A stretch of 64,000 nucleotides of DNA from Meiothermus sp. Its GTDB lineage: Bacteria; Deinococcota; Deinococci; Deinococcales; Thermaceae. The DNA is taken from positions 2,088,501 to 2,152,500 of the forward strand of contig NZ_BPIM01000001.1 in assembly GCF_026004115.1 (NCBI RefSeq). The letters are read 5' to 3'. The notes below the pieces were generated by a model, which searched no databases, was not told the DNA's origin, and saw nothing but the letters and a program-made list of their open reading frames with translations. Position numbers and translations under genes: made by a program. Every line of letters begins with the position of its first letter. Within the stretch, counting starts at the first letter, position 1. Shown in pieces: positions 1 to 64,000 of this stretch.

Positions 1-732
1 GCTTGTCCAAATAATGATGATAAAGGCTATGAAACTTGGTATCCATCACTTTTAGGGGTTGCTAAAGCTTCGGGGGTCGCGATAACAAAGGATATTTATG
101 AATATGCTTCTGAGCCAGAGTTGGTGCTCATTTCTTTGGAGTATAACAAGATCATTCGGATTGACCGTTTTATTTCGCAGCGTCTATATAACATTCATTT
201 TTCGAAGTTGCCGAAGTATCGTGGTGTTTATACGTCAATCTGGCCGATTTTGAATGGTGAAAGAGAATCTGGCGTCACTTTGCATACATTAAGCGCCGGT
301 GTTGATGATGGTGATATTGTTGGTCAAATTGCCTTTCCGATAGGTATTTCTATAACGGCCCGCCAGTTATATCAACTCTATATGGATCACGCCTTTGAGC
401 TCTATCAGCAATACCTAGAACTCCTAATTTCCAAGCCCATCAGGGGTATACCTCAAAATCACAGTCAAGCAAGCCTCTATAATCGCAAATCGCTTGACCT
501 TACTAGAGATTCGATAATTTCTCTTGATATGACCAGTGAAGTGATTATTAGGAAGGTGCGAGCTTTTTATTTTCCTGAATATCAAGTGGCCCGCTTTGAG
601 GGCCGTGGAGTCAAGCAGGCTTGGGTAGTAGGTTCTTCAAGTCATATGCCTGGTTCTAAACTAGCAGAGACCTCGATGAGTGCAGTGTATGTGGCTTCAG
701 ATGGATTGGCTGTAGAGCTAGTGTGGGCCTAA
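1..732 (+). CDS. Sugar N-formyltransferase (5' end outside window)
   Basis: The reading frame is open from base 1, so the gene is truncated by the window edge. The visible part contains NIHFSKLPKYRG followed by VDDGDIVGQ, the Asn-x-His and Asp of the catalytic triad of the methionyl-tRNA-formyltransferase fold, which uses N10-formyltetrahydrofolate. In small sugar formyltransferases such as QdtF and WlaRD this domain formylates an amino group of a dTDP-amino sugar. The next two genes make exactly such a 3-amino sugar, so the product is probably a dTDP-3-formamido-3,6-dideoxyhexose for surface polysaccharide. Base composition is clearly more AT-rich than the rest of the window, suggesting transfer. 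Family is clear; substrate is inferred from context. Confidence 0.75.
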   Translation, partial: ACPNNDDKGYETWYPSLLGVAKASGVAITKDIYEYASEPELVLISLEYNKIIRIDRFISQRLYNIHFSKLPKYRGVYTSIWPILNGERESGVTLHTLSAGVDDGDIVGQIAFPIGISITARQLYQLYMDHAFELYQQYLELLISKPIRGIPQNHSQASLYNRKSLDLTRDSIISLDMTSEVIIRKVRAFYFPEYQVARFEGRGVKQAWVVGSSSHMPGSKLAETSMSAVYVASDGLAVELVWA

Positions 733-741
733 AGGAGAAAC

Positions 742-1152
742 ATGCCACTTGACCAAGTGCGAATTATAACCCTTCCCAAGATTAGTGATCCCAGGGGAAA
801 CCTGACCTTTGTCGAGGAAAATCGCCACGTTCCCTTTGAAATCAAGCGTGTTTATTACCTTTACGATGTGCCTGGTGGTGAAGTACGGGGGGGTCATGCG
901 CACCACGAACTAGAACAACTCATTATCGCAGCTTCTGGAAGTTTTGACATTATCCTTGATGATGGCTATGTGCGGCATCGCTTTCATTTGAACCGTTCTT
1001 ATTTTGGCTTGTATGTGCCTCGAATGATTTGGCGTGAAATGGATAACTTTTCCTCGGCCTCGGTCTGCTTGGTTCTCGCATCAAATTACTTCGATGAGGC
1101 TGACTACATCCGAGACTATGCTGAATTTGTAAAGATGGTTCGCAATGGATAG
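742..1152 (+). CDS. dTDP-4-keto-6-deoxyglucose 3,4-ketoisomerase (QdtA/FdtA type)
   Basis: A 136-residue single-domain cupin of the WxcM/FdtA family. The motif [10 protein letters not shown] near residue 50 carries the conserved His pair that moves protons between C3 and C4 of dTDP-4-keto-6-deoxyglucose, giving the 3-keto sugar for transamination. Length is normal for the family. An AAAGGAG ribosome site precedes the ATG, and the end overlaps the next start by 8 bases, implying coupled translation with the aminotransferase. Whether the product has the gluco (QdtA) or galacto (FdtA) configuration cannot be read from the sequence. Confidence 0.85.
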
Positions 1153-2257
1153 AGTGCCTTTTCTGGATCTCAAAGCCGCTTACCACGAACTCAAGACGGA
1201 GATTGACAGTGCTGTTCTGCGCTCGTTGGATAGTGGCTGGTACATCGGTGGTTCGGATGTAGAAGCCTTCGAGGCAGCCTTTGCCGAGTATTGTGGAGCG
1301 GAGTTTTGTGTGGGTGTCGGGAACGGACTTGATGCCTTGCATCTGGTGTTGAGAGCTTTTGGCATAGGCCCTGGCGATGAGGTAATTGTGCCCAGCAACA
1401 CCTATATTGCTACCTGGCTGGCGGTGTCTTACACGGGCGCAAAACCAGTGCCTGTCGAGCCGGAGGAACGCACCTACAACCTGAATCCCGAGCTTGTAGA
1501 GGCTGCTATAACACCCCGCACAAGGGCCATTATTCCTGTTCACCTGTATGGCCAGCCAGCTGATCTCGATCCGATTCTGTCTATTGCCCAGCGATATAAC
1601 TTGCGGGTGCTTGAAGATGCGGCGCAGGCGCATGGGGCACGTTACAAAGGACAAAGAATTGGGGCACACGGCGATGCAGTGGCTTGGAGTTTCTACCCCG
1701 GCAAAAACCTGGGCGCGATGGGAGATGCAGGGGCTGTTACTACCAATAACCGCGAGGTTGCCGAAATAGTCCGAATGCTGCGCAACTATGGCTCCAAGGT
1801 CAAATATGTCAACGAGATAACGGGCTACAACAGCCGCCTTGACCCACTTCAGGCCGCAGCACTTGGGGTCAAACTGGTTCACCTTGACGAATGGAATGCA
1901 CGTCGCCAAAAGATCGCTGCTTTCTACCTCAGAGAGCTGGCTGATACCGGTCTGATGTTGCCCTATGTGCCCGACTGGGCCGAGCCTGTTTGGCATTTGT
2001 TTGTGGTTCGCTCCCCAGAGCGGGATCGCTTGCAAAGGCACCTTGAAGATAGAGGTATCAGTACCCTTATTCACTATCCCATCCCCCCTCACCTTCAGCG
2101 AGCCTATGTTGAGATGCAGCTGCCAGAAGGAAGCCTCCCCCTCTCCGAAGCCATTCATCGGGAGGTGCTTTCCTTACCGATTGGTCCGCACCTGAGTATG
2201 GAGCAGGCAGGTCGTGTGGTGGAAGCTGTCCAGTCCTTTGCATGGGCTCGATACTGA
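1145..2257 (+). CDS. dTDP-3-amino-3,6-dideoxyhexose aminotransferase (DegT/DnrJ/EryC1; QdtB/FdtB type)
   Basis: A 370-residue fold-I PLP enzyme of the DegT/DnrJ/EryC1/StrS family. It begins [10 protein letters not shown], has EDAAQAHGA (Asp near 158) to bind the PLP ring nitrogen and the aldimine Lys in [13 protein letters not shown] (Lys near 187). It should aminate the 3-keto sugar made by the preceding ketoisomerase, using glutamate as donor. It overlaps both neighbours (8 bases upstream, 16 downstream), so it belongs to one transcript with the formyltransferase, the isomerase and the flippase gene. Confidence 0.85.
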
Positions 2258-3666
2258 AGGCCACTCTAGTTCTGGGTAGCGGCTCGTTCGTAAGCCTGCT
2301 GGCAGGTTTTGTCTCGAACAAGGCTTATGCGGTTTTGGTGGGGCCGGAAGGGGTAGGGCTGCTTGGATTGTTGCAAGGTTTATTGGGCTTGGCAGCCTTG
2401 ACGGCTGGCGTGGGTCTTTCATCGGGCTTGGTGCGCTTTGGTGCACTTTATGCTAGCAAAGATGACCTGACAGCCATAGCCGCCTTGCAAAAGGCTGCCT
2501 GGCAAATCTACCTATATTTTTCAGGCTCCGTGGCCCTGATGATGCTTATTTTTAGCCAACCTATTGCCGACCATATGCTAGCGGACAGCCCGTTTTGGGT
2601 GGTGGTACTGGTTGTGTTGGCGATGCTATTGAGTTTAGCAGCTGGGGTGCAAATCGGTATTATCAATGCGCATCATCGGGTGAGAATACTGGCCCAAGTG
2701 ACGGCAATTTCCAGTGTGTTTGGGGCGGTTTGGGGAGTTGTACTGGTCTGGTTTTGGCGTGAAGCGGCAGTACCTTGGCTGGTATTAGGTATGCCAGTGG
2801 CCCAAATAGTGCTATCAACCTACTTTGTTGGGGAACTGAACTTACCGAGAGTACCGTCCAATGCCGCAAAGGTAAAGGAAGCTAGGGTACTGCTGCTGCG
2901 TTTTGGTTTGCCCTACACCGGAAGCCAGCTCGTCGGTAGTGCTGTACAGCTTGCCATGCCATTTCTGGTGCTATATCAGCTTGGACAGGAGAACGTAGGA
3001 TATTACAGAGCGGCGGTACTCTATTCAACAGCATATATTGGTTTTTTGCTGAGTGCTCTGGGTCAGGATTTTTATCCTCGTTTGTCGGCATTAAAAGACC
3101 AACCTCAAGCCTTCCAAAAAGCCATAGACGTTCAGCAGAAATTTCTGCTGCTGCTCGGTAGCCCGCTGGTTGTACTTTCGCTGGTATTAGCTCCTGTGGC
3201 TGTCACGCTTTTGTTTTCATCGGAGTTCAAACCAACTGTCGGTGTATTGCAGTGGCAACTGGTAGGGGATTTGCTACGTTTTGTGAGCTGGACGCTGGGC
3301 TTTGCGGTATTGACGGTCTTGCCAAGTCGCACCTACCTTCTAACGGAAACCTTGGGTGGCGGTATGCTGCTGGGCTTTAGCTTATGGGGAATGCAACAAT
3401 TTGGTTTGCAGGGCTTAGGTATTGGCTGGATGGCGGCCTATGCTGGCTATTTACTGGTTCTGACCGTAACCTTGAGTCTTAAGAGGATTTGGATACCGTC
3501 TTTGTCAAATGTGGGTTTGCTGCTGTTATGCCTGGGGATAGCTGTGCTGATCAAGGTTATTTCTGCGCCTTTGGCTCTGATTATTGCTTTATTATGGGTG
3601 TTGGCGTGCGGGTTCTTGCTGGCCAAGCATGTACTCCAGTCCAGAGTGAAGGGTGTAGAGCTATGA
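2242..3666 (+). CDS. Wzx-like O-antigen/polysaccharide flippase
   Basis: A 474-residue polytopic membrane protein with about 12 or more hydrophobic segments along its whole length. Its start, [36 protein letters not shown] cut here to its pattern, has the GSG...N+[15 protein letters not shown] form seen in O-antigen translocases of the MATE/MOP (Wzx) superfamily. It would move undecaprenyl-diphosphate-linked oligosaccharide units across the inner membrane. The start overlaps the aminotransferase end and the stop overlaps the next glycosyltransferase start (ATGA). Specificity cannot be predicted. Confidence 0.8.
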
Positions 3667-4601
3667 ACGAATCACTGGTGAGTGTGCTAATCCCAGTCTA
3701 CAATCACGCTCGCTACGTGCGCCAATGTCTGGATAGTCTGCTGACAGAGGGTTGGTCCAACCTCGAGGTTCTAGTTACGGATGATGGTTCGACAGATAAC
3801 TCCTTCGAAGTAATCCAAGAGTGGCGTACTGAGCATCCAAATGCCTTTGTACGATTTGAACTTACAAAGCAAGAAAATCAGGGTCTCACAAAAACCCTCA
3901 ACCGCTTGGTAGCCAAAGCCAAGGGTGAGTTTGTGACTTTGGTAGCCAGTGATGATTACCTGCTGCCTGGAGGCATCTCCGCACGAATTGAATCTATGCA
4001 GGAACACCCCAACTGGTTTGGAATAATTGGCAATGCATGGATCATTGACCCCTCCGGTAACTTGATACATGAGGATGGCACACTTGTATTTAAGGGTAGA
4101 AGGAGAGGAATTTTTGGCAATACCGATACTTTAAAGCGTGAACTACTAATAAGATGGTGGTCTCCAGGCCCAACTTTACTTTTGCGACGAGATTGTTTTG
4201 ATTCAAAGAAAGGATTGGGTCTGTATGATGAAACTGTCTCTTTCGAGGATAGAGACTATTACATTCGTTTGTTGGCTCGTAACGCCTTGGGTTTCGTGGA
4301 TTATCCAGTGGCAGCTTACCGTGTAGATATGGTTCGTTTAGCTACACCGCCATCTCCAAAAATGTTGATGGATGAGGTGCGTTCGGAACTTAAGAACCTA
4401 AAGCAATTTTCCGGTTTTGAGCAGTTTGTTTTATGGTGTAGAGCACACCGTACGCTGGCTAAACTGTCACTTAGAGAAAATCCTCAGTTCTTATTTGGCA
4501 AAGCTAAGGCTATTGTTGTTTCAAGGAGTTTGGGCCGCCATTCAACTACAGCATTGGGTTTACCTGCGATTAAGAACCCTGTCTTCAAACTAATTCCATG
4601 A
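3663..4601 (+). CDS. Family 2 glycosyltransferase
   Basis: A 312-residue GT-A fold enzyme. The N-terminus has SVLIPVYNHARYVRQCLDSL, then VTDDGSTDNS for nucleotide binding, ASDDYLLPGG as the metal-binding DXD-like motif near residue 95, and EDRDYYIRL as the acceptor-side acidic motif. The start chosen is the ATG at 3663, in an ATGA overlap with the flippase stop; an in-frame extension upstream lies wholly inside the flippase gene and is unlikely. It would add one sugar to the lipid-linked repeat unit; donor and acceptor are unknown. Confidence 0.85.
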   Translation: MNESLVSVLIPVYNHARYVRQCLDSLLTEGWSNLEVLVTDDGSTDNSFEVIQEWRTEHPNAFVRFELTKQENQGLTKTLNRLVAKAKGEFVTLVASDDYLLPGGISARIESMQEHPNWFGIIGNAWIIDPSGNLIHEDGTLVFKGRRRGIFGNTDTLKRELLIRWWSPGPTLLLRRDCFDSKKGLGLYDETVSFEDRDYYIRLLARNALGFVDYPVAAYRVDMVRLATPPSPKMLMDEVRSELKNLKQFSGFEQFVLWCRAHRTLAKLSLRENPQFLFGKAKAIVVSRSLGRHSTTALGLPAIKNPVFKLIP

Positions 4602-5393
4602 AAAAGCTGGCAGTTCTTATTCCTGTGTACAACGACTCAAAAGGTCTTGAAATAACACTGGATGCTTTGATAAATCAAGCTGAGTGCACTGGATATATGG
4701 GTCGTTGATGACGGAAGTGATATTCCTATACAACTACCAAAATCCGATAGTCGCCTAACATTTATTTGCTGAGAACACCATACAACCTGGGTATTGTTGG
4801 GGCTTTGAATGCGGGTCTGAGGCGAATCCTCCAGGAGGAATACCCCTACATTGCCCGTCTTGACGCGGGAGACATACCGTTGCCCGGGCCGTTTTACCAA
4901 ACAACTTGCACTTTTTGAATCAAACCCCAAATTGGGCCTTGTAGGAACACATGCTGAATTTGTAGACCTAGAGGGGCGACTACTTTATATTTGGCGGCCT
5001 CCAGCGAATCCGGCGCTTTTGCGCAAATTCATGCACTTACAAAATCCTTTTGTTCACTCCTCGGTGATGTATACCTCGGAAGCAATCCGCACAGTTGGGT
5101 TTTACAGCGAAGAATATCCGGCCTCAGAAGACTATGAGCTATTTTTTCGTATTGCAAAGCATTTTGAAATTGCCATGATTGGTGACATCCTTATGCGATG
5201 CGACCTAAATCCAAAGGGACTATCTGTTCGGAAAAGAAATGCGCAAATGCGTTCAGCGCTCTCAGTACGGTTAAGAAACTTTGATCCCAGGGTTATTGAA
5301 AGCTATAAAGGACTTGTTCGTGGCGCGATTTCAAGCATCATGCCCCTGGAGTGGGTCAACGCAATCAAACGTCAGATGTGGGGTAGGGAGTAG
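4598..5393 (+). pseudogene. Family 2 glycosyltransferase broken by three frameshifts
   Basis: The gene starts at 4598 (ATGA overlap with the previous stop) and encodes MKKLAVLIPVYNDSKGLEI in the first frame. Around 4680-4690 the family motif LDIWVVDDGSD continues one frame over; near 4765 it returns to the first frame (RTPYNLGIVGALNAG, then ARLDAGDIPLPG); near 4885 it shifts again to GRFTKQLALFESNPKLG and stays open to 5393. Joined, these segments make a normal GT2 domain of about 265 residues. Three indels in about 220 bases mean either decay or poor base calls here. As given, no functional enzyme is made; its step may be lost or the sequence may be wrong. Confidence 0.85.
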
Positions 5394-5400
5394 GCTTTAG

Positions 5401-6315
5401 ATGAAGGTTTCCGTGATTATTCCTACATGGAAAGCTGAATACTATGTTCGTCCACTCGCAGAGGTCCTCTGGCGACAAACCCGCAAACCCCTCGAGATCA
5501 TCATCATAGACTCTTCCTCTCCCGACCAAACGGCCGCAATTGCCAAAGAGATGGGCTGCCGGGTTGAGGTAATTCCCCAGTCAGAATTCAATCATGGAGA
5601 AACGCGCAACCGTGCAGCACGGCTGGCGAAGGGTGAAACCCTGGTTTTCATGACCCAGGATGCCCTGCCTGTAGACGAATTCTTTCTGCAAAAGCTGATT
5701 GAACCCATCGAGCAGGGTAGAGCCGTGGCAGCCTATGCCCGTCAAATCCCCTATCCTGATGCCAACCCCCCCGAAGCCTTTGGACGACAGTTCAACTATC
5801 CGGCTCAAAGCCACCTGCAAACTCTAGACCAACTCCCCCAGAAAGGTTTCAAAACTTTTTTTTACTCCGACGTAGCCTCGGCGGTGCGGGCCGAGGTGTT
5901 CTGGGCGATGGGGGGCTACCCCGATTGGGTGATTGTGGACGAGGATGTGTATTTGTGTGCCCAGTTGCTCCGAGCAGGGCATTCGGTGGCCTATAGTGCC
6001 GAGGCCAGGGTATGGCATTCGCATAACTATAGCCTCTCTCAGCAGTTTCGCCGACTATTCGATGTGGGGGTGTTTGTAAGTCAGGCAGGGGAGATGCTGG
6101 CGGGGGCCAAGACCAGTGGAGAAGGGCTTCGATTTGTGCGGCACATGACCACACATCTGGCCCAAAATGGTGCCTGGGGCTGGATTGTGTATGGCTGGCT
6201 CGAGGCCGCCCTCAAGTTCCTGGGTTATCAGATGGGCCGCCGCCATGGCTTGCTTCCATTGCCGCTTAAGCGTCACCTGAGCCTGCACCGGCGCTTCTGG
6301 GATGCCAGTTCCTGA
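5401..6315 (+). CDS. Family 2 glycosyltransferase, rhamnosyltransferase-like
   Basis: A 304-residue GT2 protein. It opens with VSVIIPTWKAEYYVRPL, has IIDSSSPDQTAAIA in place of the usual DDGSxD, and FMTQDALPVDEFFL as the DXD-equivalent region. That TQDA/DSSSxD pattern is shared with rhamnosyltransferases of the RfbF/RfbN kind; WVIVDEDVYLCAQLLRAGH supplies the ED acidic pair. The C-terminal hydrophobic stretch may associate with the membrane. It follows the broken glycosyltransferase by 7 bases and overlaps the start of the initiating transferase. Base composition returns to the high GC of the chromosome from here on. Confidence 0.8.
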   Translation: MKVSVIIPTWKAEYYVRPLAEVLWRQTRKPLEIIIIDSSSPDQTAAIAKEMGCRVEVIPQSEFNHGETRNRAARLAKGETLVFMTQDALPVDEFFLQKLIEPIEQGRAVAAYARQIPYPDANPPEAFGRQFNYPAQSHLQTLDQLPQKGFKTFFYSDVASAVRAEVFWAMGGYPDWVIVDEDVYLCAQLLRAGHSVAYSAEARVWHSHNYSLSQQFRRLFDVGVFVSQAGEMLAGAKTSGEGLRFVRHMTTHLAQNGAWGWIVYGWLEAALKFLGYQMGRRHGLLPLPLKRHLSLHRRFWDASS

Positions 6316-7822
6316 ACCTGCGGCATTTGCCCCAAGAAAATTGGCAACAGGCGCTAGGCTAAAGGAGATGCAGTCTCGTATTCCCAGGGTTTTGCCCTAT
6401 CCTATGGCCAGGTCGAACGCTGTGGTTGCCAGCAAACCTTGGCTCACCATTGCCACGCTTGCAGTGGGCGATGCTCTTACCCTGGCGGCCCTGATGGCCG
6501 GAACGGTCTGGGTGCGCTACGAGCTGGGTGGAGTGTACGAGTTCCAGACCTACTGGCAGCTTTGGCCAGCCTTGTTCCTGTTTGGGGCGGTCTATGCCTT
6601 ACTGGGGCTCTATCCGGGTGTGGGGCTAAGCATTCCCGAGGAAATTCGCCGGGTTTTTACCGCTACCACGGTGGTCTATTTGCTGCTGGGCTCTACCACT
6701 TTCTTATTCAAGGAAGCCGAAACCTATTCGCGGGCCATTTTTCTGGTGGCCTGGGCGCTCAGCCTGGTGGGGGTTCCGCTCGTCCGGGCCCTCCTGCGGC
6801 ACTGGTTTTCCGCACAGCCCTGGTGGGGCTATCCGGTGGTGGTGTTGGGGGCAGGCAAGACCGGCGAGGCGGTGGTGCAAGCCTTGCGGCAGCAGCCCGG
6901 ACTGGGCTTGAAGCCAGTGGCGTTTCTTGACGACGATCCGGCCAAGCGCGGCGAGTTCGCGGGGTTGCCGGTGATGGGCGGACTGGAACTGGCCCCCAAA
7001 ATAGCACAGGAGTGGGGTATCCGCCATGCCGTGCTGGCGATTCCCGGTGCCTCGAGGGCGCGGCTCCTGGAGGTTATCGAGCGCTATGGCAGTGCCTTCC
7101 CCAGGCTAACCCTGATTCCCAATCTGTTTGGCATGGCCAGCTTATGGGTATCGGCTACCGATATGGGGGGCATCCTGGGCCTGGATTTGCGCCACAACCT
7201 GCTACAACCCTCGGCTCGCTGGCTCAAGCGAGGGCTCGATTTACTGGGGGTGGGGCTTGGGGGCCTGCTGTTGCTGCCCCTGCTGGCCCTGCTGGCGCTC
7301 CTGATTCGCCTGGATTCACGTGGCCCGGTGCTGTTTGCTCACCCACGCATCGGCAAGGACGGAAGGCCTTTCAAGGCGCTTAAGTTTCGCACCATGGTAC
7401 ATAACGCCGACGAGGTTTTGCAAAAAGCCCTCGAGCAAGACCCTCTCCTCAAGGCCGAGTGGGAGCGCGACCACAAGCTGCGGCGCGACCCCCGCATCAC
7501 CCGCGTGGGGGCCTGGCTGCGCCGCACCAGCCTGGACGAGCTGCCACAGCTCTGGAATGTGCTAATGGGGGAGATGAGCCTGGTGGGGCCACGCCCCATC
7601 GTGCAGGCCGAGGTTGAGCGCTACGGCGACCGTTTTTCGCTTTATACCCAGGTGTTGCCCGGCATGACCGGCCTGTGGCAGGTCTCGGGCCGCAACGACA
7701 CCACCTATGCCCAGCGGGTAGCGCTGGATACCTACTACGTGCGTAACTGGTCGCCCTGGCTGGATTTCTACTTGCTGGCCCGCACGGTATGGGCGGTGGT
7801 CTGGAGTAAAGGGGCCTACTGA
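6302..7822 (+). CDS. Undecaprenyl-phosphate sugar phosphotransferase (WbaP/polyprenyl glycosylphosphotransferase family)
   Basis: A 506-residue membrane enzyme. Four to five hydrophobic segments fill residues ~45-165, followed by a nucleotide-binding-like domain ([17 protein letters not shown]), a further membrane segment (~315-340), and the catalytic Bac_transf domain with [40 protein letters not shown] and [14 protein letters not shown]. It transfers a sugar-1-phosphate from a nucleotide sugar to undecaprenyl phosphate, the first step of repeat-unit assembly. It is the last gene of the + strand operon. Start is uncertain: ATGs at 6368 and 6403 are also possible. Galactose as the sugar is the commonest case but not shown. 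Confidence 0.85.
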
Positions 7823-7847
7823 AGAGGCCAACAAGAAACTTTGCTGC

Positions 7848-8424
7848 CTATCGTTCGCTTTGAAGCTGCCTCAGCAGAGCAGGGGCCTCTACGCTCCAAT
7901 CCCGGTAGGTCTTCTGAATTCCCTGACCCAACGGCACCCCTGCAGGCCGGAAACCGGGGGGAAAGTGTTTCAAGCCAGCCTCGAGGGCGGCTATTGCCTC
8001 TTCTTTACGCCCTAGCTGAAGCGCCAACTGGGCTTGTTGCCAATAGAAGCTAGGGCTGGCCAAGGGGAAAGTGCGATTAATTTGAGATAGCGTAGCAAGC
8101 TGTTCTTCCGGCGTCTGGGCGTATTGCAGCTTGGCCCGGTAAACCCACAGGCTTTTGGGGTTAAGCTGGGCTGCTCTTTCCAACAGCGCTCGCTCGCTCA
8201 GATCCGGAAAGTTTGGCGGCCTCGGCCAATACTTCGGGGCGATAACCTAAATGCCTTGTGTTGGCGCAGTTGTGGGTGCAGGGCCAGTACCACCAGGCCA
8301 AGAGCCCAACTGCCAATCCAATTCCAGCGAGCGGAACAGCCAAGCCCAAATTTGATCTGGGCCGATCAGGCGGTCTGCTCACCTGGCCTCTGGATTTGCC
8401 CGTAGACGGCCCCCAGGCTGGCAA
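7848..8424 (-). pseudogene. Frame-disrupted TPR tail of the upstream O-antigen-ligase-like gene
   Basis: Two overlapping fragments follow the ligase gene in other frames. The first (about 8161-8424) contains a membrane-like stretch LAVPLAGIGLAVGLLAWWYW and then RPEVLAEAAKLS. The second (7848 to about 8205) reads LSERALLERAAQLNPKSLW and goes on as TPR-like helices (EEAIAALEAGLKHFPPG). Removing one G at about 8200 would join them as AAKLSDLSERALLERAAQ. O-antigen ligase/polymerase proteins commonly carry C-terminal TPRs, so this was probably part of the 8366-9484 gene. It may be a sequencing artefact or real truncation. Confidence 0.65.
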
Positions 8425-9484
8425 AGGCCAGCATCATCACTGCTGGGTACATGCCGGTGATGTCAAAAGCCAGGGTGGCCCATAGCCCCGCAGCCCCCAA
8501 CGCCCAGGGCCAGGCTGGTGAATTCCAGCCACGCCAGAGTATCCAGCCCAGTATTCCCAGCAGCAGTAGCAGCCGCAGCCAGCCTCCAGTGGCGGCGGTC
8601 TCGAGGTAGTAGTTGTGGGCGCTGCTGAAGAGTACCCCCGGGTATTGCTGATAGGCTGCCAGAACATCCCGAAAACTGCCATTGCCGGTGCCCAGGGGCT
8701 CCTGCAGAGCAATGTTCAGGGTTTGTTGCCACATCTGAAGTCGGCTGCCGAAGCTGCCCTCGGTGGTGGCATCGCTAAGCTGTTGTTCTATAGATGCACG
8801 GGTGCCCAGGGCAGTTTGAATGGGGTGAAATGGGAGAGCAGTATCTATAGCAAATATAACCAGGCCCACAGTGCCCAGCCCTGCCAAAATACGTGGAGCG
8901 CTAATTTGCTCTCGCCATAGCCGGTATAGAAGTAGAACAAGAATGAGTAAGAGGGGCAGATAGACGGCTCGAGACCCCGACATCAGGGCCAGGTACAGGG
9001 CGCCCGTTAGCAGGAGGCCACCCAGAAGGGGCCATCTCGAGCGAAACATCCACACCATAGCCAGTGGAACGAGTACCAGGGCCTGGGCTCCGGCCACATA
9101 GTGCGCCGAGCCTGAAAAGTACATCACCAGTCCAGACCAGGCCAGTGCGAGGGTAGTTAGTAGTCCATAGCCCAACAAAAAAACATTTAACCCTACAAAA
9201 CCTATCAGATGGCCTCCGGCGGTAAAAGCGGCCAAGTAGGCAAGCTCCCACAATCCCACCAGCAAAGTATTGCTGGGTGTATAGCTCCAAAACACTGTCA
9301 CCAGACCCATTGCCCACCAGAGCCAAACAAAAGCCGGGGTTTTGAAAGTCAACAGAACTAAGCTACCAACTCCAAGACCAATCAACCATAACGGTGGCTG
9401 ATCATGGTGGGATGCGGTCTGCTGCCAGAGCCAAAAGAGTAGGCCAAGAATCCCCAACGAGAAAAGCTTAAACAGCGATTTCAT
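8366..9484 (-). CDS. O-antigen ligase/polymerase-like membrane protein (Wzy_C)
   Basis: A 372-residue protein of about 10-11 hydrophobic segments. The large loop near residues 220-290 has GSFGSRLQMWQQTLNIAL, GTGNGSFRDVL and SSAHNYYLETAATGGW, the pattern of the WaaL/PglL/Wzy_C family, in which a periplasmic loop transfers a lipid-linked glycan to an acceptor. The start overlaps the end of the preceding gene by 17 bases. The original protein probably ran on into the TPR segment at 7848-8424 through one or two frameshifts. Placed after pilin genes, it may glycosylate pilin; polymerisation or ligation of the surface polysaccharide made next door is the alternative. Confidence 0.75.
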   Translation of the reverse strand: MKSLFKLFSLGILGLLFWLWQQTASHHDQPPLWLIGLGVGSLVLLTFKTPAFVWLWWAMGLVTVFWSYTPSNTLLVGLWELAYLAAFTAGGHLIGFVGLNVFLLGYGLLTTLALAWSGLVMYFSGSAHYVAGAQALVLVPLAMVWMFRSRWPLLGGLLLTGALYLALMSGSRAVYLPLLLILVLLLYRLWREQISAPRILAGLGTVGLVIFAIDTALPFHPIQTALGTRASIEQQLSDATTEGSFGSRLQMWQQTLNIALQEPLGTGNGSFRDVLAAYQQYPGVLFSSAHNYYLETAATGGWLRLLLLLGILGWILWRGWNSPAWPWALGAAGLWATLAFDITGMYPAVMMLAFASLGAVYGQIQRPGEQTA

Positions 9485-10901
9485 TTTTTGGCCTTGAAGT
9501 ATGAGGTAGTGCCCATGCTGCGGCTAGTAGAATCAGGTGAATGGGTTCCACTTGCATCACCGGAAACCACGCAAAATAGTAGATCATAAGTGCAAAGAGC
9601 ACCCAACCCAACCGGTGTCCCTGACGCAGGGTCAGATACACAGGATACAGCCACAAAATCAGCCATACAAAAACGCTAATTAACCCGAAAGCCAGCCAGC
9701 GATCCAGAACGTAATTGTGCGCTCTATCTATGGCAAAACCGTGCTCCTTGGTTACATTTTTTTGCCCATCGAATAGTTCAAATTCGAAGGCGATCCATTG
9801 GTCTCTGATCTTGATGTTTTCCTCGGGAAATTTCTTGATATGGACATCTTTAACTGTAGCGTCCTTAGGCCAGTGAAACTCTAGAGCATATTGTTTTGCA
9901 AGCAAATCGAAGGGAGGATTGCGCAATTGGGCTAACTTAAGCGCATCCGGCCCGCCCCCCAACATTGGTTGGAGAGGTGTTTCTCGAATGGCTTTCAGGG
10001 CGATTTCCCAAATGACGAAGCGAGTTTCCAGAGTGCTTGTGTCTAGGTAACTCTGACTATTTTCAAAGTTTCTGGGGCTGGTCAGAACTGCCCTAGGAAT
10101 TAGAACGGCAGCTACCAATAAGCAGCTTAAGAAGATCAGAAGCCAATTCCTGTTCACAAAATTCATGGCAATTAGTGTCACAACTAAACTATAAAACGCT
10201 GCACTATTGCTTGTAATTCCCAGCCCATATGCTGAAAGCAGCGCGGCGCTTATCCAAAGAAGACGGTAGCGAGGCTGTTTTTCTTCAATAGCCAGCCAAA
10301 GTGCGACTAGAGTCCCCGGTAGCAACAGTGCAGCTACCATGCCTGGATGTCCTAGTGTGCCGAGAGGTACGTTAGATTCTTGCCAGAGCCGGAGCGGTGT
10401 TACTGGGTCAAGGTTGAGTCTTTGCAAAATTACAACCAAGCTCTGAACAAAGCATCCCGATACCAGAGCAACAGCAATCTTGTGAAAATGTTGAGGTGCA
10501 TTTCTCAGATTCAGATACGCTATAGTGCCAATGGCAGATAGTCCTAAGTGATACAAAATTCCATCGAATCGCTGACTTGGCCCTAGGAGATTATAGGTGA
10601 GTTCGTCGTGGGCATTAAAAGTACTTAGAACTACTAGTATTATATGTGCAAGTAGCATAAGCAAGAAAACCGATATTGTAATCTGTTTTCTAACTTCTAT
10701 TAGCCCCAAGGTACCTACAGCTAGCAAAAACAATAACTTGGGTAGATACAAAAACTGCTCGGAAGCCATTATGTTATCGAGAGGCGTAATAACTGCCGGT
10801 CTACCCAAAAGGGTGCCAGGAAAAAACAAAAGAGGGTACGCAAGAACAAAGAAAAAAAGAAGCCAGGGATATGCTGGCTGCTTCTCAGTAGAGGGCCGCA
10901 T
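9468..10901 (-). CDS. O-antigen ligase-like membrane protein, possible pilin oligosaccharyltransferase
   Basis: A 477-residue multipass membrane protein. The start chosen is the ATG at 10901 (MRPSTEKQPAYPW), just before the first membrane segment; an in-frame extension to 11012 would overlap the pilin gene and has no membrane or domain features. Motifs include PSQRFDGILYHLGL, PLGTLGHPG, GGGPDALKLAQ and DRAHNYVLDRWLAFG, the latter matching the HN loop of Wzy_C ligases. It begins 30 bases after the second pilin gene on the same strand and overlaps the next ligase-like gene. Known PglL/TfpW-type enzymes sit beside their pilin substrates, so pilin O-glycosylation is the favoured inference. Base composition is more AT-rich than its neighbours. 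Confidence 0.7.
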   Translation of the reverse strand: MRPSTEKQPAYPWLLFFFVLAYPLLFFPGTLLGRPAVITPLDNIMASEQFLYLPKLLFLLAVGTLGLIEVRKQITISVFLLMLLAHIILVVLSTFNAHDELTYNLLGPSQRFDGILYHLGLSAIGTIAYLNLRNAPQHFHKIAVALVSGCFVQSLVVILQRLNLDPVTPLRLWQESNVPLGTLGHPGMVAALLLPGTLVALWLAIEEKQPRYRLLWISAALLSAYGLGITSNSAAFYSLVVTLIAMNFVNRNWLLIFLSCLLVAAVLIPRAVLTSPRNFENSQSYLDTSTLETRFVIWEIALKAIRETPLQPMLGGGPDALKLAQLRNPPFDLLAKQYALEFHWPKDATVKDVHIKKFPEENIKIRDQWIAFEFELFDGQKNVTKEHGFAIDRAHNYVLDRWLAFGLISVFVWLILWLYPVYLTLRQGHRLGWVLFALMIYYFAWFPVMQVEPIHLILLAAAWALPHTSRPKNEIAV

Positions 10902-10930
10902 ATCCCTGATTGTAGTGGTCGGAAGCGGAT

Positions 10931-11287
10931 CTAGAAGCCGATTGTGACCCCAGGCTGAACGCCTCCTGAGTAAATCACTGAAACCTGGGTCGCTTGGTTT
11001 GTATAAGTGCAACTTGTTACGACTAGAGCACTGGTGGGCGCAGGTACAACATAGCCACCAAAGTTAGCACCAGCAGTACAAGTGCCGCTAGGTATGAGTG
11101 CCGACGGGTTTTCGCCAATGTATGCCTGAGCGGATCTGTACACATTCGAAGCATAGGCTAGGGCAGCTCGATCAATTGCTACTTTGCGGGCATTAATGAG
11201 ATTAGGTATTAGTACAGCCGCCAGGATACCAATGATGGCGATGACGATCAGCAACTCGATGAGGGTAAAGCCTCTTTGAGACCTCAT
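10931..11287 (-). CDS. Type IV pilin-like protein (second pilin)
   Basis: A 118-residue prepilin. A very short leader MRSQRG is followed by the class III cleavage site and helix FTLIELLIVIAIIGILAAVL, with the conserved Glu5 of mature pilins. The globular part has two Cys (SGTCTAG and VVTSCTY) about 30 residues apart, likely forming the D-region disulphide. It resembles the upstream pilin closely in the N-terminal half, so the two are probably duplicates. It follows that gene after a terminator-like hairpin, which would leave it expressed at a lower level. A minor pilin or alternative major pilin are both possible. Confidence 0.9.
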   Translation of the reverse strand: MRSQRGFTLIELLIVIAIIGILAAVLIPNLINARKVAIDRAALAYASNVYRSAQAYIGENPSALIPSGTCTAGANFGGYVVPAPTSALVVTSCTYTNQATQVSVIYSGGVQPGVTIGF

Positions 11288-11298
11288 GATCTTTTTGG

Positions 11299-11328
11299 GA
11301 AAAATGCCCTGCCAGAGGGCAGGGCATT
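11299..11328 (-). terminator. Hairpin with T-run between the two pilin genes
   Basis: Perfect 11-base inverted repeat AATGCCCTGCC/GGCAGGGCATT (11303-11313 with 11318-11328) with a 4-base loop, followed on the minus strand by five T. It lies just after the stop of the first pilin gene and before the second pilin start, so it should cut or attenuate transcription after the first pilin. Confidence 0.85.
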
Positions 11329-11342
11329 GTCTAGGCTTCCAG

Positions 11343-11696
11343 CTAGTTACCCACGGTCACGGAGGTTTGAGTGCCGCCAGTGTAGGTGACAGTGACAGTT
11401 GCACCGCTAGCGGGAACCGTGCAACCCGTGATGAAGGAACCAGGAGCGGGCACGCTGTAGCTGCCAGCAGTGTAACCGGCGGTTCCCGAGCAAGTGGTGG
11501 GCACGGTGGTTACGTTTACGTTCTCAGCCAAATAGGCTTGGGCAGTCTTGTAAACGTTCTGGGCAAAGGCTTGTGCAGCGCGGTCGTTGGCAACGGCACG
11601 GGCACGGAGCAGGTTAGGGATCAGCACGGCGGCCAGGATGCCAATGATGGCGATGACGATCAGCAGCTCAATCAGGGTAAAACCGGACTTCTTCAT
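11343..11696 (-). CDS. Type IV major pilin-like protein
   Basis: A 117-residue prepilin with the short leader MKKSG, then FTLIELLIVIAIIGILAAVL, the hydrophobic assembly helix with Glu5. Two Cys (PTTCSGT and FITGCTV) bracket the C-terminal loop. The start at 11696 has an AGGAG ribosome site 8 bases upstream; an in-frame extension to 11801 has no such site. A strong terminator follows. Small size, strong translation signal and own terminator suggest the major subunit of a type IV pilus, which in Thermaceae supports twitching and DNA uptake. Downstream O-ligase-like genes suggest that it is glycosylated. Confidence 0.9.
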   Translation of the reverse strand: MKKSGFTLIELLIVIAIIGILAAVLIPNLLRARAVANDRAAQAFAQNVYKTAQAYLAENVNVTTVPTTCSGTAGYTAGSYSVPAPGSFITGCTVPASGATVTVTYTGGTQTSVTVGN

Positions 11697-11969
11697 GGTA
11701 CTTCTCCTAAGGTTCCGCACCGGGATATGGGTATGGGTGCGGTATGGCGTAGTGCAGATGACTTGGGGCCTCGAGGGAGCGGGCCGATTCCCGAACTCCA
11801 AGTAGCAGTATAGCCCCCGGTTTTGTTAAGCGTGTGGAATTTGACCCAACCCAACCCCCAAAGCGTTACGTGCACGGCAACCCCGCCCGATACTCGTGTT
11901 TTTTTGTTCTAGACAATAAAACACCCCAAAACTGTCCTTATTGCGTAGGAGGCCATACGACCGACGAAG

Positions 11970-12153
11970 CAATCCTGAAGGGATCGTGGTTGTACCCGGA
12001 CGTGGTGAGGGAGGATAGTGTTCCCATTCCCTGCCCGGAGATGAGCTGTGTCTGGACGAGGTATACGAAGGTTTGGATGTGCCCTACGAGCCCCCAGTGT
12101 ACGAGCCCCCAGTGGAAGAACAGTTTGCTAGACTGAAGTGGTGGGTTCACTGA
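11970..12153 (+). pseudogene. 3' remnant of a second Uma2-family gene
   Basis: Reads WLYPDVVRE...SVPIPCPEMS, then after a 2-base deletion near 12044 CLDEVYEGLDVPYEPP, ending at a TGA at 12151. This closely matches the C-terminus of the intact Uma2 gene that starts only bases later (WLYLDVVREGSLPIPCPEM, CLDEVYEGLDVPYERP). The fragment has an extra PPVYEPPVEEQ tail. It is a leftover of a tandem duplication or recombination between two Uma2 copies, not an expressed gene. Confidence 0.8.
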
Positions 12154-12719
12154 GAGATTTGCAACGCATTAGCTTTGAGGCGTACCTGGCCCTGGAGGAA
12201 AAGGCCCAGGCGCGACACGAGCTGGTGGATGGGGTGCTCTATGCCATGGCGGGGGCTAGCAGCAACCACAATCTGTTGGTTACGAATGTTTCAGGCCTGT
12301 TGTGGAACAAAGCTCGAGGTAGCGGGTGTAGGGTGTTCAGCAGCGACATGAAGCTGCGGGTAGATGCCTTTACCAGCTACTACCCCGATGTAATGGTGGT
12401 GTGCGAGACGGACAAGGCCGAATACTACAAGGAGCGGCCCTGCCTATTGGTGGAGGTGCTCTCGCCCTCTACCGAAGCTACCGACCGGCGGGAGAAGCTC
12501 GCCAAATACCGCCAGATTCCCAGCTTGCGGGCGTATGTGCTGGTGGATTCCCTCTCACGGCGGGTCGAGGCCTACTACCGCGAGGGCCAGAACTGGCTGT
12601 ACCTGGACGTGGTGAGGGAGGGTAGCCTTCCTATTCCCTGCCCGGAGATGAGCCTGTGTCTGGACGAGGTGTACGAGGGTTTGGATGTGCCCTACGAGCG
12701 TCCTGCTGATGAGGCTTGA
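12138..12719 (+). CDS. Uma2 family endonuclease (DUF820)
   Basis: A 193-residue protein of the Uma2/DUF820 PD-(D/E)XK-like family. It has the family landmarks ARHELVDGVLYAMAGAS (with the E of the nuclease core), FTSYYPDVMVVC (PD) and RPCLLVEVLSPSTEATDR followed by REKLAKYRQIPSL. The family is abundant in cyanobacteria and Deinococcota and often moves or multiplies; its biological role is not established. The start used is GTG 12138 (GTG 12141 is equal); the start overlaps the remnant of a related gene. Confidence 0.85.
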   Translation: MVGSLRDLQRISFEAYLALEEKAQARHELVDGVLYAMAGASSNHNLLVTNVSGLLWNKARGSGCRVFSSDMKLRVDAFTSYYPDVMVVCETDKAEYYKERPCLLVEVLSPSTEATDRREKLAKYRQIPSLRAYVLVDSLSRRVEAYYREGQNWLYLDVVREGSLPIPCPEMSLCLDEVYEGLDVPYERPADEA

Positions 12720-12744
12720 CGAGATGGGCCTTGCCCCCTATACT
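12716..12744 (+). promoter_or_regulatory. Promoter of tRNA-Ala
   Basis: TTGACG (12716-12721) and TATACT (12739-12744) are separated by exactly 17 bases and would start transcription about 9 bases before the mature tRNA. The -35 box overlaps the stop codon of the Uma2 gene. Both boxes are near consensus for a housekeeping sigma factor. Confidence 0.75.
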
Positions 12745-12759
12745 TTCCCTTGCTGTTTG

Positions 12760-12836
<77 letters not shown>

Positions 12837-12844
12837 GAGAAGTG

Positions 12845-12874
12845 AAACCCGTGGTTAAACGCCACGGGTTTTCG
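12845..12874 (+). terminator. tRNA terminator, probably bidirectional
   Basis: Inverted repeat AAACCCGTGG/CCACGGGTTT (12845-12854 with 12862-12871) with a 7-base loop, followed by TT. On the other strand AAACCC gives a T-run too, so it could also end the P-type ATPase transcript, whose stop codon lies inside the loop. Confidence 0.8.
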
Positions 12875-14877
12875 TATTTACCATAGCCTTGCCAAGGCTA
12901 CGACACATTTTCACTGTTGCCGTAAAAGGTTCCAAGCCCACTTTCTTCTGCACCGGGAGGGTGGGGGAGGGTATTGGGCAAGGCCTGAGCGCTGGCGGAA
13001 GCCCTAGCGAACCCGGTGGGCTCAGCAGGCGCAGCCCCACCAGCACCACAAAAACCGTGCCGCCTTCGTGGGCCACAACGCCCATCGGGAGGGGTACTTT
13101 TCCGGCCAGGGCAAAAGCGCCCACCACCACAATCACCCCCAGGGCAAAGCTCAGGTTGAAATAGACGGTGCGGGCGGTGGCGCGGGCCAGCTGTTGGGCC
13201 CCTACCAGGCGGTTCAGGTCGTTTTTCATGAGCACCAGGTCGGCGCTCTCGAGCGAGACGTCGGAACCAGCGGCCATCGAGACCCCCACCGCTGCGGCGT
13301 TCAGGGCCGGGGCATCGTTGAGACCATCGCCCACCATCACCACCGTGCCCTCCTGCTCTAGTTGCTGGATGCGCGCCAGTTTATCTTCCGGCAGCAGTTC
13401 GGCATAGACCTCGCTAATGCCGACCTGGGCTGCGATGTGGTGGGCCACAGCTTTGCGGTCGCCGGTGAGCATGACCACCCGCGCCCCTTGCTGCCTGAGC
13501 CGGGCGATGGCCTGGGCGGCTTCGGGGCGGGGGGTATCGGCCACGCCCAGCAGGGCGAGGGGGTGGTGGTTGGTGCCCAGTACGGCGGTGGTCAGCCCCC
13601 GATCCTCCAGGGCTTGCATCTGGGCTTCAACGCTGGGCGAAAGCGCAATGCCCAGGCTTTCCAGCAAGCGCCGGTTGCCCACCCAGACCTGTGAACCGTC
13701 GGCCAGAACACCCAGCACCCCGTGGCCCCGCACGGCCCGAATTTCACTTACCTCGGGGGTGGGGCCCTCCCAGCCCTGGACAATGGCCTGGGCAATGGGG
13801 TGTTCGCTGTAGCGCTCGATGCCCGCGGCCAGGGCTCTGGCCTCGGCTTCGGAGCCTTGTAGGGCACCTCACCTCCACCAGCTTCATGCGCCCCTCGGTG
13901 AGGGTGCCGGTCTTGTCGAACACAAAGATATTGGCCCGGGCCAGCGATTCCAGCGCGGCTCCGCTCTTGAACAGGGCCCCGGCCCTGGCCCCTGCTGCCA
14001 TGGCCGAAAGCACCGCTGCCGGGGTAGCGATCACCACCGCGCAGGGGCTGGCCACCACCAAAAAGGTCATGGCCCGGTACCAGGCCTGGGCGGCCTCGAG
14101 GCCAAACACAAAGTGGGCTACGGCAAATACCACCGGGGCCGAAAGCAGCACCGCAATGGTGTAGGGCCCCTCGAAGCGCTCGGCAAACCGCTCGGTGCGG
14201 CTCTTGCTGGCCTGGGCGCTTTCCACCAGTTTGATGAGCTTGGCCAGGGTGCTTTCGCTGGCAGGCCGCTCCACCCGTACCCGCACCACCCCGTGCCCAT
14301 TAAGGGTGCCGCTCTTGACGGGGTCGCCAGGCTTTTTGTCCACCGGTACACTCTCGCCGGTGAGGGCGCTTTCGTCCACATCGCTGTAGCCTTCCAACAC
14401 AGTGCCGTCGGCAGCGAAGCGCTCGCCAGGGCGCACCACCAGCAGGTCGCCGGGGCGCAAGGCTTCCAGCGGCTTCCACTGCTCACTTCCATCCGGCAGC
14501 AGCACATTGGCCCCTTCGGGGTGCAGGGTCATGAGGGCCTCGATGGCCCGCCGGGTGCGGTTCATGGCCCAGCTTTGCAGGGTGTTGGAGAGGCTGAACA
14601 AAAAAAGCAGGATGGCCCCGTCGCCGGCCTGTCCCACCGAGGCGGCCCCCAATGCGGCCACCACCATCAGCAGGTCTACATCCAGCTTGCGCTCCTGGAA
14701 CAGGCTACGCATTGCTTTGATGGCCGAGGGAACCCCCCCGGCCAGAAAAGCCAACGTCCAGAGGCTATTTTGCAGCCAGACCTGTTCGTAGGCCCCTGCC
14801 ACAAAGCCCCCCACCACCCCCAGCAGGGTCAGGCCAGAGAGCAGAAAGCCCCGCTTGACTTCATGGTGCCAGAACAA
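12855..14877 (-). pseudogene. Heavy-metal P1B-type ATPase (ZntA/CadA-like), frameshifted
   Basis: Two frames together encode one metal-exporting ATPase. The first (13744-14877) has ALTGESVPVDKK, SPCAVVIATPA and the phosphorylation motif DKTGTLTEG, then goes out of frame after KLVEVR near 13865. The other frame continues with ALQGSEAEARALAAG, the P1B-specific SEHPIAQAI, TGDRKAVAHHIA and GDGLNDAPALNAAA. The SPC motif fits Zn, Cd or Co export; no N-terminal metal-binding domain is visible. The last ~50 residues look non-native and may reflect a further indel. A good ribosome site (AAGGA) precedes an ATG at 14926, but in a different frame, so the N-terminus may also be shifted; the in-frame start at 14877 is TTG. 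Confidence 0.85.
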
Positions 14878-14879
14878 TA

Positions 14880-15239
14880 GCCAGGGATTTTGCGGTCGGG
14901 AGGTAGAAGCTCGCGATAGCGCTCATAAGGGGTTCCTTTGGTATCGTGAGGTTTTATTGCAACTAGTAATCATTATCAATAAGAGTATGTCATCAAAACA
15001 AAAGAAATGCAAGTCGAATCCCGAGTGGTTTAGTGCGGATTCTTCCCGTTCCACACGTAAATTCTACCGCTTAACCCCCCAGGACATTCGGCATCCTGAT
15101 AAGTGAAGTGGCCTTTGGATCGTATCAAACTGGGGAATCGGCCCTGAACACACCTTATCGGTGAGCCAGCTTTGCGGATCCGCTCTGGATTGCGTTCCTC
15201 TGGGGCTATCCAGCAATGATGTATCAAAAGGGCGACAGA
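14880..15239. other. Intergenic region without a recognisable gene
   Basis: A 360-base, locally AT-rich stretch between the ATPase and the DUF4388 gene. It holds the ATPase promoter region described separately. The small open frames here have no family signature, no ribosome sites and no codon pattern like the neighbours. Confidence 0.6.
14962..14990 (-). promoter_or_regulatory. Fur/Zur-like operator overlapping a possible ATPase promoter
   Basis: On the minus strand TTGATAATGATTACTAG resembles half or more of the Fur-family box GATAATGATAATCATTATC. TTGATA can also be a -35 box, with TAAAAC 17 bases downstream as a weak -10. It lies about 40 bases before the ATG at 14926. A metal-responsive Fur, Zur or Mur repressor controlling the metal ATPase is plausible; the match is partial. 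Confidence 0.45.
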
Positions 15240-16286
15240 TTAGATTGGACGCTTGACCACGGAGAGGGCCGAAAGCAAATCTTCTTCGCCAAAGGGCTTG
15301 GGGATGTGGGTGACTCGAGCGTTCCTGACCCAAAACCCCCGGGGGGGCTGCTCGGCAATCAGCCAGATGGGCAAAAAGCGCCCCCCCGGTAAGGCCCGCA
15401 GTTGGCGTACCTTGTCGGGTAGGTCGGCGCCCTCGAGCAGCACCCCGTGGAGCCGGTGGTGCTCCAGAATGCGTTTGGCGCTTTCGAGGTCGGGGGGCAA
15501 CATGACCCGGTAGCGGTGGCGCTCGAGGGTTACCAGCAGGAGCCGGCGGATCAGGTTGGAGTCGCTCAAAACCATCAGCAGCGGGTCGTGGGGGCGCACG
15601 TCGGCTTCCATCAGAATCCCCCGGCTTTTGAGTTCGTAGAGCAGATGGTAGACCTGCTCCTCGGGCAGGTCGCACTCCAGCGCCACCGAGCGGGCCCGCT
15701 TGAGGCCATCAATGGCCTCGAGCACCGTCCAGGCGTCGGGCGAAAGGGCGTAACGGGTGGGGTCGCCGGCAAGTTGCAGCACGGTTTCGGGCTCCACCCT
15801 GCCCCGCATCCACTCGTCCAGGCGGCGCAGGGCTTCCATCAAGATGGTGCTGGTGTCGGTGACGCCGGGCAGCAGCACCTGCGAGGCGTCCACGGGTGGG
15901 GTCTCGGCTATCAGCTCGCCTTCCTGCTGGGCCAGAATGGTGGCCAGGGCCTCGAGGATTTGTGCGTGTAGTACATCGTTGAGCTCGTCCTGGGTGACCA
16001 CTTTTTGTTGCAGGGCCAAAAGCCCCAAAGGGGTGCCGGGGTTCTCCTGCTGCTGGTATTTGACCAGTTCTTGCACCTGTTCCAGGGTTAGATAGTCGAA
16101 GCGCACCAGGTATTCGCCCAGGTGGGGGCCGGGGTGGGTCTGGATGTAGGCAATCTTGCCCTCGCGGATGTGAATACGGCCCTTCAACTTGGGGCAAGTA
16201 ATGCCAATGACCGCATTTTTGCGGCCTGCCTCGAGGGTGCGCAGCAGGTCTCCCAGTTCAATCTCGTCCAGCTTGGCCCGAATCAC
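15240..16286 (-). CDS. DUF4388 protein with C-terminal degenerate receiver-like domain
   Basis: A 348-residue soluble protein. Residues ~1-75 match DUF4388 (PatA N-terminal-like), including LGDLLRTLEAGRKNAVIGI and GRIHIREGKIAYI; ~75-140 are helical; ~240-348 look like a response-regulator receiver (LLMVLSDSNLIRRLLLVTLE ... THIPKPFGEEDLLSAL). The usual phosphoacceptor Asp position reads VLLEGADLP, with Glu instead, while the Lys-Pro of the fifth strand is kept. The start is GTG at 16286 with GAGGA 8-9 bases before it. DUF4388 proteins are linked to gliding and twitching control in several bacteria; here the function is unknown. It lies near an HD-GYP gene. Confidence 0.7.
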   Translation of the reverse strand: MIRAKLDEIELGDLLRTLEAGRKNAVIGITCPKLKGRIHIREGKIAYIQTHPGPHLGEYLVRFDYLTLEQVQELVKYQQQENPGTPLGLLALQQKVVTQDELNDVLHAQILEALATILAQQEGELIAETPPVDASQVLLPGVTDTSTILMEALRRLDEWMRGRVEPETVLQLAGDPTRYALSPDAWTVLEAIDGLKRARSVALECDLPEEQVYHLLYELKSRGILMEADVRPHDPLLMVLSDSNLIRRLLLVTLERHRYRVMLPPDLESAKRILEHHRLHGVLLEGADLPDKVRQLRALPGGRFLPIWLIAEQPPRGFWVRNARVTHIPKPFGEEDLLSALSVVKRPI

Positions 16287-16498
16287 GGCAAAGTATCCTC
16301 GGCGGCTGCCCGGGGCAACCCAACCTCAGTATGGCACTTCCTGGGGGCGGGGGCAGGGTAGAGGGGACAGGGATCGGGGTTCAAAGAGGAAAAATGGGCT
16401 GTTGGATATCGCCTGGAGAGTTTTGGGGGTAACCGGTTTCCTGTCCCCAGCCGGCTTTGTGTATGCCCCGTCCGGGCTCGGTTCCCGGCCCCTGAACC

Positions 16499-17489
16499 CT
16501 ACTCCAACAGGCGGCTTTGCTCGGGCAGGGGATAGCCAAAGTGCGCATAGGCCCGCTCGGTGGCCTGGCGGCCCCGGGGGGTTCGCTTCAGGAGGCCTAA
16601 CTGGATGAGGAAGGGTTCGTGGACTTCCTCCAGGGTCTCGGGGTCTTCGGAGAGGGCGGTGGCCAGGGTCTCGAGGCCCACCGGCCCCCCGGCAAAGCGC
16701 TCGATCACGGTCTGCATAATGAGGCGGTCGCGGGCATCGAGGCCCAGGGCGTCCATGCCCAGAGCGTCCAGGGCCTGCCGGGTGCGCTCGAGGCCCACCA
16801 CCTGCTCACCGGCCACCTCGGCAAAGTCGCGCACCCGCCTGAAAAGCCTTTTGGCGATGCGCATGGTGCCCCGGCTGCGGTGGCCAATCTCCAGGGCTGC
16901 CTCGGGTTCAATTGCCAGTCCCAAGAGCTTAGCGTCGCGTTGCACACCCTGGGCCAGCTCGGTCTCGGTGTAAAACTCCAGGTGCTCGATAATCCCAAAG
17001 CGGCTGCGCAGGGGCCCGGAGATGAGCCCCGGGCGGGTGGTGGCCCCAATCAGGGTGAAGCGGGGGAGGTCCAGTCGCAGGGTGCGGGCGGCGGGGCCGC
17101 TGCCAATCACGATGTCAATCTTAAAGTCTTCCAGAGCCGGGTACAGGTGCTCCTCGGCGGCCTTGGAGAGGCGGTGAATCTCGTCGATAAAGAGAATGTC
17201 GCCTTCTTCCAGGCTGTTGGTCAGGATGGCCGCCAGATCGCCGGGTTTCTCGATGGCGGGGCCGCTGGTGACGCGGATGTTCACCCCCAGCTCGTAGGCC
17301 ACCACATGGGCCAGGGTGGTCTTGCCCAGGCCGGGTGGCCCAAAGAGGAGCAGGTGGTCGAGGGCCTCCCCCCGGTTTTTGGCGGCCTCGAGGTAGACCC
17401 GCAGCTTTTTTCTTGAGCTTGGCCTGCCCCACGTATTCCTCGAGGCTTTTAGGGCGTAAGGTTAGGTCGGACTCCACGTCCTTCATCAT
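16499..17489 (-). pseudogene. ruvB: RuvB Holliday-junction helicase, one apparent frameshift
   Basis: The start [20 protein letters not shown] at 17489 reads to GQAKLKKK and then leaves frame in a run of six A (near 17407-17412). With one A fewer it continues [34 protein letters not shown] (Walker A), then [11 protein letters not shown] (Walker B), [19 protein letters not shown] (sensor and arginine finger region) and the C-terminal winged helix [17 protein letters not shown]. Joined length is about 330 residues, normal for RuvB, which with RuvA drives branch migration at Holliday junctions. A single homopolymer indel in an otherwise perfect gene suggests a base-calling error or transcript slippage rather than loss. 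Confidence 0.88.
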
Positions 17490-17505
17490 AGCAAGCAGCG
17501 GGGTT

Positions 17506-19046
17506 TCATTCTGTTTTTGGCATATAAGTGCTGCCCAAAGGCTCCAAATAATTTTCCAGCTTGGGGGAAACCTCTTGCTGGGCATCCTCGAGCAGCGCGT
17601 CCAGCGTACCCTCCCGCCAAAGCGCTCCCAGGGCTTGCACGGCTTCTTGATCGAGGGGCTCGCATAGAAGACGCTGGTAAACTTCCAAGGGCTTGAGCGC
17701 CCCACGGTAAGGGCGGTGACTGGTGAGGGCATCCCAGACGTCGGCCACTGCCAGAATGCGGGCCTCGAGCGGGATGGCCCCTCCGCTAAGCCCATCCGGA
17801 TAGCCGCGCCCATCCAGCCGCTCGTGGTGGTTGCGGATACCCGGCAGGTGGGCTGCAAGCGCCCTGGATTGACGGGCAATCTCGTAACCGATGAGCGGGT
17901 GGCTTTCCACCAGCTTGCGCTCCTGGTCGTCGAGCTTATCCGCTTTTTGCAGGATAGACTCGGGGACTCCAATTTTACCGATGTCGTGCAGCAGTCCGGT
18001 AATGTAAAGCCGGTAGGCTTTTTGTGAATCCCAACCCAGCTTTTGGGCGATGAGCTGGGCGTAGGCCCCCACCCGCTGCGAGTGGCCGCGGGTATAGGGG
18101 TCTCGAGCATCGATGGCGGCAGCCAGGGTCTGTACGGTATCGCGGTACAGCTCGAGGTTCTGTCGGCGCTCGGCCTCGAGGGCCTGGGCTAGCTGGTTAA
18201 ATCCCTGGGTCAGGTCGGCCAGCTCGTCCCAAGCCACCGCGCTCACCCGCACTTGTCCTTCTCCGCACCGTATGGCCTGCATGCCTTCCAGCACTGCTTG
18301 TAAGGGTCGGGCCACCTCCCGGGTCAAGAGAATCCCCCCAGCCACCAGCAAGATCAGGCCGGAGCACAGCCCCCAGATCACCAGCCCTGGCAGGTGGGTG
18401 GACTCGAGCCGGAAGTAAACCAGCACGGCCACCTGCATGAGCGGGAGCAAGCCCAAGGCCAGCAAGACCCCCAGCACTTTGAAGACAAAAGGAATCCGCA
18501 GGTGCGTGTCCACCACCACCGCATCCCCAAAGCGCTCGCGCAGGTAAGCCAACAAGCGCTGGGACTGGCTGGCCCCCACCAGGTACTCGATGATGGCGTG
18601 TAAGGCTGCGTTAAGCGGATACCACGGCAGCAAATACAGCATGCCCTGTAGGCCTGTGGGGAATCCCCCCAACCGGTGGGCCAGGTCAATCGCCCATAGA
18701 AAGCCCGCCATGGTTGCAAGCAGGTGGGGCCCCATTACCCGCGCTAGCGAGAGCAGCGGCCAGTGTATAAGGTTACGGTAGGCTTGCCGGAGGGCTTCGG
18801 GCTCCTCGACCTCTTCTAAAAAACCCTTTGGGTGGGGCGCAGTTGCCAGCGAGCCCACCACAAATCCAAAAGTGCCACCAAGGGCGCTACCAGCAGACCT
18901 AGACACAAGGCATACCCCCAGACCCAGGCAGCCCAGCCAAAATATAGCCCGTGCACAATCAAGGCATTAACTAAAACCGCCAGCGTGCCAAAAAAGTAGG
19001 CCCACACCGAGCGGCGCAAAAACGTGGAGTACAGGTGCTTCGTCAT
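17506..19046 (-). pseudogene. Membrane HD-GYP domain protein, one apparent frameshift
   Basis: The N-terminus (18816-19046) encodes MTKHLYSTFLRRSVWAYFFG and two membrane segments, and stops right after LRPTQRVF in a run of six T. With one extra T it reads QRVFLEEVEEPEALRQAY and continues in the long second frame: more membrane segments, a HAMP-like region after LLTREVARPLQAVLEGM, and a complete HD-GYP domain with HSQRV, LLHDIGKIGVPE, HPLIGYEI, HHERLDGRGYPDG and VADVWDALTSHRPYR. HD-GYP enzymes hydrolyse cyclic di-GMP, affecting motility and biofilm. It ends 16 bases before ruvB. The frameshift is at a homopolymer and may be an error. Confidence 0.85.
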
Positions 19047-19116
19047 TCTATGAATTCACCTTAGCACCCCCATCTAGCTCGGTTAGGTCATTTTGGGGTA
19101 ACGTACAATGGCCCTG

Positions 19117-20100
19117 ATGATACGTTTCTCCGCCCATGGGGTACGCCTGGATCAGGCTTTGGCCTTCGAGGCCAACACCTCCAGGGCCAGGGCCCAGGCG
19201 TGGATCGAGGCCGGGCTTGTCCTGGTGGGGGGTAAGGTGATTACCAAACCCTCCTACAAGCTTCGGGGTGAGACGGTGGAGGTAGAGCCGCCCCCACCTG
19301 TAGCGGCAACGGTGGCCGCCGAGGATATCCCGCTCCAGATTTTGTACGAAGACTCTGACCTGATCGTGATTAACAAACCGGCCGGCATGATTACCCATCC
19401 GGCCCCCGGGGTGTACTCGGGTACGCTGGTCAATGCCATCCTGGGGCGGTTTGGGCTGGATGTCTCGCTAGGCGAGAGCGAGGAGACCGACGAGGTTCGC
19501 CTGGCGGCCCCCAGGCCCGAACTTGTGCGCCCTGGCATTGTGCACCGGCTCGACAAAGATACCAGCGGGGTGATTGTGGTCGCCCGCCACGAGGCGGCCC
19601 ACCGCCGGCTGTCCGAAGCCTTCGCGGGGCGCAGCGTTTACAAGCGTTATCTGGCGCTTACAGTGGGGATTCCGCCGGCAGGTACCTTAGCGGCCCCCAT
19701 AGGCCGCCATCCGGTTGATCGTACCCGCATGCATGTGGGCGGCGTGGCCGCCCGGCACGCGCAGACCGACTTTGAAGTGCTTGCCTCGGTGCAAGAACAC
19801 GCCCTGGTCTCGGCCATCCTGCACACCGGGCGCACCCACCAGATTCGCGTTCACCTGAAGCATCTGCACGCCCCCATTTTGGGCGATGATGTGTATGGAA
19901 AGCCCTCCGACCTGATTGCGCGCCAGGCCTTGCACGCCTACGAACTACGCCTGCAGCACCCGCGCAGCGGCAGGTATCTGCACTTTGTGGCCCCCGTTCC
20001 TGCCGACATGGTGTGGGCCTGGGGGCTGTTGGGTGGGGTCTGGCCGGAAGACTTGAAGACCGAAACGGTGGAGGCCAGTGCAGCAGGGCCATTCTGCTAA
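19117..20100 (+). CDS. rluD: Ribosomal large-subunit pseudouridine synthase (RluD family)
   Basis: A 327-residue protein with an N-terminal S4 domain (GVRLDQALAFE ... WIEAGLVLVGGK) and the RluA/RluD catalytic domain: LYEDSDLIVINKPAGM, then GIVHRLDKDTSGVIVVA with the catalytic Asp, and HTGRTHQIRVHLKHL. It isomerises specific uridines of 23S rRNA helix 69 in the RluD family. The start at 19117 follows a TACAAT box by 7 bases, fitting a leaderless transcript; ATG 19108 (three codons earlier) is the alternative but lies within that box. Divergent from the HD-GYP gene. Confidence 0.9.
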   Translation: MIRFSAHGVRLDQALAFEANTSRARAQAWIEAGLVLVGGKVITKPSYKLRGETVEVEPPPPVAATVAAEDIPLQILYEDSDLIVINKPAGMITHPAPGVYSGTLVNAILGRFGLDVSLGESEETDEVRLAAPRPELVRPGIVHRLDKDTSGVIVVARHEAAHRRLSEAFAGRSVYKRYLALTVGIPPAGTLAAPIGRHPVDRTRMHVGGVAARHAQTDFEVLASVQEHALVSAILHTGRTHQIRVHLKHLHAPILGDDVYGKPSDLIARQALHAYELRLQHPRSGRYLHFVAPVPADMVWAWGLLGGVWPEDLKTETVEASAAGPFC

Positions 20101-20237
20101 ATGCTCCCCAAACGCACCTGCCGGACATGCAACCCGCCTTCGTCCGACTGGCTATCGGTCATAAACTATCTTCTCAGCTTGATTTGTAGCCTCCGGTTGG
20201 GAATACTGTGGTCAACCCAAAGCCCAGGAGGCATGGC

Positions 20238-21398
20238 ATGAATGTAGTTTTTCTCTCCCCCCATTTTCCCCCTAACTTCTGGCCATTTTGCGTGCGCTTG
20301 CGCGAGGCTGGGCACAACGTGCTGGGCCTGGCCGATGCGGAATACGACTCACTGCGGCCCGAACTCAAATACGCCCTGACCGAGTACTACAAGGTCTCCG
20401 ACCTGCACAACTACGACGAGCTGGTGCGGGCGCTGGGCTACTTCACCCACAAGTACGGCAAGCTCGACCGGCTCGACTCCATGAGTGAGTACTGGCTCGA
20501 GACCGAGGCCATGCTGCGTGAAGACTTCAACATTTTTGGTCTCCGCCCTGCCGACATGGACCGGGTCAAGCGCAAGTCGGTCATGAAACAGTACTTTCAG
20601 CAGGCTGGGCTGCGGGTTGCGCGGGGCAAGGTCTGCCGCACGGCGGTGGAGGCCCAGGACTTTGTGGAGGAGGTGGGCTACCCGGTGGTGGCCAAGCCCG
20701 ATATTGGGGTGGGTGCAGCCAAAACCTACAAAATTAACAGCGATGCCGAGTTAATGGACTACATCGCCACCAAGCCTCCGGTGGACTACATTATGGAGGA
20801 GTTCATTCCCGGCATGATCGTCACCTACGATGGTCTAACCGATATCAAGGGCAATGTGGTATTCGACAGCTCGCTCGAGTACTCCAAAGGCGTGATGGAC
20901 GTGGTCAACGAGGATACCGACATCTACTACTACATGGTGCGGGAAATCCCCGAAGACCTGCGCGAGGCAGGGCGAAAGGTGGTTAAGACCTTCAACGTGC
21001 GCGAACGCTTCTTCCACTTCGAGTTCTTCCGCCTGGAGGACGGCTCCCTGGTGGCCCTGGAAGTGAACATGCGCCCGCCCGGGGGCCTCTCGATCGATAT
21101 GTTCAACTACGCCAACGACATAGACATCTTCCGGGAATGGGTGAACGTGCTCACCCACGGCAGCGTGAGCCAGCAGGCCAAACACCCCTATTTCTGCACC
21201 TATGTGGGCCGCAAAGACCATATCCACTACAAGCGTTCACACGAGCAGGTGATGGCCGAGTTTGGCCCCCTGGTAGCTCACCACGAACGCATCAGCGGCA
21301 TTTTTGCGGGGGCCATTGGCAACTATGGCTACATCCTGCGCCACCCCGACCTGTCTACCCTGCTCCAAGCAGCCCAGGCCATCCAGGAAAGAGCCTAG
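20238..21398 (+). CDS. ATP-grasp domain protein (carboxylate-amine ligase-like)
   Basis: A 386-residue protein starting MNVVFLSPHFPPNFWPF, with AGGAGG 6 bases before the ATG at 20238. The N-terminal part is a Rossmann-like preATP domain; then VAKPDIGVGAAKTYKI and YIMEEFIPGMIVTYDG bind ATP, and HFEFFRLEDGSLVALEVNMRPPGG supplies the metal-binding Glu/Asn typical of ATP-grasp ligases. Such enzymes join a carboxylate to an amine or thiol through an acyl phosphate. The substrate is not recognisable. It is followed after ~75 bases by an esterase-fold gene on the same strand, which may act on the same metabolite. Confidence 0.8.
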   Translation: MNVVFLSPHFPPNFWPFCVRLREAGHNVLGLADAEYDSLRPELKYALTEYYKVSDLHNYDELVRALGYFTHKYGKLDRLDSMSEYWLETEAMLREDFNIFGLRPADMDRVKRKSVMKQYFQQAGLRVARGKVCRTAVEAQDFVEEVGYPVVAKPDIGVGAAKTYKINSDAELMDYIATKPPVDYIMEEFIPGMIVTYDGLTDIKGNVVFDSSLEYSKGVMDVVNEDTDIYYYMVREIPEDLREAGRKVVKTFNVRERFFHFEFFRLEDGSLVALEVNMRPPGGLSIDMFNYANDIDIFREWVNVLTHGSVSQQAKHPYFCTYVGRKDHIHYKRSHEQVMAEFGPLVAHHERISGIFAGAIGNYGYILRHPDLSTLLQAAQAIQERA

Positions 21399-21474
21399 AG
21401 TCGAGGGACAAGGGTCAAGTGCCTAAATCCAAATGGCTCTTGACGCTGGGCGCTAGACTCTCGACGAGGTGAAT

Positions 21475-22212
21475 ATGTACACCGAATATCACAAGTGGTA
21501 CAGCCCTGCCCTGGGGCAGGACATGGAGCTAAAGCTCTACGGCCATTATGGTCAGCCGGTTATTGTGTTCCCGGCCCAGAACGGGCGCTGGTACGACTGG
21601 GAAGGCCACGCCGGGATGGCCCAGGCCCTCGCGCCCATGATTGAGGCGGGGCGGGTCAAGTTTTTTTGTGTGGACGGCATAGACTTTCAGAGCTGGACCA
21701 ACAAGAGCATCCCCCCCTGGGAACGGGCCCGCCGCCACAACGACTACGACGCCTACATCATGCAGGAGGTGGTTCCGTTTGTGCAGAAGAACACCGGCCT
21801 GCCCACCATGTGGGTCACGGGATGCAGCATGGGGGCCTTTCATGCGGCCAACTTCTTCTTCAAATATCCCCAAGTGTTCGATGGTCTGATTGCACTCTCG
21901 GGGCTTTACCAGGTGGGGGGCTTTGTGGGCGACGAAGGGGGCATGGATGCCTACTTCAACTCACCCCTGTGGTACTTACGCAACCTGACCGACGAGGACA
22001 AGCTTAATGCTTACCGGCGCAACAAGATTGTGTTCGCCGTGGGGCAGGGGCGCTGGGAGGAGGAGTGCATCCGCGATACGCGCGAGATGCAAAACTTGCT
22101 GCACGAAAAGGGCGTATACGCCACCTTCGACTACTGGGGCCACGATGTGGATCACGACTGGCCCTGGTGGCAGAAGATGCTGCCCTACGAACTCGAGCGC
22201 CTAGGCGTTTGA
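21475..22212 (+). CDS. Esterase (alpha/beta hydrolase, esterase D-like family)
   Basis: A 245-residue alpha/beta hydrolase without signal peptide. The nucleophile elbow is TGCSMGAFHA near residue 120, and the C-terminal WGHDVDHDWPWW holds the likely catalytic His, with an acidic residue before it. WYDWEGHAGM and DGIDFQSWTN are typical of the bacterial esterase family related to S-formylglutathione hydrolase and mycolyltransferases. The start is uncertain between ATG 21475 and GTG 21469, because GAGGTGA lies very close. It is paired with the ATP-grasp gene upstream, and its last 12 bases overlap the end of mrpG on the other strand. Confidence 0.75.
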   Translation: MYTEYHKWYSPALGQDMELKLYGHYGQPVIVFPAQNGRWYDWEGHAGMAQALAPMIEAGRVKFFCVDGIDFQSWTNKSIPPWERARRHNDYDAYIMQEVVPFVQKNTGLPTMWVTGCSMGAFHAANFFFKYPQVFDGLIALSGLYQVGGFVGDEGGMDAYFNSPLWYLRNLTDEDKLNAYRRNKIVFAVGQGRWEEECIRDTREMQNLLHEKGVYATFDYWGHDVDHDWPWWQKMLPYELERLGV

Positions 22213-22590
22213 TTCGGGGGGGCTTTTAGGGGCGGGTTTCTCTATCGACTCGAGCTTGTGGTTTTTCTGGTAGTGCCCAGCCAGTTCGTCGATGTAGGTG
22301 TCCCGGCAGGGCTTGACCCCCGAGAGATAAGCCGCCCGGCCCAGGGCGTGGGCGGCCACCGGTGCGGTCAGGATGATGAACGCCAAAGCCGATAGCGCCC
22401 GGGCCGCTACCGAGAGCTCCTGATAGAACACCGCCACCGCCACCAGAATCAGGCCCACCCCCAGGGTGCCGGCTTTGGAGGTGGCGTGCATGCGGTTGTA
22501 GAGGTCGGGCATCCGCACCACCCCGATGGCCGCGATGAAGAGGAAGAATATCCCCACGGAAACCAGCGCATAAACCAGCACATCCACCAT
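22201..22590 (-). CDS. mrpG: Mrp Na+/H+ antiporter subunit G
   Basis: A 129-residue subunit with three membrane segments. FFLFIAAIGVVRMPDLYNRMHATSKAGTLGVGL contains the PDxxxRxHAxTKAxTLG signature of MnhG/MrpG (given here in pattern form). It is the last gene of the mrpABCDEFG operon; the Mrp complex exchanges cytoplasmic Na+ for external H+ and is related to the membrane arm of respiratory complex I. A charged C-terminal tail of ~35 residues is somewhat long. It starts 2 bases after mrpF. Confidence 0.92.
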   Translation of the reverse strand: MVDVLVYALVSVGIFFLFIAAIGVVRMPDLYNRMHATSKAGTLGVGLILVAVAVFYQELSVAARALSALAFIILTAPVAAHALGRAAYLSGVKPCRDTYIDELAGHYQKNHKLESIEKPAPKSPPESNA

Positions 22591-22592
22591 GC

Positions 22593-22859
22593 TCAGTCCC
22601 CCTTGTGGCCCCGGTACTCGATGTAGCGGGCCAGACCCAGCGTGGCCAGAAAAGCGAACAGGGCCAGCGCGATGGCCACGTCCAGGAAGGCGGTCTGGCC
22701 GCTGACCAGGGCATAGAGCGCAGCCATGGCCACCGAAACCGAGGTAATCAGGTCGAGGCCCACCACCCGGTCGGGCAGGGTGGGGCCCTTGACCAGGCGA
22801 TAAACAGCAAAAGGCAACGTCAGCATGAGAGCCAGCAGCATTGCCTCCAGAAAGCTCAT
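22593..22859 (-). CDS. mrpF: Mrp Na+/H+ antiporter subunit F
   Basis: An 88-residue protein with three membrane segments and the family motif YRLVKGPTLPDRVVGLDLI near residues 20-40, followed by FLDVAIALALFAFLATL. The length matches MnhF/MrpF. The start overlaps the mrpE stop by 4 bases, and mrpG follows directly. Confidence 0.92.
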   Translation of the reverse strand: MSFLEAMLLALMLTLPFAVYRLVKGPTLPDRVVGLDLITSVSVAMAALYALVSGQTAFLDVAIALALFAFLATLGLARYIEYRGHKGD

Positions 22860-23335
22860 CTTGTCACCTCCAGAACGGCTTTTTCCAGGCTATCGTGGGT
22901 GGACTGGATGACCGCCTGGGGGTCATCCACAAACATCCCGTGCACATACAGCACCTTGCGGTCGGAGGAGACGTCCAGGCTCAGGGTGCCGGGCGTGAGG
23001 GTAATCAGGTTGGCCAGGAGGGTAATTTCCAGGTCGCTCTTGACGGTGAGGGGGTAGGCAATGAAGCCGGGCTTGATGGGCATCCGGGGTGAGAGCACCG
23101 CCTGGGCCACCCGCACGCTGGAGAGCACAATCTCCCAGAGCATCAGGGCCACAAAGCGGGGGAGCTTCCAGGCCAGGGTGAAGTAGCGCCTCGAGGGGGC
23201 ATCAAAGAGGGGGCGGGCCAGCAGCAAAATCAAAAAGCAGATGGCAAAGCCCACCAGGAAGTTGGAGAGGGTGAAGCTCTCCGTCACCAGCATCCAGAAC
23301 ACCGTCAGCACTACGTTGTACACAAAGGCCCTCAT
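22856..23335 (-). CDS. mrpE: Mrp Na+/H+ antiporter subunit E
   Basis: A 159-residue protein. Two to three N-terminal membrane segments are followed by a soluble domain with LLANLITLTPGTLSLDVS and LYVHGMFVDD, the conserved core of MnhE/MrpE. The start MRAFVYNVVLTVFWM at 23335 shares an ATGA overlap with the end of mrpD; the longer open frame upstream lies within mrpD and is spurious. Confidence 0.92.
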   Translation of the reverse strand: MRAFVYNVVLTVFWMLVTESFTLSNFLVGFAICFLILLLARPLFDAPSRRYFTLAWKLPRFVALMLWEIVLSSVRVAQAVLSPRMPIKPGFIAYPLTVKSDLEITLLANLITLTPGTLSLDVSSDRKVLYVHGMFVDDPQAVIQSTHDSLEKAVLEVTR

Positions 23336-24813
23336 CGGCTCACCCCCAGTACGGCCTCGATATAGCGGCCAGGCTCCAGAAGCTCCCGCGCGGCGGCTTG
23401 CGAAAGACCCAGGAGCGGTTCGGCCCACAGCCCGATACCCAGCGTCAAGACGGCCAGCAAAACAACAGGCACCACCAGACCACCCCAGCCCCCAGGGGCC
23501 TGGCCCAACGCTTGCGGCGCGTCTTTCCAAAAAACCTCGGCAAAGACCAGGCCCATCGAGAGCAGGGTCAAGAGGCCCACCAGCAGGGCCACCGTCACGA
23601 TGGCGTACTGCCCGGCCTGTAAGCCTGCTGCTACCAGGGTGAACTTGGCCCAGAAGCCCGAGAACGGCGGCAGCCCGGCCAGCGAGAAAGCCGGCAGCAA
23701 GAAGAGTACCGCCAGCCAGGGGTGGCTCCGATAGAGCCCGCCCATCCGCACCAGCACCGTGGTGCCCTGCAAGCGATGCAAAAGCCCCGCCAGCAAGAAC
23801 AAAGCAGCAATCACAATCATGTGATTAAGGGCATAAAACACCGAGCCGGTCAGGGCCAACGGGCTCAGGATGCCCAGGCCCATCAGCATGTAGCCAATGT
23901 GGCTCACGAGCTGGAACGAAAGCAGCCGTCGGAGCTCCCCCTGAGCCAGCGCCATCAGCACACCTAAAAGCAGCGTTAAACCCGCTATCCAGAGAATCAG
24001 GCCATGGGTAAACCCAACATCCTGGGTGAAGAGCAGGGTGAAGACCCGAATAAGCGCATAGACCCCCACCTTGGTCAGGAGGCCCGCAAACAGGGCCGAG
24101 ATCATCACCGGCGGGGCCGGGTAGGAGGCGGGGAGCCAGAAAAAGAAGGGAAACACCGCCGCCTTGAGACCAAAAGCCCCCAGGAAGAGCATGGCCAGCG
24201 CGGTAAGCAAACCCGGCGCAACCGACCCCACCCGGGTGGCCAGATCGGCCATGTTCAAGGCTCCGGTCGCGCCGTACAGGAGCCCTACCGCCACCAGAAA
24301 CAGAATCGAGGAGAAGAGCGAGACCGCGAAGTACTTGACCCCCCCCGTGAGCTGGGCCTTGCTTCCGCCCAGAATCATCAGCACAAACGAAGCGAGGAGG
24401 AGCACCTCGAACCAGACGTAGAGGTTAAACAGGTCGCCGGTGAGGAAGGCCCCATTGACCCCGAAGAGCAAGAGCTGGCTCAGGGGGTAGTAGCCCAGGT
24501 GTTCGCGTAGCTCATCCCCCGTGGCCAGGGCATACAAGGCCACCGCCACCGCCACCACCCCGGTGATGAGCACCATCAGGGCCGAGAGGTGGTCGGCCAC
24601 GAAGGTAATGCCAAAGGGGGCGGGCCAGTTGCCCACCTGTACGGCCTGGATGCCGCGCGCATTGACCTGAATGAGCAATGCTAAAGCCGAGCCCAGCAGG
24701 CTTAGAGCGCCCACCAGCCCCAGCACCCGCTGGGCGGGGCGGCTGGCCAGCACCAGGCACAGGATGCCGGTGGTGAGGGGAATCAGGAGGGGAAGAACCA
24801 GCAGCCAGCTCAT
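23332..24813 (-). CDS. mrpD: Mrp Na+/H+ antiporter subunit D
   Basis: A 493-residue antiporter-like subunit with about 14 membrane segments (proton_antipo_M, homologous to NuoM/N). Key landmarks are LFNLYVWFEVLLLASF with the essential Glu of TM5, FGLKAAVFPFFFWLPASYP with the TM7-region Lys, and LLTKVGVYALIRVF and LVSHIGYML with further conserved Lys/His. The start MSWLLVLPLLIPL at 24813 forms an ATGA overlap with mrpC. It provides one of the two proton-translocating modules of the Mrp complex. Confidence 0.93.
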   Translation of the reverse strand: MSWLLVLPLLIPLTTGILCLVLASRPAQRVLGLVGALSLLGSALALLIQVNARGIQAVQVGNWPAPFGITFVADHLSALMVLITGVVAVAVALYALATGDELREHLGYYPLSQLLLFGVNGAFLTGDLFNLYVWFEVLLLASFVLMILGGSKAQLTGGVKYFAVSLFSSILFLVAVGLLYGATGALNMADLATRVGSVAPGLLTALAMLFLGAFGLKAAVFPFFFWLPASYPAPPVMISALFAGLLTKVGVYALIRVFTLLFTQDVGFTHGLILWIAGLTLLLGVLMALAQGELRRLLSFQLVSHIGYMLMGLGILSPLALTGSVFYALNHMIVIAALFLLAGLLHRLQGTTVLVRMGGLYRSHPWLAVLFLLPAFSLAGLPPFSGFWAKFTLVAAGLQAGQYAIVTVALLVGLLTLLSMGLVFAEVFWKDAPQALGQAPGGWGGLVVPVVLLAVLTLGIGLWAEPLLGLSQAAARELLEPGRYIEAVLGVSR

Positions 24814-25202
24814 CGGCGCTCCTCCCTGACCTCGTCTACCGGCGAGGGGGCGGGGGCGGCCTCGAGGCTCTCGGGCATGGCCTCGGCGTTCAGGGTATGG
24901 AGCACCTGCTGGGCCCGGAAAAAGAGCACGATACCAAAAGCCGCCAGGGCGAAACCAATCACAATAGCGGTCAGGATCAGGGCCTGGGGCAAAGGGTTGG
25001 CGATGGGTGTCAGCACCGTACCACCGGGCTGTACCAGGGGCGGAAACTGGCTGCCCAGGCGGCCCGAGGTAAAAATGAGCAGGTTGGCGGCGTTGCCCAG
25101 CACCAGAAAACCAATTAAGAACTGGATCAGGTGAGGCCTTAGCATCAGGTAGACCCCCACTGCCGACAGACCCCCCACCAGAAAAGCCAGCAGGATTTCC
25201 AT
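24810..25202 (-). CDS. mrpC: Mrp Na+/H+ antiporter subunit C (NuoK-like)
   Basis: A 130-residue, three-TM protein. LIQFLIGFLVLGNAANLLIF and PLPQALILTAIVIGFALAAF are the conserved MnhC/NuoK segments, with the Pro-Gln-Ala-Leu-x-Leu-Thr-Ala-Ile-Val-Ile core. The C-terminus is acidic and Ala/Pro-rich, rather variable in the family. It overlaps mrpD by 4 bases and abuts mrpB. Confidence 0.92.
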   Translation of the reverse strand: MEILLAFLVGGLSAVGVYLMLRPHLIQFLIGFLVLGNAANLLIFTSGRLGSQFPPLVQPGGTVLTPIANPLPQALILTAIVIGFALAAFGIVLFFRAQQVLHTLNAEAMPESLEAAPAPSPVDEVREERR

Positions 25203-25621
25203 CAGGAGCCCTCCTGTGTGTGAGCAGACTCCTCCAGGCCAAAAATGGCCGACAGGAGCGCCCCAAATACGGTCAGGTAGACGCCAATGTCGAAGATTAC
25301 TGGGGTGCCAATCTTCACCCCCAACAGGCTGAACCAGACACCGGTCATGAGCGGTTTATCCAGGAAGAAGGCCACCAGCGCGCTCACCAGGGCCACCAGC
25401 AAACCCCACCCCACCAGCCGCAGGGGAGGCAGGGGCAGCAGTTTGCGGGCGGCGCTGAGGCCGTGGGCCAGGGCAAACAGCGCATAGGCCCCCACCGCCA
25501 CCAGGGCTCCAATAAAGCCCCCGCCCGGCTCGTTGTGGCCGCGCAGCAGCAAGAACACCGAAAGAAGGAGCAAGAGGGTGAAGAGGAACCTCGAGGTCGT
25601 TTTCAAAATCAGGGTATTCAC
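25202..25621 (-). CDS. mrpB: Mrp Na+/H+ antiporter subunit B
   Basis: A 139-residue subunit with four membrane segments. [17 protein letters not shown] and the C-terminal [27 protein letters not shown] are diagnostic of MnhB/MrpB. Its start overlaps the end of mrpA by 4 bases. MrpA carries a second MrpB-like domain in its C-terminus, as is normal in seven-subunit Mrp systems. Confidence 0.92.
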
Positions 25622-27894
25622 GGCCTTTCCTCCCGACGCAGGCGCTTCAAGAGGGCCCAGACTCCCAGCCCGGCCAGCCCCACCACGGTAATCTCGCCAA
25701 AGGTGTCCAGACCGCGGAAGTCCACCAGAATCACGTTCACAATGTTGCGCCCGAAGCCCTCGGGCAGGCTCTTTTGGGCAAAAAACTCGCTCAGGTGCGG
25801 GCTCATGGGCTGGGCCAGCATACCCAGCATCAGGAGGGTCACCACGCCCCCAAAGCCCAGGGCCACCGCCTTGTCCAGCCAGCGACCGCTGGGCACTGGA
25901 CCAATGTTGCGGATTTGCAAAAGCACCAGGGCAATCAGGATGGCGGTCAGGGTTTCCACCAAAAACTGGGTTATCGAGAGGTCGGGGGCGTTTTGCAGCA
26001 AGAACACGAGGGCCACCCCAGCCCCCACGATGCCCACCCCCACCACCATGGCCAGGTGCGAGCGCAACCGCAGCGCTAGCACAGCCCCCAATAGCATCAA
26101 GGCCAGCAAGAGTACCTGGGCTGGAGGGGGGCTCGAGGCTCCTCCCGGCCAGAAAACCGCCCCGCCCCGCAAAAACGCCAGCCCCACCAGCCCCGTAAGG
26201 CCCGCAAAAACCCAGACCAGGTAGGCCCGCAGCGAACCGCTTTGCAAAAGCCGTTCCACAAAGGCTGCCAGCCGCAAGAGCCCCCGCAACAGGGCCACAT
26301 AGCCGTTCTCGGGGCCGGGGACGGGGTCCTGGGCCATCCAGGCTTGTAGCCGGGGGTACAGGTAGTATAGCCCCACCCCCACCACAACCGTCAGCAGGCT
26401 CAGAAGCAGGGCCAGGTTGAACCCTGGCCAGAGCTTCAGATGGTACACTACGGCCTTGCCTTTCACTGCGCTGGCCACGGCCTCGGCTAGGGGGTTGTAG
26501 AGCCCCGGAAGCAGGCCGATCAGGAGGCCCAGCCCCGCCAGCACCAGCGGTCCCAGCCAGAGGCTAGGAGGCCCATCGTGCACCTCTTCGGGCGGTTTAC
26601 CCCTAAAGAAAGGCACCACCAGGATCAGGGCCAGCATGGCCCCCACCGCAAAGCCCAGCACCGCCAGCCCAATCATCCAGACCGGCGCCGCCTGCAACGA
26701 GGCCAGGTAGAGCACCTCCTTGCCGATAAAGCCCAGCACCGGCGGCAGCCCCGCCAGCGAGAGCGCAGCCAGCACCACCGCCACCCCCGTGATGGGCATC
26801 GCCCGGAAGAGGCCTGAAAGCTGGGTAATGTCGCGGGTGCCGGCCTCGTGGTCCACCGCCCCCGCCGCCATGAAAAGCCCCCCCTTGTAGAGCGAGTGGG
26901 CCAGCAGGAAGGTGGCGAAGCCCATGGCTGCGTAATAGTCGGTGAGGGGTACCATCCCGATGGCAAAGACCAGCGCCCCCAGCGCGGCTACGGTGGAGTA
27001 GGCCAGCAGGCGCTTGAGGTCGGTGTGGCGGAAGGTGAGCGTGGCCCCGGTGAGCAGGGTGGCCAGTCCAAAGGTCATGAGGGCTGCGCTCCAGACCTCG
27101 CTGCCGCCTAGGGCCGGCTGGAGCCGGGCCAGCAGGTATACCCCGGCCTTGACCATGGTGGCCGAGTGCAGGTAGGCCGAGACCGGCGTGGGGGCCTCCA
27201 TGGCATTGGGCAGCCAGAAGTGAAAGGGGAACTGGGCCGATTTGGTGAAGGCCCCCAAAAGCACCAGCACCAGGGCGGGAAGGTACAGAGGCTGCGCCCG
27301 CAGTACCTCGCCTTTGCCCAGCAGCTCGGAAATTTCCCAGGAGCCACCCATGCCCGCCAGCAAAATGAGCCCGGCCAGCAAAGCCAGCCCACCCCCCGCC
27401 GTGACAAACAGAGCCTGGGTGGCGGCTCGGCGCGAGCGAAACTCGCTGTGGTTAAAGCCGATCAGCAGGTAGGAGGTAAGGCTGGTCAGCTCCCACATCA
27501 CGAACAAGGTCACGATGTTATCGGCCAGCACCAGCCCCAGCATGGAGGCCATGAAGAGCAGAATGGTCAGATAGAACTTGCCCAAATCCGGGTGGCCTTT
27601 CAGGTAGCCGCCGGAATAAATCACGATGAAGGTGCCGATGCCGGTGATGAGCAGGGCAAAGAGCAGGGAAAGCCCATCGAGGTAAAAGGAAAAGTTGACC
27701 GATAGCGTGGGCACCCAGGCTGCGCTATGTCGCACGGTATGGCCTGCTTCCACGGCGGGAAGCAGGCTGGCAAAGTACACCGTCAGGCCCAGGGGCAACA
27801 GAGCCAGCACCCAGCCTGCAAGGCTACCTAACCTGCGGTACAGGAGCGGCGCCAAAAGGGCACCCAAAAAAGCTGATATAACCGCGATTATCAT
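25618..27894 (-). CDS. mrpA: Mrp Na+/H+ antiporter subunit A
   Basis: A 758-residue protein of about 20 membrane segments. Residues 1-~500 are a NuoL-like antiporter domain: [19 protein letters not shown] (TM5 Glu), [20 protein letters not shown] (Lys) and [16 protein letters not shown]; the rest includes the MrpA C-terminal and MrpB-like region ending [22 protein letters not shown]. The start at 27894 has GAGGA 8-10 bases upstream; a start five codons earlier would put this site inside the gene. First gene of the operon, behind a 214-base leader. Confidence 0.92.
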
Positions 27895-28018
27895 ACACGA
27901 GTTCCTCAACCACGCAGACGCTGAACAGTTTACCCTGACACAACAAAGAGCGGAGACTGTTGCCCGTCTCCACCCTTGCAGCTACCGGAGGCTGCACTCC
28001 TGCTGCCTGAGCAGCAAA
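27895..28018 (-). promoter_or_regulatory. Structured leader of the mrp operon
   Basis: Within the 214 bases before mrpA, three short perfect hairpins follow one another: TGCTGC-ctga-GCAGCA (28001-28016), GGAG-gctgca-CTCC (27987-28000) and GGAGAC-tgttgccc-GTCTCC (27952-27971), given as on the + strand. This is more structure than an ordinary spacer needs. It does not match a riboswitch class I know, and no clear terminator is present. Regulation by Na+ or pH is conceivable but unproven. Confidence 0.4.
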
Positions 28019-28108
28019 CTTTACACCAGTGTATTACATGCACAAATCGGGCGGCAAATCTTTACCTTCCCAACAATTGATGCTCAAATGATGCTCAAAA
28101 ACCCCAGG

Positions 28109-29326
28109 CTATACCACCGGCTCCCGCCCCAGCATTTTGTGTACCGCCCGGCCCAGGCGCTTGATGCCTTCTGCGATTTGCTCGTGAGAAGCGCTCGAGT
28201 ACGAGAGTCTGAGGGTATTCTTGCCGCTGCCATCGGCGTAGAAAGGCTGGCCTGGCACAAAGGCCATTTTCTCTTCTACAGCTTGCTTGAGGAGCTCGAG
28301 GCTGTCCAGCTCTGCAGGCGCAGTGAGCCAGAAGAACATGCCCCCTTCCGGCACAATCCAGCCGATGTCCTCGGGCATGTACTTTTGCAGGGCCTCGAGC
28401 ATCCAGGTGCGCCGGGTCTGGTAGGTGGCCCGGATTTTCCCAATCTGTGCTTGGAACCACTCGCCGTCACTTACCAGCGCATAAACCAGCATCTGGTTGA
28501 GGGTGGGGGTGTGCAGGTCGGCCCCTTGCTTGGCATACACAATCTTCTGGATGACCGGCTTGGGCCCCACCACCCAGGCCACCCGCAGCCCTGGGGCCAG
28601 GGTTTTGGAGGAGGTGGAGAGGTAGACCACATTGCCCCCGCCGAGTTCCTGGTCGAGGGCGTAGAGGGTGGGCAGGGGTTTGCCGCTAAAGTAGAGCTCA
28701 GCGTAGGCGTCGTCTTCCAGGATGGGGGTTTGGTACTTTCTCGCCAGCTCCACAATGGCCTCGCGCCGCTCCAGGCCCATCAGGCGGCCTGAGGGGTTCT
28801 GGAAGGTGGGCAGCACGTACATGAACTTGAAGTGGTGGGCCTTGAGGGCGGCCTCGAGTTCGTCGAGCCGGAGCCCCTCCTCGTCCATGCCGACCGAGAT
28901 GAATTCGGGCTCGTAGGGGTTGAAAGCGCTCAGGGCCCCCAGATAGGTCGGTGCCTCTACCAGCACCTTAGAGCCGGGGTCAATGAAGACCTTACCGATG
29001 AGGTCGAGGCCCTGCTGCGAGCCGGAAACAATTTGCACGTGCTCCGGAGTAGCGCCCGGCATCCGGCCCGCAACCCACTCCCGCAGGGGCAGGTAGCCCT
29101 CGGTGGTGCTGTACTGCAAGGCCTGAGCGCTGTGCGCTTGCATAATGCGCTGGGTGGCCTCGGCGATGCGCTCGATGGGGAACAGGTCGGCAGCGGGCAG
29201 CCCCCCCGCAAAGCTGATGAAACCCGGCTGGGTAGTCAGCTTCAGGATTTCCCGGATGGTGGAGGCCTGGATGCGCTGGGTGCGGGCCGCAAAACGACTT
29301 TGATAAGAGCTTTCGAGATGGTTCAC
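28109..29326 (-). CDS. LysN-like PLP aminotransferase (2-aminoadipate/aromatic aminotransferase family)
   Basis: A 405-residue fold-I aminotransferase. RIQASTIREILKLTTQPGFISFAGGLPAADLFP, shortened here to its landmarks ASTIRE and FAGGLP, matches Thermus LysN very well. Others are QYSTTEGYLPLR, VSGSQQGLDLIGKVF, LPTFQNPSGR, EDDAYAELYF and YLSTSSKTLAPGLRVAWV with the PLP Lys, then NTLRLSYSSAS with the carboxylate Arg. In Thermus LysN makes 2-aminoadipate in lysine synthesis and accepts other amino acids. Which role applies here is not shown. It precedes the mrp operon on the same strand. Confidence 0.8.
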   Translation of the reverse strand: MNHLESSYQSRFAARTQRIQASTIREILKLTTQPGFISFAGGLPAADLFPIERIAEATQRIMQAHSAQALQYSTTEGYLPLREWVAGRMPGATPEHVQIVSGSQQGLDLIGKVFIDPGSKVLVEAPTYLGALSAFNPYEPEFISVGMDEEGLRLDELEAALKAHHFKFMYVLPTFQNPSGRLMGLERREAIVELARKYQTPILEDDAYAELYFSGKPLPTLYALDQELGGGNVVYLSTSSKTLAPGLRVAWVVGPKPVIQKIVYAKQGADLHTPTLNQMLVYALVSDGEWFQAQIGKIRATYQTRRTWMLEALQKYMPEDIGWIVPEGGMFFWLTAPAELDSLELLKQAVEEKMAFVPGQPFYADGSGKNTLRLSYSSASHEQIAEGIKRLGRAVHKMLGREPVV

Positions 29327-29437
29327 CCTATTAGTCTACTCTGCAAATATGACGCTTTGTATAGTTTCTGCCGCAAAGGCGTTAGGTAATGCTATGGTCG
29401 TGAGTCAGATGGCTTTTGACTATCTTGGCTATCCAGC

Positions 29438-30589
29438 TTAGCGGTGAAACTCCGGCTCGAAAAGGCGGGCGTACTCGTCGAGGGCAAAGCGGTCGGTCAT
29501 GCCGGCGATGTAGTCGCAGGCCGCACGGTGGATACCCTCGGTCTCGGTGGCTTTTTGCACCTGGGGGGGCAGGATGTGGGGGTCGTGGGTATAAGCCTCG
29601 AAGAGCTTTTCCAGCACAAAGCGCGACTTGCCCACCTGTCGCACCACGTAATAGTGGCGGTAAAAGTTGGCGTAGAGGAACTCTCGTAGTTGGTTGAGTT
29701 GCTGGGTCAGGCCCTCCGAATAAACGGCCAGGGGGGCTGGGTGGCGGCGGACGGCCTCGAGGCTTTCAATCTGGTGCTGCTGCAAAAACGCATGGGTGGC
29801 GTGGATGGTGTCGGTGATGATGAGCCCCAATAGCTCGCGGATGAAGACCCGGCGCCCCATCTCGTCGAAGCGGTCGGGATGCAGGCCCAGTTCGCCCAGC
29901 AGGTCGCGCAGCAGCTCAACTTCCCAAAGCTGTCCCGGAACCAGCAGACCTGAGCGCAGGCCGTCGTCGAGGTCGTGGGCGTTGTAGGCGATCTCGTCGG
30001 CCAGGTTTACAATTTGGGCCTCGAGGCTGGGGCGCAGGTGGGGCTCGTAGCCTTCGGCGTCGGGGAGGTCGTAGCGGGTCTCGTGCTTGACAATGCCCTC
30101 GCGGGTCTCCCAGCATAGGTTGAGGCCCCGAAAGCCCGGATAGCGCTGCTCGAGGTAGGTCACGATGCGCATGGACTGTTTGTTGTGGTCGAAGCCGCCG
30201 TGTCCCTGCATCAGCCCGTCCAGCACAGCCTCGCCCGAGTGGCCAAAGGGGGGGTGCCCCAGGTCGTGGGCAAAGGCGATGGTCTCGGCGAGTTCCTGGT
30301 TCAACCCCAACGCCCGGGCGATGGAGCGGGCCACCTGGGCCACCTCCAGGGTGTGGGTGAGACGGGTACGGTAGTAGTCGCCCTCGAAGTTCACAAAGAC
30401 CTGGGTTTTGTACTGGAGCCGCCGGAAAGCGGTGGTGTGGTTGACCCGGTCGCGGTCTTTCTGGAAGGGGGTGCGGTAGCGCGACTCGGGCTCGGGATGC
30501 TCTCGACCGCGGCTCTCGCTCGACTTGACCGCGTAGGGAGCCAGGGTTTGGGCCTCGAGGGCCTCGAGGTGGGCGCGCTCGAATAGCAT
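29438..30589 (-). CDS. dgt: Deoxyguanosinetriphosphate triphosphohydrolase (dGTPase)
   Basis: A 383-residue HD-superfamily hydrolase. YRTPFQKDRDRVNHTTAFRRL, with KTQVF, starts the family; the metal site is RLTHTLEVAQVARSIARAL plus FAHDLGHPPFGHSGE, and later NLADEIAYNAHDLDDGL. These enzymes remove tripolyphosphate from dGTP or other dNTPs, and Thermus homologues act on mixed dNTPs. The ATG at 30589 lies 6 bases after a TAGACT -10 box, fitting leaderless transcription. Divergent from the lipoprotein genes. Confidence 0.93.
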   Translation of the reverse strand: MLFERAHLEALEAQTLAPYAVKSSESRGREHPEPESRYRTPFQKDRDRVNHTTAFRRLQYKTQVFVNFEGDYYRTRLTHTLEVAQVARSIARALGLNQELAETIAFAHDLGHPPFGHSGEAVLDGLMQGHGGFDHNKQSMRIVTYLEQRYPGFRGLNLCWETREGIVKHETRYDLPDAEGYEPHLRPSLEAQIVNLADEIAYNAHDLDDGLRSGLLVPGQLWEVELLRDLLGELGLHPDRFDEMGRRVFIRELLGLIITDTIHATHAFLQQHQIESLEAVRRHPAPLAVYSEGLTQQLNQLREFLYANFYRHYYVVRQVGKSRFVLEKLFEAYTHDPHILPPQVQKATETEGIHRAACDYIAGMTDRFALDEYARLFEPEFHR

Positions 30590-30595
30590 GTACTC

Positions 30596-30624
30596 AGTCT
30601 ACGCTTGGCGTCCTTTGCCGACAA
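30596..30624 (-). promoter_or_regulatory. Leaderless promoter of dgt
   Basis: On the minus strand TTGTCG, a 17-base spacer and TAGACT end 6 bases before the dgt ATG. No ribosome site lies between. This spacing matches the leaderless promoters common in Deinococcota. Confidence 0.65.
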
Positions 30625-30657
30625 ACCGACAGCTTGTTGTGAAATACTGCGGGGGTG

Positions 30658-30966
30658 ATGGACATGCGCTTTTACTGGTTCTTGCTGGGATGGATGGTGG
30701 TATTGTCGGCGTGCGCTCCGGGAGCACTGCGTCCGAGCAGCTTCAATCTGACGGTTGATAACAGCCGTTGCCAGGGCACCTACCGCACCGTTTTTATCTA
30801 CCGCAACAACGTGATTTTAGGCCAGGTACAGGGTGAACCCCGTACCTTCCTCTCACTTCCGGCGGGTAGCGCCGATTTCAAAGCTACCCCGGTGCTGGGC
30901 AACAGCCCCTCGCTTTTCAAAACCATCCGCCTGGAAAAAGACGAAGTCTGGCGGCTTTGCGGGTAG
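30658..30966 (+). CDS. Small lipoprotein, function unknown (paralogue A)
   Basis: About 102 residues. A hydrophobic signal sequence (FYWFLLGWMVVLSAC) ends in the lipobox LSAC, so the mature protein should be a lipid-anchored protein of about 80 residues. It then has FNLTVDNSRCQGTYRTVFIY, GQVQGEPRTFLSLPAG and a C-terminal KDEVWRLCG. The next gene has the same layout and the same KDxVWxLC ending, so the two are paralogues. GTG 30655 and ATG 30664 are other possible starts. Two Cys in the mature part could form a disulphide. No known domain. Confidence 0.7.
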   Translation: MDMRFYWFLLGWMVVLSACAPGALRPSSFNLTVDNSRCQGTYRTVFIYRNNVILGQVQGEPRTFLSLPAGSADFKATPVLGNSPSLFKTIRLEKDEVWRLCG

Positions 30967-31020
30967 TTTGCCCGCTGAGCCCTCATGTAATTTGCCCGGG
31001 CTCGAGGTATCAAGGTCTTG

Positions 31021-31326
31021 ATGTCGCGAATTTGCTTACTAATCTTCATTCTGCTGCTTGCAGCCTGTGTTCCTGCGCAACAAAGCAATGTGCGACGGTT
31101 CGATCTCATCATCCAGAACCAGTGCAGCGGCCCCAACCAAACGGTGTTCTTTTATATCAATGGAGAGTTTATCGGAACCGTGCGGGGCTCGAGGCTTTTC
31201 CCCGGCCTGCGCGAAGGCCGCTACGAACTGCGCGCCGAGGGCACCCAGCCCGGCCAGCCGGGGCACCTGCGCTTCAGCCGCTCCTTGATGCTGGATAAAG
31301 ACACGGTCTGGACGCTGTGTCCGTAA
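31021..31326 (+). CDS. Small lipoprotein, function unknown (paralogue B)
   Basis: A 101-residue protein with signal sequence CLLIFILLLAAC (lipobox LAAC). The mature part contains RRFDLIIQNQCSGPNQTVFFY, NGEFIGTVRGSRLFPGLREG and ends KDTVWTLCP. It shares the order beta-strand/Cys, Y-N-x-x-(I)G-x-V, a predicted turn and KDxVWxLC with the lipoprotein just upstream, indicating tandem duplication with much divergence. Start ATG 31021 (TTG 31018 also open). Role unknown; probably in the periplasm. Confidence 0.7.
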   Translation: MSRICLLIFILLLAACVPAQQSNVRRFDLIIQNQCSGPNQTVFFYINGEFIGTVRGSRLFPGLREGRYELRAEGTQPGQPGHLRFSRSLMLDKDTVWTLCP

Positions 31327-31374
31327 GTCCATATCCACCGATGTCAGGTCGTTGACGAGGAGGCTGCGGGCAGT

Positions 31375-32562
31375 TTAGTCGCTGCCCTTTAATCCTGCAA
31401 TGAGCTTGTCCAGGTCGGCCTGGGTGGTGTAGTGCGCGATGGAGGCCCGAATAGCGCCGTCGGGCCACAGGCCCAGGGCCTGCATGGGCATGGTGGCGTA
31501 GTAGTGCCCCGCCGCGACCCCTACCCCCACCTGGGCCAGGCGTTCGGCCACCCGAAGCGGGGGCTGCCCCTCCAGGTTGAAACAAAACGTTCCCACCCGG
31601 CCCTTGACGGTGGACATTCCATAAAGCTTCAGGCCCGGAATCTGTTGCAGGCGCTTTAAGGCTTGCTCGAGCAGGGGTTGCTCGAGGGCCTCAATCTGGT
31701 TGTATGCCTCGATTAGCCCTTCGCGCCCGGGCTTCCCGCCTCCCAGCTCATCCCGCAGGTAGGCCAGCGTACCCAGCCAGCCGGCCAGCCCTTCGTGGTT
31801 GTTGGTGCCGGGCTCGAACTTGAGCAGGCTATCGTTGGGGATGAACCAGAGCTTGTCGGTGGGCAACTGGGCAATAAGCTCCTCGCGCACATAGAGGAAG
31901 GCCAGGTGTGGGCCAAACACCTTGTAGGCCGAGAAAAAGGCCATGTCCACCCCCATAGCCCGAACATCGGGTAGGTGGTGGGGGCTATAGTGCACCAGGT
32001 CGGTAATGCACCAGGCCCCTACCGAGTGGGCAATCTCGGCGGCAGCGGCCACGTCTGGGGTGGTGCCCAGCGAGTTGGCCGCCGAGGTAACGGCCACCAG
32101 CCTCGTTCTGGGCGAGACCAGGGCTCGCAGGTCGGCGGGTTCTAGCCGGCCGCCTTCGTCCCAGCGGGCCTTCCAGACCCGTACCTGCACCCCCTTTTCT
32201 TGCAGGTTGCGCCAGGGCGAGGCGTTGGCTTCGTGCTCGAGCTGCGAAATCACCACCTCGTCGCCCTCGCTAAAGAGCCGCGAAAAGGCCCTCGAGAGAA
32301 TAAAAGTAAGGGCCGTGGCGCTTGGGCCAATGGCCACTTCGGCGGGCTTGCAGTTGAAAAAGGTAGCGGTTTCTTCTCGAGCCTGTTCGCGCACCCGGGT
32401 TGCTGCCTGGGAGCCGGGGTAGGGCATGCCTACGTTGCAGCTCGAGGTAGCTAAAAACTGTGCAATACCCTCTATGCACTGCTTAGGAACCTGGGCCCCT
32501 GCGGCGTTATCCAAAAAGCTAAAGCCTCTGGCCAGCGCGGGAAAATGGGATTGAATCAGCAT
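31375..32562 (-). CDS. Cysteine desulfurase-like class V aminotransferase lacking the catalytic Cys
   Basis: A 395-residue fold-I PLP protein of the class V (SufS/NifS) branch, close to the VC1184-like subfamily. It has FLDNAAGAQVP, QLEHEANASPWRNL, and the PLP Lys in FFSAYKVFGPH (near residue 214). Where SufS enzymes have GHHCA with the persulphide-forming Cys, this protein has GHYYATMPM, so ordinary cysteine desulphuration is unlikely. Reaction unknown; a lyase or aminotransferase on a sulphur or selenium amino acid is possible. The gene is flanked downstream by the lipoprotein pair and upstream by repeat element 1. Confidence 0.8.
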   Translation of the reverse strand: MLIQSHFPALARGFSFLDNAAGAQVPKQCIEGIAQFLATSSCNVGMPYPGSQAATRVREQAREETATFFNCKPAEVAIGPSATALTFILSRAFSRLFSEGDEVVISQLEHEANASPWRNLQEKGVQVRVWKARWDEGGRLEPADLRALVSPRTRLVAVTSAANSLGTTPDVAAAAEIAHSVGAWCITDLVHYSPHHLPDVRAMGVDMAFFSAYKVFGPHLAFLYVREELIAQLPTDKLWFIPNDSLLKFEPGTNNHEGLAGWLGTLAYLRDELGGGKPGREGLIEAYNQIEALEQPLLEQALKRLQQIPGLKLYGMSTVKGRVGTFCFNLEGQPPLRVAERLAQVGVGVAAGHYYATMPMQALGLWPDGAIRASIAHYTTQADLDKLIAGLKGSD

Positions 32563-32579
32563 GCCCGATTCTACAGGTT

Positions 32580-32777
32580 ATACCAGATTCGGTTAGTTCG
32601 GCGCCGGATGGCGGCGAACTAACAGGGCCGAAGTTATCCGCGTAGCGGAGGGCGATACCGCCCCTTGGAAGGGAGACGCTTTTTTCGCCGACCGATAGGG
32701 AGGGGTGTGCTCTAGGATTCAAAAAGATAGCCTCTAGGGGTCTTTGATTTGGATGATTATCTTTTTGAATCCGGTAT
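32580..32777 (+). repeat. Repeat element copy 1 (long form, 198 bp)
   Basis: Begins ATACCAGATTC and ends GAATCCGGTAT, imperfect terminal inverted repeats. Inside are a GTTAGTTCG...CGAACTAAC palindrome, one copy of the GAAGTTATCCGCGTAGCGGA module, and GGATTCAAAAAGATA with its exact reverse TATCTTTTTGAATCC 15 bases long. It carries no gene and lies between fabF and the desulfurase-like gene. Likely a non-autonomous mobile or REP-like element. Confidence 0.85.
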
Positions 32778-32849
32778 TATTGCTGCTCTAACCTCTCCCA
32801 AAAGCCTGAGCAGCGACAAAACGCACCAACCCGACTTGGAATCTTGGCC

Positions 32850-34079
32850 TCAAACCCGCTTGAACAGCAACGTGGCGTTCATGCCCCCAAAGGCAAAGGA
32901 GTTCGAGAGGGCGTACTCCACCTGTTTTTCCTTGGGGGTATTGGGCACGTAATCCAGGTCAAGCTCGGGGTCGGGGTCGTCCAGGTTGATGGTGGGGGGT
33001 AGAATCCCGCTCACCAGCGCCTGAACGCTGGCAATGGCCTCGATGGCCCCCGCCGCCCCCAGCAGGTGCCCAATCATGCTCTTGGTAGAGGAGACCGATA
33101 GCTTGTAGGCGTGCTCGCCAAAGACCTTCTTGATGGCCAGGGTCTCGGCCTTGTCGCCCACGGGCGTGGAGGTGCCGTGGGCATTGATGTAACCCACCTG
33201 TTCGGGGCTAATCTGGGCGTCCTTGAGAGCAGCCCGCATGGCTAGGGCTGCGCCGGCCCCTTCGGGATGCGGCTCGGTGATGTGATGGGCATCGGCGCTG
33301 CGGCCAAAGCCTACCAGCTCGGCGTAAATTTTGGCACCCCGGGCTCTGGCCCGCTCGTACTCTTCCAACACCACGACCGCTGCCCCCTCGGATAGCACAA
33401 AACCATCGCGGCTTTGGGTAAAGGGGCGGCTGGCTTTCTCGGGCTCGTGGTTGCGGGTCGAGAGGGCCCGCATGACCCCGAAGCTCCCGATGGCCATCTC
33501 GGTCACCACCGCTTCGGTGCCGCCGGTGAGCATGACATCGGCCTCACCCAGTTGAATAACCCGAAAGGCGTTGCCAATTGCATCCGAACCCGTGGCGCAG
33601 GCGGTGACCACCGTGGAGGAAGGCCCCATAAAGCCATATTTCATGGCCAGCTGGCCCGAGGCCATGTTGGCAATCATCATGGGAATGAAGAAAGGGGAGA
33701 GGCGGGTGCCGCCCTTCTCAAAGAGCACCTTGCTCTGTTCCTGCCAGGTAATCATGCCCCCGATGCCCGTTCCGATGAGGGTGCCGATACGGGTGCGGTC
33801 TTCTTTTTCTAGTTCTAGCCCCGAGTCCTGTAAGGCCAGATGCCCGGCTATCAGGGCCAGCTGGGTGAAACGATCCAGGCGGCGCAGTTCGCGCTTGTCA
33901 ATGTACTCCTCGGGGTTGACGTCTACCTCGCCAGCAATCTGGACGGGATAGTTCGAAGCATCGAACTGGGTGATTCGCCGGATGCCCGACTTGCCCAAAA
34001 GCTGGGCTTCATGGAAGGCTTTGGCTCCAATGCCGTTGGGGGCTACCGGGCCAAGGCCGGTGACGACGACACGACGCAT
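32850..34079 (-). CDS. fabF: 3-oxoacyl-[acyl-carrier-protein] synthase II
   Basis: A 409-residue thiolase-fold condensing enzyme. The active site has Cys in VVTACATGSD, His in NAHGTSTPVGD and in STKSMIGHLLGAAG, plus the C-terminal SNSFAFGGMN. It elongates acyl-ACP with malonyl-ACP in type II fatty-acid synthesis. The start MRRVVVTGLGPV at 34079 is 7 bases after TATAAT, consistent with a leaderless mRNA; ATG 34088 would lie within that box. It is transcribed apart from the fabH-fabD-fabG-acpP cluster 8 kb away. Confidence 0.93.
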   Translation of the reverse strand: MRRVVVTGLGPVAPNGIGAKAFHEAQLLGKSGIRRITQFDASNYPVQIAGEVDVNPEEYIDKRELRRLDRFTQLALIAGHLALQDSGLELEKEDRTRIGTLIGTGIGGMITWQEQSKVLFEKGGTRLSPFFIPMMIANMASGQLAMKYGFMGPSSTVVTACATGSDAIGNAFRVIQLGEADVMLTGGTEAVVTEMAIGSFGVMRALSTRNHEPEKASRPFTQSRDGFVLSEGAAVVVLEEYERARARGAKIYAELVGFGRSADAHHITEPHPEGAGAALAMRAALKDAQISPEQVGYINAHGTSTPVGDKAETLAIKKVFGEHAYKLSVSSTKSMIGHLLGAAGAIEAIASVQALVSGILPPTINLDDPDPELDLDYVPNTPKEKQVEYALSNSFAFGGMNATLLFKRV

Positions 34080-34086
34080 AAAGGCC

Positions 34087-34092
34087 ATTATA
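34087..34092 (-). promoter_or_regulatory. -10 box of a leaderless fabF promoter
   Basis: TATAAT on the minus strand, 7 bases before the chosen fabF start. The -35 region is weak. No ribosome site precedes the ATG, which supports leaderless translation. Confidence 0.55.
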
Positions 34093-34256
34093 GAGCACCG
34101 ATGCGGTTGGTCTAGGCACATGCTTCATTTATTGATTAGGGACGGCCATGGCACGGCGTTGGCAGCAGGTTCGGTTAGGATGTATGCTTTTTGCCACAGT
34201 AAAAAAGCGCCTTTCCTTAGCTGGTGCTGCTCGCTTATACTAAAGAACGGTGATTT

Positions 34257-34994
34257 ATGGCTGGCCATAGCAAATGGGCACAAATTAAGCGCAAAAAAGC
34301 TGCCAACGACCTCAAGAAGGGAAAGATCGTTAGCAAATACCTGCGTCTGATTGCAGCCGCGGCTAGAGCAGGGGGCAGCGCAGACCCGGCGGCCAATGTT
34401 AACCTGCGCAACCTGATTGAGGCGGCCAAAAACGCAGACGTTCCCAACGACAATATTGAGCGCCTGCTGAAGCGTCTGGCCGGTGGTGATGATGAAGGTA
34501 GTCACTATGAAGAGGTGGTCTACGAGGGCTATGCGCCGGGCGGGGTAGCCATCATCGTCAATGCCCTTTCGGATAACAGAAACCGCACGGCCTCCGAGGT
34601 GCGCCATATTTTCACCAAACACGGGGGTAGCCTGGGGGCTACAGGATCGGTCTCGTGGCAGTTTGACCGGCGGGGCTATATCTGGATTGAACCCAATACC
34701 GAAGCAGCCCAGGAGGCGGCCATCGAGGCCGGGGCGCTCGACCTCCAGGAAAGCGAGGAGGGTTTGGAAGTCTACACCGACCCTCAAGAGGTCTATGCGG
34801 TAGCCAATGCTTTAAAGGCCAAAGGCTTCAAACCAGAGGACACCGAGATCACCATGGTGCCCCAAAACACCCTAAGCTTGAGCCAGGAAGAGGCCGAAAA
34901 GGTATTGCGCATGGTAGAAGCGCTGGAAGAGCTTGACGACGTGCAAAACGTGTACACCAACCTGAACCTCGAGAACATCTCGGTAGAGGCTTGA
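34257..34994 (+). CDS. YebC/PmpR family protein (TACO1-like)
   Basis: A 245-residue protein with the full YebC signature MAGHSKWAQIKRKKAANDLKK at its start (only its first part quoted), then NVNLRNLIEAAKNADVPNDN, YEGYAPGGVAIIV, DNRNRTASEVRHIFTKHGG and VSWQFDRRG. The three-domain family includes transcription factors and, as shown for TACO1 and some YebC proteins, factors that help ribosomes through difficult sequences such as polyproline. A 46-codon gene follows after 2 bases. Confidence 0.9.
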   Translation: MAGHSKWAQIKRKKAANDLKKGKIVSKYLRLIAAAARAGGSADPAANVNLRNLIEAAKNADVPNDNIERLLKRLAGGDDEGSHYEEVVYEGYAPGGVAIIVNALSDNRNRTASEVRHIFTKHGGSLGATGSVSWQFDRRGYIWIEPNTEAAQEAAIEAGALDLQESEEGLEVYTDPQEVYAVANALKAKGFKPEDTEITMVPQNTLSLSQEEAEKVLRMVEALEELDDVQNVYTNLNLENISVEA

Positions 34995-34996
34995 GC

Positions 34997-35137
34997 ATGC
35001 GCCAAGCCCAAGAGCACGCCCACAGCATAGATGCCTATATTGAAGGCAAGAGCGATATGATCCTGGCCATGCTGGCGCAAACTGGCTTTGAGGAGGATCA
35101 GCTGGACTCCATTCGAGAGCAGAACCGTGCGAAGTGA
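34997..35137 (+). CDS. Small protein of 46 residues, unknown function
   Basis: ATG 34997 follows the yebC stop by 2 bases. The product, MRQAQEHAHSIDAYIEGKSD followed by MILAMLAQTGFEEDQLDSI and REQNRAK, is acidic, predicted mostly helical, without Cys or membrane segment. Tight coupling to yebC and normal codon use argue for a real gene. I do not recognise the family. It could be a small partner of the YebC-like protein. Confidence 0.55.
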   Translation: MRQAQEHAHSIDAYIEGKSDMILAMLAQTGFEEDQLDSIREQNRAK

Positions 35138-35262
35138 AGTGTTTTGGTGTAATAGGCAACCGGCTCACAGCATCTGGTAAAGACGTGGGCTAGCCTAGGA
35201 CTGTTCGGGAGTATTTGCCGGGCCGACCCTCGCATGCTAAATGTTGGTTGTGGATTTGAGCC

Positions 35263-35811
35263 ATGATGCGATTGATCGAACGCCTCAAAGAAGATGTGCA
35301 GGCTGTGCTCGAGCGAGACCCTGCTGCCCGGGGTGCCCTCGAGGCCATCCTCTTTAGCCCCGGAATGCATGCTTTGTGGATGCACCGGCTTAACCACTGG
35401 CTCTGGCGGGCCAATTTCAAATTTCTAGCCCGCGTTCTGGCCCACCTGACCCGCATGCTCACGGGGGTCGAAATCCACCCCGGTGCTCGGATTGGCCGCC
35501 GGGTGGTAATTGACCACGGCATGGGCATTGTAATTGGCGAGACCGCCGAGGTAGGCGACGATGTGATGATCTACCACGGCGTGACTTTGGGGGGTACGGG
35601 TTTTACCCGGGAAAAGCGCCACCCCACCATAGGGAATGGGGTGTTGCTGGGAGCCCATGCGGTGGTTTTGGGGCCTATTGTGGTGGGAGCTGGGGCCAAA
35701 GTGGGAGCTGGGGCCGTGGTTACCAAGCCGGTGCCTCCTGGCGCTACTGCGATTGGCAACCCGGCTCAGATTATCGTTCGGGAGTCCAAACTCGAGCCCG
35801 TCGAAGCCTAG
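35263..35811 (+). CDS. cysE: Serine O-acetyltransferase
   Basis: A 182-residue hexapeptide-repeat acyltransferase, shorter than the E. coli CysE but typical of the EpsC-like/Gram-positive form. The N-terminal helical part ends [13 protein letters not shown]; the left-handed beta-helix has [21 protein letters not shown] with the catalytic His/Asp, [20 protein letters not shown], and [20 protein letters not shown]. It makes O-acetylserine from serine and acetyl-CoA, the first step of cysteine synthesis. It stands alone; upstream 125 bases show no riboswitch I can recognise. Confidence 0.92.
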
Positions 35812-36084
35812 AGCGCTCTTTACATATTTTGGTTCATCCAGCTGTAAGGAAGCTTTGTCCTGGACAGAAAAGTGTCCGTTTGGAAACATGAAACCCAAGT
35901 ACCTGCGGGCCAGGCCCGGCCCACGTTTTGAGTGCATTACATGGGTCTGCCAGGGAATGGCCTGGGCCATTGCACTACATGGCTAACCTGATCCAGACCC
36001 ATTCTAGGTTTCGCGGGGAACCGTATCTGCGAAGAGCGCGATAAATTCCCGGAATCCTGAGCCCTGTTCCCTTAACCCTGACCC

Positions 36085-37104
36085 CTATAAAATCAACATT
36101 GCATCTCCCAGGCTATAAAACCGGTAGCGTTCAGCCACGGCGGTCTGGTAGGCCCGTTGCATGAGTTCGTGCCCCATAAAGGCCGAGACCAGCATCAGCA
36201 GGGTGGATTTGGGCAGGTGGAAGTTGGTGACTAGGGCTTCTACCACGTGGTACTGGAACCCCGGACGGATGAAAAGCTGGGTCTCGCCAGCACCGGCCTG
36301 AACCTGCATACCGTTCCAGGCGGTCTCGAGGGTTCGTACCACTGTGGTTCCCACAGCAATAACGCGCCGCCCCTCAGCCTTGGCCTGGTTGATGGCCTGG
36401 GCTGTAGGGCGGGGCACCTCGTAGGGCTCCAGGTGCATGTGGTGCTGGTCGGGATCGTCCTGTACCGGCTTGAAGGTGCCCGGCCCCACGTGAAGGGTGA
36501 CGTAGCAGATGGTGACCCCCAGCCCCCGAATCCTGTCCAGGAGCTCCGGGGTGAAGTGCAGCCCGGCGGTAGGCGCGGCCACCGAGCCGGGGGTTTGGGC
36601 ATAAACGGTCTGGTAGCGTTCCGGGTCTACCGAGGCTCGAATGTAAGGGGGGAGGGGGGGCTTGCCCATGTTTTCCAGGTGCTCCCACACATTCCCCGCA
36701 AAGCGCAGCAGCCGGGTGCCATCTTCTTCCACGGCTTCCACCGTGGCCTGTAGGTCATCTGCAAAGGTCAGTACGGAGCCCACCCTGGCCCGCCGTGCTG
36801 GTTTCAGCAGAGCCTCCCACAAACCGCCCGATCCCGCATCGGCGGAGATTTCCCGCACCAGCAAGACCTCGAGCAAGGTGCCGTATGGGTTGGTGGCAAA
36901 GGTGCGGGCGGGAATAACCCGGCTTTCGTTCAGTACCAGTACGTCGCCAGCCCTAAGGTATTCGGGCAGGTCGCGGAAAATCCGGTGCTCAATCTGGCCG
37001 GTGCTGCGGTGGATCACCATCAACCGCGATGCGTCGCGGGGCTCGGCGCCGCTCTGAGCGATGAGTTCGGGGGGTAGGTGGTAGTCGAAGTCCTCGAGGT
37101 TCAT
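36085..37104 (-). CDS. queA: S-adenosylmethionine:tRNA ribosyltransferase-isomerase
   Basis: A 339-residue QueA. It starts NLEDFDYHLPPELIAQ, then PRDASRLMVI, DVLVLNESRVIPAR, and the core GSVAAPTAGLHFTPELLDRI, TLHVGPGTFKPV and FHLPKSTLLMLVSAFMG. It transfers and isomerises the ribosyl group of SAM onto preQ1 in tRNA to form epoxyqueuosine at wobble position 34. Length is normal. Confidence 0.95.
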   Translation of the reverse strand: MNLEDFDYHLPPELIAQSGAEPRDASRLMVIHRSTGQIEHRIFRDLPEYLRAGDVLVLNESRVIPARTFATNPYGTLLEVLLVREISADAGSGGLWEALLKPARRARVGSVLTFADDLQATVEAVEEDGTRLLRFAGNVWEHLENMGKPPLPPYIRASVDPERYQTVYAQTPGSVAAPTAGLHFTPELLDRIRGLGVTICYVTLHVGPGTFKPVQDDPDQHHMHLEPYEVPRPTAQAINQAKAEGRRVIAVGTTVVRTLETAWNGMQVQAGAGETQLFIRPGFQYHVVEALVTNFHLPKSTLLMLVSAFMGHELMQRAYQTAVAERYRFYSLGDAMLIL

Positions 37105-37250
37105 AAAACGTCACTGCCAGCAGGTCTCAGGCCGATAAGGCAACCGAGCAGAAGTCCACACATTCGCCTGGCCACTCGAACAGTCTCGATGGCTTTGCTG
37201 CCAAGGCTCACACACGCGGTTGACTGGCAATAGAGCGATGATTGCAGATT

Positions 37251-37826
<576 letters not shown>

Positions 37827-38319
37827 GAAAGCTCCTCTAAAAAGTTAGATTCTGTAAAACCTGGGCATTGCCCAGCGAAATTGTATCAAAACCCTAACAC
37901 AAAAGGTTGCTCTTTGGGATTTGGGACAGGGTCGGTGCGTGAACCCTCACAAACCTCAGCCAGGGGTGTTTCAGACGCCTGGGGTTGCAAAAATGCTCGT
38001 AGCAAGGCGAGATGGCTGGGTGTTATGCCCCCACCTAGCCTCCCCCGTTGGGGGAGGAAGGCGTGGATTTACTTTATGCACCAGCCCTGGGATTTGGGAT
38101 GATCGGCTGGTATTAAACACTTTACCCTCTTCTTATGGCGGGAAGGATAGGCTACAGCCACATCTAGAGAAAAAAACCGAGATCAGGTGTAGCCGGTTGA
38201 AAGGGCTGATACGCGCCTATTCTCTGAGCAGGCTATCCCGCCCAGAGGTATCCCTTGCCACGCAGGATAGATTCGGATAAGCCTGTGAGCTGTGGGTGAA
38301 GAGGTCCTTCCAGCTGGCT
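37827..38319. other. 493-base region without a recognised gene
   Basis: No frame has a family signature. It contains a strong palindrome CCTCCCCCgttGGGGGAGG at 38039-38057 and two copies of GGGATTTGGGA (near 37916 and 38092), and nothing else of note. Confidence 0.6.
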
Positions 38320-39009
38320 TTAGCGTAACGCCGCCATTTCCCGGCGGGCCCGCTCCTGGTCAAAGCGGTCGGCGGCGGTTTTGGGGGCGATGGACAGGGC
38401 GGCCTCGTATTGCTTGCGGGCGTCTTCCTTTTTGCCCTGGGCGGCCAGTACCCCGGCCAGCTCGACCTTGTGGATGATGGTCTGGGGCTCGAGCTGAATG
38501 GCCTCGTTGAAGAGCGGCACAATCACGTTGCCGTTAGCCCCATACAGCCAGCCCACGTTCTTGGAAATGAGCGAATGGTGCCACAAGGCCAGCGCGACCT
38601 TGGCCCCGGCATGGCGGGGGTTCAGGCGGAGGGTTCGGTCCAGATTGTCCTTAATGCTACTGGCCAGCCCCAGGCTTTCCAGAATGCCCCGGTATTGCGA
38701 AAGGCGGCCCTGGGCGCGGGCCAGTTCAAAATAGGCCTCGGCATTGTTGCTATCGGCTTGAATGGCCCGGCGGGCAGCGGCTTCGGCCCGGCCAAACCAG
38801 TCGGCTTTTTCGCTGTCCTTGGCCTGGTAGCCCGCATAGTAGCTGGCTGCTTTGGCGGCCAGAACCAGCCCCTCGGCACTGCCGAGGCGCAAGCCGGCTT
38901 CGTAGGCTTCCTGAAACTTCCCTTCATCCACCAGTTTTTCCACTGCACCGGCGTTTTGCGCCAAAGCCAGAGGTAACAACAGCACCAGCGAAAGCACCAG
39001 ACCCTTCAT
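38320..39009 (-). CDS. Exported TPR protein
   Basis: A 229-residue protein with a clear signal peptide (MKGLVLSLVLLLPLALAQN, cleavage near Ala17-Gln18). The mature part has tetratricopeptide-like helices: VDEGKFQEAYEAG, AEAAARRAIQADSNNAEAYF, DNLDRTLRLNPRHAGA and GKKEDARKQYEAALSIAP. TPRs mediate protein contacts; the partner is unknown. It is divergent from a second TPR-containing membrane protein gene, sharing a 114-base promoter region. Confidence 0.75.
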   Translation of the reverse strand: MKGLVLSLVLLLPLALAQNAGAVEKLVDEGKFQEAYEAGLRLGSAEGLVLAAKAASYYAGYQAKDSEKADWFGRAEAAARRAIQADSNNAEAYFELARAQGRLSQYRGILESLGLASSIKDNLDRTLRLNPRHAGAKVALALWHHSLISKNVGWLYGANGNVIVPLFNEAIQLEPQTIIHKVELAGVLAAQGKKEDARKQYEAALSIAPKTAADRFDQERARREMAALR

Positions 39010-39123
39010 ACCTATAACCTCCTTGGGGGTTTAACGGCCCAAAGCCGACAACCGTACGGCATGGATTCTACCGGATGTGCATCTGAGGGCAAGAACTTTG
39101 CACCGGCATGTTACACTACCCCC

Positions 39124-40620
39124 ATGATAGCGTTACGAGCGGTTCCTTTTGCCGTGGGAATCGCCCTATTTGCGTTCACGGCTTTTGCCCAGTTGGGGGC
39201 CGAGGGCTACTACACCCAGTGCAAGGCTCTGTACGACCAGGGGGTGCGGGATAGCGCCCGGGCCACCTGCCAGCTTGCGCTGGTGGCCGACCCCAACCAC
39301 CTGCCCAGCATCAAACTGCTGGGGCGAATATACCTGGAAGAAAACAACCCCGGCGCAGCCCAGCCCTTCCTTCAGCAGATGATCCAGCTCGCACCGCAAG
39401 ACCCCGAAGTAGCTCTGCTGGATGCTCGTTTTCTGCTCTTGCAGGGTCGCCCGGCCGACGCTCTGGCCCGGCTGCCGCGCGGTTTGAACACCGAGGCAGT
39501 GCTGTTGAGGGCCCAGATCAACGAAGCGCTGGGCCGCTACGAAGAGGCCTATGCCACTTTCCGCCGGGTGACTGCTTCGGAGGAAGCCCGGCTGGGTGCC
39601 GCCCGCCTGGCGGAGCGGCTGGGACGCCCCCAGGAAGCGCTGGGCTTGTTAGGTAATAGCCCAAAAGAACAGCTGACCAAAGCCCGTCTGATGTGGCTAT
39701 CGGGCGATACCCGTGCGGCAGCAGAGGCCCTCGAGGAAGTTCTGCCCCGCTTGGGGCCCCTGGAAGGTGACTACACCCGAACCCTGGGCCTGCTGGCGAT
39801 GGTCTACTACGGGTTGGGCGAGTTCGATAAGGGCTCGCTGGTCTTGCGGCAGTTGTCCTCGAGGATGAGCCTGCCCAGCAACCTGCTGGGCAAGGTCTGG
39901 CCCTGGTTGGTGGTGTTTTTGATATACCTGGGGCTGGTGCTCTACGGTGAGAGCCGCATCGAGCCCATGCGCACGGTGGAGATGGGTAACGAGCGACGCT
40001 TTGGCCCTGGCTCCATCCACCTGTGGCTGATGCTGGCGCTGGTGCTGGCAGGGCTGGCCGCTGTGGGGATTGGACAGCTTCTCTACCAGAACCTGCTGGC
40101 CCTGTTCACCCCTTTTCAGGGTCAGGTGGTGCGTCCGGTATTCTATTTCCTGCTGGGCGTATTTGCGCTCCTGATTGCTTACCAGAATGTCAGCCGAGAA
40201 GGTATGCAAAACGCCCTAGGGCCGCGCTCGAGCTGGGTCGAGGGCACCTGGGCGGGGCTGGTTTTGCTGGCCTTGCTGGCTCTGTATGCCTATATGGCCA
40301 AACCCCTGGGGCTGAGCGGACTGGGCACCATGTACCCCATCTTTTTTGGGCTGGCCTTGTTGGAATTGGTCATTCGTGGGGTGGGTTATCCGGTCTTTAA
40401 GGAGCGCTACAAAGAGCTGAGCAACTTCATGATCCCGGTGCTGTTTGCCCTGGCGATTCCCGGCCCAACGGCCTTCTTCCTGATGGCCAGCCTTTTCCTG
40501 GGATGGCTCTATATGCGTACCAAGGGGGCCCTGGCCGGTGCTACGGCCTGGGTGTTGGCTGGGCTGATTCTGGCTTTGATTGCCAACCTGCCCCTTACAC
40601 GCACGTTGCTGGGTAGCTGA
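39124..40620 (+). CDS. TPR-containing multipass membrane protein
   Basis: A 498-residue protein. A signal/anchor (FAVGIALFAFTAFA) is followed by about 240 residues of TPR repeats (YDQGVRDSARATCQLALVADPNH, AAQPFLQQMIQLAPQDPE), then about seven membrane segments from residue ~260 to the end, including LVVFLIYLGLVLYGE and IGQLLYQNLLALFTP. The ATG at 39124 lies 6 bases after TACACT, compatible with a leaderless start; an in-frame extension upstream is not supported. No family recognised; it may sense or organise an envelope complex. Confidence 0.7.
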   Translation: MIALRAVPFAVGIALFAFTAFAQLGAEGYYTQCKALYDQGVRDSARATCQLALVADPNHLPSIKLLGRIYLEENNPGAAQPFLQQMIQLAPQDPEVALLDARFLLLQGRPADALARLPRGLNTEAVLLRAQINEALGRYEEAYATFRRVTASEEARLGAARLAERLGRPQEALGLLGNSPKEQLTKARLMWLSGDTRAAAEALEEVLPRLGPLEGDYTRTLGLLAMVYYGLGEFDKGSLVLRQLSSRMSLPSNLLGKVWPWLVVFLIYLGLVLYGESRIEPMRTVEMGNERRFGPGSIHLWLMLALVLAGLAAVGIGQLLYQNLLALFTPFQGQVVRPVFYFLLGVFALLIAYQNVSREGMQNALGPRSSWVEGTWAGLVLLALLALYAYMAKPLGLSGLGTMYPIFFGLALLELVIRGVGYPVFKERYKELSNFMIPVLFALAIPGPTAFFLMASLFLGWLYMRTKGALAGATAWVLAGLILALIANLPLTRTLLGS

Positions 40621-40746
40621 GGTGAGGCCCAAGGCTTAAAGCGCCTGTATTGTGAGATTGATCAGAGTGGTCAATACCCGATAGTCCACGGCCTGTAGCT
40701 GATTGACCTGCGCCCTGCGACATTTTTTTGGATAGACTGCGGGTAG

Positions 40747-41505
40747 ATGCGGGAAATTTTCTTTCTATCTGACTTTGGTCTGGCTGATCCCTACGCCGCG
40801 GTGGTCAAGGCGGTAATGCGACAAACCGCCCCTGGGGTGGCCGTGCACGACCTGGCCCATAACCTCCCCCCAGGCGACCTGAACCGGGCTAGTTACATTT
40901 TGTATGAGTCGGTGCCCTATCTACCTCGGCAGTCGGTGGTGCTGGCGGTGGTTGACCCGGGGGTGGGCTCGAGCCGCAGGGCAGTCTTGGTGGTAGGGGA
41001 GCGGCTTTGCTATGTGGCGCCGGACAACGGGCTCCTCACCCTGGCCTATCTGCAAGACCCGCCCCGGAAAGCCTATCTGCTGGAGAACCCCGCCTACCAC
41101 CTGCCCCGCAAATCGGCTACCTTCCACGGGCGGGATGTGTTTGGACCGGTTGCCGCTCACCTGGCGGCGGGGGTTGAGCCTTCGCGCTTTGGCCCGGAGC
41201 TGCCGGTATCCGAACTTGTACATTTGCCCATTCACTTGAACTTTGGCACCCACGGCGAAATCCTGACCTTTGACCGTTTTGGTAACGCCATCACCACCCT
41301 GCTGGCCACGCCTGCCCAGATTCGCGGTAAAACGGTACGCATCCGCTACCACCGCATCCCCGTCGCCACGCACTATGCCGAGGTGCCGGTAGGGAGTGCC
41401 CTGGCCTATGTGGGGAGTGCGGGGCTTTTGGAGGTGGCGATTCACCTGGGCAACGCCCGCGAACAGCTCGGCCTCAAGCAGGGCGACCAGGTGGAGCTGG
41501 GTTGA
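40747..41505 (+). CDS. SAM hydroxide adenosyltransferase (DUF62 family SAM hydrolase)
   Basis: A 252-residue protein of the fluorinase/chlorinase-related DUF62 family. FFLSDFGLADPYAAVVKAVM binds SAM, VDPGVGSSRRAVLVV carries the conserved DPGVGS, FHGRDVFGPVAAHLA contains the His of the Asp-Arg-His-like set, and DRFGNAITTL the NxxT-binding region. Archaeal and bacterial members hydrolyse SAM to adenosine and methionine instead of halogenating it. A TAGACT box 8 bases before the ATG suggests a leaderless transcript. Why cells break down SAM this way is not understood. Confidence 0.88.
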   Translation: MREIFFLSDFGLADPYAAVVKAVMRQTAPGVAVHDLAHNLPPGDLNRASYILYESVPYLPRQSVVLAVVDPGVGSSRRAVLVVGERLCYVAPDNGLLTLAYLQDPPRKAYLLENPAYHLPRKSATFHGRDVFGPVAAHLAAGVEPSRFGPELPVSELVHLPIHLNFGTHGEILTFDRFGNAITTLLATPAQIRGKTVRIRYHRIPVATHYAEVPVGSALAYVGSAGLLEVAIHLGNAREQLGLKQGDQVELG

Positions 41506-41592
41506 CCTTTTGGGCTTCAGCTTGTAGATTGGAGAGCGGTTTGTCGGAAGCAACCCGCCGGGGTTGTTCATTACAAAAGGAAGTGACCTGAG

Positions 41593-41784
41593 ATGGCCAA
41601 GCACCCAGTACCCAAGAAAAAAGTATCCAAGTCCCGTCGGGACATCCGCCGCGCTGCGGTATCCACCCTGACGGCCCCCACCCTCATCAAATGCGCCAAC
41701 TGTGGGGCCATGATTCCCCCCCACACCGTTTGCGATAGCTGCGGCTACTACGCTGGGAAAAAGGTTCTGGAAATCCGGGCCTAG
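41593..41784 (+). CDS. rpmF: 50S ribosomal protein L32
   Basis: A 63-residue L32: MAKHPVPKKKVSKSRRDIRR followed by a Cys4 zinc ribbon with CANCG and CDSCGYYAGKKV. It binds near the peptidyl-transferase exit region of 23S rRNA. A terminator follows directly, then the fab cluster, an order (rpmF then fatty-acid genes) conserved in many bacteria. Confidence 0.97.
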   Translation: MAKHPVPKKKVSKSRRDIRRAAVSTLTAPTLIKCANCGAMIPPHTVCDSCGYYAGKKVLEIRA

Positions 41785-41798
41785 GTCCTCAAGTTCTT

Positions 41799-41843
41799 CA
41801 GCACCCCAGACCAACAGAAGTTGCCGTCTGGGGTGCTGTCTTT
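41799..41843 (+). terminator. Terminator after rpmF
   Basis: Perfect 12-base stem CAGCACCCCAGA/TCTGGGGTGCTG (41799-41810 with 41827-41838), then TCTTT. It separates rpmF from fabH, so the fab cluster needs its own promoter. Confidence 0.85.
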
Positions 41844-41937
41844 CCGGTGCATTGAGGGCAGGCGTTGGTTTAGGGAGATGGCAGGGGAAATCCCCTGAGG
41901 TTATCCTCTAGATTGAAGATGAAACAAGCGCATCATC

Positions 41938-41950
41938 TGAACTTGGTTCA
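41938..41950 (+). promoter_or_regulatory. Small palindrome upstream of fabH
   Basis: TGAAC-TTG-GTTCA is a perfect 5+5 inverted repeat, about 85 bases before the fabH start. It could be an operator for the fatty-acid cluster, but one site alone is weak evidence. Confidence 0.3.
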
Positions 41951-42034
41951 AGCCACATCCCGGCACGAAAGTGTGCGGGGGTGTTATCTTTGTTGGAGTG
42001 CCCAGAGCTTTATGGGCGGTTTTAGGAGGCAACG

Positions 42035-43012
42035 TTGAACATCGGTATCCTTGCCCTTGGCACCTATGCTCCCGAGCGGGTGATGACCAACCACGACTTC
42101 GAAAAGATTCTGGACACCTCCGACGAGTGGATCGTCAGCCGTACCGGTATCCGTGAACGGAGACTGGCTGCTGAGGGGGAGTTTACCTCACACCTGGCTT
42201 TTCGGGCAGTAGAAGACTTGATTCGCCGCCACGGGCGCAGTGCCCTGGAGGGGGTGGATCTGGTAATTGTGGCGACCAACACCCCCGATGCTCTTTTCCC
42301 GGCTACGGCGGCCCTGGTGCAGAACCGCTTTGGCCTGAACGCGGGAGCCTACGACCTTCTGGCCGGCTGCCCCGGCTGGGGCTATGCCATTGCCCAGGCC
42401 CACGCCATGGTGCAGAGTGGTCTGGCCCGCAAGGTGCTCACCATTGGTTCAGAGACCCTCTCCAAAATCCTCGACTACACCGACCGCTCCACTGCCGTGC
42501 TGTTTGGCGATGGGGCCGGGGCGGCAGTGATTGGCCCGGTGCCCGAAGGCTATGGTTTCAAGTCGTTTGTGCTGGGGGCCGATGGTTCGGGGGGTAAGGA
42601 ACTCATGTTGCGTTGCATTGCCGACAAGCTGCCCGATGGCAGCCCCATGGGGCAGTACGCCTACATGAACGGGCGCGAGGTTTTCAAGTTCGCGGTGCGG
42701 GTGATGAACACGGCCACCCTCGAGGCCATTGAGAAAGCCGGTCTCCAGCCCGAGGACATCAAGTACCTGATTCCCCACCAGGCCAACGCCCGTATCATCG
42801 AGGCTGCCCGTGAGCGCCTGGGGTTGCCCCCTGAGCAGGTCTGGGTCAACGTAGACCGCTATGGCAACACATCTACGGCCTCCATGCCCATCGCCCTGCA
42901 AGAGGCCCTGGATGCTGGCCAGATCCACAACGGCGACCACATTCTGTTTGTTACCTTTGGCGCCGGTCTGACCTGGGCAGCCAGTGTGATGACCTGGTGG
43001 CAGCCGGATTGA
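42035..43012 (+). CDS. fabH: 3-oxoacyl-ACP synthase III (beta-ketoacyl-ACP synthase III)
   Basis: A 325-residue condensing enzyme. Catalytic residues are Cys in DLLAGCPGWGYAI (near 111), His in IPHQANARI and Asn in YGNTSTASMP. It starts fatty-acid synthesis by joining acetyl- or branched acyl-CoA to malonyl-ACP; Thermaceae make branched iso/anteiso acids, so branched primers are likely. The start is TTG at 42035, supported by the strong ribosome site TAGGAGG 6 bases upstream and by the normal family N-terminus MNIGILALGTY. First gene of the fab cluster. Confidence 0.93.
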   Translation: MNIGILALGTYAPERVMTNHDFEKILDTSDEWIVSRTGIRERRLAAEGEFTSHLAFRAVEDLIRRHGRSALEGVDLVIVATNTPDALFPATAALVQNRFGLNAGAYDLLAGCPGWGYAIAQAHAMVQSGLARKVLTIGSETLSKILDYTDRSTAVLFGDGAGAAVIGPVPEGYGFKSFVLGADGSGGKELMLRCIADKLPDGSPMGQYAYMNGREVFKFAVRVMNTATLEAIEKAGLQPEDIKYLIPHQANARIIEAARERLGLPPEQVWVNVDRYGNTSTASMPIALQEALDAGQIHNGDHILFVTFGAGLTWAASVMTWWQPD

Positions 43013-43081
43013 GGCGGAATGCCGAAAGCCCCCAACAGAGTTTGCGGTGCAGCTTCGCCGTTTTTGAGATGGAGGTGAGGA

Positions 43082-43996
43082 ATGATTGCAGCGTTGTTCC
43101 CCGGCCAGGGGTCGCAAGAAATCGGTATGGGCAAGGCTTTGTACGAGGGCTCGAGGGCGGCCCGCGAGGCCCTGGATCGGGCGGAGGTGACCCTGCCCGG
43201 ATTACTCCGTCTGATGTGGGAAGGCCCCGAAGAAGAGCTCAAGCTAACCGCGAACCAGCAGCCCGCCTTGCTGGCCGTGGGGTATGCGGCTTTTGAGGCC
43301 TATCGGGAAGCGGGTGGACCTCCCCCCGATTTTGCGGCGGGCCACAGCCTGGGCGAGTGGACGGCCCACGTGGCAGCCGGAACCCTGAGCCTGGAGGATG
43401 GTTTGCGCCTGGTACGTAAACGCGGCGAGTACATGCAGGAGGCTGTGCCGGTGGGGGCAGGAGCGATGGCGGCGGTGCTTAAGGTGCCGGCCCAGACCCT
43501 TCAGGAACTCATTGCTGGCATAACCGGGGTGGAGGTGGCCAACTACAACTCACCCGAACAAACCGTAATCTCCGGAACCGCTGAGGGGGTGGCCCAGGCT
43601 GCCGAGGTGCTCAAAGGCCACAAAGCCCGGGTGATACCCCTGCCGGTTTCGGCTCCATTTCACTCCTCGTTAATGCGGCCTGCGCGGGATCGTCTCCACG
43701 CCGATTTGTTCCAGGTGGAGATGCATTCGCCTCGCTTTCCGGTTTATTCCAATGTGCTCGCCCAGCCCGAGACCCGGCCCGCCCTGATTCGGGAACTGCT
43801 TTTGGAGCAGATTACCCATGCAGTGCGCTGGGTAGAAATTTTGCAACATCTTAAGCAGAAGGGGGCCAAGACCTACCTCGAGTTCGGTTCGGGTAAGGTT
43901 TTGACTGGCCTGGTAGGGCGGACGCTGGATGGGGTTGAAGCCCGCAGCCTTACAAACCCGAGGGAGATTGCCGAGCACCTGGCGGTGGTCAGGTAG
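43082..43996 (+). CDS. fabD: Malonyl-CoA:ACP transacylase
   Basis: A 304-residue acyltransferase. It opens IAALFPGQGSQEIGMGKAL, has the nucleophile Ser in AAGHSLGEWTAHVAAG and the catalytic His in VSAPFHSSLM, with VANYNSPEQTVISG before it. It loads malonyl groups onto ACP for FabH and FabF. A GGAGGTGAGGA ribosome site precedes the ATG. A repeat element lies between it and fabG. Confidence 0.95.
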   Translation: MIAALFPGQGSQEIGMGKALYEGSRAAREALDRAEVTLPGLLRLMWEGPEEELKLTANQQPALLAVGYAAFEAYREAGGPPPDFAAGHSLGEWTAHVAAGTLSLEDGLRLVRKRGEYMQEAVPVGAGAMAAVLKVPAQTLQELIAGITGVEVANYNSPEQTVISGTAEGVAQAAEVLKGHKARVIPLPVSAPFHSSLMRPARDRLHADLFQVEMHSPRFPVYSNVLAQPETRPALIRELLLEQITHAVRWVEILQHLKQKGAKTYLEFGSGKVLTGLVGRTLDGVEARSLTNPREIAEHLAVVR

Positions 43997-44040
43997 GTTC
44001 TCTGGCATGGAGCAGATACCTTTTTGGATTGCCCGACATG

Positions 44041-44168
44041 ATACCGGATTCAAAAAGATAATCATCCAAACTAAAGACCCCCAGAGGCTATCTTTTTGAA
44101 TCCTAGAGCACTCCCTTCGGTCGGGTTAGTTCGCCGCCGGATGGCGGCGAACTAACCGAATCTGGTAT
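44041..44168 (-). repeat. Repeat element copy 2 (short form, 128 bp)
   Basis: Lies inverted relative to copy 1: starts ATACCGGATTC and ends GAATCTGGTAT. It has the 15-base GGATTCAAAAAGATA/TATCTTTTTGAATCC pair and a perfect hairpin GGTTAGTTCGCCGCC-ggat-GGCGGCGAACTAACC. It lacks the ~80-base module of the long form. It sits inside the fabD-fabG gap and so would be transcribed within the fab operon. Confidence 0.85.
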
Positions 44169-44243
44169 AAGGCCTGCGACAGGGGCCTACAGGCTCAAAA
44201 ATGACAGCCAGAACTGGCGTTTGTTGGGCAAAGGAGAGGAACG

Positions 44244-44981
44244 ATGCGAAAAGCGCTGGTAACAGGTTCTTCGAGAGGAATCGGTAAGGCTATTGCGCTC
44301 GAGCTGGCCCGTCGGGGTTATGCGCTGGCCGTACACTATGCGGGCAACCAGGCGTCTGCCGAGGCTACGGCTGCCGAAGCCAGGGAGCTTGGTGCGAGCC
44401 AGGTGGTGGTTCTGGGGGCCGACCTGAGCAGCCCGCAGGCCGCTCAGAAGCTTGTGGCGGATGCTAATACGGCCCTGGGGGGCCTCGAGGTTCTGGTCAA
44501 CAATGCCGGCATCACCCGCGACACCCTGCTGATCCGCATGAAAGACGAAGACTGGGACACCGTGATCGCCACCAACCTGAGCGCCATCTTTCACACCACC
44601 CGCGAGGCCATCAAGCTCATGATGCGGGCTAAATGGGGCCGGGTGGTCAACATCAGCAGCGTGGTGGGCATTCTGGGTAACCCTGGTCAGGCCAATTATG
44701 TGGCGGCCAAGGCGGGTCTAATTGGCTTTACCAAATCGGTGGCCAAGGAGTACGCCACCCGGGGCATCACGGTCAATGCAGTGGCGCCAGGTTTTATCGA
44801 GTCGGACATGACCGCCAAGCTGCCGGAGAACGTGGTGGCCGAATACCTCAAACAAATTCCCGCGGGGCGCTTAGGCCAGCCCGAGGAGGTGGCCAAGGCA
44901 GTAGCTTTTTTGGCTTCGGACGATGCCGCTTATATCAATGGACAGACCCTGTGTGTGGATGGCGGGATGACCCCACACTAA
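44244..44981 (+). CDS. fabG: 3-oxoacyl-[ACP] reductase
   Basis: A 245-residue short-chain dehydrogenase. The cofactor motif is [48 protein letters not shown] with the Ser-Tyr-Lys triad, and the C-terminal [11 protein letters not shown] are diagnostic of FabG. It reduces 3-oxoacyl-ACP with NADPH. A GGAGAGG ribosome site precedes the ATG. Confidence 0.95.
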
Positions 44982-45058
44982 AGCCAAGTCCCTAGGCTGG
45001 TTTTGATGTGGTAGAATCCCGCACGGTAGAGCAAACCCTGACCGATGGAGGTTGAAGT

Positions 45059-45292
45059 ATGGCTATCCTAGACGATGTAAAAGAAGTAATCGTAGACAAA
45101 CTGGGCGTAGACGCAGACAAAGTAGTGCCTGAGGCTCGCTTTATTGAAGACCTGGGCGCAGACAGCCTCGATACGGTAGAACTCATCATGGGTCTGGAGG
45201 ACAAGTTCGGTCTGGAAATCTCCGATGAAGACGCGGAAAAGATCCGCACCGTACAGGATGCGATCAACTTCATCCAGAGCAAGCAAGCCTGA
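45059..45292 (+). CDS. acpP: Acyl carrier protein
   Basis: A 77-residue acidic four-helix protein. The phosphopantetheine attachment Ser lies in [18 protein letters not shown] (near residue 37). It is shorter than 80 residues, as usual, and carries the growing acyl chain for FabH, FabD, FabG and FabF. GGAGG precedes the ATG by about 6 bases. A TAGAAT box at about 45011 may give it its own promoter. Confidence 0.97.
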
Positions 45293-45606
45293 AGGTTGTT
45301 CTGCTCGAATAGGCTTGAGCAGCTGATGTAGCGGGTTGGCATACAACTGTCTGCCAGACAGAAAAAGCGGTTCTGGGAGCGCAAAGCGCCCTTCATACCA
45401 GATTCGGTTAGTTCGGCGCCGGATGGCAGCGAACTAACAGGGCCGAAGTTATCCGCGTAGCGGAGGGCGATACCGCCCCTTGGAAGGGAGACGCTTTTTT
45501 CGCCGACCGACAGGGAGGGGTGTGCTCTAGGATTCAAAAAGACAGCCTCTGGTGTTTTTCTATTCCTTCGTGTGCTACTTGATCTGGACCCTCGGGGTGT
45601 GAAAAA

Positions 45607-45646
45607 AGAGGGGGTGCTATGCTTCCAGACCGAGAGCACCCCCTTT
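45607..45646 (+). promoter_or_regulatory. Hairpin hiding the transposase start
   Basis: GGGGGTGCT (45610-45618) pairs perfectly with AGCACCCCC (45635-45643), with extra A-T and G-T pairs outside. The ribosome-binding purines are in the stem and the ATG at 45619 opens the loop. Transcripts that enter from outside the IS would fold and block translation, a known way of limiting transposase. Confidence 0.6.
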
Positions 45647-46464
45647 ACTATCTTGACGCGGAGACCCTCTTGACGGCTACCTACGTCTGGGTGGATGACG
45701 AGCTCAAGGCTTTACAGGCCCAGAGCTTCAAGCTCCCCCCAAAGCAAAAGCATCAAAAGGCCACCCTGGCCGAGCTCCTGACCCTCGCTATCTTTTTGCT
45801 CCTCCAGGGCCAGGACCTCGCCAAAGGTTACCTGGCCGCCAAGACCACCCTGAAGGCTTACTTTCCCTCCCTGCCCCACCTCTCCCGCTTCTACCGGGTG
45901 CTCCAAAAAGCCCACGTCCTTTGGGCCCATCTCGCCCATCGTTTGGCCGGGGGAGAAGGCTTGCTCCAGGTGGTGGACCTCAAGCCCCTCCCCCTGGCCC
46001 ACGGACAGCGTATCCACGGCCTCGCTCTCCCCGACGCCGCAGTAGGGGTAGGACCCTTGGGGGCCTTCGGCGGATACGTCCTCATGCCGGTGATGAACGA
46101 GCGGGGCCTCTTTTTTCGCTGGCTCATCCTGCCCGGCAACGCCCGGGAGACCTGGGGGAGGGAGCTGGTGGAGGGCTTGCCTGCGGTCTTGGGAGACCGA
46201 GGCTTTCGCTGGGTCCAGGGGGTCAAGACGCCGCCCTATCGGGTCAGGGGAGGAAGGGTGGTGGAGACGGGGTGGAAAGGGTGGATGGGGAGGGTCAGGA
46301 ACTGGATAGAGACCCGCTTCAGCGTGATGGTGCGGTCTTTGGGGCTTCACCGGATTGAAGCCCGCTCCTACTGGGGCTTGGTGGCCCGGGTGAACCTGAT
46401 CCTTCTGGTGCACAACCTGATTCGGAGCCGGGTACTGCTGAGGATGGCTGGGGTGGAGCTATGA
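45619..46464 (+). CDS. DDE transposase of the IS (IS982-like)
   Basis: A 281-residue transposase. The N-terminus LLTATYVWVDDELKAL resembles the IS982 start; acidic residues fitting a DDE core are in LLQVVDLKPLPLAHG, LPAVLGDRGFRWVQ and IETRFSVMVRSLGLHRIEAR. The C-terminal ARSYWGLVARVNLILLVHNL also fits that family. The gene nearly fills the IS. Its codon use is GC-rich and like the host. Confidence 0.8.
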   Translation: MLPDREHPLYYLDAETLLTATYVWVDDELKALQAQSFKLPPKQKHQKATLAELLTLAIFLLLQGQDLAKGYLAAKTTLKAYFPSLPHLSRFYRVLQKAHVLWAHLAHRLAGGEGLLQVVDLKPLPLAHGQRIHGLALPDAAVGVGPLGAFGGYVLMPVMNERGLFFRWLILPGNARETWGRELVEGLPAVLGDRGFRWVQGVKTPPYRVRGGRVVETGWKGWMGRVRNWIETRFSVMVRSLGLHRIEARSYWGLVARVNLILLVHNLIRSRVLLRMAGVEL

Positions 46465-46804
46465 GGTAGCACACGAAGGTATTTTGCAAACTGTTTTTTT
46501 TGAATCCGGTATAACATGCATCTCGACCCAGACGCATTCTCGTGTTTGCGGGCAGCAAAGTCTGTGAAGGGTGCGATGGACTTTGAGTTTTAACACGTGC
46601 TAGACACACCGCACTTCGGAGTGCTATCTTGAGGCGTCTGGGAGTTCTCTGAGGTGGCCCATGTTGTTCGTCCGCAAGGTCTGGCTATGGTAGGTACTGT
46701 CTCCATGGCCCAAAAGGCGGGCGGGTAGTCTTTGGGTAGTTCAGCGCCTTGGTCCTGGGCCGGGTTACGTACTGTAGCAGGGGTTGCCCGTGGTAAGGAG
46801 CAGT

Positions 46805-47032
46805 ATGCAAAAAGGCAAAGTGAAGTGGTTCAATGCGGAAAAGGGCTATGGCTTTATTCAGCGTGAAGAAGGAGAGCCGGACGTATTTGTGCACTACAGT
46901 GCTATTCAGTCCCGTGGCTTCCGCACCCTGAACGAAGGCGATGTGGTGACCTTCGAGATTGAGCCGGGCAAGAATGGTAAAGGCCCCCAGGCCGCCAATG
47001 TAAACGTGGTGGAAGCGGCCAAGCGTTTTTAG
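46805..47032 (+). CDS. csp: Cold-shock domain protein
   Basis: A 75-residue OB-fold protein: [17 protein letters not shown] (RNP1) and VFVHYSAIQ (RNP2), the nucleic-acid-binding motifs of CspA-type RNA chaperones. AAGGAG lies 5 bases before the ATG at 46805. A ~290-base non-coding region precedes it, long enough for the regulatory leader typical of such genes, though no specific box is clear. A strong terminator follows. Confidence 0.95.
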
Positions 47033-47051
47033 TTAGATATCTCGGCTAAAG

Positions 47052-47082
47052 AACCCTCGGGAAACCGAGGGTTGTTGTTTTG
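47052..47082 (+). terminator. Terminator after the cold-shock gene
   Basis: AACCCTCGG-gaaa-CCGAGGGTT (47052-47073) followed by GTTGTTTT. A GNRA-type loop and T-rich tail make a typical intrinsic terminator. Confidence 0.9.
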
Positions 47083-47343
47083 GGGAGCGGCATTGTGTGC
47101 TCGATCAGGCACCCAGGGCCATTCTCCTTAATACCCGGCCCTGCGGTTTTCGCTGTACCCTAACTACTCACCACATGATGTCAGACCCATGTTCAATCGT
47201 GCGTCACAATGGGAAGCAGCATCACTTCCTCGCCTTCCGACAATACTCGAAGCCAAAGATTACCTACACGTGATTAACTGCACGAGCCCTGGGTTGCAAA
47301 TTACAACCAAATCTAATGTTAGCCAATACAATCAGGGCAAACT
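47083..47343. other. Non-coding gap before the acetyltransferase gene
   Basis: About 260 bases with no open frame of note and no repeat or clear promoter; TACAAT at about 47325 is the only -10-like box. Confidence 0.4.
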
Positions 47344-47817
47344 ATGAAAGTCTCTGCACATCTCGACTTCCTGCCCGTTAGTACCGATTCGGCTTCTGTT
47401 GTGCATAGCCTTTACTTGAATTGCCCCACTTATATCGCCCTGATTGGGGGCGACACGCCTACCCTCAACGATATTCAGCGCGAGCTCGAGACCCTGCGCC
47501 ACGATACCCGGCGGCAGGCTTTGTTGTTGCGACAAGAGGATCTTGTGGTAGGTTTCCTCGACTACAAGGTAGCCTACCCCGATCTGCACTCGGCTACCAT
47601 CAGCCTGTTGCTGATCGATGAAAGCCTGCAAGGACGGGGCCTGGGCAAGGCTGCCGTGGAGCAGCTCGAGACCCTGCTACGTGGCCGGATGGATCGGCTC
47701 TACGCTGTGGTGTATGGCAACAACGAACAGGCTAAACGCTTCTGGGAACGGGTCGGCTTTGAGCACCTGCGCGATAGTGGCCCCACCCTGAGCTGGTATG
47801 TAAAGCCCTTGAAGTAG
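47344..47817 (+). CDS. GNAT family N-acetyltransferase
   Basis: A 157-residue GNAT protein. SATISLLLIDESLQGRGLGKAAVEQLE contains the acetyl-CoA pyrophosphate-binding Q/RxxGxG/A (QGRGLG), and VVYGNNEQAKRFWERVGFEHL is the usual C-terminal motif. The substrate cannot be told. It is not adjacent to acuC/acuB (a DUF1653 gene on the other strand lies between), so a link as an AcuA counterpart is only speculative. Confidence 0.85.
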   Translation: MKVSAHLDFLPVSTDSASVVHSLYLNCPTYIALIGGDTPTLNDIQRELETLRHDTRRQALLLRQEDLVVGFLDYKVAYPDLHSATISLLLIDESLQGRGLGKAAVEQLETLLRGRMDRLYAVVYGNNEQAKRFWERVGFEHLRDSGPTLSWYVKPLK

Positions 47818-47924
47818 CCGTAGCAAGGCTTATCCTTATACCTGGGCCATCAAGGGAACCATGCCCTTTGGCAAAACTGCATTTCCCAATACCTCAGGGA
47901 AACTGCAGGGCTTTTGGGACAGCT

Positions 47925-48161
47925 TCATTGTTCCGAGCTTCCGCTTTCCCCCAGGTAGCGAAACCGGGGCACGGGCTTGCCATCGACCTCCACATCCTGC
48001 AAAAACATGCTAAGCGGGCGCACCCAGAGGGTTTCGGGCTCCGTGCCGTAGCGGGTTTCGTAGACCACGTACCACTCCTCGGTCTCGGAATGCCGGGCCA
48101 GGCCATGCACCCAGTAGTGCTTGCCCTTGTAGTGTTGGTAGAGGCCAGGTTTGAGTTGCAT
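47925..48161 (-). CDS. DUF1653 family protein
   Basis: A 78-residue protein. LKPGLYQHYKGKHYWVHGLARHSETEE followed by VVYETRYGTEPETLWVRPLSMF is the complete DUF1653 pattern (quoted in pieces: PGLYQHYKGKHY, VRPLSMF). The fold is SH3-like/beta-rich and the function unknown. Single small gene, separated from acuC by about 75 bases. Confidence 0.85.
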   Translation of the reverse strand: MQLKPGLYQHYKGKHYWVHGLARHSETEEWYVVYETRYGTEPETLWVRPLSMFLQDVEVDGKPVPRFRYLGESGSSEQ

Positions 48162-48236
48162 CTTTACCCGCCTTGCGAAACTTGTCTTATGTAATCTTTA
48201 CACAAACTACGGCCGGTAACCAGAGCTGTTGTGCGC

Positions 48237-49373
48237 CTAGTTCCAATAAGGGCGCACCGACTCCAGCATCCGCTCGGTCACCTGGCGGTTGCGTCGCTCA
48301 ATTTCGGGTTTGCGGGGAATTTCGGGGTAAGCCCCCTCGGGGTCGAGCAGGGTGTGGGTGAGGAAGTGGCCGAGCTGGGTGCCCCAGCGCCTGAGCCAGG
48401 GTTCGGGAAGGTGATCGGGCAGGGGCAGGCCTTGCAGGGTCAGGTAGAGGATGGCCCAGATGCGGCTGGTGGCATCCAGGCTATACCCACCGCCCAGGGT
48501 ATAGAGGGCATTTCCGCCGGAGAAATGGGCAGCGTACTGACGCAGGAGGGGGAAAATTTTGCTATAGGCCCGGGTGGTGAGGAGAATTTCGGCCAGGGGG
48601 TCCTGGTAGTGCGCGTCGGCGCCGCACTGGATGACCAGAGCGTCGGGGCGGAACCAACGCAGGGCGGGCTCGAGGCCCATCTGCAGCACCTCCAGGTAGG
48701 AGTCATCCTCGGTAAAGGGTTCCAGCGGAATGTTCAGCTTGCGGCCGGTGCCCAGGGCCTTGCCGATTTCGTGGGTGTGACCGGTGCCGGGGTAGAGATA
48801 GCGGCCCGATTCATGTATCGAGAAGGTGAGCACACCCGGTTCGTCGTAGTGAATCCACTGCACCCCATCGCCGTGATGCACGTCAATATCAATGTAGGCG
48901 ACCCGCAGCCCCTGGTTGGTGAGGTGGCGAATGGCCACGGAAAGGTCGTTGTAGACGCAAAAACCCGAGGCCAGGTCTTTCTGAGCATGGTGCAGACCGC
49001 CCCCCAGTTGCAAGACCTCCTTGGCCTGGCCGCTCGAGATCATCCGCGCCGCTGTAAGGGTGCCCCCCACCAGCCAGCGGGCGGCCTCGTCCATACCGGG
49101 AAAGATGGGGGTGTCGGCGGTGCCGATGCCGTAGTGGTCGAAGTCGGGCGAGTGTTCGCCCCGCCCGGCGGCCTCGACGCGCCGCACGAACGACTCCAGG
49201 TGCACGCTGCGCACGTCCTCGCGGGCGGCCTGGGCCGCTTCGACAAAATGCAACGGGTGGCCCAGGTGCTCCAGCAAGTCCAGGAGCATCTCGAGCCGCA
49301 CCGGGCTAAAAGGATGCTGCGGTCCAAAGTTGTACAGCTTGTACTGGGGGCTATATACGACCGGAACGCTCAT
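48237..49373 (-). CDS. acuC: Histone-deacetylase-family protein (AcuC)
   Basis: A 378-residue arginase/deacetylase-fold enzyme. YNFGPQHPFSPVRLEML starts the family; the zinc site uses YIDIDVHHGDGVQW and the second Asp in QCGADAHYQDPLAE; LGGGLHHAQKDLASGFCVYND carries the His pair and GGGYSLD the Tyr-region glycine motif. AcuC in Bacillus deacetylates acetyl-CoA synthetase. The next gene upstream encodes a CBS-ACT protein like AcuB, overlapping by ATGA. No acuA is next to them. Confidence 0.9.
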   Translation of the reverse strand: MSVPVVYSPQYKLYNFGPQHPFSPVRLEMLLDLLEHLGHPLHFVEAAQAAREDVRSVHLESFVRRVEAAGRGEHSPDFDHYGIGTADTPIFPGMDEAARWLVGGTLTAARMISSGQAKEVLQLGGGLHHAQKDLASGFCVYNDLSVAIRHLTNQGLRVAYIDIDVHHGDGVQWIHYDEPGVLTFSIHESGRYLYPGTGHTHEIGKALGTGRKLNIPLEPFTEDDSYLEVLQMGLEPALRWFRPDALVIQCGADAHYQDPLAEILLTTRAYSKIFPLLRQYAAHFSGGNALYTLGGGYSLDATSRIWAILYLTLQGLPLPDHLPEPWLRRWGTQLGHFLTHTLLDPEGAYPEIPRKPEIERRNRQVTERMLESVRPYWN

Positions 49374-50005
49374 ATGCTCTTGCCAGGAATTTCGGGGGGC
49401 CAGCGCACCTCGTAGCCCTTCTGACGCAGATCTCGGGCTATCTTACGCGTATCCAGTGTGCCCACCCGCACCACTGTGGTGACGGTACCTTCGCCACAGG
49501 GGTAGGTCAGCAGGGAGTGGATGTTGATGTTCTGCCGGGCCAGCTCGCCGCTCAGCCGGGCCAGCTCGCCGGGCCGGTCATCGAGGCAGACCTCGAGCCG
49601 CCCGCTGGGCTTTTGCACCCCGGTCAGGCGCAAAAGCGCATCCAGCAGGTCAATCCCGGTCACGATGCCCACCAGCTCCTGGCCCTCGAGGATGGGCAGG
49701 GCTCCAATTTTGCGCTCCCGCATGACCCGGGCCGCCTCCTCGACCGCATCCAACGGTTCGCCGGTGAACACCGGCCGGGTCATCACCTGCTCGACGGGGG
49801 TCTCGGTGGATTTAGCTCCCCCGGGAGCAAAGGGGCTGGTGGCCAGCCGAATGTCGCGGTCGGTAATCATGCCGACCAGGCGGCCCTCCTTCATCACCGG
49901 AATGTGCCGAATGTTGCGCTGTAGCATGATGTGGTAGGTGGCCTCGAGGGTTACCGAAGCATCCACCGTCAGCACCGGGCTATGCATCACGTCTTTGACT
50001 AACAT
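49370..50005 (-). CDS. acuB: CBS-pair and ACT domain protein (AcuB)
   Basis: A 211-residue regulatory protein. Two CBS motifs (VKDVMHSPVLTVDASVTL, NIRHIPVMKEGRLVGMITDRDI; then VEQVMTRPVFTGEPLDAV, IGALPILEGQELVGIVTGID) are followed by an ACT domain (RLEVCLDDRPGELARLSGEL). CBS pairs bind adenosine nucleotides and ACT domains amino acids. In Bacillus acuB lies with acuC, as here. The start at 50005 fits the first CBS strand; the longer open frame upstream is not supported. Confidence 0.88.
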   Translation of the reverse strand: MLVKDVMHSPVLTVDASVTLEATYHIMLQRNIRHIPVMKEGRLVGMITDRDIRLATSPFAPGGAKSTETPVEQVMTRPVFTGEPLDAVEEAARVMRERKIGALPILEGQELVGIVTGIDLLDALLRLTGVQKPSGRLEVCLDDRPGELARLSGELARQNINIHSLLTYPCGEGTVTTVVRVGTLDTRKIARDLRQKGYEVRWPPEIPGKSI

Positions 50006-50127
50006 TTGCTTCAGTCTACGGTATGGCCACCAGGGGCATTTGTCAGGAGGCTGAAAACCAGGAGCCAAACGCTAAAAGCTCTATACTTTGAGCTTGGCAG
50101 CGCAAACGCACCAAAGGTTGGCCCTGG

Positions 50128-51807
50128 ATGCTCTACACTTTAGGCTGGATGATTACCCTGCGCTTGCAACTTCTGTGGAACGGCTTTCGCCAGGCCCCGG
50201 CTTCAGCCCTGATGGGTCTGTTGCTGGGGGCTGGGCTGGCCTATGGGGCCTGGGCAGGGACAAGCTGGTTTCTGAGCTTCATCTCCAATGAACTCTTTGG
50301 CAGCAATACATTTGTGAACCGCCTGGCGGCGGCCTTTACCCGCGATGTGCTGGTGGAGCGCATGCTGGGCAGCCTGCTGCTGGTGCTCTCGAGCTCGGTG
50401 GTGCTTTCTGCGCTGCCCAACGCGGTGGCGGTGCTTTACACCTCCGAAGACCTGCCCCTGCACCTGGCCCTCCCCCAGAAGGCCAGCCGGGTTTTTATGT
50501 TCAAGGTGGGCGAGGTATTCGTGACCACTGCCCTGCTCCCCACCCTGCTGGTGCTGCCGGTGCTGTTTGCTTATGGGGCACATTACGGCGCACCTCCACT
50601 GTTCTTTGCGGGCGCAACCCTGGTGGCCTTAGCCCTGTTCGCCTTTCCGGTGGTGCTGGGGGTGGGGCTGGCCCTCCCGCTGGTGCGGTATGCCCCCGCA
50701 GGCCGGGCCCGCGAGTGGGCAGCTGCGCTGGGGGCAGTGCTGGGGGGGCTGCTCATCTTCCTGCTGCGGGCTTTGCGGCCCGAGGTGCTACTCCAGACCA
50801 ACTTTGCCAACCCGGAGGAGCTCGACCGCTTCCTCCAGACCTTCCGCGACCCCAGCGCCCCCTTTTTGCCTTCGGCCCTGGCCCAGCAGGCCCTCAAGGG
50901 GCTTTCCAGGGGCGAGGTAGAGCCACAGTTCTGGTTGTTGCTGGCCCTCTCGGGGGGGCTGCTGATGCTGGCAGGGCTGGTAGCGGGCTATGCCTACCAG
51001 CAGGGCTGGGTGCGGGCTTTGGAGGGCACCGTGCGTGAACGCGGGATTTTGCGCCCTGGCCTGCTGGACCGTGGGTCGGCCTCCAGTGTGGCCCTGGCGC
51101 TGTGGGTGCGCGACCTGCGCCTGTTCTTCCGCGATGCCAACCAGGCCTCGCAGCTCATTCTGGTGGGGGTGCTGGTGCTGCTATACACCACCAGCCTGCA
51201 ATACCTGCCCCTGGGCGATACCCGCTTCCAGCTGGTGGCGGGTTTCATGCACCTGGCCTTCCAGGGGTTTGTGATTGGGGGGGTAGGGGTGCGGCTGGCG
51301 TATCCGCTTTATAGCCTCGAGGGCCCCGCCTACTGGATGCTCCAGACCGGGCCGGTTTCCAAGCTAACCCTCCTGCTGACCCGGTTTGGGCTGGCCCTGT
51401 TCTTCCTGTTGCCGCTGGGCCTGGCCCTGGGCTTGTACTCCCCCCGGGTGATTGGCCTGGACGACAACCTCACCCAAATCTCCTTGATTTTGGCGCTGGC
51501 CTCGGCCATTGCAGCCGCTGGCCTGGGGGTGGGCCTGGGGGCGGCCTTCCCCAAGTTCGATGCCTCCAACCCTGCCGAGGTGCCCGTTGGCATCGGCGGC
51601 TTTTTGTACATGGGCCTCACCTTGCTGCATGCGGGGCTGCTGGTGGTACTGGCCAGCCGCCCCGTGTACCTGGCCATTACCCAGCGCCAGTCCGACTACC
51701 TGGGGAGCGGAGAAGGCCCCTTATGGCTATTAATCGTGGTAGCCACAACCCTTGTTCCGGCTGTACTGATGCTGTGGTTTGGCTACCGCAGAATGGGAGA
51801 GAGATAA
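50128..51807 (+). CDS. Polytopic membrane protein, putative ABC-exporter permease
   Basis: A 559-residue protein with about 12-14 membrane segments. The layout (N-terminal LQLLWNGFRQAP, a soluble stretch near 240-300, then VALALWVRDLRLFFRDANQASQLI before a second membrane half) resembles the putative ABC exporter family with a repeated permease half. No ATPase gene is adjacent, so the function is uncertain. It is divergent from acuB. A small exported protein gene follows 3 bases after its stop, suggesting joint expression. Confidence 0.6.
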   Translation: MLYTLGWMITLRLQLLWNGFRQAPASALMGLLLGAGLAYGAWAGTSWFLSFISNELFGSNTFVNRLAAAFTRDVLVERMLGSLLLVLSSSVVLSALPNAVAVLYTSEDLPLHLALPQKASRVFMFKVGEVFVTTALLPTLLVLPVLFAYGAHYGAPPLFFAGATLVALALFAFPVVLGVGLALPLVRYAPAGRAREWAAALGAVLGGLLIFLLRALRPEVLLQTNFANPEELDRFLQTFRDPSAPFLPSALAQQALKGLSRGEVEPQFWLLLALSGGLLMLAGLVAGYAYQQGWVRALEGTVRERGILRPGLLDRGSASSVALALWVRDLRLFFRDANQASQLILVGVLVLLYTTSLQYLPLGDTRFQLVAGFMHLAFQGFVIGGVGVRLAYPLYSLEGPAYWMLQTGPVSKLTLLLTRFGLALFFLLPLGLALGLYSPRVIGLDDNLTQISLILALASAIAAAGLGVGLGAAFPKFDASNPAEVPVGIGGFLYMGLTLLHAGLLVVLASRPVYLAITQRQSDYLGSGEGPLWLLIVVATTLVPAVLMLWFGYRRMGER

Positions 51808-51810
51808 ACT

Positions 51811-52212
51811 ATGCGCATACTGTTAGCACTGCTCGTGTTGGCCCTGGGGGTTGGGCTGGCCCAGTGGCAAAATCGTCAGGCCCTCATCACCGATTTTCGG
51901 CAGATGCAGGGGGTCTGGACGGTCAAGCTCGATTATGTCGAGGTGAAGGACTGCAATCGAGACGACTGTCCGGCGGGTATCGAGGTTTCCAACCAGAACC
52001 CCCTGATTCGCACCTTTCGCTTCACCCCCAGCACCAAAATCTGGCTGCTCAAAAATGCCGGGGAATACTTCCAGGCCACCCCCCAGCAGCTTATCCAGGG
52101 CCTGGGGGGCCGGAATTTTGGCTGGTCTTTTAATAAATACACCCCCTTTTACATCAAGGTTAACGAAGCCCGGCGCGAGATCCTCGAGCTCAAGCAAATG
52201 TACCTGCCCTGA
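51811..52212 (+). CDS. Small exported protein, unknown
   Basis: A 133-residue protein with a signal peptide (MRILLALLVLALGVGLAQ, cleavage near 17). The mature part has VKDCNRDDCPAG with two Cys, FRFTPSTKIWLL and a Tyr/Lys-rich ending. No family recognised. It begins 3 bases after the membrane protein stop, so the two are probably co-expressed. Probably periplasmic or secreted. Confidence 0.6.
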   Translation: MRILLALLVLALGVGLAQWQNRQALITDFRQMQGVWTVKLDYVEVKDCNRDDCPAGIEVSNQNPLIRTFRFTPSTKIWLLKNAGEYFQATPQQLIQGLGGRNFGWSFNKYTPFYIKVNEARREILELKQMYLP

Positions 52213-52313
52213 GGTTGGTGGGGGGGGGATCTGGGATTGGCTATTCGTTTTGTGGGGCTTGCCTGAACAGGCATTTTTCTGCTACGGATAAAAAATACAA
52301 CCCTCTGCGCCTG

Positions 52314-52634
52314 ATGATCTTGGCCAGCCTGGTACTTTACTTTATCTACCTGGCCAACAAGCCACAAAATGAAGCTGTTTCTAGCCAAGCACAGCCAGTC
52401 CCGGTTACAAAACCAACTACCTGCAATGCCCGGGTTGAACAGGTGGGGCTATCCAACTACGAACTCCGCCTCCGCATCAGCGGGGCCGCCGAAAGTATCG
52501 TCGTTTACACCGAGCAGGGCAACCTGACTGCCAGCACAACCGAGGTCGGCAGCGCCGGTGAGTATCGTATCCGTACCCCTGGCCCGGCTACGGCTATTCA
52601 AATCGATGACTGTTCGGCGCTTAACCTGAGGTAA
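52314..52634 (+). CDS. Small membrane-anchored protein, unknown
   Basis: About 106 residues from ATG 52314: one N-terminal anchor (ILASLVLYFIYLANKP), a Pro/Gln/Thr linker and an exported beta-rich domain with TTCNARVEQVGLSNYELRL, ESIVVYTEQGNL and a second Cys near the end (IDDCSAL), likely a disulphide. The open frame extends upstream to 52215 with CGAC, which could be a zinc-ribbon start or noise; the start is uncertain. No family recognised. Confidence 0.5.
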   Translation: MILASLVLYFIYLANKPQNEAVSSQAQPVPVTKPTTCNARVEQVGLSNYELRLRISGAAESIVVYTEQGNLTASTTEVGSAGEYRIRTPGPATAIQIDDCSALNLR

Positions 52635-52734
52635 GCGCCAGCCCTGGACGATCTGCCATAAGGCTAGATCGATTTGATATCTCTAATCAGCATGGAAGGC
52701 AGGGGCTGAAGTAGAATTGCCCTCGAGGTTCCTT

Positions 52735-53928
52735 ATGTTCGACTTTTTCCAAGTTGCCGACCTGCTTACGCCCGAGGAGCGGGAAATCCAGAAGGCCGCC
52801 CGCAAGTTCCTGGAGGCTGAGTGCCTGCCCCATATTGCCGAATGGTGGGAAAACGCCGAGTTTCCCACCCACCTGATTCGCAAGTTTGGCGAGATGGGCT
52901 TTCTGGGCACCACCATCCCCACCGAGTATGGGGGCATGGGCGCCAGTGCCGCGGCCTACGGGATGGTGGGGTACGAGCTCGAGCGCATAGACTCGGGCCT
53001 GCGCAGCTTTTGTAGCGTGCAGAGCAGCCTGGTGATGTACCCCATCTGGGCCTATGGCTCGGAGGAACACAAACGCGAATACCTGCCCAAGCTGGCTACC
53101 GGCGAGTACGTGGGCTGCTTTGGCCTCACCGAGGCCGATGGCGGCAGCGACCCCGATGCCAACATGAAGACCCGCGCCCGACGCGACGGCGGCGATTATG
53201 TGCTGAACGGTTCCAAGATGTGGATTACCAACGGCAACCTCGCCCACATTGCGCTGGTTTGGGCCAAGGACGACGAGGGCGTGGTGCGGGGTTTTATCGT
53301 GCCCACCAGTACCAGAGGCTTTAGGGCCAACAAGATTCAGCACAAAGCGTCCTTGCGGGCCTCCGTCACCAGCGAGCTGGTGCTGGAGGATGTACGGGTT
53401 CCGGCCAGCGCCATGCTGCCGGGGGTGAAGGGCCTCAAGGGGCCGCTTTCCTGCCTAACGCAAGCCCGCTATGGCATTGCCTGGGGCGCTTTGGGGGCGC
53501 TGGAGGCGGTGTATACCGAGGCCCTCGAGTTCGCCAAGAGCCGCACCACCTTTGGAGCGCCTATCGCCAGCCGACAGCTCGTGCAGGAGAAGCTTGTGCG
53601 CATGGCTGCCGACCACACCAAGGGCCTGTTGCTGGCCTGGCGCCTGGCCCAGCTCAAGGACGCCGGGCAGCTCAAACCCGCCCAGGTTTCGCTCGGCAAG
53701 CGCGACAACGTGCGGGCGGCTTTGAATGCGGCCCGTGCGGCACGGGAAATTCTGGGAGGTAGCGGGATTACCCTCGAGTACCACAGCATCCGCCACATGC
53801 TGAACCTGGAGACCGTGGACACCTACGAGGGTACCCACGACATCCACACCCTTATTCTGGGCCGCGAGTTCACCGGCGAGAACGCCCTGGGCGAAAGCCC
53901 CAAGCCTAAAGCTGTAGTAGGTCGCTAG
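52735..53928 (+). CDS. Acyl-CoA dehydrogenase, glutaryl-CoA dehydrogenase-like
   Basis: A 397-residue FAD flavoprotein of the acyl-CoA dehydrogenase fold. GFLGTTIPTEYGGMGAS, CFGLTEADGGSDP, NGSKMWITNGNLAH, QARYGIAWGALGA, and the C-terminal TVDTYEGTHDIHTLILGRE with the catalytic Glu of the glutaryl-CoA branch (ETVDTYEGTHDI). It would dehydrogenate and decarboxylate glutaryl-CoA to crotonyl-CoA in lysine/tryptophan breakdown. Start ATG 52735 fits the family; six codons upstream also open. Single gene unit. Confidence 0.85.
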   Translation: MFDFFQVADLLTPEEREIQKAARKFLEAECLPHIAEWWENAEFPTHLIRKFGEMGFLGTTIPTEYGGMGASAAAYGMVGYELERIDSGLRSFCSVQSSLVMYPIWAYGSEEHKREYLPKLATGEYVGCFGLTEADGGSDPDANMKTRARRDGGDYVLNGSKMWITNGNLAHIALVWAKDDEGVVRGFIVPTSTRGFRANKIQHKASLRASVTSELVLEDVRVPASAMLPGVKGLKGPLSCLTQARYGIAWGALGALEAVYTEALEFAKSRTTFGAPIASRQLVQEKLVRMAADHTKGLLLAWRLAQLKDAGQLKPAQVSLGKRDNVRAALNAARAAREILGGSGITLEYHSIRHMLNLETVDTYEGTHDIHTLILGREFTGENALGESPKPKAVVGR

Positions 53929-54069
53929 GGGTCTGGTAAGCAAGAATTCAGTATGCGTTTTGAGTCTCCCAATGAGCCGCAGATCGCAATTATGGTCAGT
54001 CGGCGCGCTTCATAATGCGCCGCAAAACAAGTTACCTGTGCATTAGGCACCAAAGCCTGCCTCCCATAG

Positions 54070-55665
<1,596 letters not shown>

Positions 55666-55666
55666 C

Positions 55667-56707
55667 TCACCTCGAGCCCTGCGCCCGCAACCCTTGCAAC
55701 GCCAGGGCCGCTTCGCGGTAGCCGGGCTTGTAGCGCAGCGCTGCCTGAAAATCGGCCCGGGCACCATCCAGGTTGCCCAGGGCTTTGCGGGCCAGACCGC
55801 GCCAGTAGTAGCTTTCCTCGTGGTCATTCACCCGGCCCAGCACATCGCTGGCCAGTGCAACAACCTCAGAGAAGCGCCCGGTTTTGAAGTAGGCCTCGTA
55901 GGGGCCAAACTGGTACCAGAGCATCCGCCAGGGCCAGTTGCTCACCGCATTGGCCGGGCGGCGGGGGTCAAGGGTGCGGCTGGGGGCAATTTGGCGCGAG
56001 CGGTCGTAGGCTTTGCTTGCTTCCGCTGCATTACCCAGGCGCAACAGGCTGCTGCCCAGGTTGAACCAGGCAAAGGTATTCTGGGGGTTTTGCTGGGTTT
56101 CGCGCCGGGCCTGCTCCAATGCCAGTTGCCACTCGACCCCTTCCTGCATCCGGTTCCCTAGAATGGCGGCCAGTTTGTCTTGCTGGCCCCCGGCAAACAC
56201 CACCAGGTAGGTGCGGTTAAAGACCTGCCACAGCCCATCCAGCTCGTTGTAGCGCAGCGTGACCTTGGGGCCATAGTAGCTGTCGAAGGCGTTGAAGAGG
56301 CCCTGGCTGTCGTTGTAGCCCACCAGCAAGCGGTAGTGCCCCATACCGCCGTGGTCGGGGGTCACGAACCAGGTCTCGATAATCACTGGGAAACCCGCGG
56401 CAATCAGGCGTTTGAGTAGGTTCAGATCACCCGCCACGCCCAGGTGCACCCCAAAGCCGCGGCTGCGGGCATACGATGCCATCTCGTCGGCGTTCACGTT
56501 TTTGTCGTTTTTGTTGGGTTTGAGTGTGGGGGCAATCTGGTACTGCGTGTCGCGACTGCCCCAAAAGCTCATAGCCATTCCCAGCGTGACGGGGCCGCAG
56601 TTGTTGTAGCGCTGGTATTCGTGGCGGGCGCCATTCAGAAAAACATTCGCCGGCTGAGCGAACGCGGCGCCTAGCAGTACAAGCAATAAGAAGAGCGTTG
56701 GATACAC
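55667..56707 (-). CDS. Exported C39-like peptidase domain protein with TPRs
   Basis: A 346-residue protein. From GTG 56707 a signal peptide (VYPTLFLLLVLLGAAFAQ) leads to a C39-like papain-fold domain: YNNCGPVTLGMAMSFWG with the catalytic Cys, and GMGHYRLLVGYNDSQG with the His, followed by FNAFDSYYGP. After residue ~200 TPR repeats follow (QNTFAWFNLGSSLLRLGN, GNLDGARADFQAALRYKPG). Such proteins are exported hydrolases or binding proteins of unknown substrate. The open frame upstream of the GTG has no signal and is unlikely. Confidence 0.75.
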   Translation of the reverse strand: MYPTLFLLLVLLGAAFAQPANVFLNGARHEYQRYNNCGPVTLGMAMSFWGSRDTQYQIAPTLKPNKNDKNVNADEMASYARSRGFGVHLGVAGDLNLLKRLIAAGFPVIIETWFVTPDHGGMGHYRLLVGYNDSQGLFNAFDSYYGPKVTLRYNELDGLWQVFNRTYLVVFAGGQQDKLAAILGNRMQEGVEWQLALEQARRETQQNPQNTFAWFNLGSSLLRLGNAAEASKAYDRSRQIAPSRTLDPRRPANAVSNWPWRMLWYQFGPYEAYFKTGRFSEVVALASDVLGRVNDHEESYYWRGLARKALGNLDGARADFQAALRYKPGYREAALALQGLRAQGSR

Positions 56708-56748
56708 CCGTTCAGTATGCCAGATGGGCCTTGGGCCCGATTGTGGCC

Positions 56749-57225
56749 TCAAACCTCGGCGGTCTGGGTGCTGCTTTTGGGAATAAGGCCCTTTAGTTCC
56801 AGCTCCCGCACCCACTCCCGAACCTTGTGGGCAACCTGGTCTCGCACCTTGCGAAAGACCTCGAGGCGCTCGGCATCGCCGCCCTGGGCGGCGCTGGGGT
56901 CTTCGAAGGGCCAGAATAGCCGGTAGGTGCTGAAGGGGAACAATGGACACTCCTGCTCGGCCCGGTCGCACACAACCACCAGGTAAGTGAAGCTGTACTT
57001 GCCGCCCCAGTACTCCATCAGGCTTTTGGCGTGCTGTCCTTCCATGTCCAGATCCATCTCCGAGAGCACCTGGCGGGTCAAGGGGTTGATCTCGCTGGGG
57101 TGCAGTCCGGCGCTATAGACCTCGAAGCGGTCGCCCGCGTAATGGCGCAGCAGGGCCTCGGCCATCTGGCTGCGGGCCGAGTTGTGGCTGCACAAAAACA
57201 GCACCGAGATTTTGCGTTTTCTCAT
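56749..57225 (-). CDS. Arsenate reductase/low-molecular-weight phosphatase-like protein (second copy)
   Basis: A 158-residue LMW-PTP-fold protein. FLCSHNSARSQMAEALLRHY supplies the P-loop with the nucleophilic Cys, and FWPFEDPSAAQGGDAERLEVF the Asp-Pro acid loop. Additional Cys occur at VVCDRAEQECPLF, in the place of the redox Cys of thioredoxin-type ArsC. It reduces arsenate to arsenite in such families. The gene lies 12 bases after the first arsC-like gene. A phosphatase role is the alternative. Last gene of the arsenic island. Confidence 0.8.
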   Translation of the reverse strand: MRKRKISVLFLCSHNSARSQMAEALLRHYAGDRFEVYSAGLHPSEINPLTRQVLSEMDLDMEGQHAKSLMEYWGGKYSFTYLVVVCDRAEQECPLFPFSTYRLFWPFEDPSAAQGGDAERLEVFRKVRDQVAHKVREWVRELELKGLIPKSSTQTAEV

Positions 57226-57237
57226 ACCGACCTCCCG

Positions 57238-57702
57238 CTAGCGTGCCTGGGTAAGCCCTGCGGCCTCCGCCAGGTCATGGTCGCTTGGCACCTGACCCTG
57301 CGTCAGGCTTTGAATCAGGCCCTGACTCATTCGGCCCAGGGCATCGCGTACCCTGCGCCATTCCCCCAGGCCCTTGCCGGAAGGGTCGGGGAAGGAAACA
57401 TGGAGCTTCTGGGTCTGGGCCGGGTAAGCCGGGCAGTTCTCGGCAGCCAAATCGCAAACCGTGAGCACGAGATCGAAGTTCCAGGGGTCGGGCAGGTCGT
57501 AAAGGGTCTTGGAGGTGTGGGCGCTCAGGTCTATGCCCACCTCGCCCATAACCGCGATGGCATCGGGCTTGACAAGGGTTTTCTCGGTGCCGGCCGACCA
57601 GATTTCGGCGGGAAGCTTTAGCTGCTCGGCCCAGTACCTGAGCCAACCTTCGGCCATCTGGCTGCGGGCAGAGTTGTGGGTGCAGAGTACCAGAATGCGC
57701 AT
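57238..57702 (-). CDS. arsC: Arsenate reductase (thioredoxin/LMW-PTP type)
   Basis: A 154-residue protein with LVLCTHNSARSQMAEGWLRYW (P-loop Cys), SAHTSKTLYDLP, VLTVCDLAAENCPAYP with the Cys pair of thioredoxin-linked ArsC, and VSFPDPSGKG with the Asp-Pro. It should reduce arsenate to arsenite with thioredoxin electrons. The start at 57702 (MRILVLCTH) fits the family; the frame opens nine codons earlier without support. It is followed by a second copy. Confidence 0.85.
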   Translation of the reverse strand: MRILVLCTHNSARSQMAEGWLRYWAEQLKLPAEIWSAGTEKTLVKPDAIAVMGEVGIDLSAHTSKTLYDLPDPWNFDLVLTVCDLAAENCPAYPAQTQKLHVSFPDPSGKGLGEWRRVRDALGRMSQGLIQSLTQGQVPSDHDLAEAAGLTQAR

Positions 57703-57944
57703 CGAGTTACAGTATCGGCCTTTTTTCATGGAAATGTCAGGACGTGAGAGGTGTTATTAAACCACCTCGCCTGAACACTTTGCATACCGCAGTGGCGATG
57801 GAGGTAGGGAATAGGGGGCAGGGGTTTGAAGACAGACGTAGGAACCCCCTACCCACCTCCTACCACCCACTTCCATATGTGTATCGTTAAATGTTGATTA
57901 TTCGCCTCGAGTTGCCATCGGAAACGTCTGGAACTTCCTCAGGG

Positions 57945-59180
57945 TTATGCCAGCACTGCTCTGGGCCGGGCCTGCCATATCGCCAGTGCTGAAATTGCCC
58001 CCAGTGCCGCAAAAAGCCATAACACCAGATTGTAGTTGCCGGAAAGCCCGTGCAGGGCGCCTGCCCCAAAGGGGGCGATGGTCTGGGCCACCGCCACAAT
58101 GGAGGTCATGCTACCGTTGATGGTGCCATAGTGCTTTGCACCGTAGATCTCGGCCACCAGGGCAGGTTTGGCCAGGGAGATGGAGCCGTTGGCCAGGCCA
58201 AAAAAGAGCACAAAGGCCCAAAGGCCCGCGCCCTCCGGCAATAACAGCAGGCCAAGCAGACTCAGGGCGTAGCCCCCCAGAAAAGCACCGCTGAGGTGAA
58301 AGAGCGAGATGCGCTCACTGAGAGGTGTATAGAAGATGCGGCCTGCCAACTGCACCACGCCTACCCCTCCGGCAGCCAAGGCCACCAGGGCGGGTGTGTA
58401 GCCTTTCTCGGTCAGCAGAGGCACCATGTGGGCGGTGAGGGCAATGCTGGTGGCCCTGGACAGGGCAAACCCGAGCGAAAGCCACCAGAAAGTGGGTTGG
58501 CGCAGGGCCTCTTTTGCGCTGAGGCTGTTTTCCAGGGCCGGACTCCTAGAACCCGGCGCTACAGCCTCGCCGTCTGGCACCTGCCCTATGTCTTCTGGCC
58601 GGCGGCGCAAAATCAGGGCGTGCAGGGGGATGGTGCCCAGGGCAAAGATGAGGGCCAGAATTTCCAGCGCCCCGCGCCAGCCCGCAAGCTGCACCAGCCA
58701 GGTGGAGAGGGGCACAAAGATGGTGCTGGCCAGTCCGGCCATCAGGGTGACCACGAGCATCGCCCGCGGGCGGTAGCGGCGAAACCAGACCGCCAGCACC
58801 GCAAAGGCCACTTCGTAGAGCACCATGGCCATAGCCAACCCCAGCCCCGCCCAGAGCAGGTAAAAGGTGGTCAGGTTATGCACATGGGCCCAGCCCCAGA
58901 CCAGCAAGGCGCCCCAGATAGATCCTGCGGTCATGAGGGCCCGGGCCCCGTGTCGATCGAACCAGCGCCCTACCGGAATGGCCGCCAGCCCCGAGATCAG
59001 CAAAGCTAGCGAGAAAGCCGCCGAGGTCTCGGCCCGGTTCCAGCCCAGCTCGGCTTCCATGGGCTTCACAAAAACGCCAAAGGCATAGTATAGGACGCCA
59101 AAGCCGATGGTCTGGGTGAGGGCCAGTGCCCAGGCAATGCGCCAGCCGTAATAGGCGGTAGTGGGGGAGGGGTGGGTCAT
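57945..59180 (-). CDS. MFS transporter (OFA/monocarboxylate-like), in arsenic island
   Basis: A 411-residue transporter of 12 membrane segments. GWNRAETSAAFSLALLISGL and GRWFDRHGARALM in the first half and FWWLSLGFALSRATSIAL in the second fit the oxalate/formate or monocarboxylate branch of the major facilitator superfamily. No ArsB or ACR3 is in the island, so this may be the export pump for arsenic, or an unrelated transporter. The gene is about 170 bases downstream of arsN2 and about 240 bases before arsC. Confidence 0.75.
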   Translation of the reverse strand: MTHPSPTTAYYGWRIAWALALTQTIGFGVLYYAFGVFVKPMEAELGWNRAETSAAFSLALLISGLAAIPVGRWFDRHGARALMTAGSIWGALLVWGWAHVHNLTTFYLLWAGLGLAMAMVLYEVAFAVLAVWFRRYRPRAMLVVTLMAGLASTIFVPLSTWLVQLAGWRGALEILALIFALGTIPLHALILRRRPEDIGQVPDGEAVAPGSRSPALENSLSAKEALRQPTFWWLSLGFALSRATSIALTAHMVPLLTEKGYTPALVALAAGGVGVVQLAGRIFYTPLSERISLFHLSGAFLGGYALSLLGLLLLPEGAGLWAFVLFFGLANGSISLAKPALVAEIYGAKHYGTINGSMTSIVAVAQTIAPFGAGALHGLSGNYNLVLWLFAALGAISALAIWQARPRAVLA

Positions 59181-59348
59181 AGGCTGGCTAGGAGTCAGGT
59201 GTTTGTGAGGGGGTCAATCTTCTGCGCTAGAGACCGTCGGGGCCCCAAGGTCCAGGAGGATTTCGCGGGCTGGATTGGGTGATGTGATGGTTTTCTAAAA
59301 AAAAGTTGTGTTTCTCAGGTCTCATGCGGCATGTCCGAAGGCTTGCGG

Positions 59349-59783
59349 CTACTCGAGTTTGAGCAGCATGGCGGTGGCGGTGTCCGGGCATGCACCCTGG
59401 AGTTCCTCTGAAGCACTCAGGGCTGCAGGCAGTTCTGCATGCGTGACCTGCACAAAGCCAAAGCGAGGAAAGTAATCCTGGGCTGTCTCGGTCAGGAGCG
59501 AGATAGAGGTCAGGCTTTTTTGTTGGGCCAGCTCAATCATGCCCTCGGTCAGCTTGGCCCCAATTCTGTGGGCGCGATAGCCCGGCGCGACCACCACAGA
59601 GCGCAAGAGACCGCTATCTTGATGGACTTCCAGGCCCGCGCACCCCACCACCTTTTCGCCGTCGAGGGCCAGGATGAAATTTAGAATGTGTGCTTCCAGA
59701 CCTGCTGTGGGCAGTTGGGCATCGTTTAGCAGGGCCTTTATCTCGGGCAAATCGTCGGTAGTGGCGGTGCAGTAGGTAATCAT
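59349..59783 (-). CDS. arsN2: Arsenic-linked N-acetyltransferase (ArsN2-like)
   Basis: A 144-residue GNAT protein. DDLPEIKALLNDAQLPTAGLEAHILNF, then GCAGLEVHQDSGLLRSVVVAPGYRAHRIGAKL with the acetyl-CoA loop, and LTETAQDYFPRFGFVQV, match the ArsN2 type found next to arsR in many arsenic operons. Some members acetylate organoarsenical antibiotics; this one is untested. GAGGA lies 4 bases before the ATG. Repeat element 4 lies just upstream, between it and the DUF6428-like gene. Confidence 0.75.
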   Translation of the reverse strand: MITYCTATTDDLPEIKALLNDAQLPTAGLEAHILNFILALDGEKVVGCAGLEVHQDSGLLRSVVVAPGYRAHRIGAKLTEGMIELAQQKSLTSISLLTETAQDYFPRFGFVQVTHAELPAALSASEELQGACPDTATAMLLKLE

Positions 59784-59817
59784 GATTCCTCTAGCTTATG
59801 GTTCAAAAGGGTTTGTA

Positions 59818-59944
59818 ATACCAGATTCGGTTAGTTCGTCACCCTTTGGTGACGAACTAACCCGACCGAAGGGAGTGCTCTAGGATTCAAAAAGACAGCC
59901 TATGCTGTTTTTGGTTTTGTAAACTGTCTTTTTGAATCTGGTAT
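59818..59944 (+). repeat. Repeat element copy 4 (short form, 127 bp)
   Basis: ATACCAGATTC to GAATCTGGTAT. The hairpin reads GGTTAGTTCGTCACC-cttt-GGTGACGAACTAACC; its inner stem sequence differs from copy 2 but remains fully paired. The second pair is GATTCAAAAAGACAG/CTGTCTTTTTGAATC, again changed on both sides. It lies inside the arsenic island between the DUF6428-like gene and arsN2. Confidence 0.85.
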
Positions 59945-59996
59945 AAGTATGGGCTGAACCGTTGTTCACAAGGGCGATTCATGCACCCACCCACAC

Positions 59997-60482
59997 TCAG
60001 CAGCAACGAGCAGACGGGGTTGTCATGTCCAGCTCGAGCAACGCTCCACAGCACGCATTGCTGGCCCGCTCACGGGCCTTGCAAGTTACGCCGGGCGGCA
60101 TCAGGTGCACCACCAGATGGTCGCCCTCGAGGGCAATCGAGCCCACATGGTAGTGAATGGCGGGAAGGTCAGTATTCCCGTACTCGAAGCGAACTTCTGT
60201 ATCTGGCTGTACCGGCACCAAGGCCGCGACCCGGTTATAAATGCTAAGGAACTTTTGTACTGTCATGAATTCGGGTTTGTCGTCCGGGCCTGGCCCCATA
60301 AGCTGTACCACGGTCTCGCGCCAGAAGTTGGCCTGTCCGCCGCAATCCATGCTCTCGTAGGTGACATTCATGACCTCGGTAACGTGGTAGCCGGGGGCGA
60401 TCTGCTGGCCCTGGGCATACTTGAAGACCAGCGGTTTGTCCTGGTGGGGAGCCAGGGCCTCGAGCAGTTCTTGTGTTTTCAT
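59997..60482 (-). CDS. DUF6428-like Cys-rich protein of the arsenic island
   Basis: A 161-residue protein. KTQELLEALAPHQDKPLVFKYAQG starts it; GYHVTEVMNVTYESMDCGGQANFWRETVVQL and FRFEYGNTDLPAIHYHVG-like strands follow, and the end is rich in Cys (CKARERASNACCGALLE ... ARCC). Proteins of this type are commonly annotated as DUF6428 next to arsR. The Cys cluster could bind arsenite, but this is an inference. GAGGA precedes the ATG at 60482. It follows arsR closely. Confidence 0.65.
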   Translation of the reverse strand: MKTQELLEALAPHQDKPLVFKYAQGQQIAPGYHVTEVMNVTYESMDCGGQANFWRETVVQLMGPGPDDKPEFMTVQKFLSIYNRVAALVPVQPDTEVRFEYGNTDLPAIHYHVGSIALEGDHLVVHLMPPGVTCKARERASNACCGALLELDMTTPSARCC

Positions 60483-60507
60483 ACGTTCCTCCCTGCGGTT
60501 TTTGAAA

Positions 60508-60858
60508 TTAACCACCGATAGTCGGTAAAAAGGTCTTGATCAGGGCAAAACCCCTAGGGTCAATCCGGTAATACATCCATTTGCCCCGTTTTTCGCCCTT
60601 GACCAGATGGGCCGAGACCAGGCACTTCATGTGGTGCGACACGGTGGGCTGAGAAAGCCCGGTCACGGTTTCCAGGTCGCAGGCGCACAACCCCGGTTGG
60701 GGGCCACAACAGGCGCCATCGGGGTTTTGGTTTTGGGCTAAGTGGGCCAGAATCTTGAGCCGGGCTGGGTCGGAAAGGGCTTTGAATACTAAGGCGCTGG
60801 CCTCGAGCGCACTTTCTTCCGGGTCTCTTGTGTCTGGCTGCAATACCAGTGAACTCAT
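60508..60858 (-). CDS. arsR: ArsR family arsenic-responsive repressor
   Basis: A 116-residue winged-helix regulator. VFKALSDPARLKILAHLAQ, the arsenite-sensing GLCACDLETVTGLSQPTVSHHM with Cys-x-Cys in helix 3 next to the recognition helix, and KRGKWMYYRIDP. An extra Cys pair (GACCGP) just before may add metal ligands. The start at 60858 is 6 bases after a -10 box, implying a leaderless mRNA. It would repress the downstream genes until arsenite releases it from the operator. Confidence 0.9.
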   Translation of the reverse strand: MSSLVLQPDTRDPEESALEASALVFKALSDPARLKILAHLAQNQNPDGACCGPQPGLCACDLETVTGLSQPTVSHHMKCLVSAHLVKGEKRGKWMYYRIDPRGFALIKTFLPTIGG

Positions 60859-60864
60859 ATCGCC

Positions 60865-60895
60865 ACAATACATTGATAAATCTAAATGTGTCAAT
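60865..60895 (-). promoter_or_regulatory. ars promoter with ArsR operator
   Basis: On the minus strand TTGACA (60889-60894), 18 bases and TATTGT (60865-60870). Between and over them lies an inverted repeat, ATTGATAAA...TGTGTCAAT (60872-60895), like known ArsR operators. Repressor bound here would block the polymerase. The ATG begins 6 bases after the -10 box. Confidence 0.75.
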
Positions 60896-61078
60896 ACGAT
60901 AAGTTATACGGGACTTATCCGAAACGTTCCTTTGGGCAAAAAAATCACCCTGTCAATACAAGCAATCCAAGGAAGAGCGGCCAACAAAGAATCTGGTGGT
61001 GCCGAAGAATCTGGTGGCGCGAAGGGACATTGAACGCAAGGGGGCGCTCGCGTATCACAAAACCAACAAGGTCATGGC

Positions 61079-61309
61079 CTAATCTTTGAACAGGTTATCA
61101 AAGGCCTGGTGGCTGCATTCCTTGCGCTTGAGGCGGAACAGGTCGTTTTTGAGCTCGAGCTGACCCTCCTTGAGCAGGTGCTCGAGGGTACGCTGAAGCT
61201 CGTCTTTGGACAGGTTTTCGCCTTCCTCGTCCAGCCAGCGCACAATTTCTTTCTCGCTGGCAAAACGCAAACTCTCGATGGCTTTGAGAACCCAGCCTCG
61301 GGTGTCCAT
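61079..61309 (-). CDS. Small winged-helix-like protein, unknown
   Basis: A 76-residue protein from ATG 61309: DTRGWVLKAIESLRFASEKEIVRWL, then LSKDELQRTLEHLLKEGQLEL and KNDLFRLKRKE. Two or three helices followed by a short hairpin suggest a small winged-helix domain (as in DNA-binding or regulator adaptors). Eight upstream codons are open but lack support. No family identified. It precedes the arsenic island on the same strand, with 220 bases to arsR. Confidence 0.6.
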   Translation of the reverse strand: MDTRGWVLKAIESLRFASEKEIVRWLDEEGENLSKDELQRTLEHLLKEGQLELKNDLFRLKRKECSHQAFDNLFKD

Positions 61310-61352
61310 ACCTGAATATACCGCGATACACACACACTAAATCATGAGAACA

Positions 61353-61621
61353 ATACCGGATTCGGTTCGTTCGGCGCCGAACGGTGGCGAACCAACAGGG
61401 CCGAAGTTATCCGCATAGCGGAGGGCGATACCGCCCCTTGGAAGTTATCCGCGTAGCGGAGGGCGATACCGCCCCTTGGAAGTTATCCGCGTAGCGGAGG
61501 GCGATACCGCCCCTTGGAAAGGGAGACGCTTTTTCGCCTATCGACAGGGAGGTGCTTCAGAATTCAAAAAGACAGCCTTAAGAGCTTTTGGATTTGACAA
61601 CGGTTTTTTTGGATATGGTAT
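61353..61621 (+). repeat. Repeat element copy 5 (extended form, 269 bp)
   Basis: ATACCGGATTC at the left and GGATATGGTAT at the right, more diverged than the other copies. The GTTCGTTCGG...CGAACCAAC palindrome is changed, and the internal 38-base module occurs three times instead of once. It lies between two small unknown genes. Confidence 0.85.
61403..61516 (+). repeat. Three tandem 38-bp modules in repeat copy 5
   Basis: Units at 61403-61440, 61441-61478 and 61479-61516 all begin GAAGTTATCCGC and end ATACCGCCCCTTG; only one base differs (A/G at position 13). Each holds the palindromes TCCGCgtaGCGGA and GGCGatacCGCC. Copies 1 and 3 have one unit. Recent unequal exchange or slippage likely. 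Confidence 0.9.
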
Positions 61622-61661
61622 AACCCCACGAACAGGGGTAATCTTCCATTAATTTGCTCCC

Positions 61662-62177
61662 ATGTCGCACAATAGGGTTGTGGATCCCTTCCGGGAGTAC
61701 CAGGACTATGCCATGGCGCACCGGCTGCGCGAGGCCCTGGACTTTTACCCCGGTAAACTCTACTCGCTCAGTGAGTACGCGACCTTGCGCCTGCGGCGCA
61801 GTGAGCTGGTACGCAAGCTGGTGGGCCGTCAGGGCGACCCCGCCCTGCTCTCCCGTATCGAACAGATCACCGACGACCTCAACTACGGCTTCTGGTCGAA
61901 TCCGGGCCTGCTCAAGGCTTTCCTGAGGCGGCTCTCTCCGGTGCAGTACCCGGTACTCTGTAGCCCCGAGGGTTTTGAAACCCTTCTATCGGGCACCGAG
62001 CGGCTCCGGCTCAAAAAGCCGGGTCTGGCCGGGCGTTACTACCTGGGATGGCTTCGCTTGCCCGAATTGCTGGATGAACCCTTAAAGTTTGAGCAAGCCA
62101 TGCTCGAGCAAGAGCTTCTGGCCGAGGAGATGGGGCTCTTTTTGGATGAATTTCACAAAGTAGCAGGCTCTGGGTAG
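61662..62177 (+). CDS. Conserved-looking hypothetical protein
   Basis: A 171-residue soluble, charged, mostly helical protein: NRVVDPFREYQDYAMAHRL, LREALDFYPGKLYSLSEYAT, RLSPVQYPVLCSPEGFETL and an acidic C-terminus. Good codon use and length suggest a real gene. I recognise no family. Its last 25 bases overlap the 3' end of the thiamine pyrophosphokinase gene on the other strand. Confidence 0.6.
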   Translation: MSHNRVVDPFREYQDYAMAHRLREALDFYPGKLYSLSEYATLRLRRSELVRKLVGRQGDPALLSRIEQITDDLNYGFWSNPGLLKAFLRRLSPVQYPVLCSPEGFETLLSGTERLRLKKPGLAGRYYLGWLRLPELLDEPLKFEQAMLEQELLAEEMGLFLDEFHKVAGSG

Positions 62178-62791
62178 GCAATTAATACCCCGTAACCGGC
62201 CTCGAGCTCAATCTCTACCCGCTCCAAAGCCCGGTTGGAAAGGGTGCGGGTACTGCCCAGGGGTATCTCGGCATTCTGGAGCGGCCAGCGAACACCGCGA
62301 AGACTCAGGCCTACCAGACCGCCCAACGGCAACAAACTCAGCTTGCTATTGGGTGGTAAATCCAGTCGCAGGGCGCCCGGCAACAGGGGGTGGGCCTCCT
62401 CGAGGCCCGAGCTGAGCAGGGTTGGAATACCCTGGCCTACCAGCCGGACTCCCAGCAGCATATGGGCCAGGGTTTGATCGGTCTGACCGCCCATGGCCCC
62501 TACCAGAATCAGCCGGTCGGCCCCCCGGGCCAGAGCCGCTTCGATGGCCAGCTCGCCATCGGTAAAGTCCTTGCTTACCGGGTGCTCCTCGCGGGGCACG
62601 TGGGCATAGGTCTGCTGAAGTTCCGCAGAGGCCGAGTCGAAGTCGCCGACCCACAACTCTGGCTCGAGCCCCAGGGGCCCGGCGTGCGCCATGCCGCCAT
62701 CGGCTGCAATAACCCGGCTCCCGGCTATCTGGGCTTTGAGCCGCCGGGTAGGCGTGAGCGAACCGCTAAGTAAAATGCTGAAGGTGCGCAT
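62153..62791 (-). CDS. Thiamine pyrophosphokinase
   Basis: A 212-residue enzyme. SRVIAADGGMAHAGPLGLEPELWVGDFDSAS contains the ADGG and GDFDS substrate/metal motifs; KDFTDGELAIEAAL and VGAMGGQTDQTLAHMLLG follow, with STRTLSNRAL in the C-terminal thiamine-binding domain. It transfers pyrophosphate from ATP to thiamine to make the cofactor TPP. Adjacent to an ABC ATPase that may import thiamine. Confidence 0.92.
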   Translation of the reverse strand: MRTFSILLSGSLTPTRRLKAQIAGSRVIAADGGMAHAGPLGLEPELWVGDFDSASAELQQTYAHVPREEHPVSKDFTDGELAIEAALARGADRLILVGAMGGQTDQTLAHMLLGVRLVGQGIPTLLSSGLEEAHPLLPGALRLDLPPNSKLSLLPLGGLVGLSLRGVRWPLQNAEIPLGSTRTLSNRALERVEIELEAGYGVLIAYPEPATL

Positions 62792-62854
62792 AGGAGATCA
62801 GGGGGTCGAGCGTTACGGGCCAGAATATCCGAATCCTGCACAGTGCATGGGCTT

Positions 62855-63871
62855 CTAAGGTTTTATGCCCGAGGTTTGGGCGTCTAAGAGCTCCCGGAGT
62901 TCACTTTTTTCGCCTTCTTCCTCCAGTGGAACGACCTTCGACCAATCTACCCGGATGCAGGCGGTGTCGCCCGGATAAAGGCCCGGCTCCGGTCCTTCTA
63001 GATAAAGCCTCTGACCGCGCCAGGCCAGCTCCAGGGCCACTGTGAAACCTTTGAAGATTCGCTCCAGTACCCTGGCTTCTTCTCCTTCCCCCAGCGTGAG
63101 GGCCTCCTGGGGCAGTAGGTGCGGGCGGGCGGGCAAGCCCATCTGTCGGCTTTGCTCGGTGGTAAGAACATTGCGGTGGCCCAGAAAGGTGGCAATCCAG
63201 GGGTTCTTAGGCCGGTTGAAAAGTTGTTCGGGTGTGCCCTGCTGCACGATGGTACCTGCTCGCAGAATGCTCACTTGATGGGCAAATACAAAAGCCTCGG
63301 ACTGGTCATGCGTTACCACGATGGCAGGCACCGCCGTCTGGCGCAAAATGGCCCGCAACTCTAACAGCAACTCCTGGCGTAGCTTTAAGTCCAGCGCACC
63401 CAAAGGCTCGTCTAAAAGCAGTACCTGGGGCCGGTGGGCCAGGGCGCGGGCCAGGGCCGCCCGCTGACGCTCGCCGCCCGATAGCTGCTCGGGGCGTTTG
63501 TGGGCGTGGGGGGAGAGATGCGTCAAGTCCAGCAACTCGGCCACGCGCTTGCGGACGCGGGCAGTGTCCCAGCGGGCTTCCCGCAGACCAAAGGCGATGT
63601 TTTCGCTTACCGAAAGGTGGGGGAACAAAGCGTAATCCTGAAATACAAAGCCAACCTGGCGGGCCTCGGGAGCCAAAGGGGTCAGTTCGGTCTCATCCAG
63701 CCAGACCTGGCCGGAATCGGGCACCTCCAGGCCCGCCACCAGCCGCAGGAGGGTGCTTTTGCCGCTGCCCGAGGGCCCCAGGAGCGCCAGGGTTTGCCCT
63801 GGGCGAACCTCGAGCGATACCGACAGCGCAAAACCAGGATAGGTTTTTTGCAGACCCACCAGGCGTAGCAT
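62855..63871 (-). CDS. ABC transporter ATP-binding protein (FbpC/PotA/ThiQ type) with TOBE domain
   Basis: A 338-residue ATPase. Walker A is LLGPSGSGKSTLLRL, the Q-loop FVFQDYALFPHL, signature LSGGERQRAALARAL, Walker B VLLLDEPLGALD and H-loop VVTHDQSEAF. The C-terminal ~100 residues form a TOBE-like domain (LYLEGPEPGLYPGDTACIRV). It energises import of iron, spermidine, sulphate, molybdate or thiamine; the thiamine pyrophosphokinase gene 64 bases downstream favours thiamine. The permease and binding-protein genes are outside the window, if present. Confidence 0.85.
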   Translation of the reverse strand: MLRLVGLQKTYPGFALSVSLEVRPGQTLALLGPSGSGKSTLLRLVAGLEVPDSGQVWLDETELTPLAPEARQVGFVFQDYALFPHLSVSENIAFGLREARWDTARVRKRVAELLDLTHLSPHAHKRPEQLSGGERQRAALARALAHRPQVLLLDEPLGALDLKLRQELLLELRAILRQTAVPAIVVTHDQSEAFVFAHQVSILRAGTIVQQGTPEQLFNRPKNPWIATFLGHRNVLTTEQSRQMGLPARPHLLPQEALTLGEGEEARVLERIFKGFTVALELAWRGQRLYLEGPEPGLYPGDTACIRVDWSKVVPLEEEGEKSELRELLDAQTSGIKP

Positions 63872-64000
63872 AGCTTTAGGGTACAGCAATCTATGAACCT
63901 GCCGTTTGTGCCATGCTGCAGCGCAGGGCGTTGCTCAAGCCGAAAGGCTGAGGCCGAACGCATCCCGACCCGGGATATGTGACCTTCGACATGCGACATC
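63872..64000. other. End of window, no gene recognised
   Basis: About 130 bases upstream of the ABC ATPase gene. No frame has a family signature, and I see no TPP riboswitch core (no CTGAGA with its partner region) on either strand. Confidence 0.5.

Follow-up and report, generated by a model that had tools for sequence, protein, structure and literature searches.

The minus strand of the Meiothermus sp. window (the whole stretch of 64,000 nucleotides that was analysed) carries at 56749-60894 an ars cluster consisting of arsR, a DUF6428 gene, arsN2, an MFS transporter gene and two thioredoxin-type arsC genes. This cluster is probably an ArsR-controlled arsenic-resistance operon with the MFS protein as its exporter. 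It is likely that the MFS protein exports some arsenical, and on balance it appears to serve as the operon's main pump for As(III)-class compounds. The absence of classical pumps from the genome, the single strict ArsR site and the ArsK-like, ars-linked character of the MFS protein make it the best candidate for the export step.

The ars cluster and its control

The host belongs to Meiothermus, a hot-spring bacterium. All of the genes that a preliminary description had named from the sequence were recovered by profile scores, and the operator it had placed at arsR was borne out as an ArsR-type site lying over the arsR promoter. The features of the locus are:

60872..60895, minus strand: ArsR-type operator ATTGACA-N10-TATCAAT, ATTGACACATTTAGATTTATCAAT; strict pattern, one match in the genome
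60865..60894, minus strand: putative sigma-70-type promoter TTGACA-18-TATTGT, overlapped by the operator (10/12 in a consensus scan, a pattern match only)
60508..60858, minus strand: arsR, cysteines 50, 51, 58, 60 and 79; NF033788 above cut-off, HTH_5
59997..60482, minus strand: DUF6428 protein, cysteines 47, 134, 144, 145, 160 and 161; PF20001, 8.3e-33
59818..59944, no strand assigned: inverted-repeat element with ATACCAGATTC ends and two inner hairpins, between the DUF6428 gene and arsN2
59349..59783, minus strand: arsN2, GNAT N-acetyltransferase; NF040501
57945..59180, minus strand: ArsK-type MFS transporter, 411 aa, no cysteine, proposed arsenical exporter; NF033733, 1.2e-51, below cut-off
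57238..57702, minus strand: arsC1, thioredoxin-type arsenate reductase, CTHNSAR and VCDLAAENC, probable start ATG 57702; LMWPc; NF010053, 1.5e-28, below cut-off
56749..57225, minus strand: arsC2, thioredoxin-type arsenate reductase, CSHNSAR and VCDRAEQEC; LMWPc; TIGR02691, 6.2e-30, below cut-off

The strict form of the operator (ATTGACA-N2..10-TATCAAT) has a single match in the 3.35-Mb genome, and the backward control gave none. The loose form (ATTGA-N6..14-TCAAT) was observed twice in the window against 0.12 expected and, in a scan of relatives covering 40 loci, was present in all 17 Deinococcota loci with the ArsR-DUF6428 pair. ArsR scored 85.4 bits with NF033788 (cut-off 55) and carries the CxC motif (Cys 58, Cys 60) by which metalloregulators of the ArsR/SmtB family are recognised. 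Its start is probably ATG 60858 rather than TTG 60894 of the listed open reading frame, since the latter falls inside the operator and promoter.

The two reductases scored 64.5 and 54.2 bits with the LMWPc/ArsC family (cut-off 23.2), and below the curated cut-offs of TIGR02691 (104.1 and 88.0 against 174.3) and NF010053 (90.3 and 99.7 against 215). Thioredoxin-type ArsC enzymes have a CX5R loop and two later cysteines, and both proteins possess them (Cys 16/92/99, counted from 57729, and Cys 12/86/93).

The DUF6428 protein was assigned with 113.8 bits to PF20001 (gathering cut-off 28.7), and its cysteine columns are conserved across the aligned relatives, a set (A2) of 23 of 27 loci together with the window's own sequence, from which L054, L055 (the window's own locus), L068 and L077 were omitted. 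In the predicted model (pLDDT 85.6) the Cys-rich tail is disordered, and a fold search gave no PDB match at E<=0.001 (best Z 3.2). No paper naming DUF6428 was found in a literature search whose scope lay mainly outside subscription journals. ArsN2 scored 146.1 bits with NF040501, above the cut-off of 125.

Classical arsenite pumps and a P-type ATPase

Profile searches of the whole genome found no SBF, ACR3, ArsP or ArsJ protein. One match to ArsB (33 bits, Pfam cut-off 22.2) was detected at C1:1152291, but this protein scores 208.6 bits with CitMHS against 43.8 with ArsB and is spread through Thermaceae, both where the island is present and where it is absent; it is best regarded as a CitMHS transporter, and thus the genome has no true ArsB. 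The genome search for ACR3 and ArsB that had been proposed in the preliminary description therefore yielded no true member of either family, in agreement with its remark that ArsB, ACR3, ArsP and ArsJ were not visible at the locus. An ACR3 or ArsB gene elsewhere under the same ArsR, which it had named as one part of the evidence against its reading, was likewise not found in the genome: there is neither such a pump nor a second strict ArsR site. Its wording that the island has no recognised arsenite pump holds for the classical families only, because the MFS protein is recognisable as ArsK-like. As regards an aquaglyceroporin route, the genome encodes one MIP protein, and visual inspection of the 3.6-kb stretch around it showed no ars gene.

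The real arsenite pump might instead be a CPC P-type ATPase whose gene adjoins a second ArsR/SmtB gene (G000:C1:3076400-3079258), like TtArsX of Thermus thermophilus HB27, with a side role left for the MFS protein. This ZntA-like protein of 756 aa, encoded beside a gene for a 123-aa ArsR/SmtB protein, shares 48-50% identity with Thermus ATPases; the gene of one of these (L187) has smtB and a pdxS-like gene as neighbours. In HB27, according to the part of the report available, inactivation of TTC0354 brought the tolerated As(III) down from 40 mM to 3 mM (PMC5658604). However, the island's strict operator was not found upstream of the ATPase gene, the best curated models of the protein are zinc/cadmium/lead exporters, and 9 of the 22 genomes with an ars-linked MFS gene have no ATPase match of that grade. 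Its neighbour, on reading, resembles a transposase, so the ATPase may have been acquired recently. This reading is considered unlikely. In the parts of the Thermus papers available (PMC5658604, PMC8649762), the TtSmtB/TtArsX/TtArsC system resembles that of Meiothermus in belonging to Thermaceae, in its ArsR-family control and in its arsenate reductase, and ArsB and ACR3 are not named there; it differs in that its pump is a P-type ATPase and its genes are scattered, whereas Meiothermus has one cluster with an MFS protein.

The MFS protein, its relatives and its pocket

The MFS protein scored 123.4 bits with PF07690 (cut-off 33.4). Its best match among 10 NCBIfam models was ArsK (NF033733), with 175.7 bits against a curated cut-off of 400, and in the tree, from which four MFS rows shorter than 300 aa were omitted (G083, G091, L152, L158), it falls in a separate Deinococcota-only clade of 33 rows (support 100/100), outside the ArsK clade. 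The protein was on both grounds ruled out as a plain ArsK. It shares with ArsK the MFS/MCT-like family, the position beside arsR and arsC and all nine residues of the predicted pocket of named ArsK proteins (Tyr122, Gln277 and Arg281 among them), but lacks the cysteine at position 97 found in 4 of 4 named ArsK proteins, and no arsH was found next to its gene. The nine residues, which were picked after the alignment had been viewed, are complete in 59 of 70 ArsK-type rows, including the four named ArsK, while none of six outgroup MFS proteins has more than two of them; the pocket also occurs in MFS proteins without ars neighbours. Shi and colleagues reportedly described in 2018 an ArsK phenotype towards arsenite, antimonite, Rox(III) and MAs(III).

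Several known clusters are similar in composition. Like the Meiothermus island, the arsK cluster L176 of a rhizobium includes DUF6428, and the plasmid ars operons of Burkholderia (L119, L180) combine ArsR, ArsC, ArsN2 and an ArsK-like MFS protein. The Burkholderia operons have ArsH and, in contrast to Meiothermus, ACR3 as well. A similarly composed island is the arsN operon of Meiothermus (now Calidithermus) chliarophilus that appears in a list by Nadar et al. 2019 (PMC6465285), in which ArsR, DUF6428, MFS, ArsN2 and ArsC are encoded (L130); that work studied arsN1 of another organism, and its available text makes no statement on a pump.

Among the genomes with a strong MFS match (E<=1e-70), 38 of 39 were read, the one left out being G078 (MFS 45%). 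Within the genus 14 of 18 genomes encode the protein, and in all 14 its gene adjoins arsC and/or arsR/DUF6428/arsN2. Within the clade 22 of 33 rows are ars-linked, and for the other 11 the query set of ars genes gave nothing within 4.5 kb. No ACR3 match was found in 20 of the 22 genomes with an ars-linked MFS gene and no true ArsB in any of them; seven have neither ACR3, ArsB nor a TtArsX-like ATPase. A Meiothermus example with neither ACR3 nor the ATPase is G031. Mutual avoidance of MFS and ACR3 was considered as statistical support and dropped, as across 111 genomes it was not significant (Fisher p 0.35, uncorrected for kinship). In G035 and G036 arsR, DUF6428 and the operator are jointly absent and arsN2-MFS-arsC-arsC is retained. 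Many Chloroflexota relatives of the MFS gene adjoin that of an FAD oxidoreductase, with weak matches to YpdA and ArsO.

The predicted model of the MFS protein (pLDDT 87.2) has lactate and oxalate carriers as its nearest solved structures. With SfMCT, an SLC16-type L-lactate transporter (6g9x), it shares the fold (TM 0.80-0.85) and the pairs Arg280/Tyr119 and His250/Tyr383; at 22-24% identity, SfMCT residues N276, L145 and F335 are replaced by Q, A and S/T. The pocket arginine suits an anion rather than As(OH)3, which is neutral near pH 7, and counts against the reading of the protein as the operon's arsenite pump.

An arginine such as Arg281 in an MCT-like pocket suits carboxylates, and the MFS protein might export organic arsenicals such as methylated or N-acetylated amino-acid-like compounds, so that the operon would guard against arsenic antibiotics rather than arsenite. 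ArsN2 adjoins the MFS gene in most Meiothermus loci, and arsN1, a relative of ArsN2, acetylates arsinothricin, as stated in the accessible part of PMC6465285, which gives no substrate for ArsN2. Against this, two arsC genes indicate inorganic arsenate, and G096, G073, G024 and G059 keep ArsR-DUF6428-MFS without ArsN2 nearby, which weakens the acetylated version. Such a substrate is given a low probability. The suggestion in the preliminary description that the MFS protein is the export step, perhaps for an acetylated arsenical, is therefore retained in its first part, whereas the acetylated substrate is unnecessary. A reading as an ordinary carrier of monocarboxylates or other metabolites, present in the operon by chance while arsenite is removed poorly or by leakage, would accord with the nearest solved structures and the relatives without ars neighbours, but is very unlikely given the ars linkage of all 14 Meiothermus loci despite much gene loss around the MFS gene, the replaced lactate-pocket residues, and ArsK, which has the same pocket and is the best model for the protein.

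Proposed route of arsenic and its implications

In the preferred reading, with the MFS protein as main pump, the ArsC pair would reduce arsenate with thioredoxin, and arsenite or another trivalent arsenical would release ArsR from the operator. The MFS protein would act like ArsK while being built like SLC16/MCT monocarboxylate carriers, moving the trivalent arsenical out of the cell with the use of Arg281, Tyr122 and Gln277 in its pocket and with no need for a cysteine in the transporter. Export is probably proton-linked, as His251, Glu258 and Tyr383 match the proton site of SfMCT. The Cys-rich DUF6428 protein, tied to ArsR, may be an accessory that binds As(III) and hands it over or buffers it, and ArsN2 may be another, N-acetylating an amino-acid-like arsenical. 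A bolder version, for which the chances seem slim, is that the cysteine-free MCT-like protein is the only arsenite extrusion system of Meiothermus and transports As(III) in the form of an anionic adduct (e.g. with a low-molecular-weight thiol) held by the three pocket residues; DUF6428 would then be its partner, binding As(III) and loading the MFS protein or ArsR with it.

A literature search on Meiothermus and arsenic and on ArsK, covering few subscription journals, found no study of the Meiothermus MFS pump. In the available part of a 2015 survey, all 35 MFS transporters in ars operons were encoded together with ArsB or ACR3 (PMC4435449), and MFS proteins have thus been regarded as helpers. 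In the Deinococcota clade as a whole, ars operons retain an ArsK-type MFS protein, and 20 of 22 of these genomes have no ACR3 match. The pocket residues of the protein are now named as candidates for testing, and strains G031, G038, G035, G036, G027, G041 and G096 offer natural material for asking if an MFS protein of this type suffices as the only pump.

Gene content and control of the island

The arsenic island of Meiothermus sp. is real and complete, and comprises the following features:

60894-56749, minus strand: arsR, DUF6428, arsN2, MFS, arsC1 and arsC2, in that order
60872-60895: operator
57945-59180, minus strand: MFS gene (411 aa), the proposed arsenical exporter

The gene names of the preliminary description were each confirmed by profile searches, which gave 85.4 bits for the arsR product with the ArsR/SmtB model (cut-off 55), 113.8 bits for the DUF6428 protein with PF20001, 146.1 bits for the arsN2 product with the ArsN2 model (cut-off 125) and 123.4 bits for the MFS protein with MFS_1, and identified two proteins as LMWPc/ArsC. 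Both ArsC proteins score below the NCBIfam cut-offs and keep the CX5R loop and two later cysteines, the layout of thioredoxin-type ArsC. ArsN2 has been placed in an N-acetylglutamate-synthase-like clade (PMC6465285).

DUF6428 was found in 27 of the 111 genomes of the Deinococcota set. In the sequence inspected around it, 22 of the 27 loci have an adjoining ArsR gene, which lies upstream in the same orientation in 21 and is divergent in one. The protein (window 59997-60482, and 27 Deinococcota loci) carries a nearly invariant DCGG, a conserved CK motif and two CC pairs. Cysteine is kept at Cys47 in 28/28 rows, at Cys134 in 27/28, in the CC pair in 25-26 of 28 and in the terminal CC pair in 22-23. 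In the predicted model the domain is ordered and the Cys-rich tail disordered; its fold had no confident PDB match, and no mention of the name was found in the literature searched. DUF6428 may be an As(III)-binding helper.

The TTGACA-18-TATTGT promoter is overlain by the operator ATTGACACATTTAGATTTATCAAT, so ArsR likely represses by occluding the promoter. Since TTG 60894 falls within the operator, ATG 60858 is the more likely arsR start. The strict pattern, ATTGACA-N2..10-TATCAAT, occurs once in the 3.35 Mb genome, and the loose form, ATTGA-N6..14-TCAAT, is found in 17/17 Deinococcota loci where ArsR and DUF6428 are paired and in 2/23 remaining loci of the same scan; in five loci (L092, L093, L097, L100, L105) a site lies between arsR and DUF6428. 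Two forms of the site, differing by 8 bp between half-sites, were seen: ATTGA-N14-TCAAT in Meiothermus and ATTGA-N6-TCAAT in more distant relatives. The island genes may be carried on more than one transcript, because gaps of 213 bp (DUF6428/arsN2, largely occupied by an inverted-repeat element), 168 bp (arsN2/MFS) and 215-242 bp (MFS/arsC1) separate them. Miniature inverted-repeat elements with ends ATACC[A/G]GATTC and inner hairpins lie in the window at 59818-59944, 44041-44168, 32580-32777, 45395, 46502 and 61353 (nine end matches against 0.49 expected), and one copy is within the operon, between DUF6428 and arsN2.

Classical pumps and P-type ATPases

ArsB, ACR3, ArsP and ArsJ, reported as not visible in the window, are absent genome-wide: the window's own genome (99.8% complete) gave 0 matches for SBF, ACR3, ArsP and ArsJ, and the single 33-bit match to the ArsB model was rejected as ArsB, its protein scoring 208.6 bits as CitMHS against 43.8 as ArsB. 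Weak ArsB-model matches of that kind are spread over the family Thermaceae, with or without the island. Among the 111 genomes, ACR3 is above the cut-off in 20 and ArsB exceeds 380 bits in four.

Another candidate pump is a P-type ATPase, of which the genome has five matches. The CPC ATPase at C1:3.077 Mb (C1, the contig of the window's genome) adjoins a second ArsR/SmtB gene and shares 48-50% identity with ATPases of Thermus, including one (locus L187) that has smtB and a pdxS-like gene as neighbours. In T. thermophilus HB27, arsenic resistance requires TTC0354, which adjoins TtsmtB (PMC5658604), and the context suggests that L187 is the orthologue of TTC0354. Among the 22 genomes whose MFS gene is ars-linked, an ATPase match of the same grade (at least 47%, E<=1e-138, thresholds set after the lists were seen) is present in 13 and missing from nine, two of which have ACR3 (G042, G105). 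Seven genomes (G096, G031, G027, G041, G038, G036, G035; the G041 record is fragmentary) lack ACR3, ArsB and this ATPase, a count that leaves ArsP and ArsJ aside; other P-type ATPases are present in all seven. A heavy-metal P-type ATPase gene without the CPC motif, at about 12858-14877 of the window, is divided between two ORFs, of 292 and 377 aa; its relatives are single ORFs of about 644-787 aa.

Family and linkage of the MFS protein

The closest named relative of the MFS protein, from M. hypogaeus, is 96% identical, in keeping with a Meiothermus host. ArsK was the best of ten NCBIfam matches (1.2e-51, 175.7 bits, cut-off 400), and the SfMCT L-lactate model came next. In a maximum-likelihood tree of 76 rows, 33 Deinococcota rows cluster in a single clade (100/100), and 22 of the 33 are ars-linked, that is, encoded beside ars genes. 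The protein is ArsK-type, but outside ArsK as curated, since the four named ArsK belong to another clade, together with relatives from Burkholderia and other proteobacteria. ArsK itself is said to be a pump, according to the title of Shi et al. 2018.

The MFS gene is present in 14/18 genomes of the genus, and all 14 copies adjoin arsC and/or arsR/DUF6428/arsN2. Its surroundings differ between genomes: arsR, DUF6428 and the operator are missing from G035 and G036, which keep arsN2-MFS-arsC-arsC; G032 has neither DUF6428 nor the operator; arsR-DUF6428-arsN2-MFS is kept with no adjacent arsC in G038, G034 and G028; and no arsN2 was seen in G030. Outside the genus the set is reduced to ArsR-DUF6428-MFS in G096, G073, G024 and G059. 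The MFS gene is thus the constant part, which makes dependence of its function on an adjacent ArsN2 unlikely. Of the earlier proposal that the MFS protein is the export step, perhaps for an acetylated arsenical, the first part stands, as these sequence comparisons indicate that it is likely the island's exporter; the acetylated substrate is disfavoured by those four genomes, which keep the MFS gene without ArsN2 nearby.

ArsK-type MFS genes in Chloroflexota, Cyanobacteria, Rhodococcus and others adjoin one conserved FAD/NAD(P) oxidoreductase (loci L134-L137, L140, L151, L160, L161, L121), perhaps forming a further module for arsenicals or metals. In two Trueperaceae-type loci (L092 9314-10396, L112 5120-6205) the MFS gene has a gene for a luciferase-like (LLM) monooxygenase next to it.

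The carrier pocket

The predicted model of the MFS protein (pLDDT 87.2) is nearest to SfMCT structures (TM 0.80-0.85). Arg281 and Tyr122 align with SfMCT Arg280 and Tyr119, which bind lactate (PMC6573034), and His251, Glu258 and Tyr383 match the SfMCT proton site described there, the Tyr383 match being taken from printed alignments. At the positions of SfMCT Asn276, Leu145 and Phe335 there are Gln, Ala and Ser/Thr instead. All nine marked residues are found in 59/70 ArsK-type rows, including 4/4 ArsK, and Tyr122, Thr/Ser145, Gly274 and Arg281 in 70/70; six outgroup MFS proteins have at most two of the nine each. This set marks the wider family, not arsenic as such, because it was picked after the alignment was seen and is also common to MFS proteins without ars neighbours. 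The window's protein has no cysteine, as do 14 of the 22 ars-linked MFS proteins, itself included, so thiol coordination within the carrier would not be needed.

Among about 2,500 strains surveyed previously, ars operons were reported to hold 35 MFS genes, each accompanied by ArsB or ACR3 (PMC4435449), and operons of the present kind in this group were listed earlier for arsN (PMC6465285). To these the analysis adds the MFS clade, the genome-wide lack of classical pumps, the one strict operator match in the genome, the pocket residues in common with ArsK and naturally occurring strains suited to testing.
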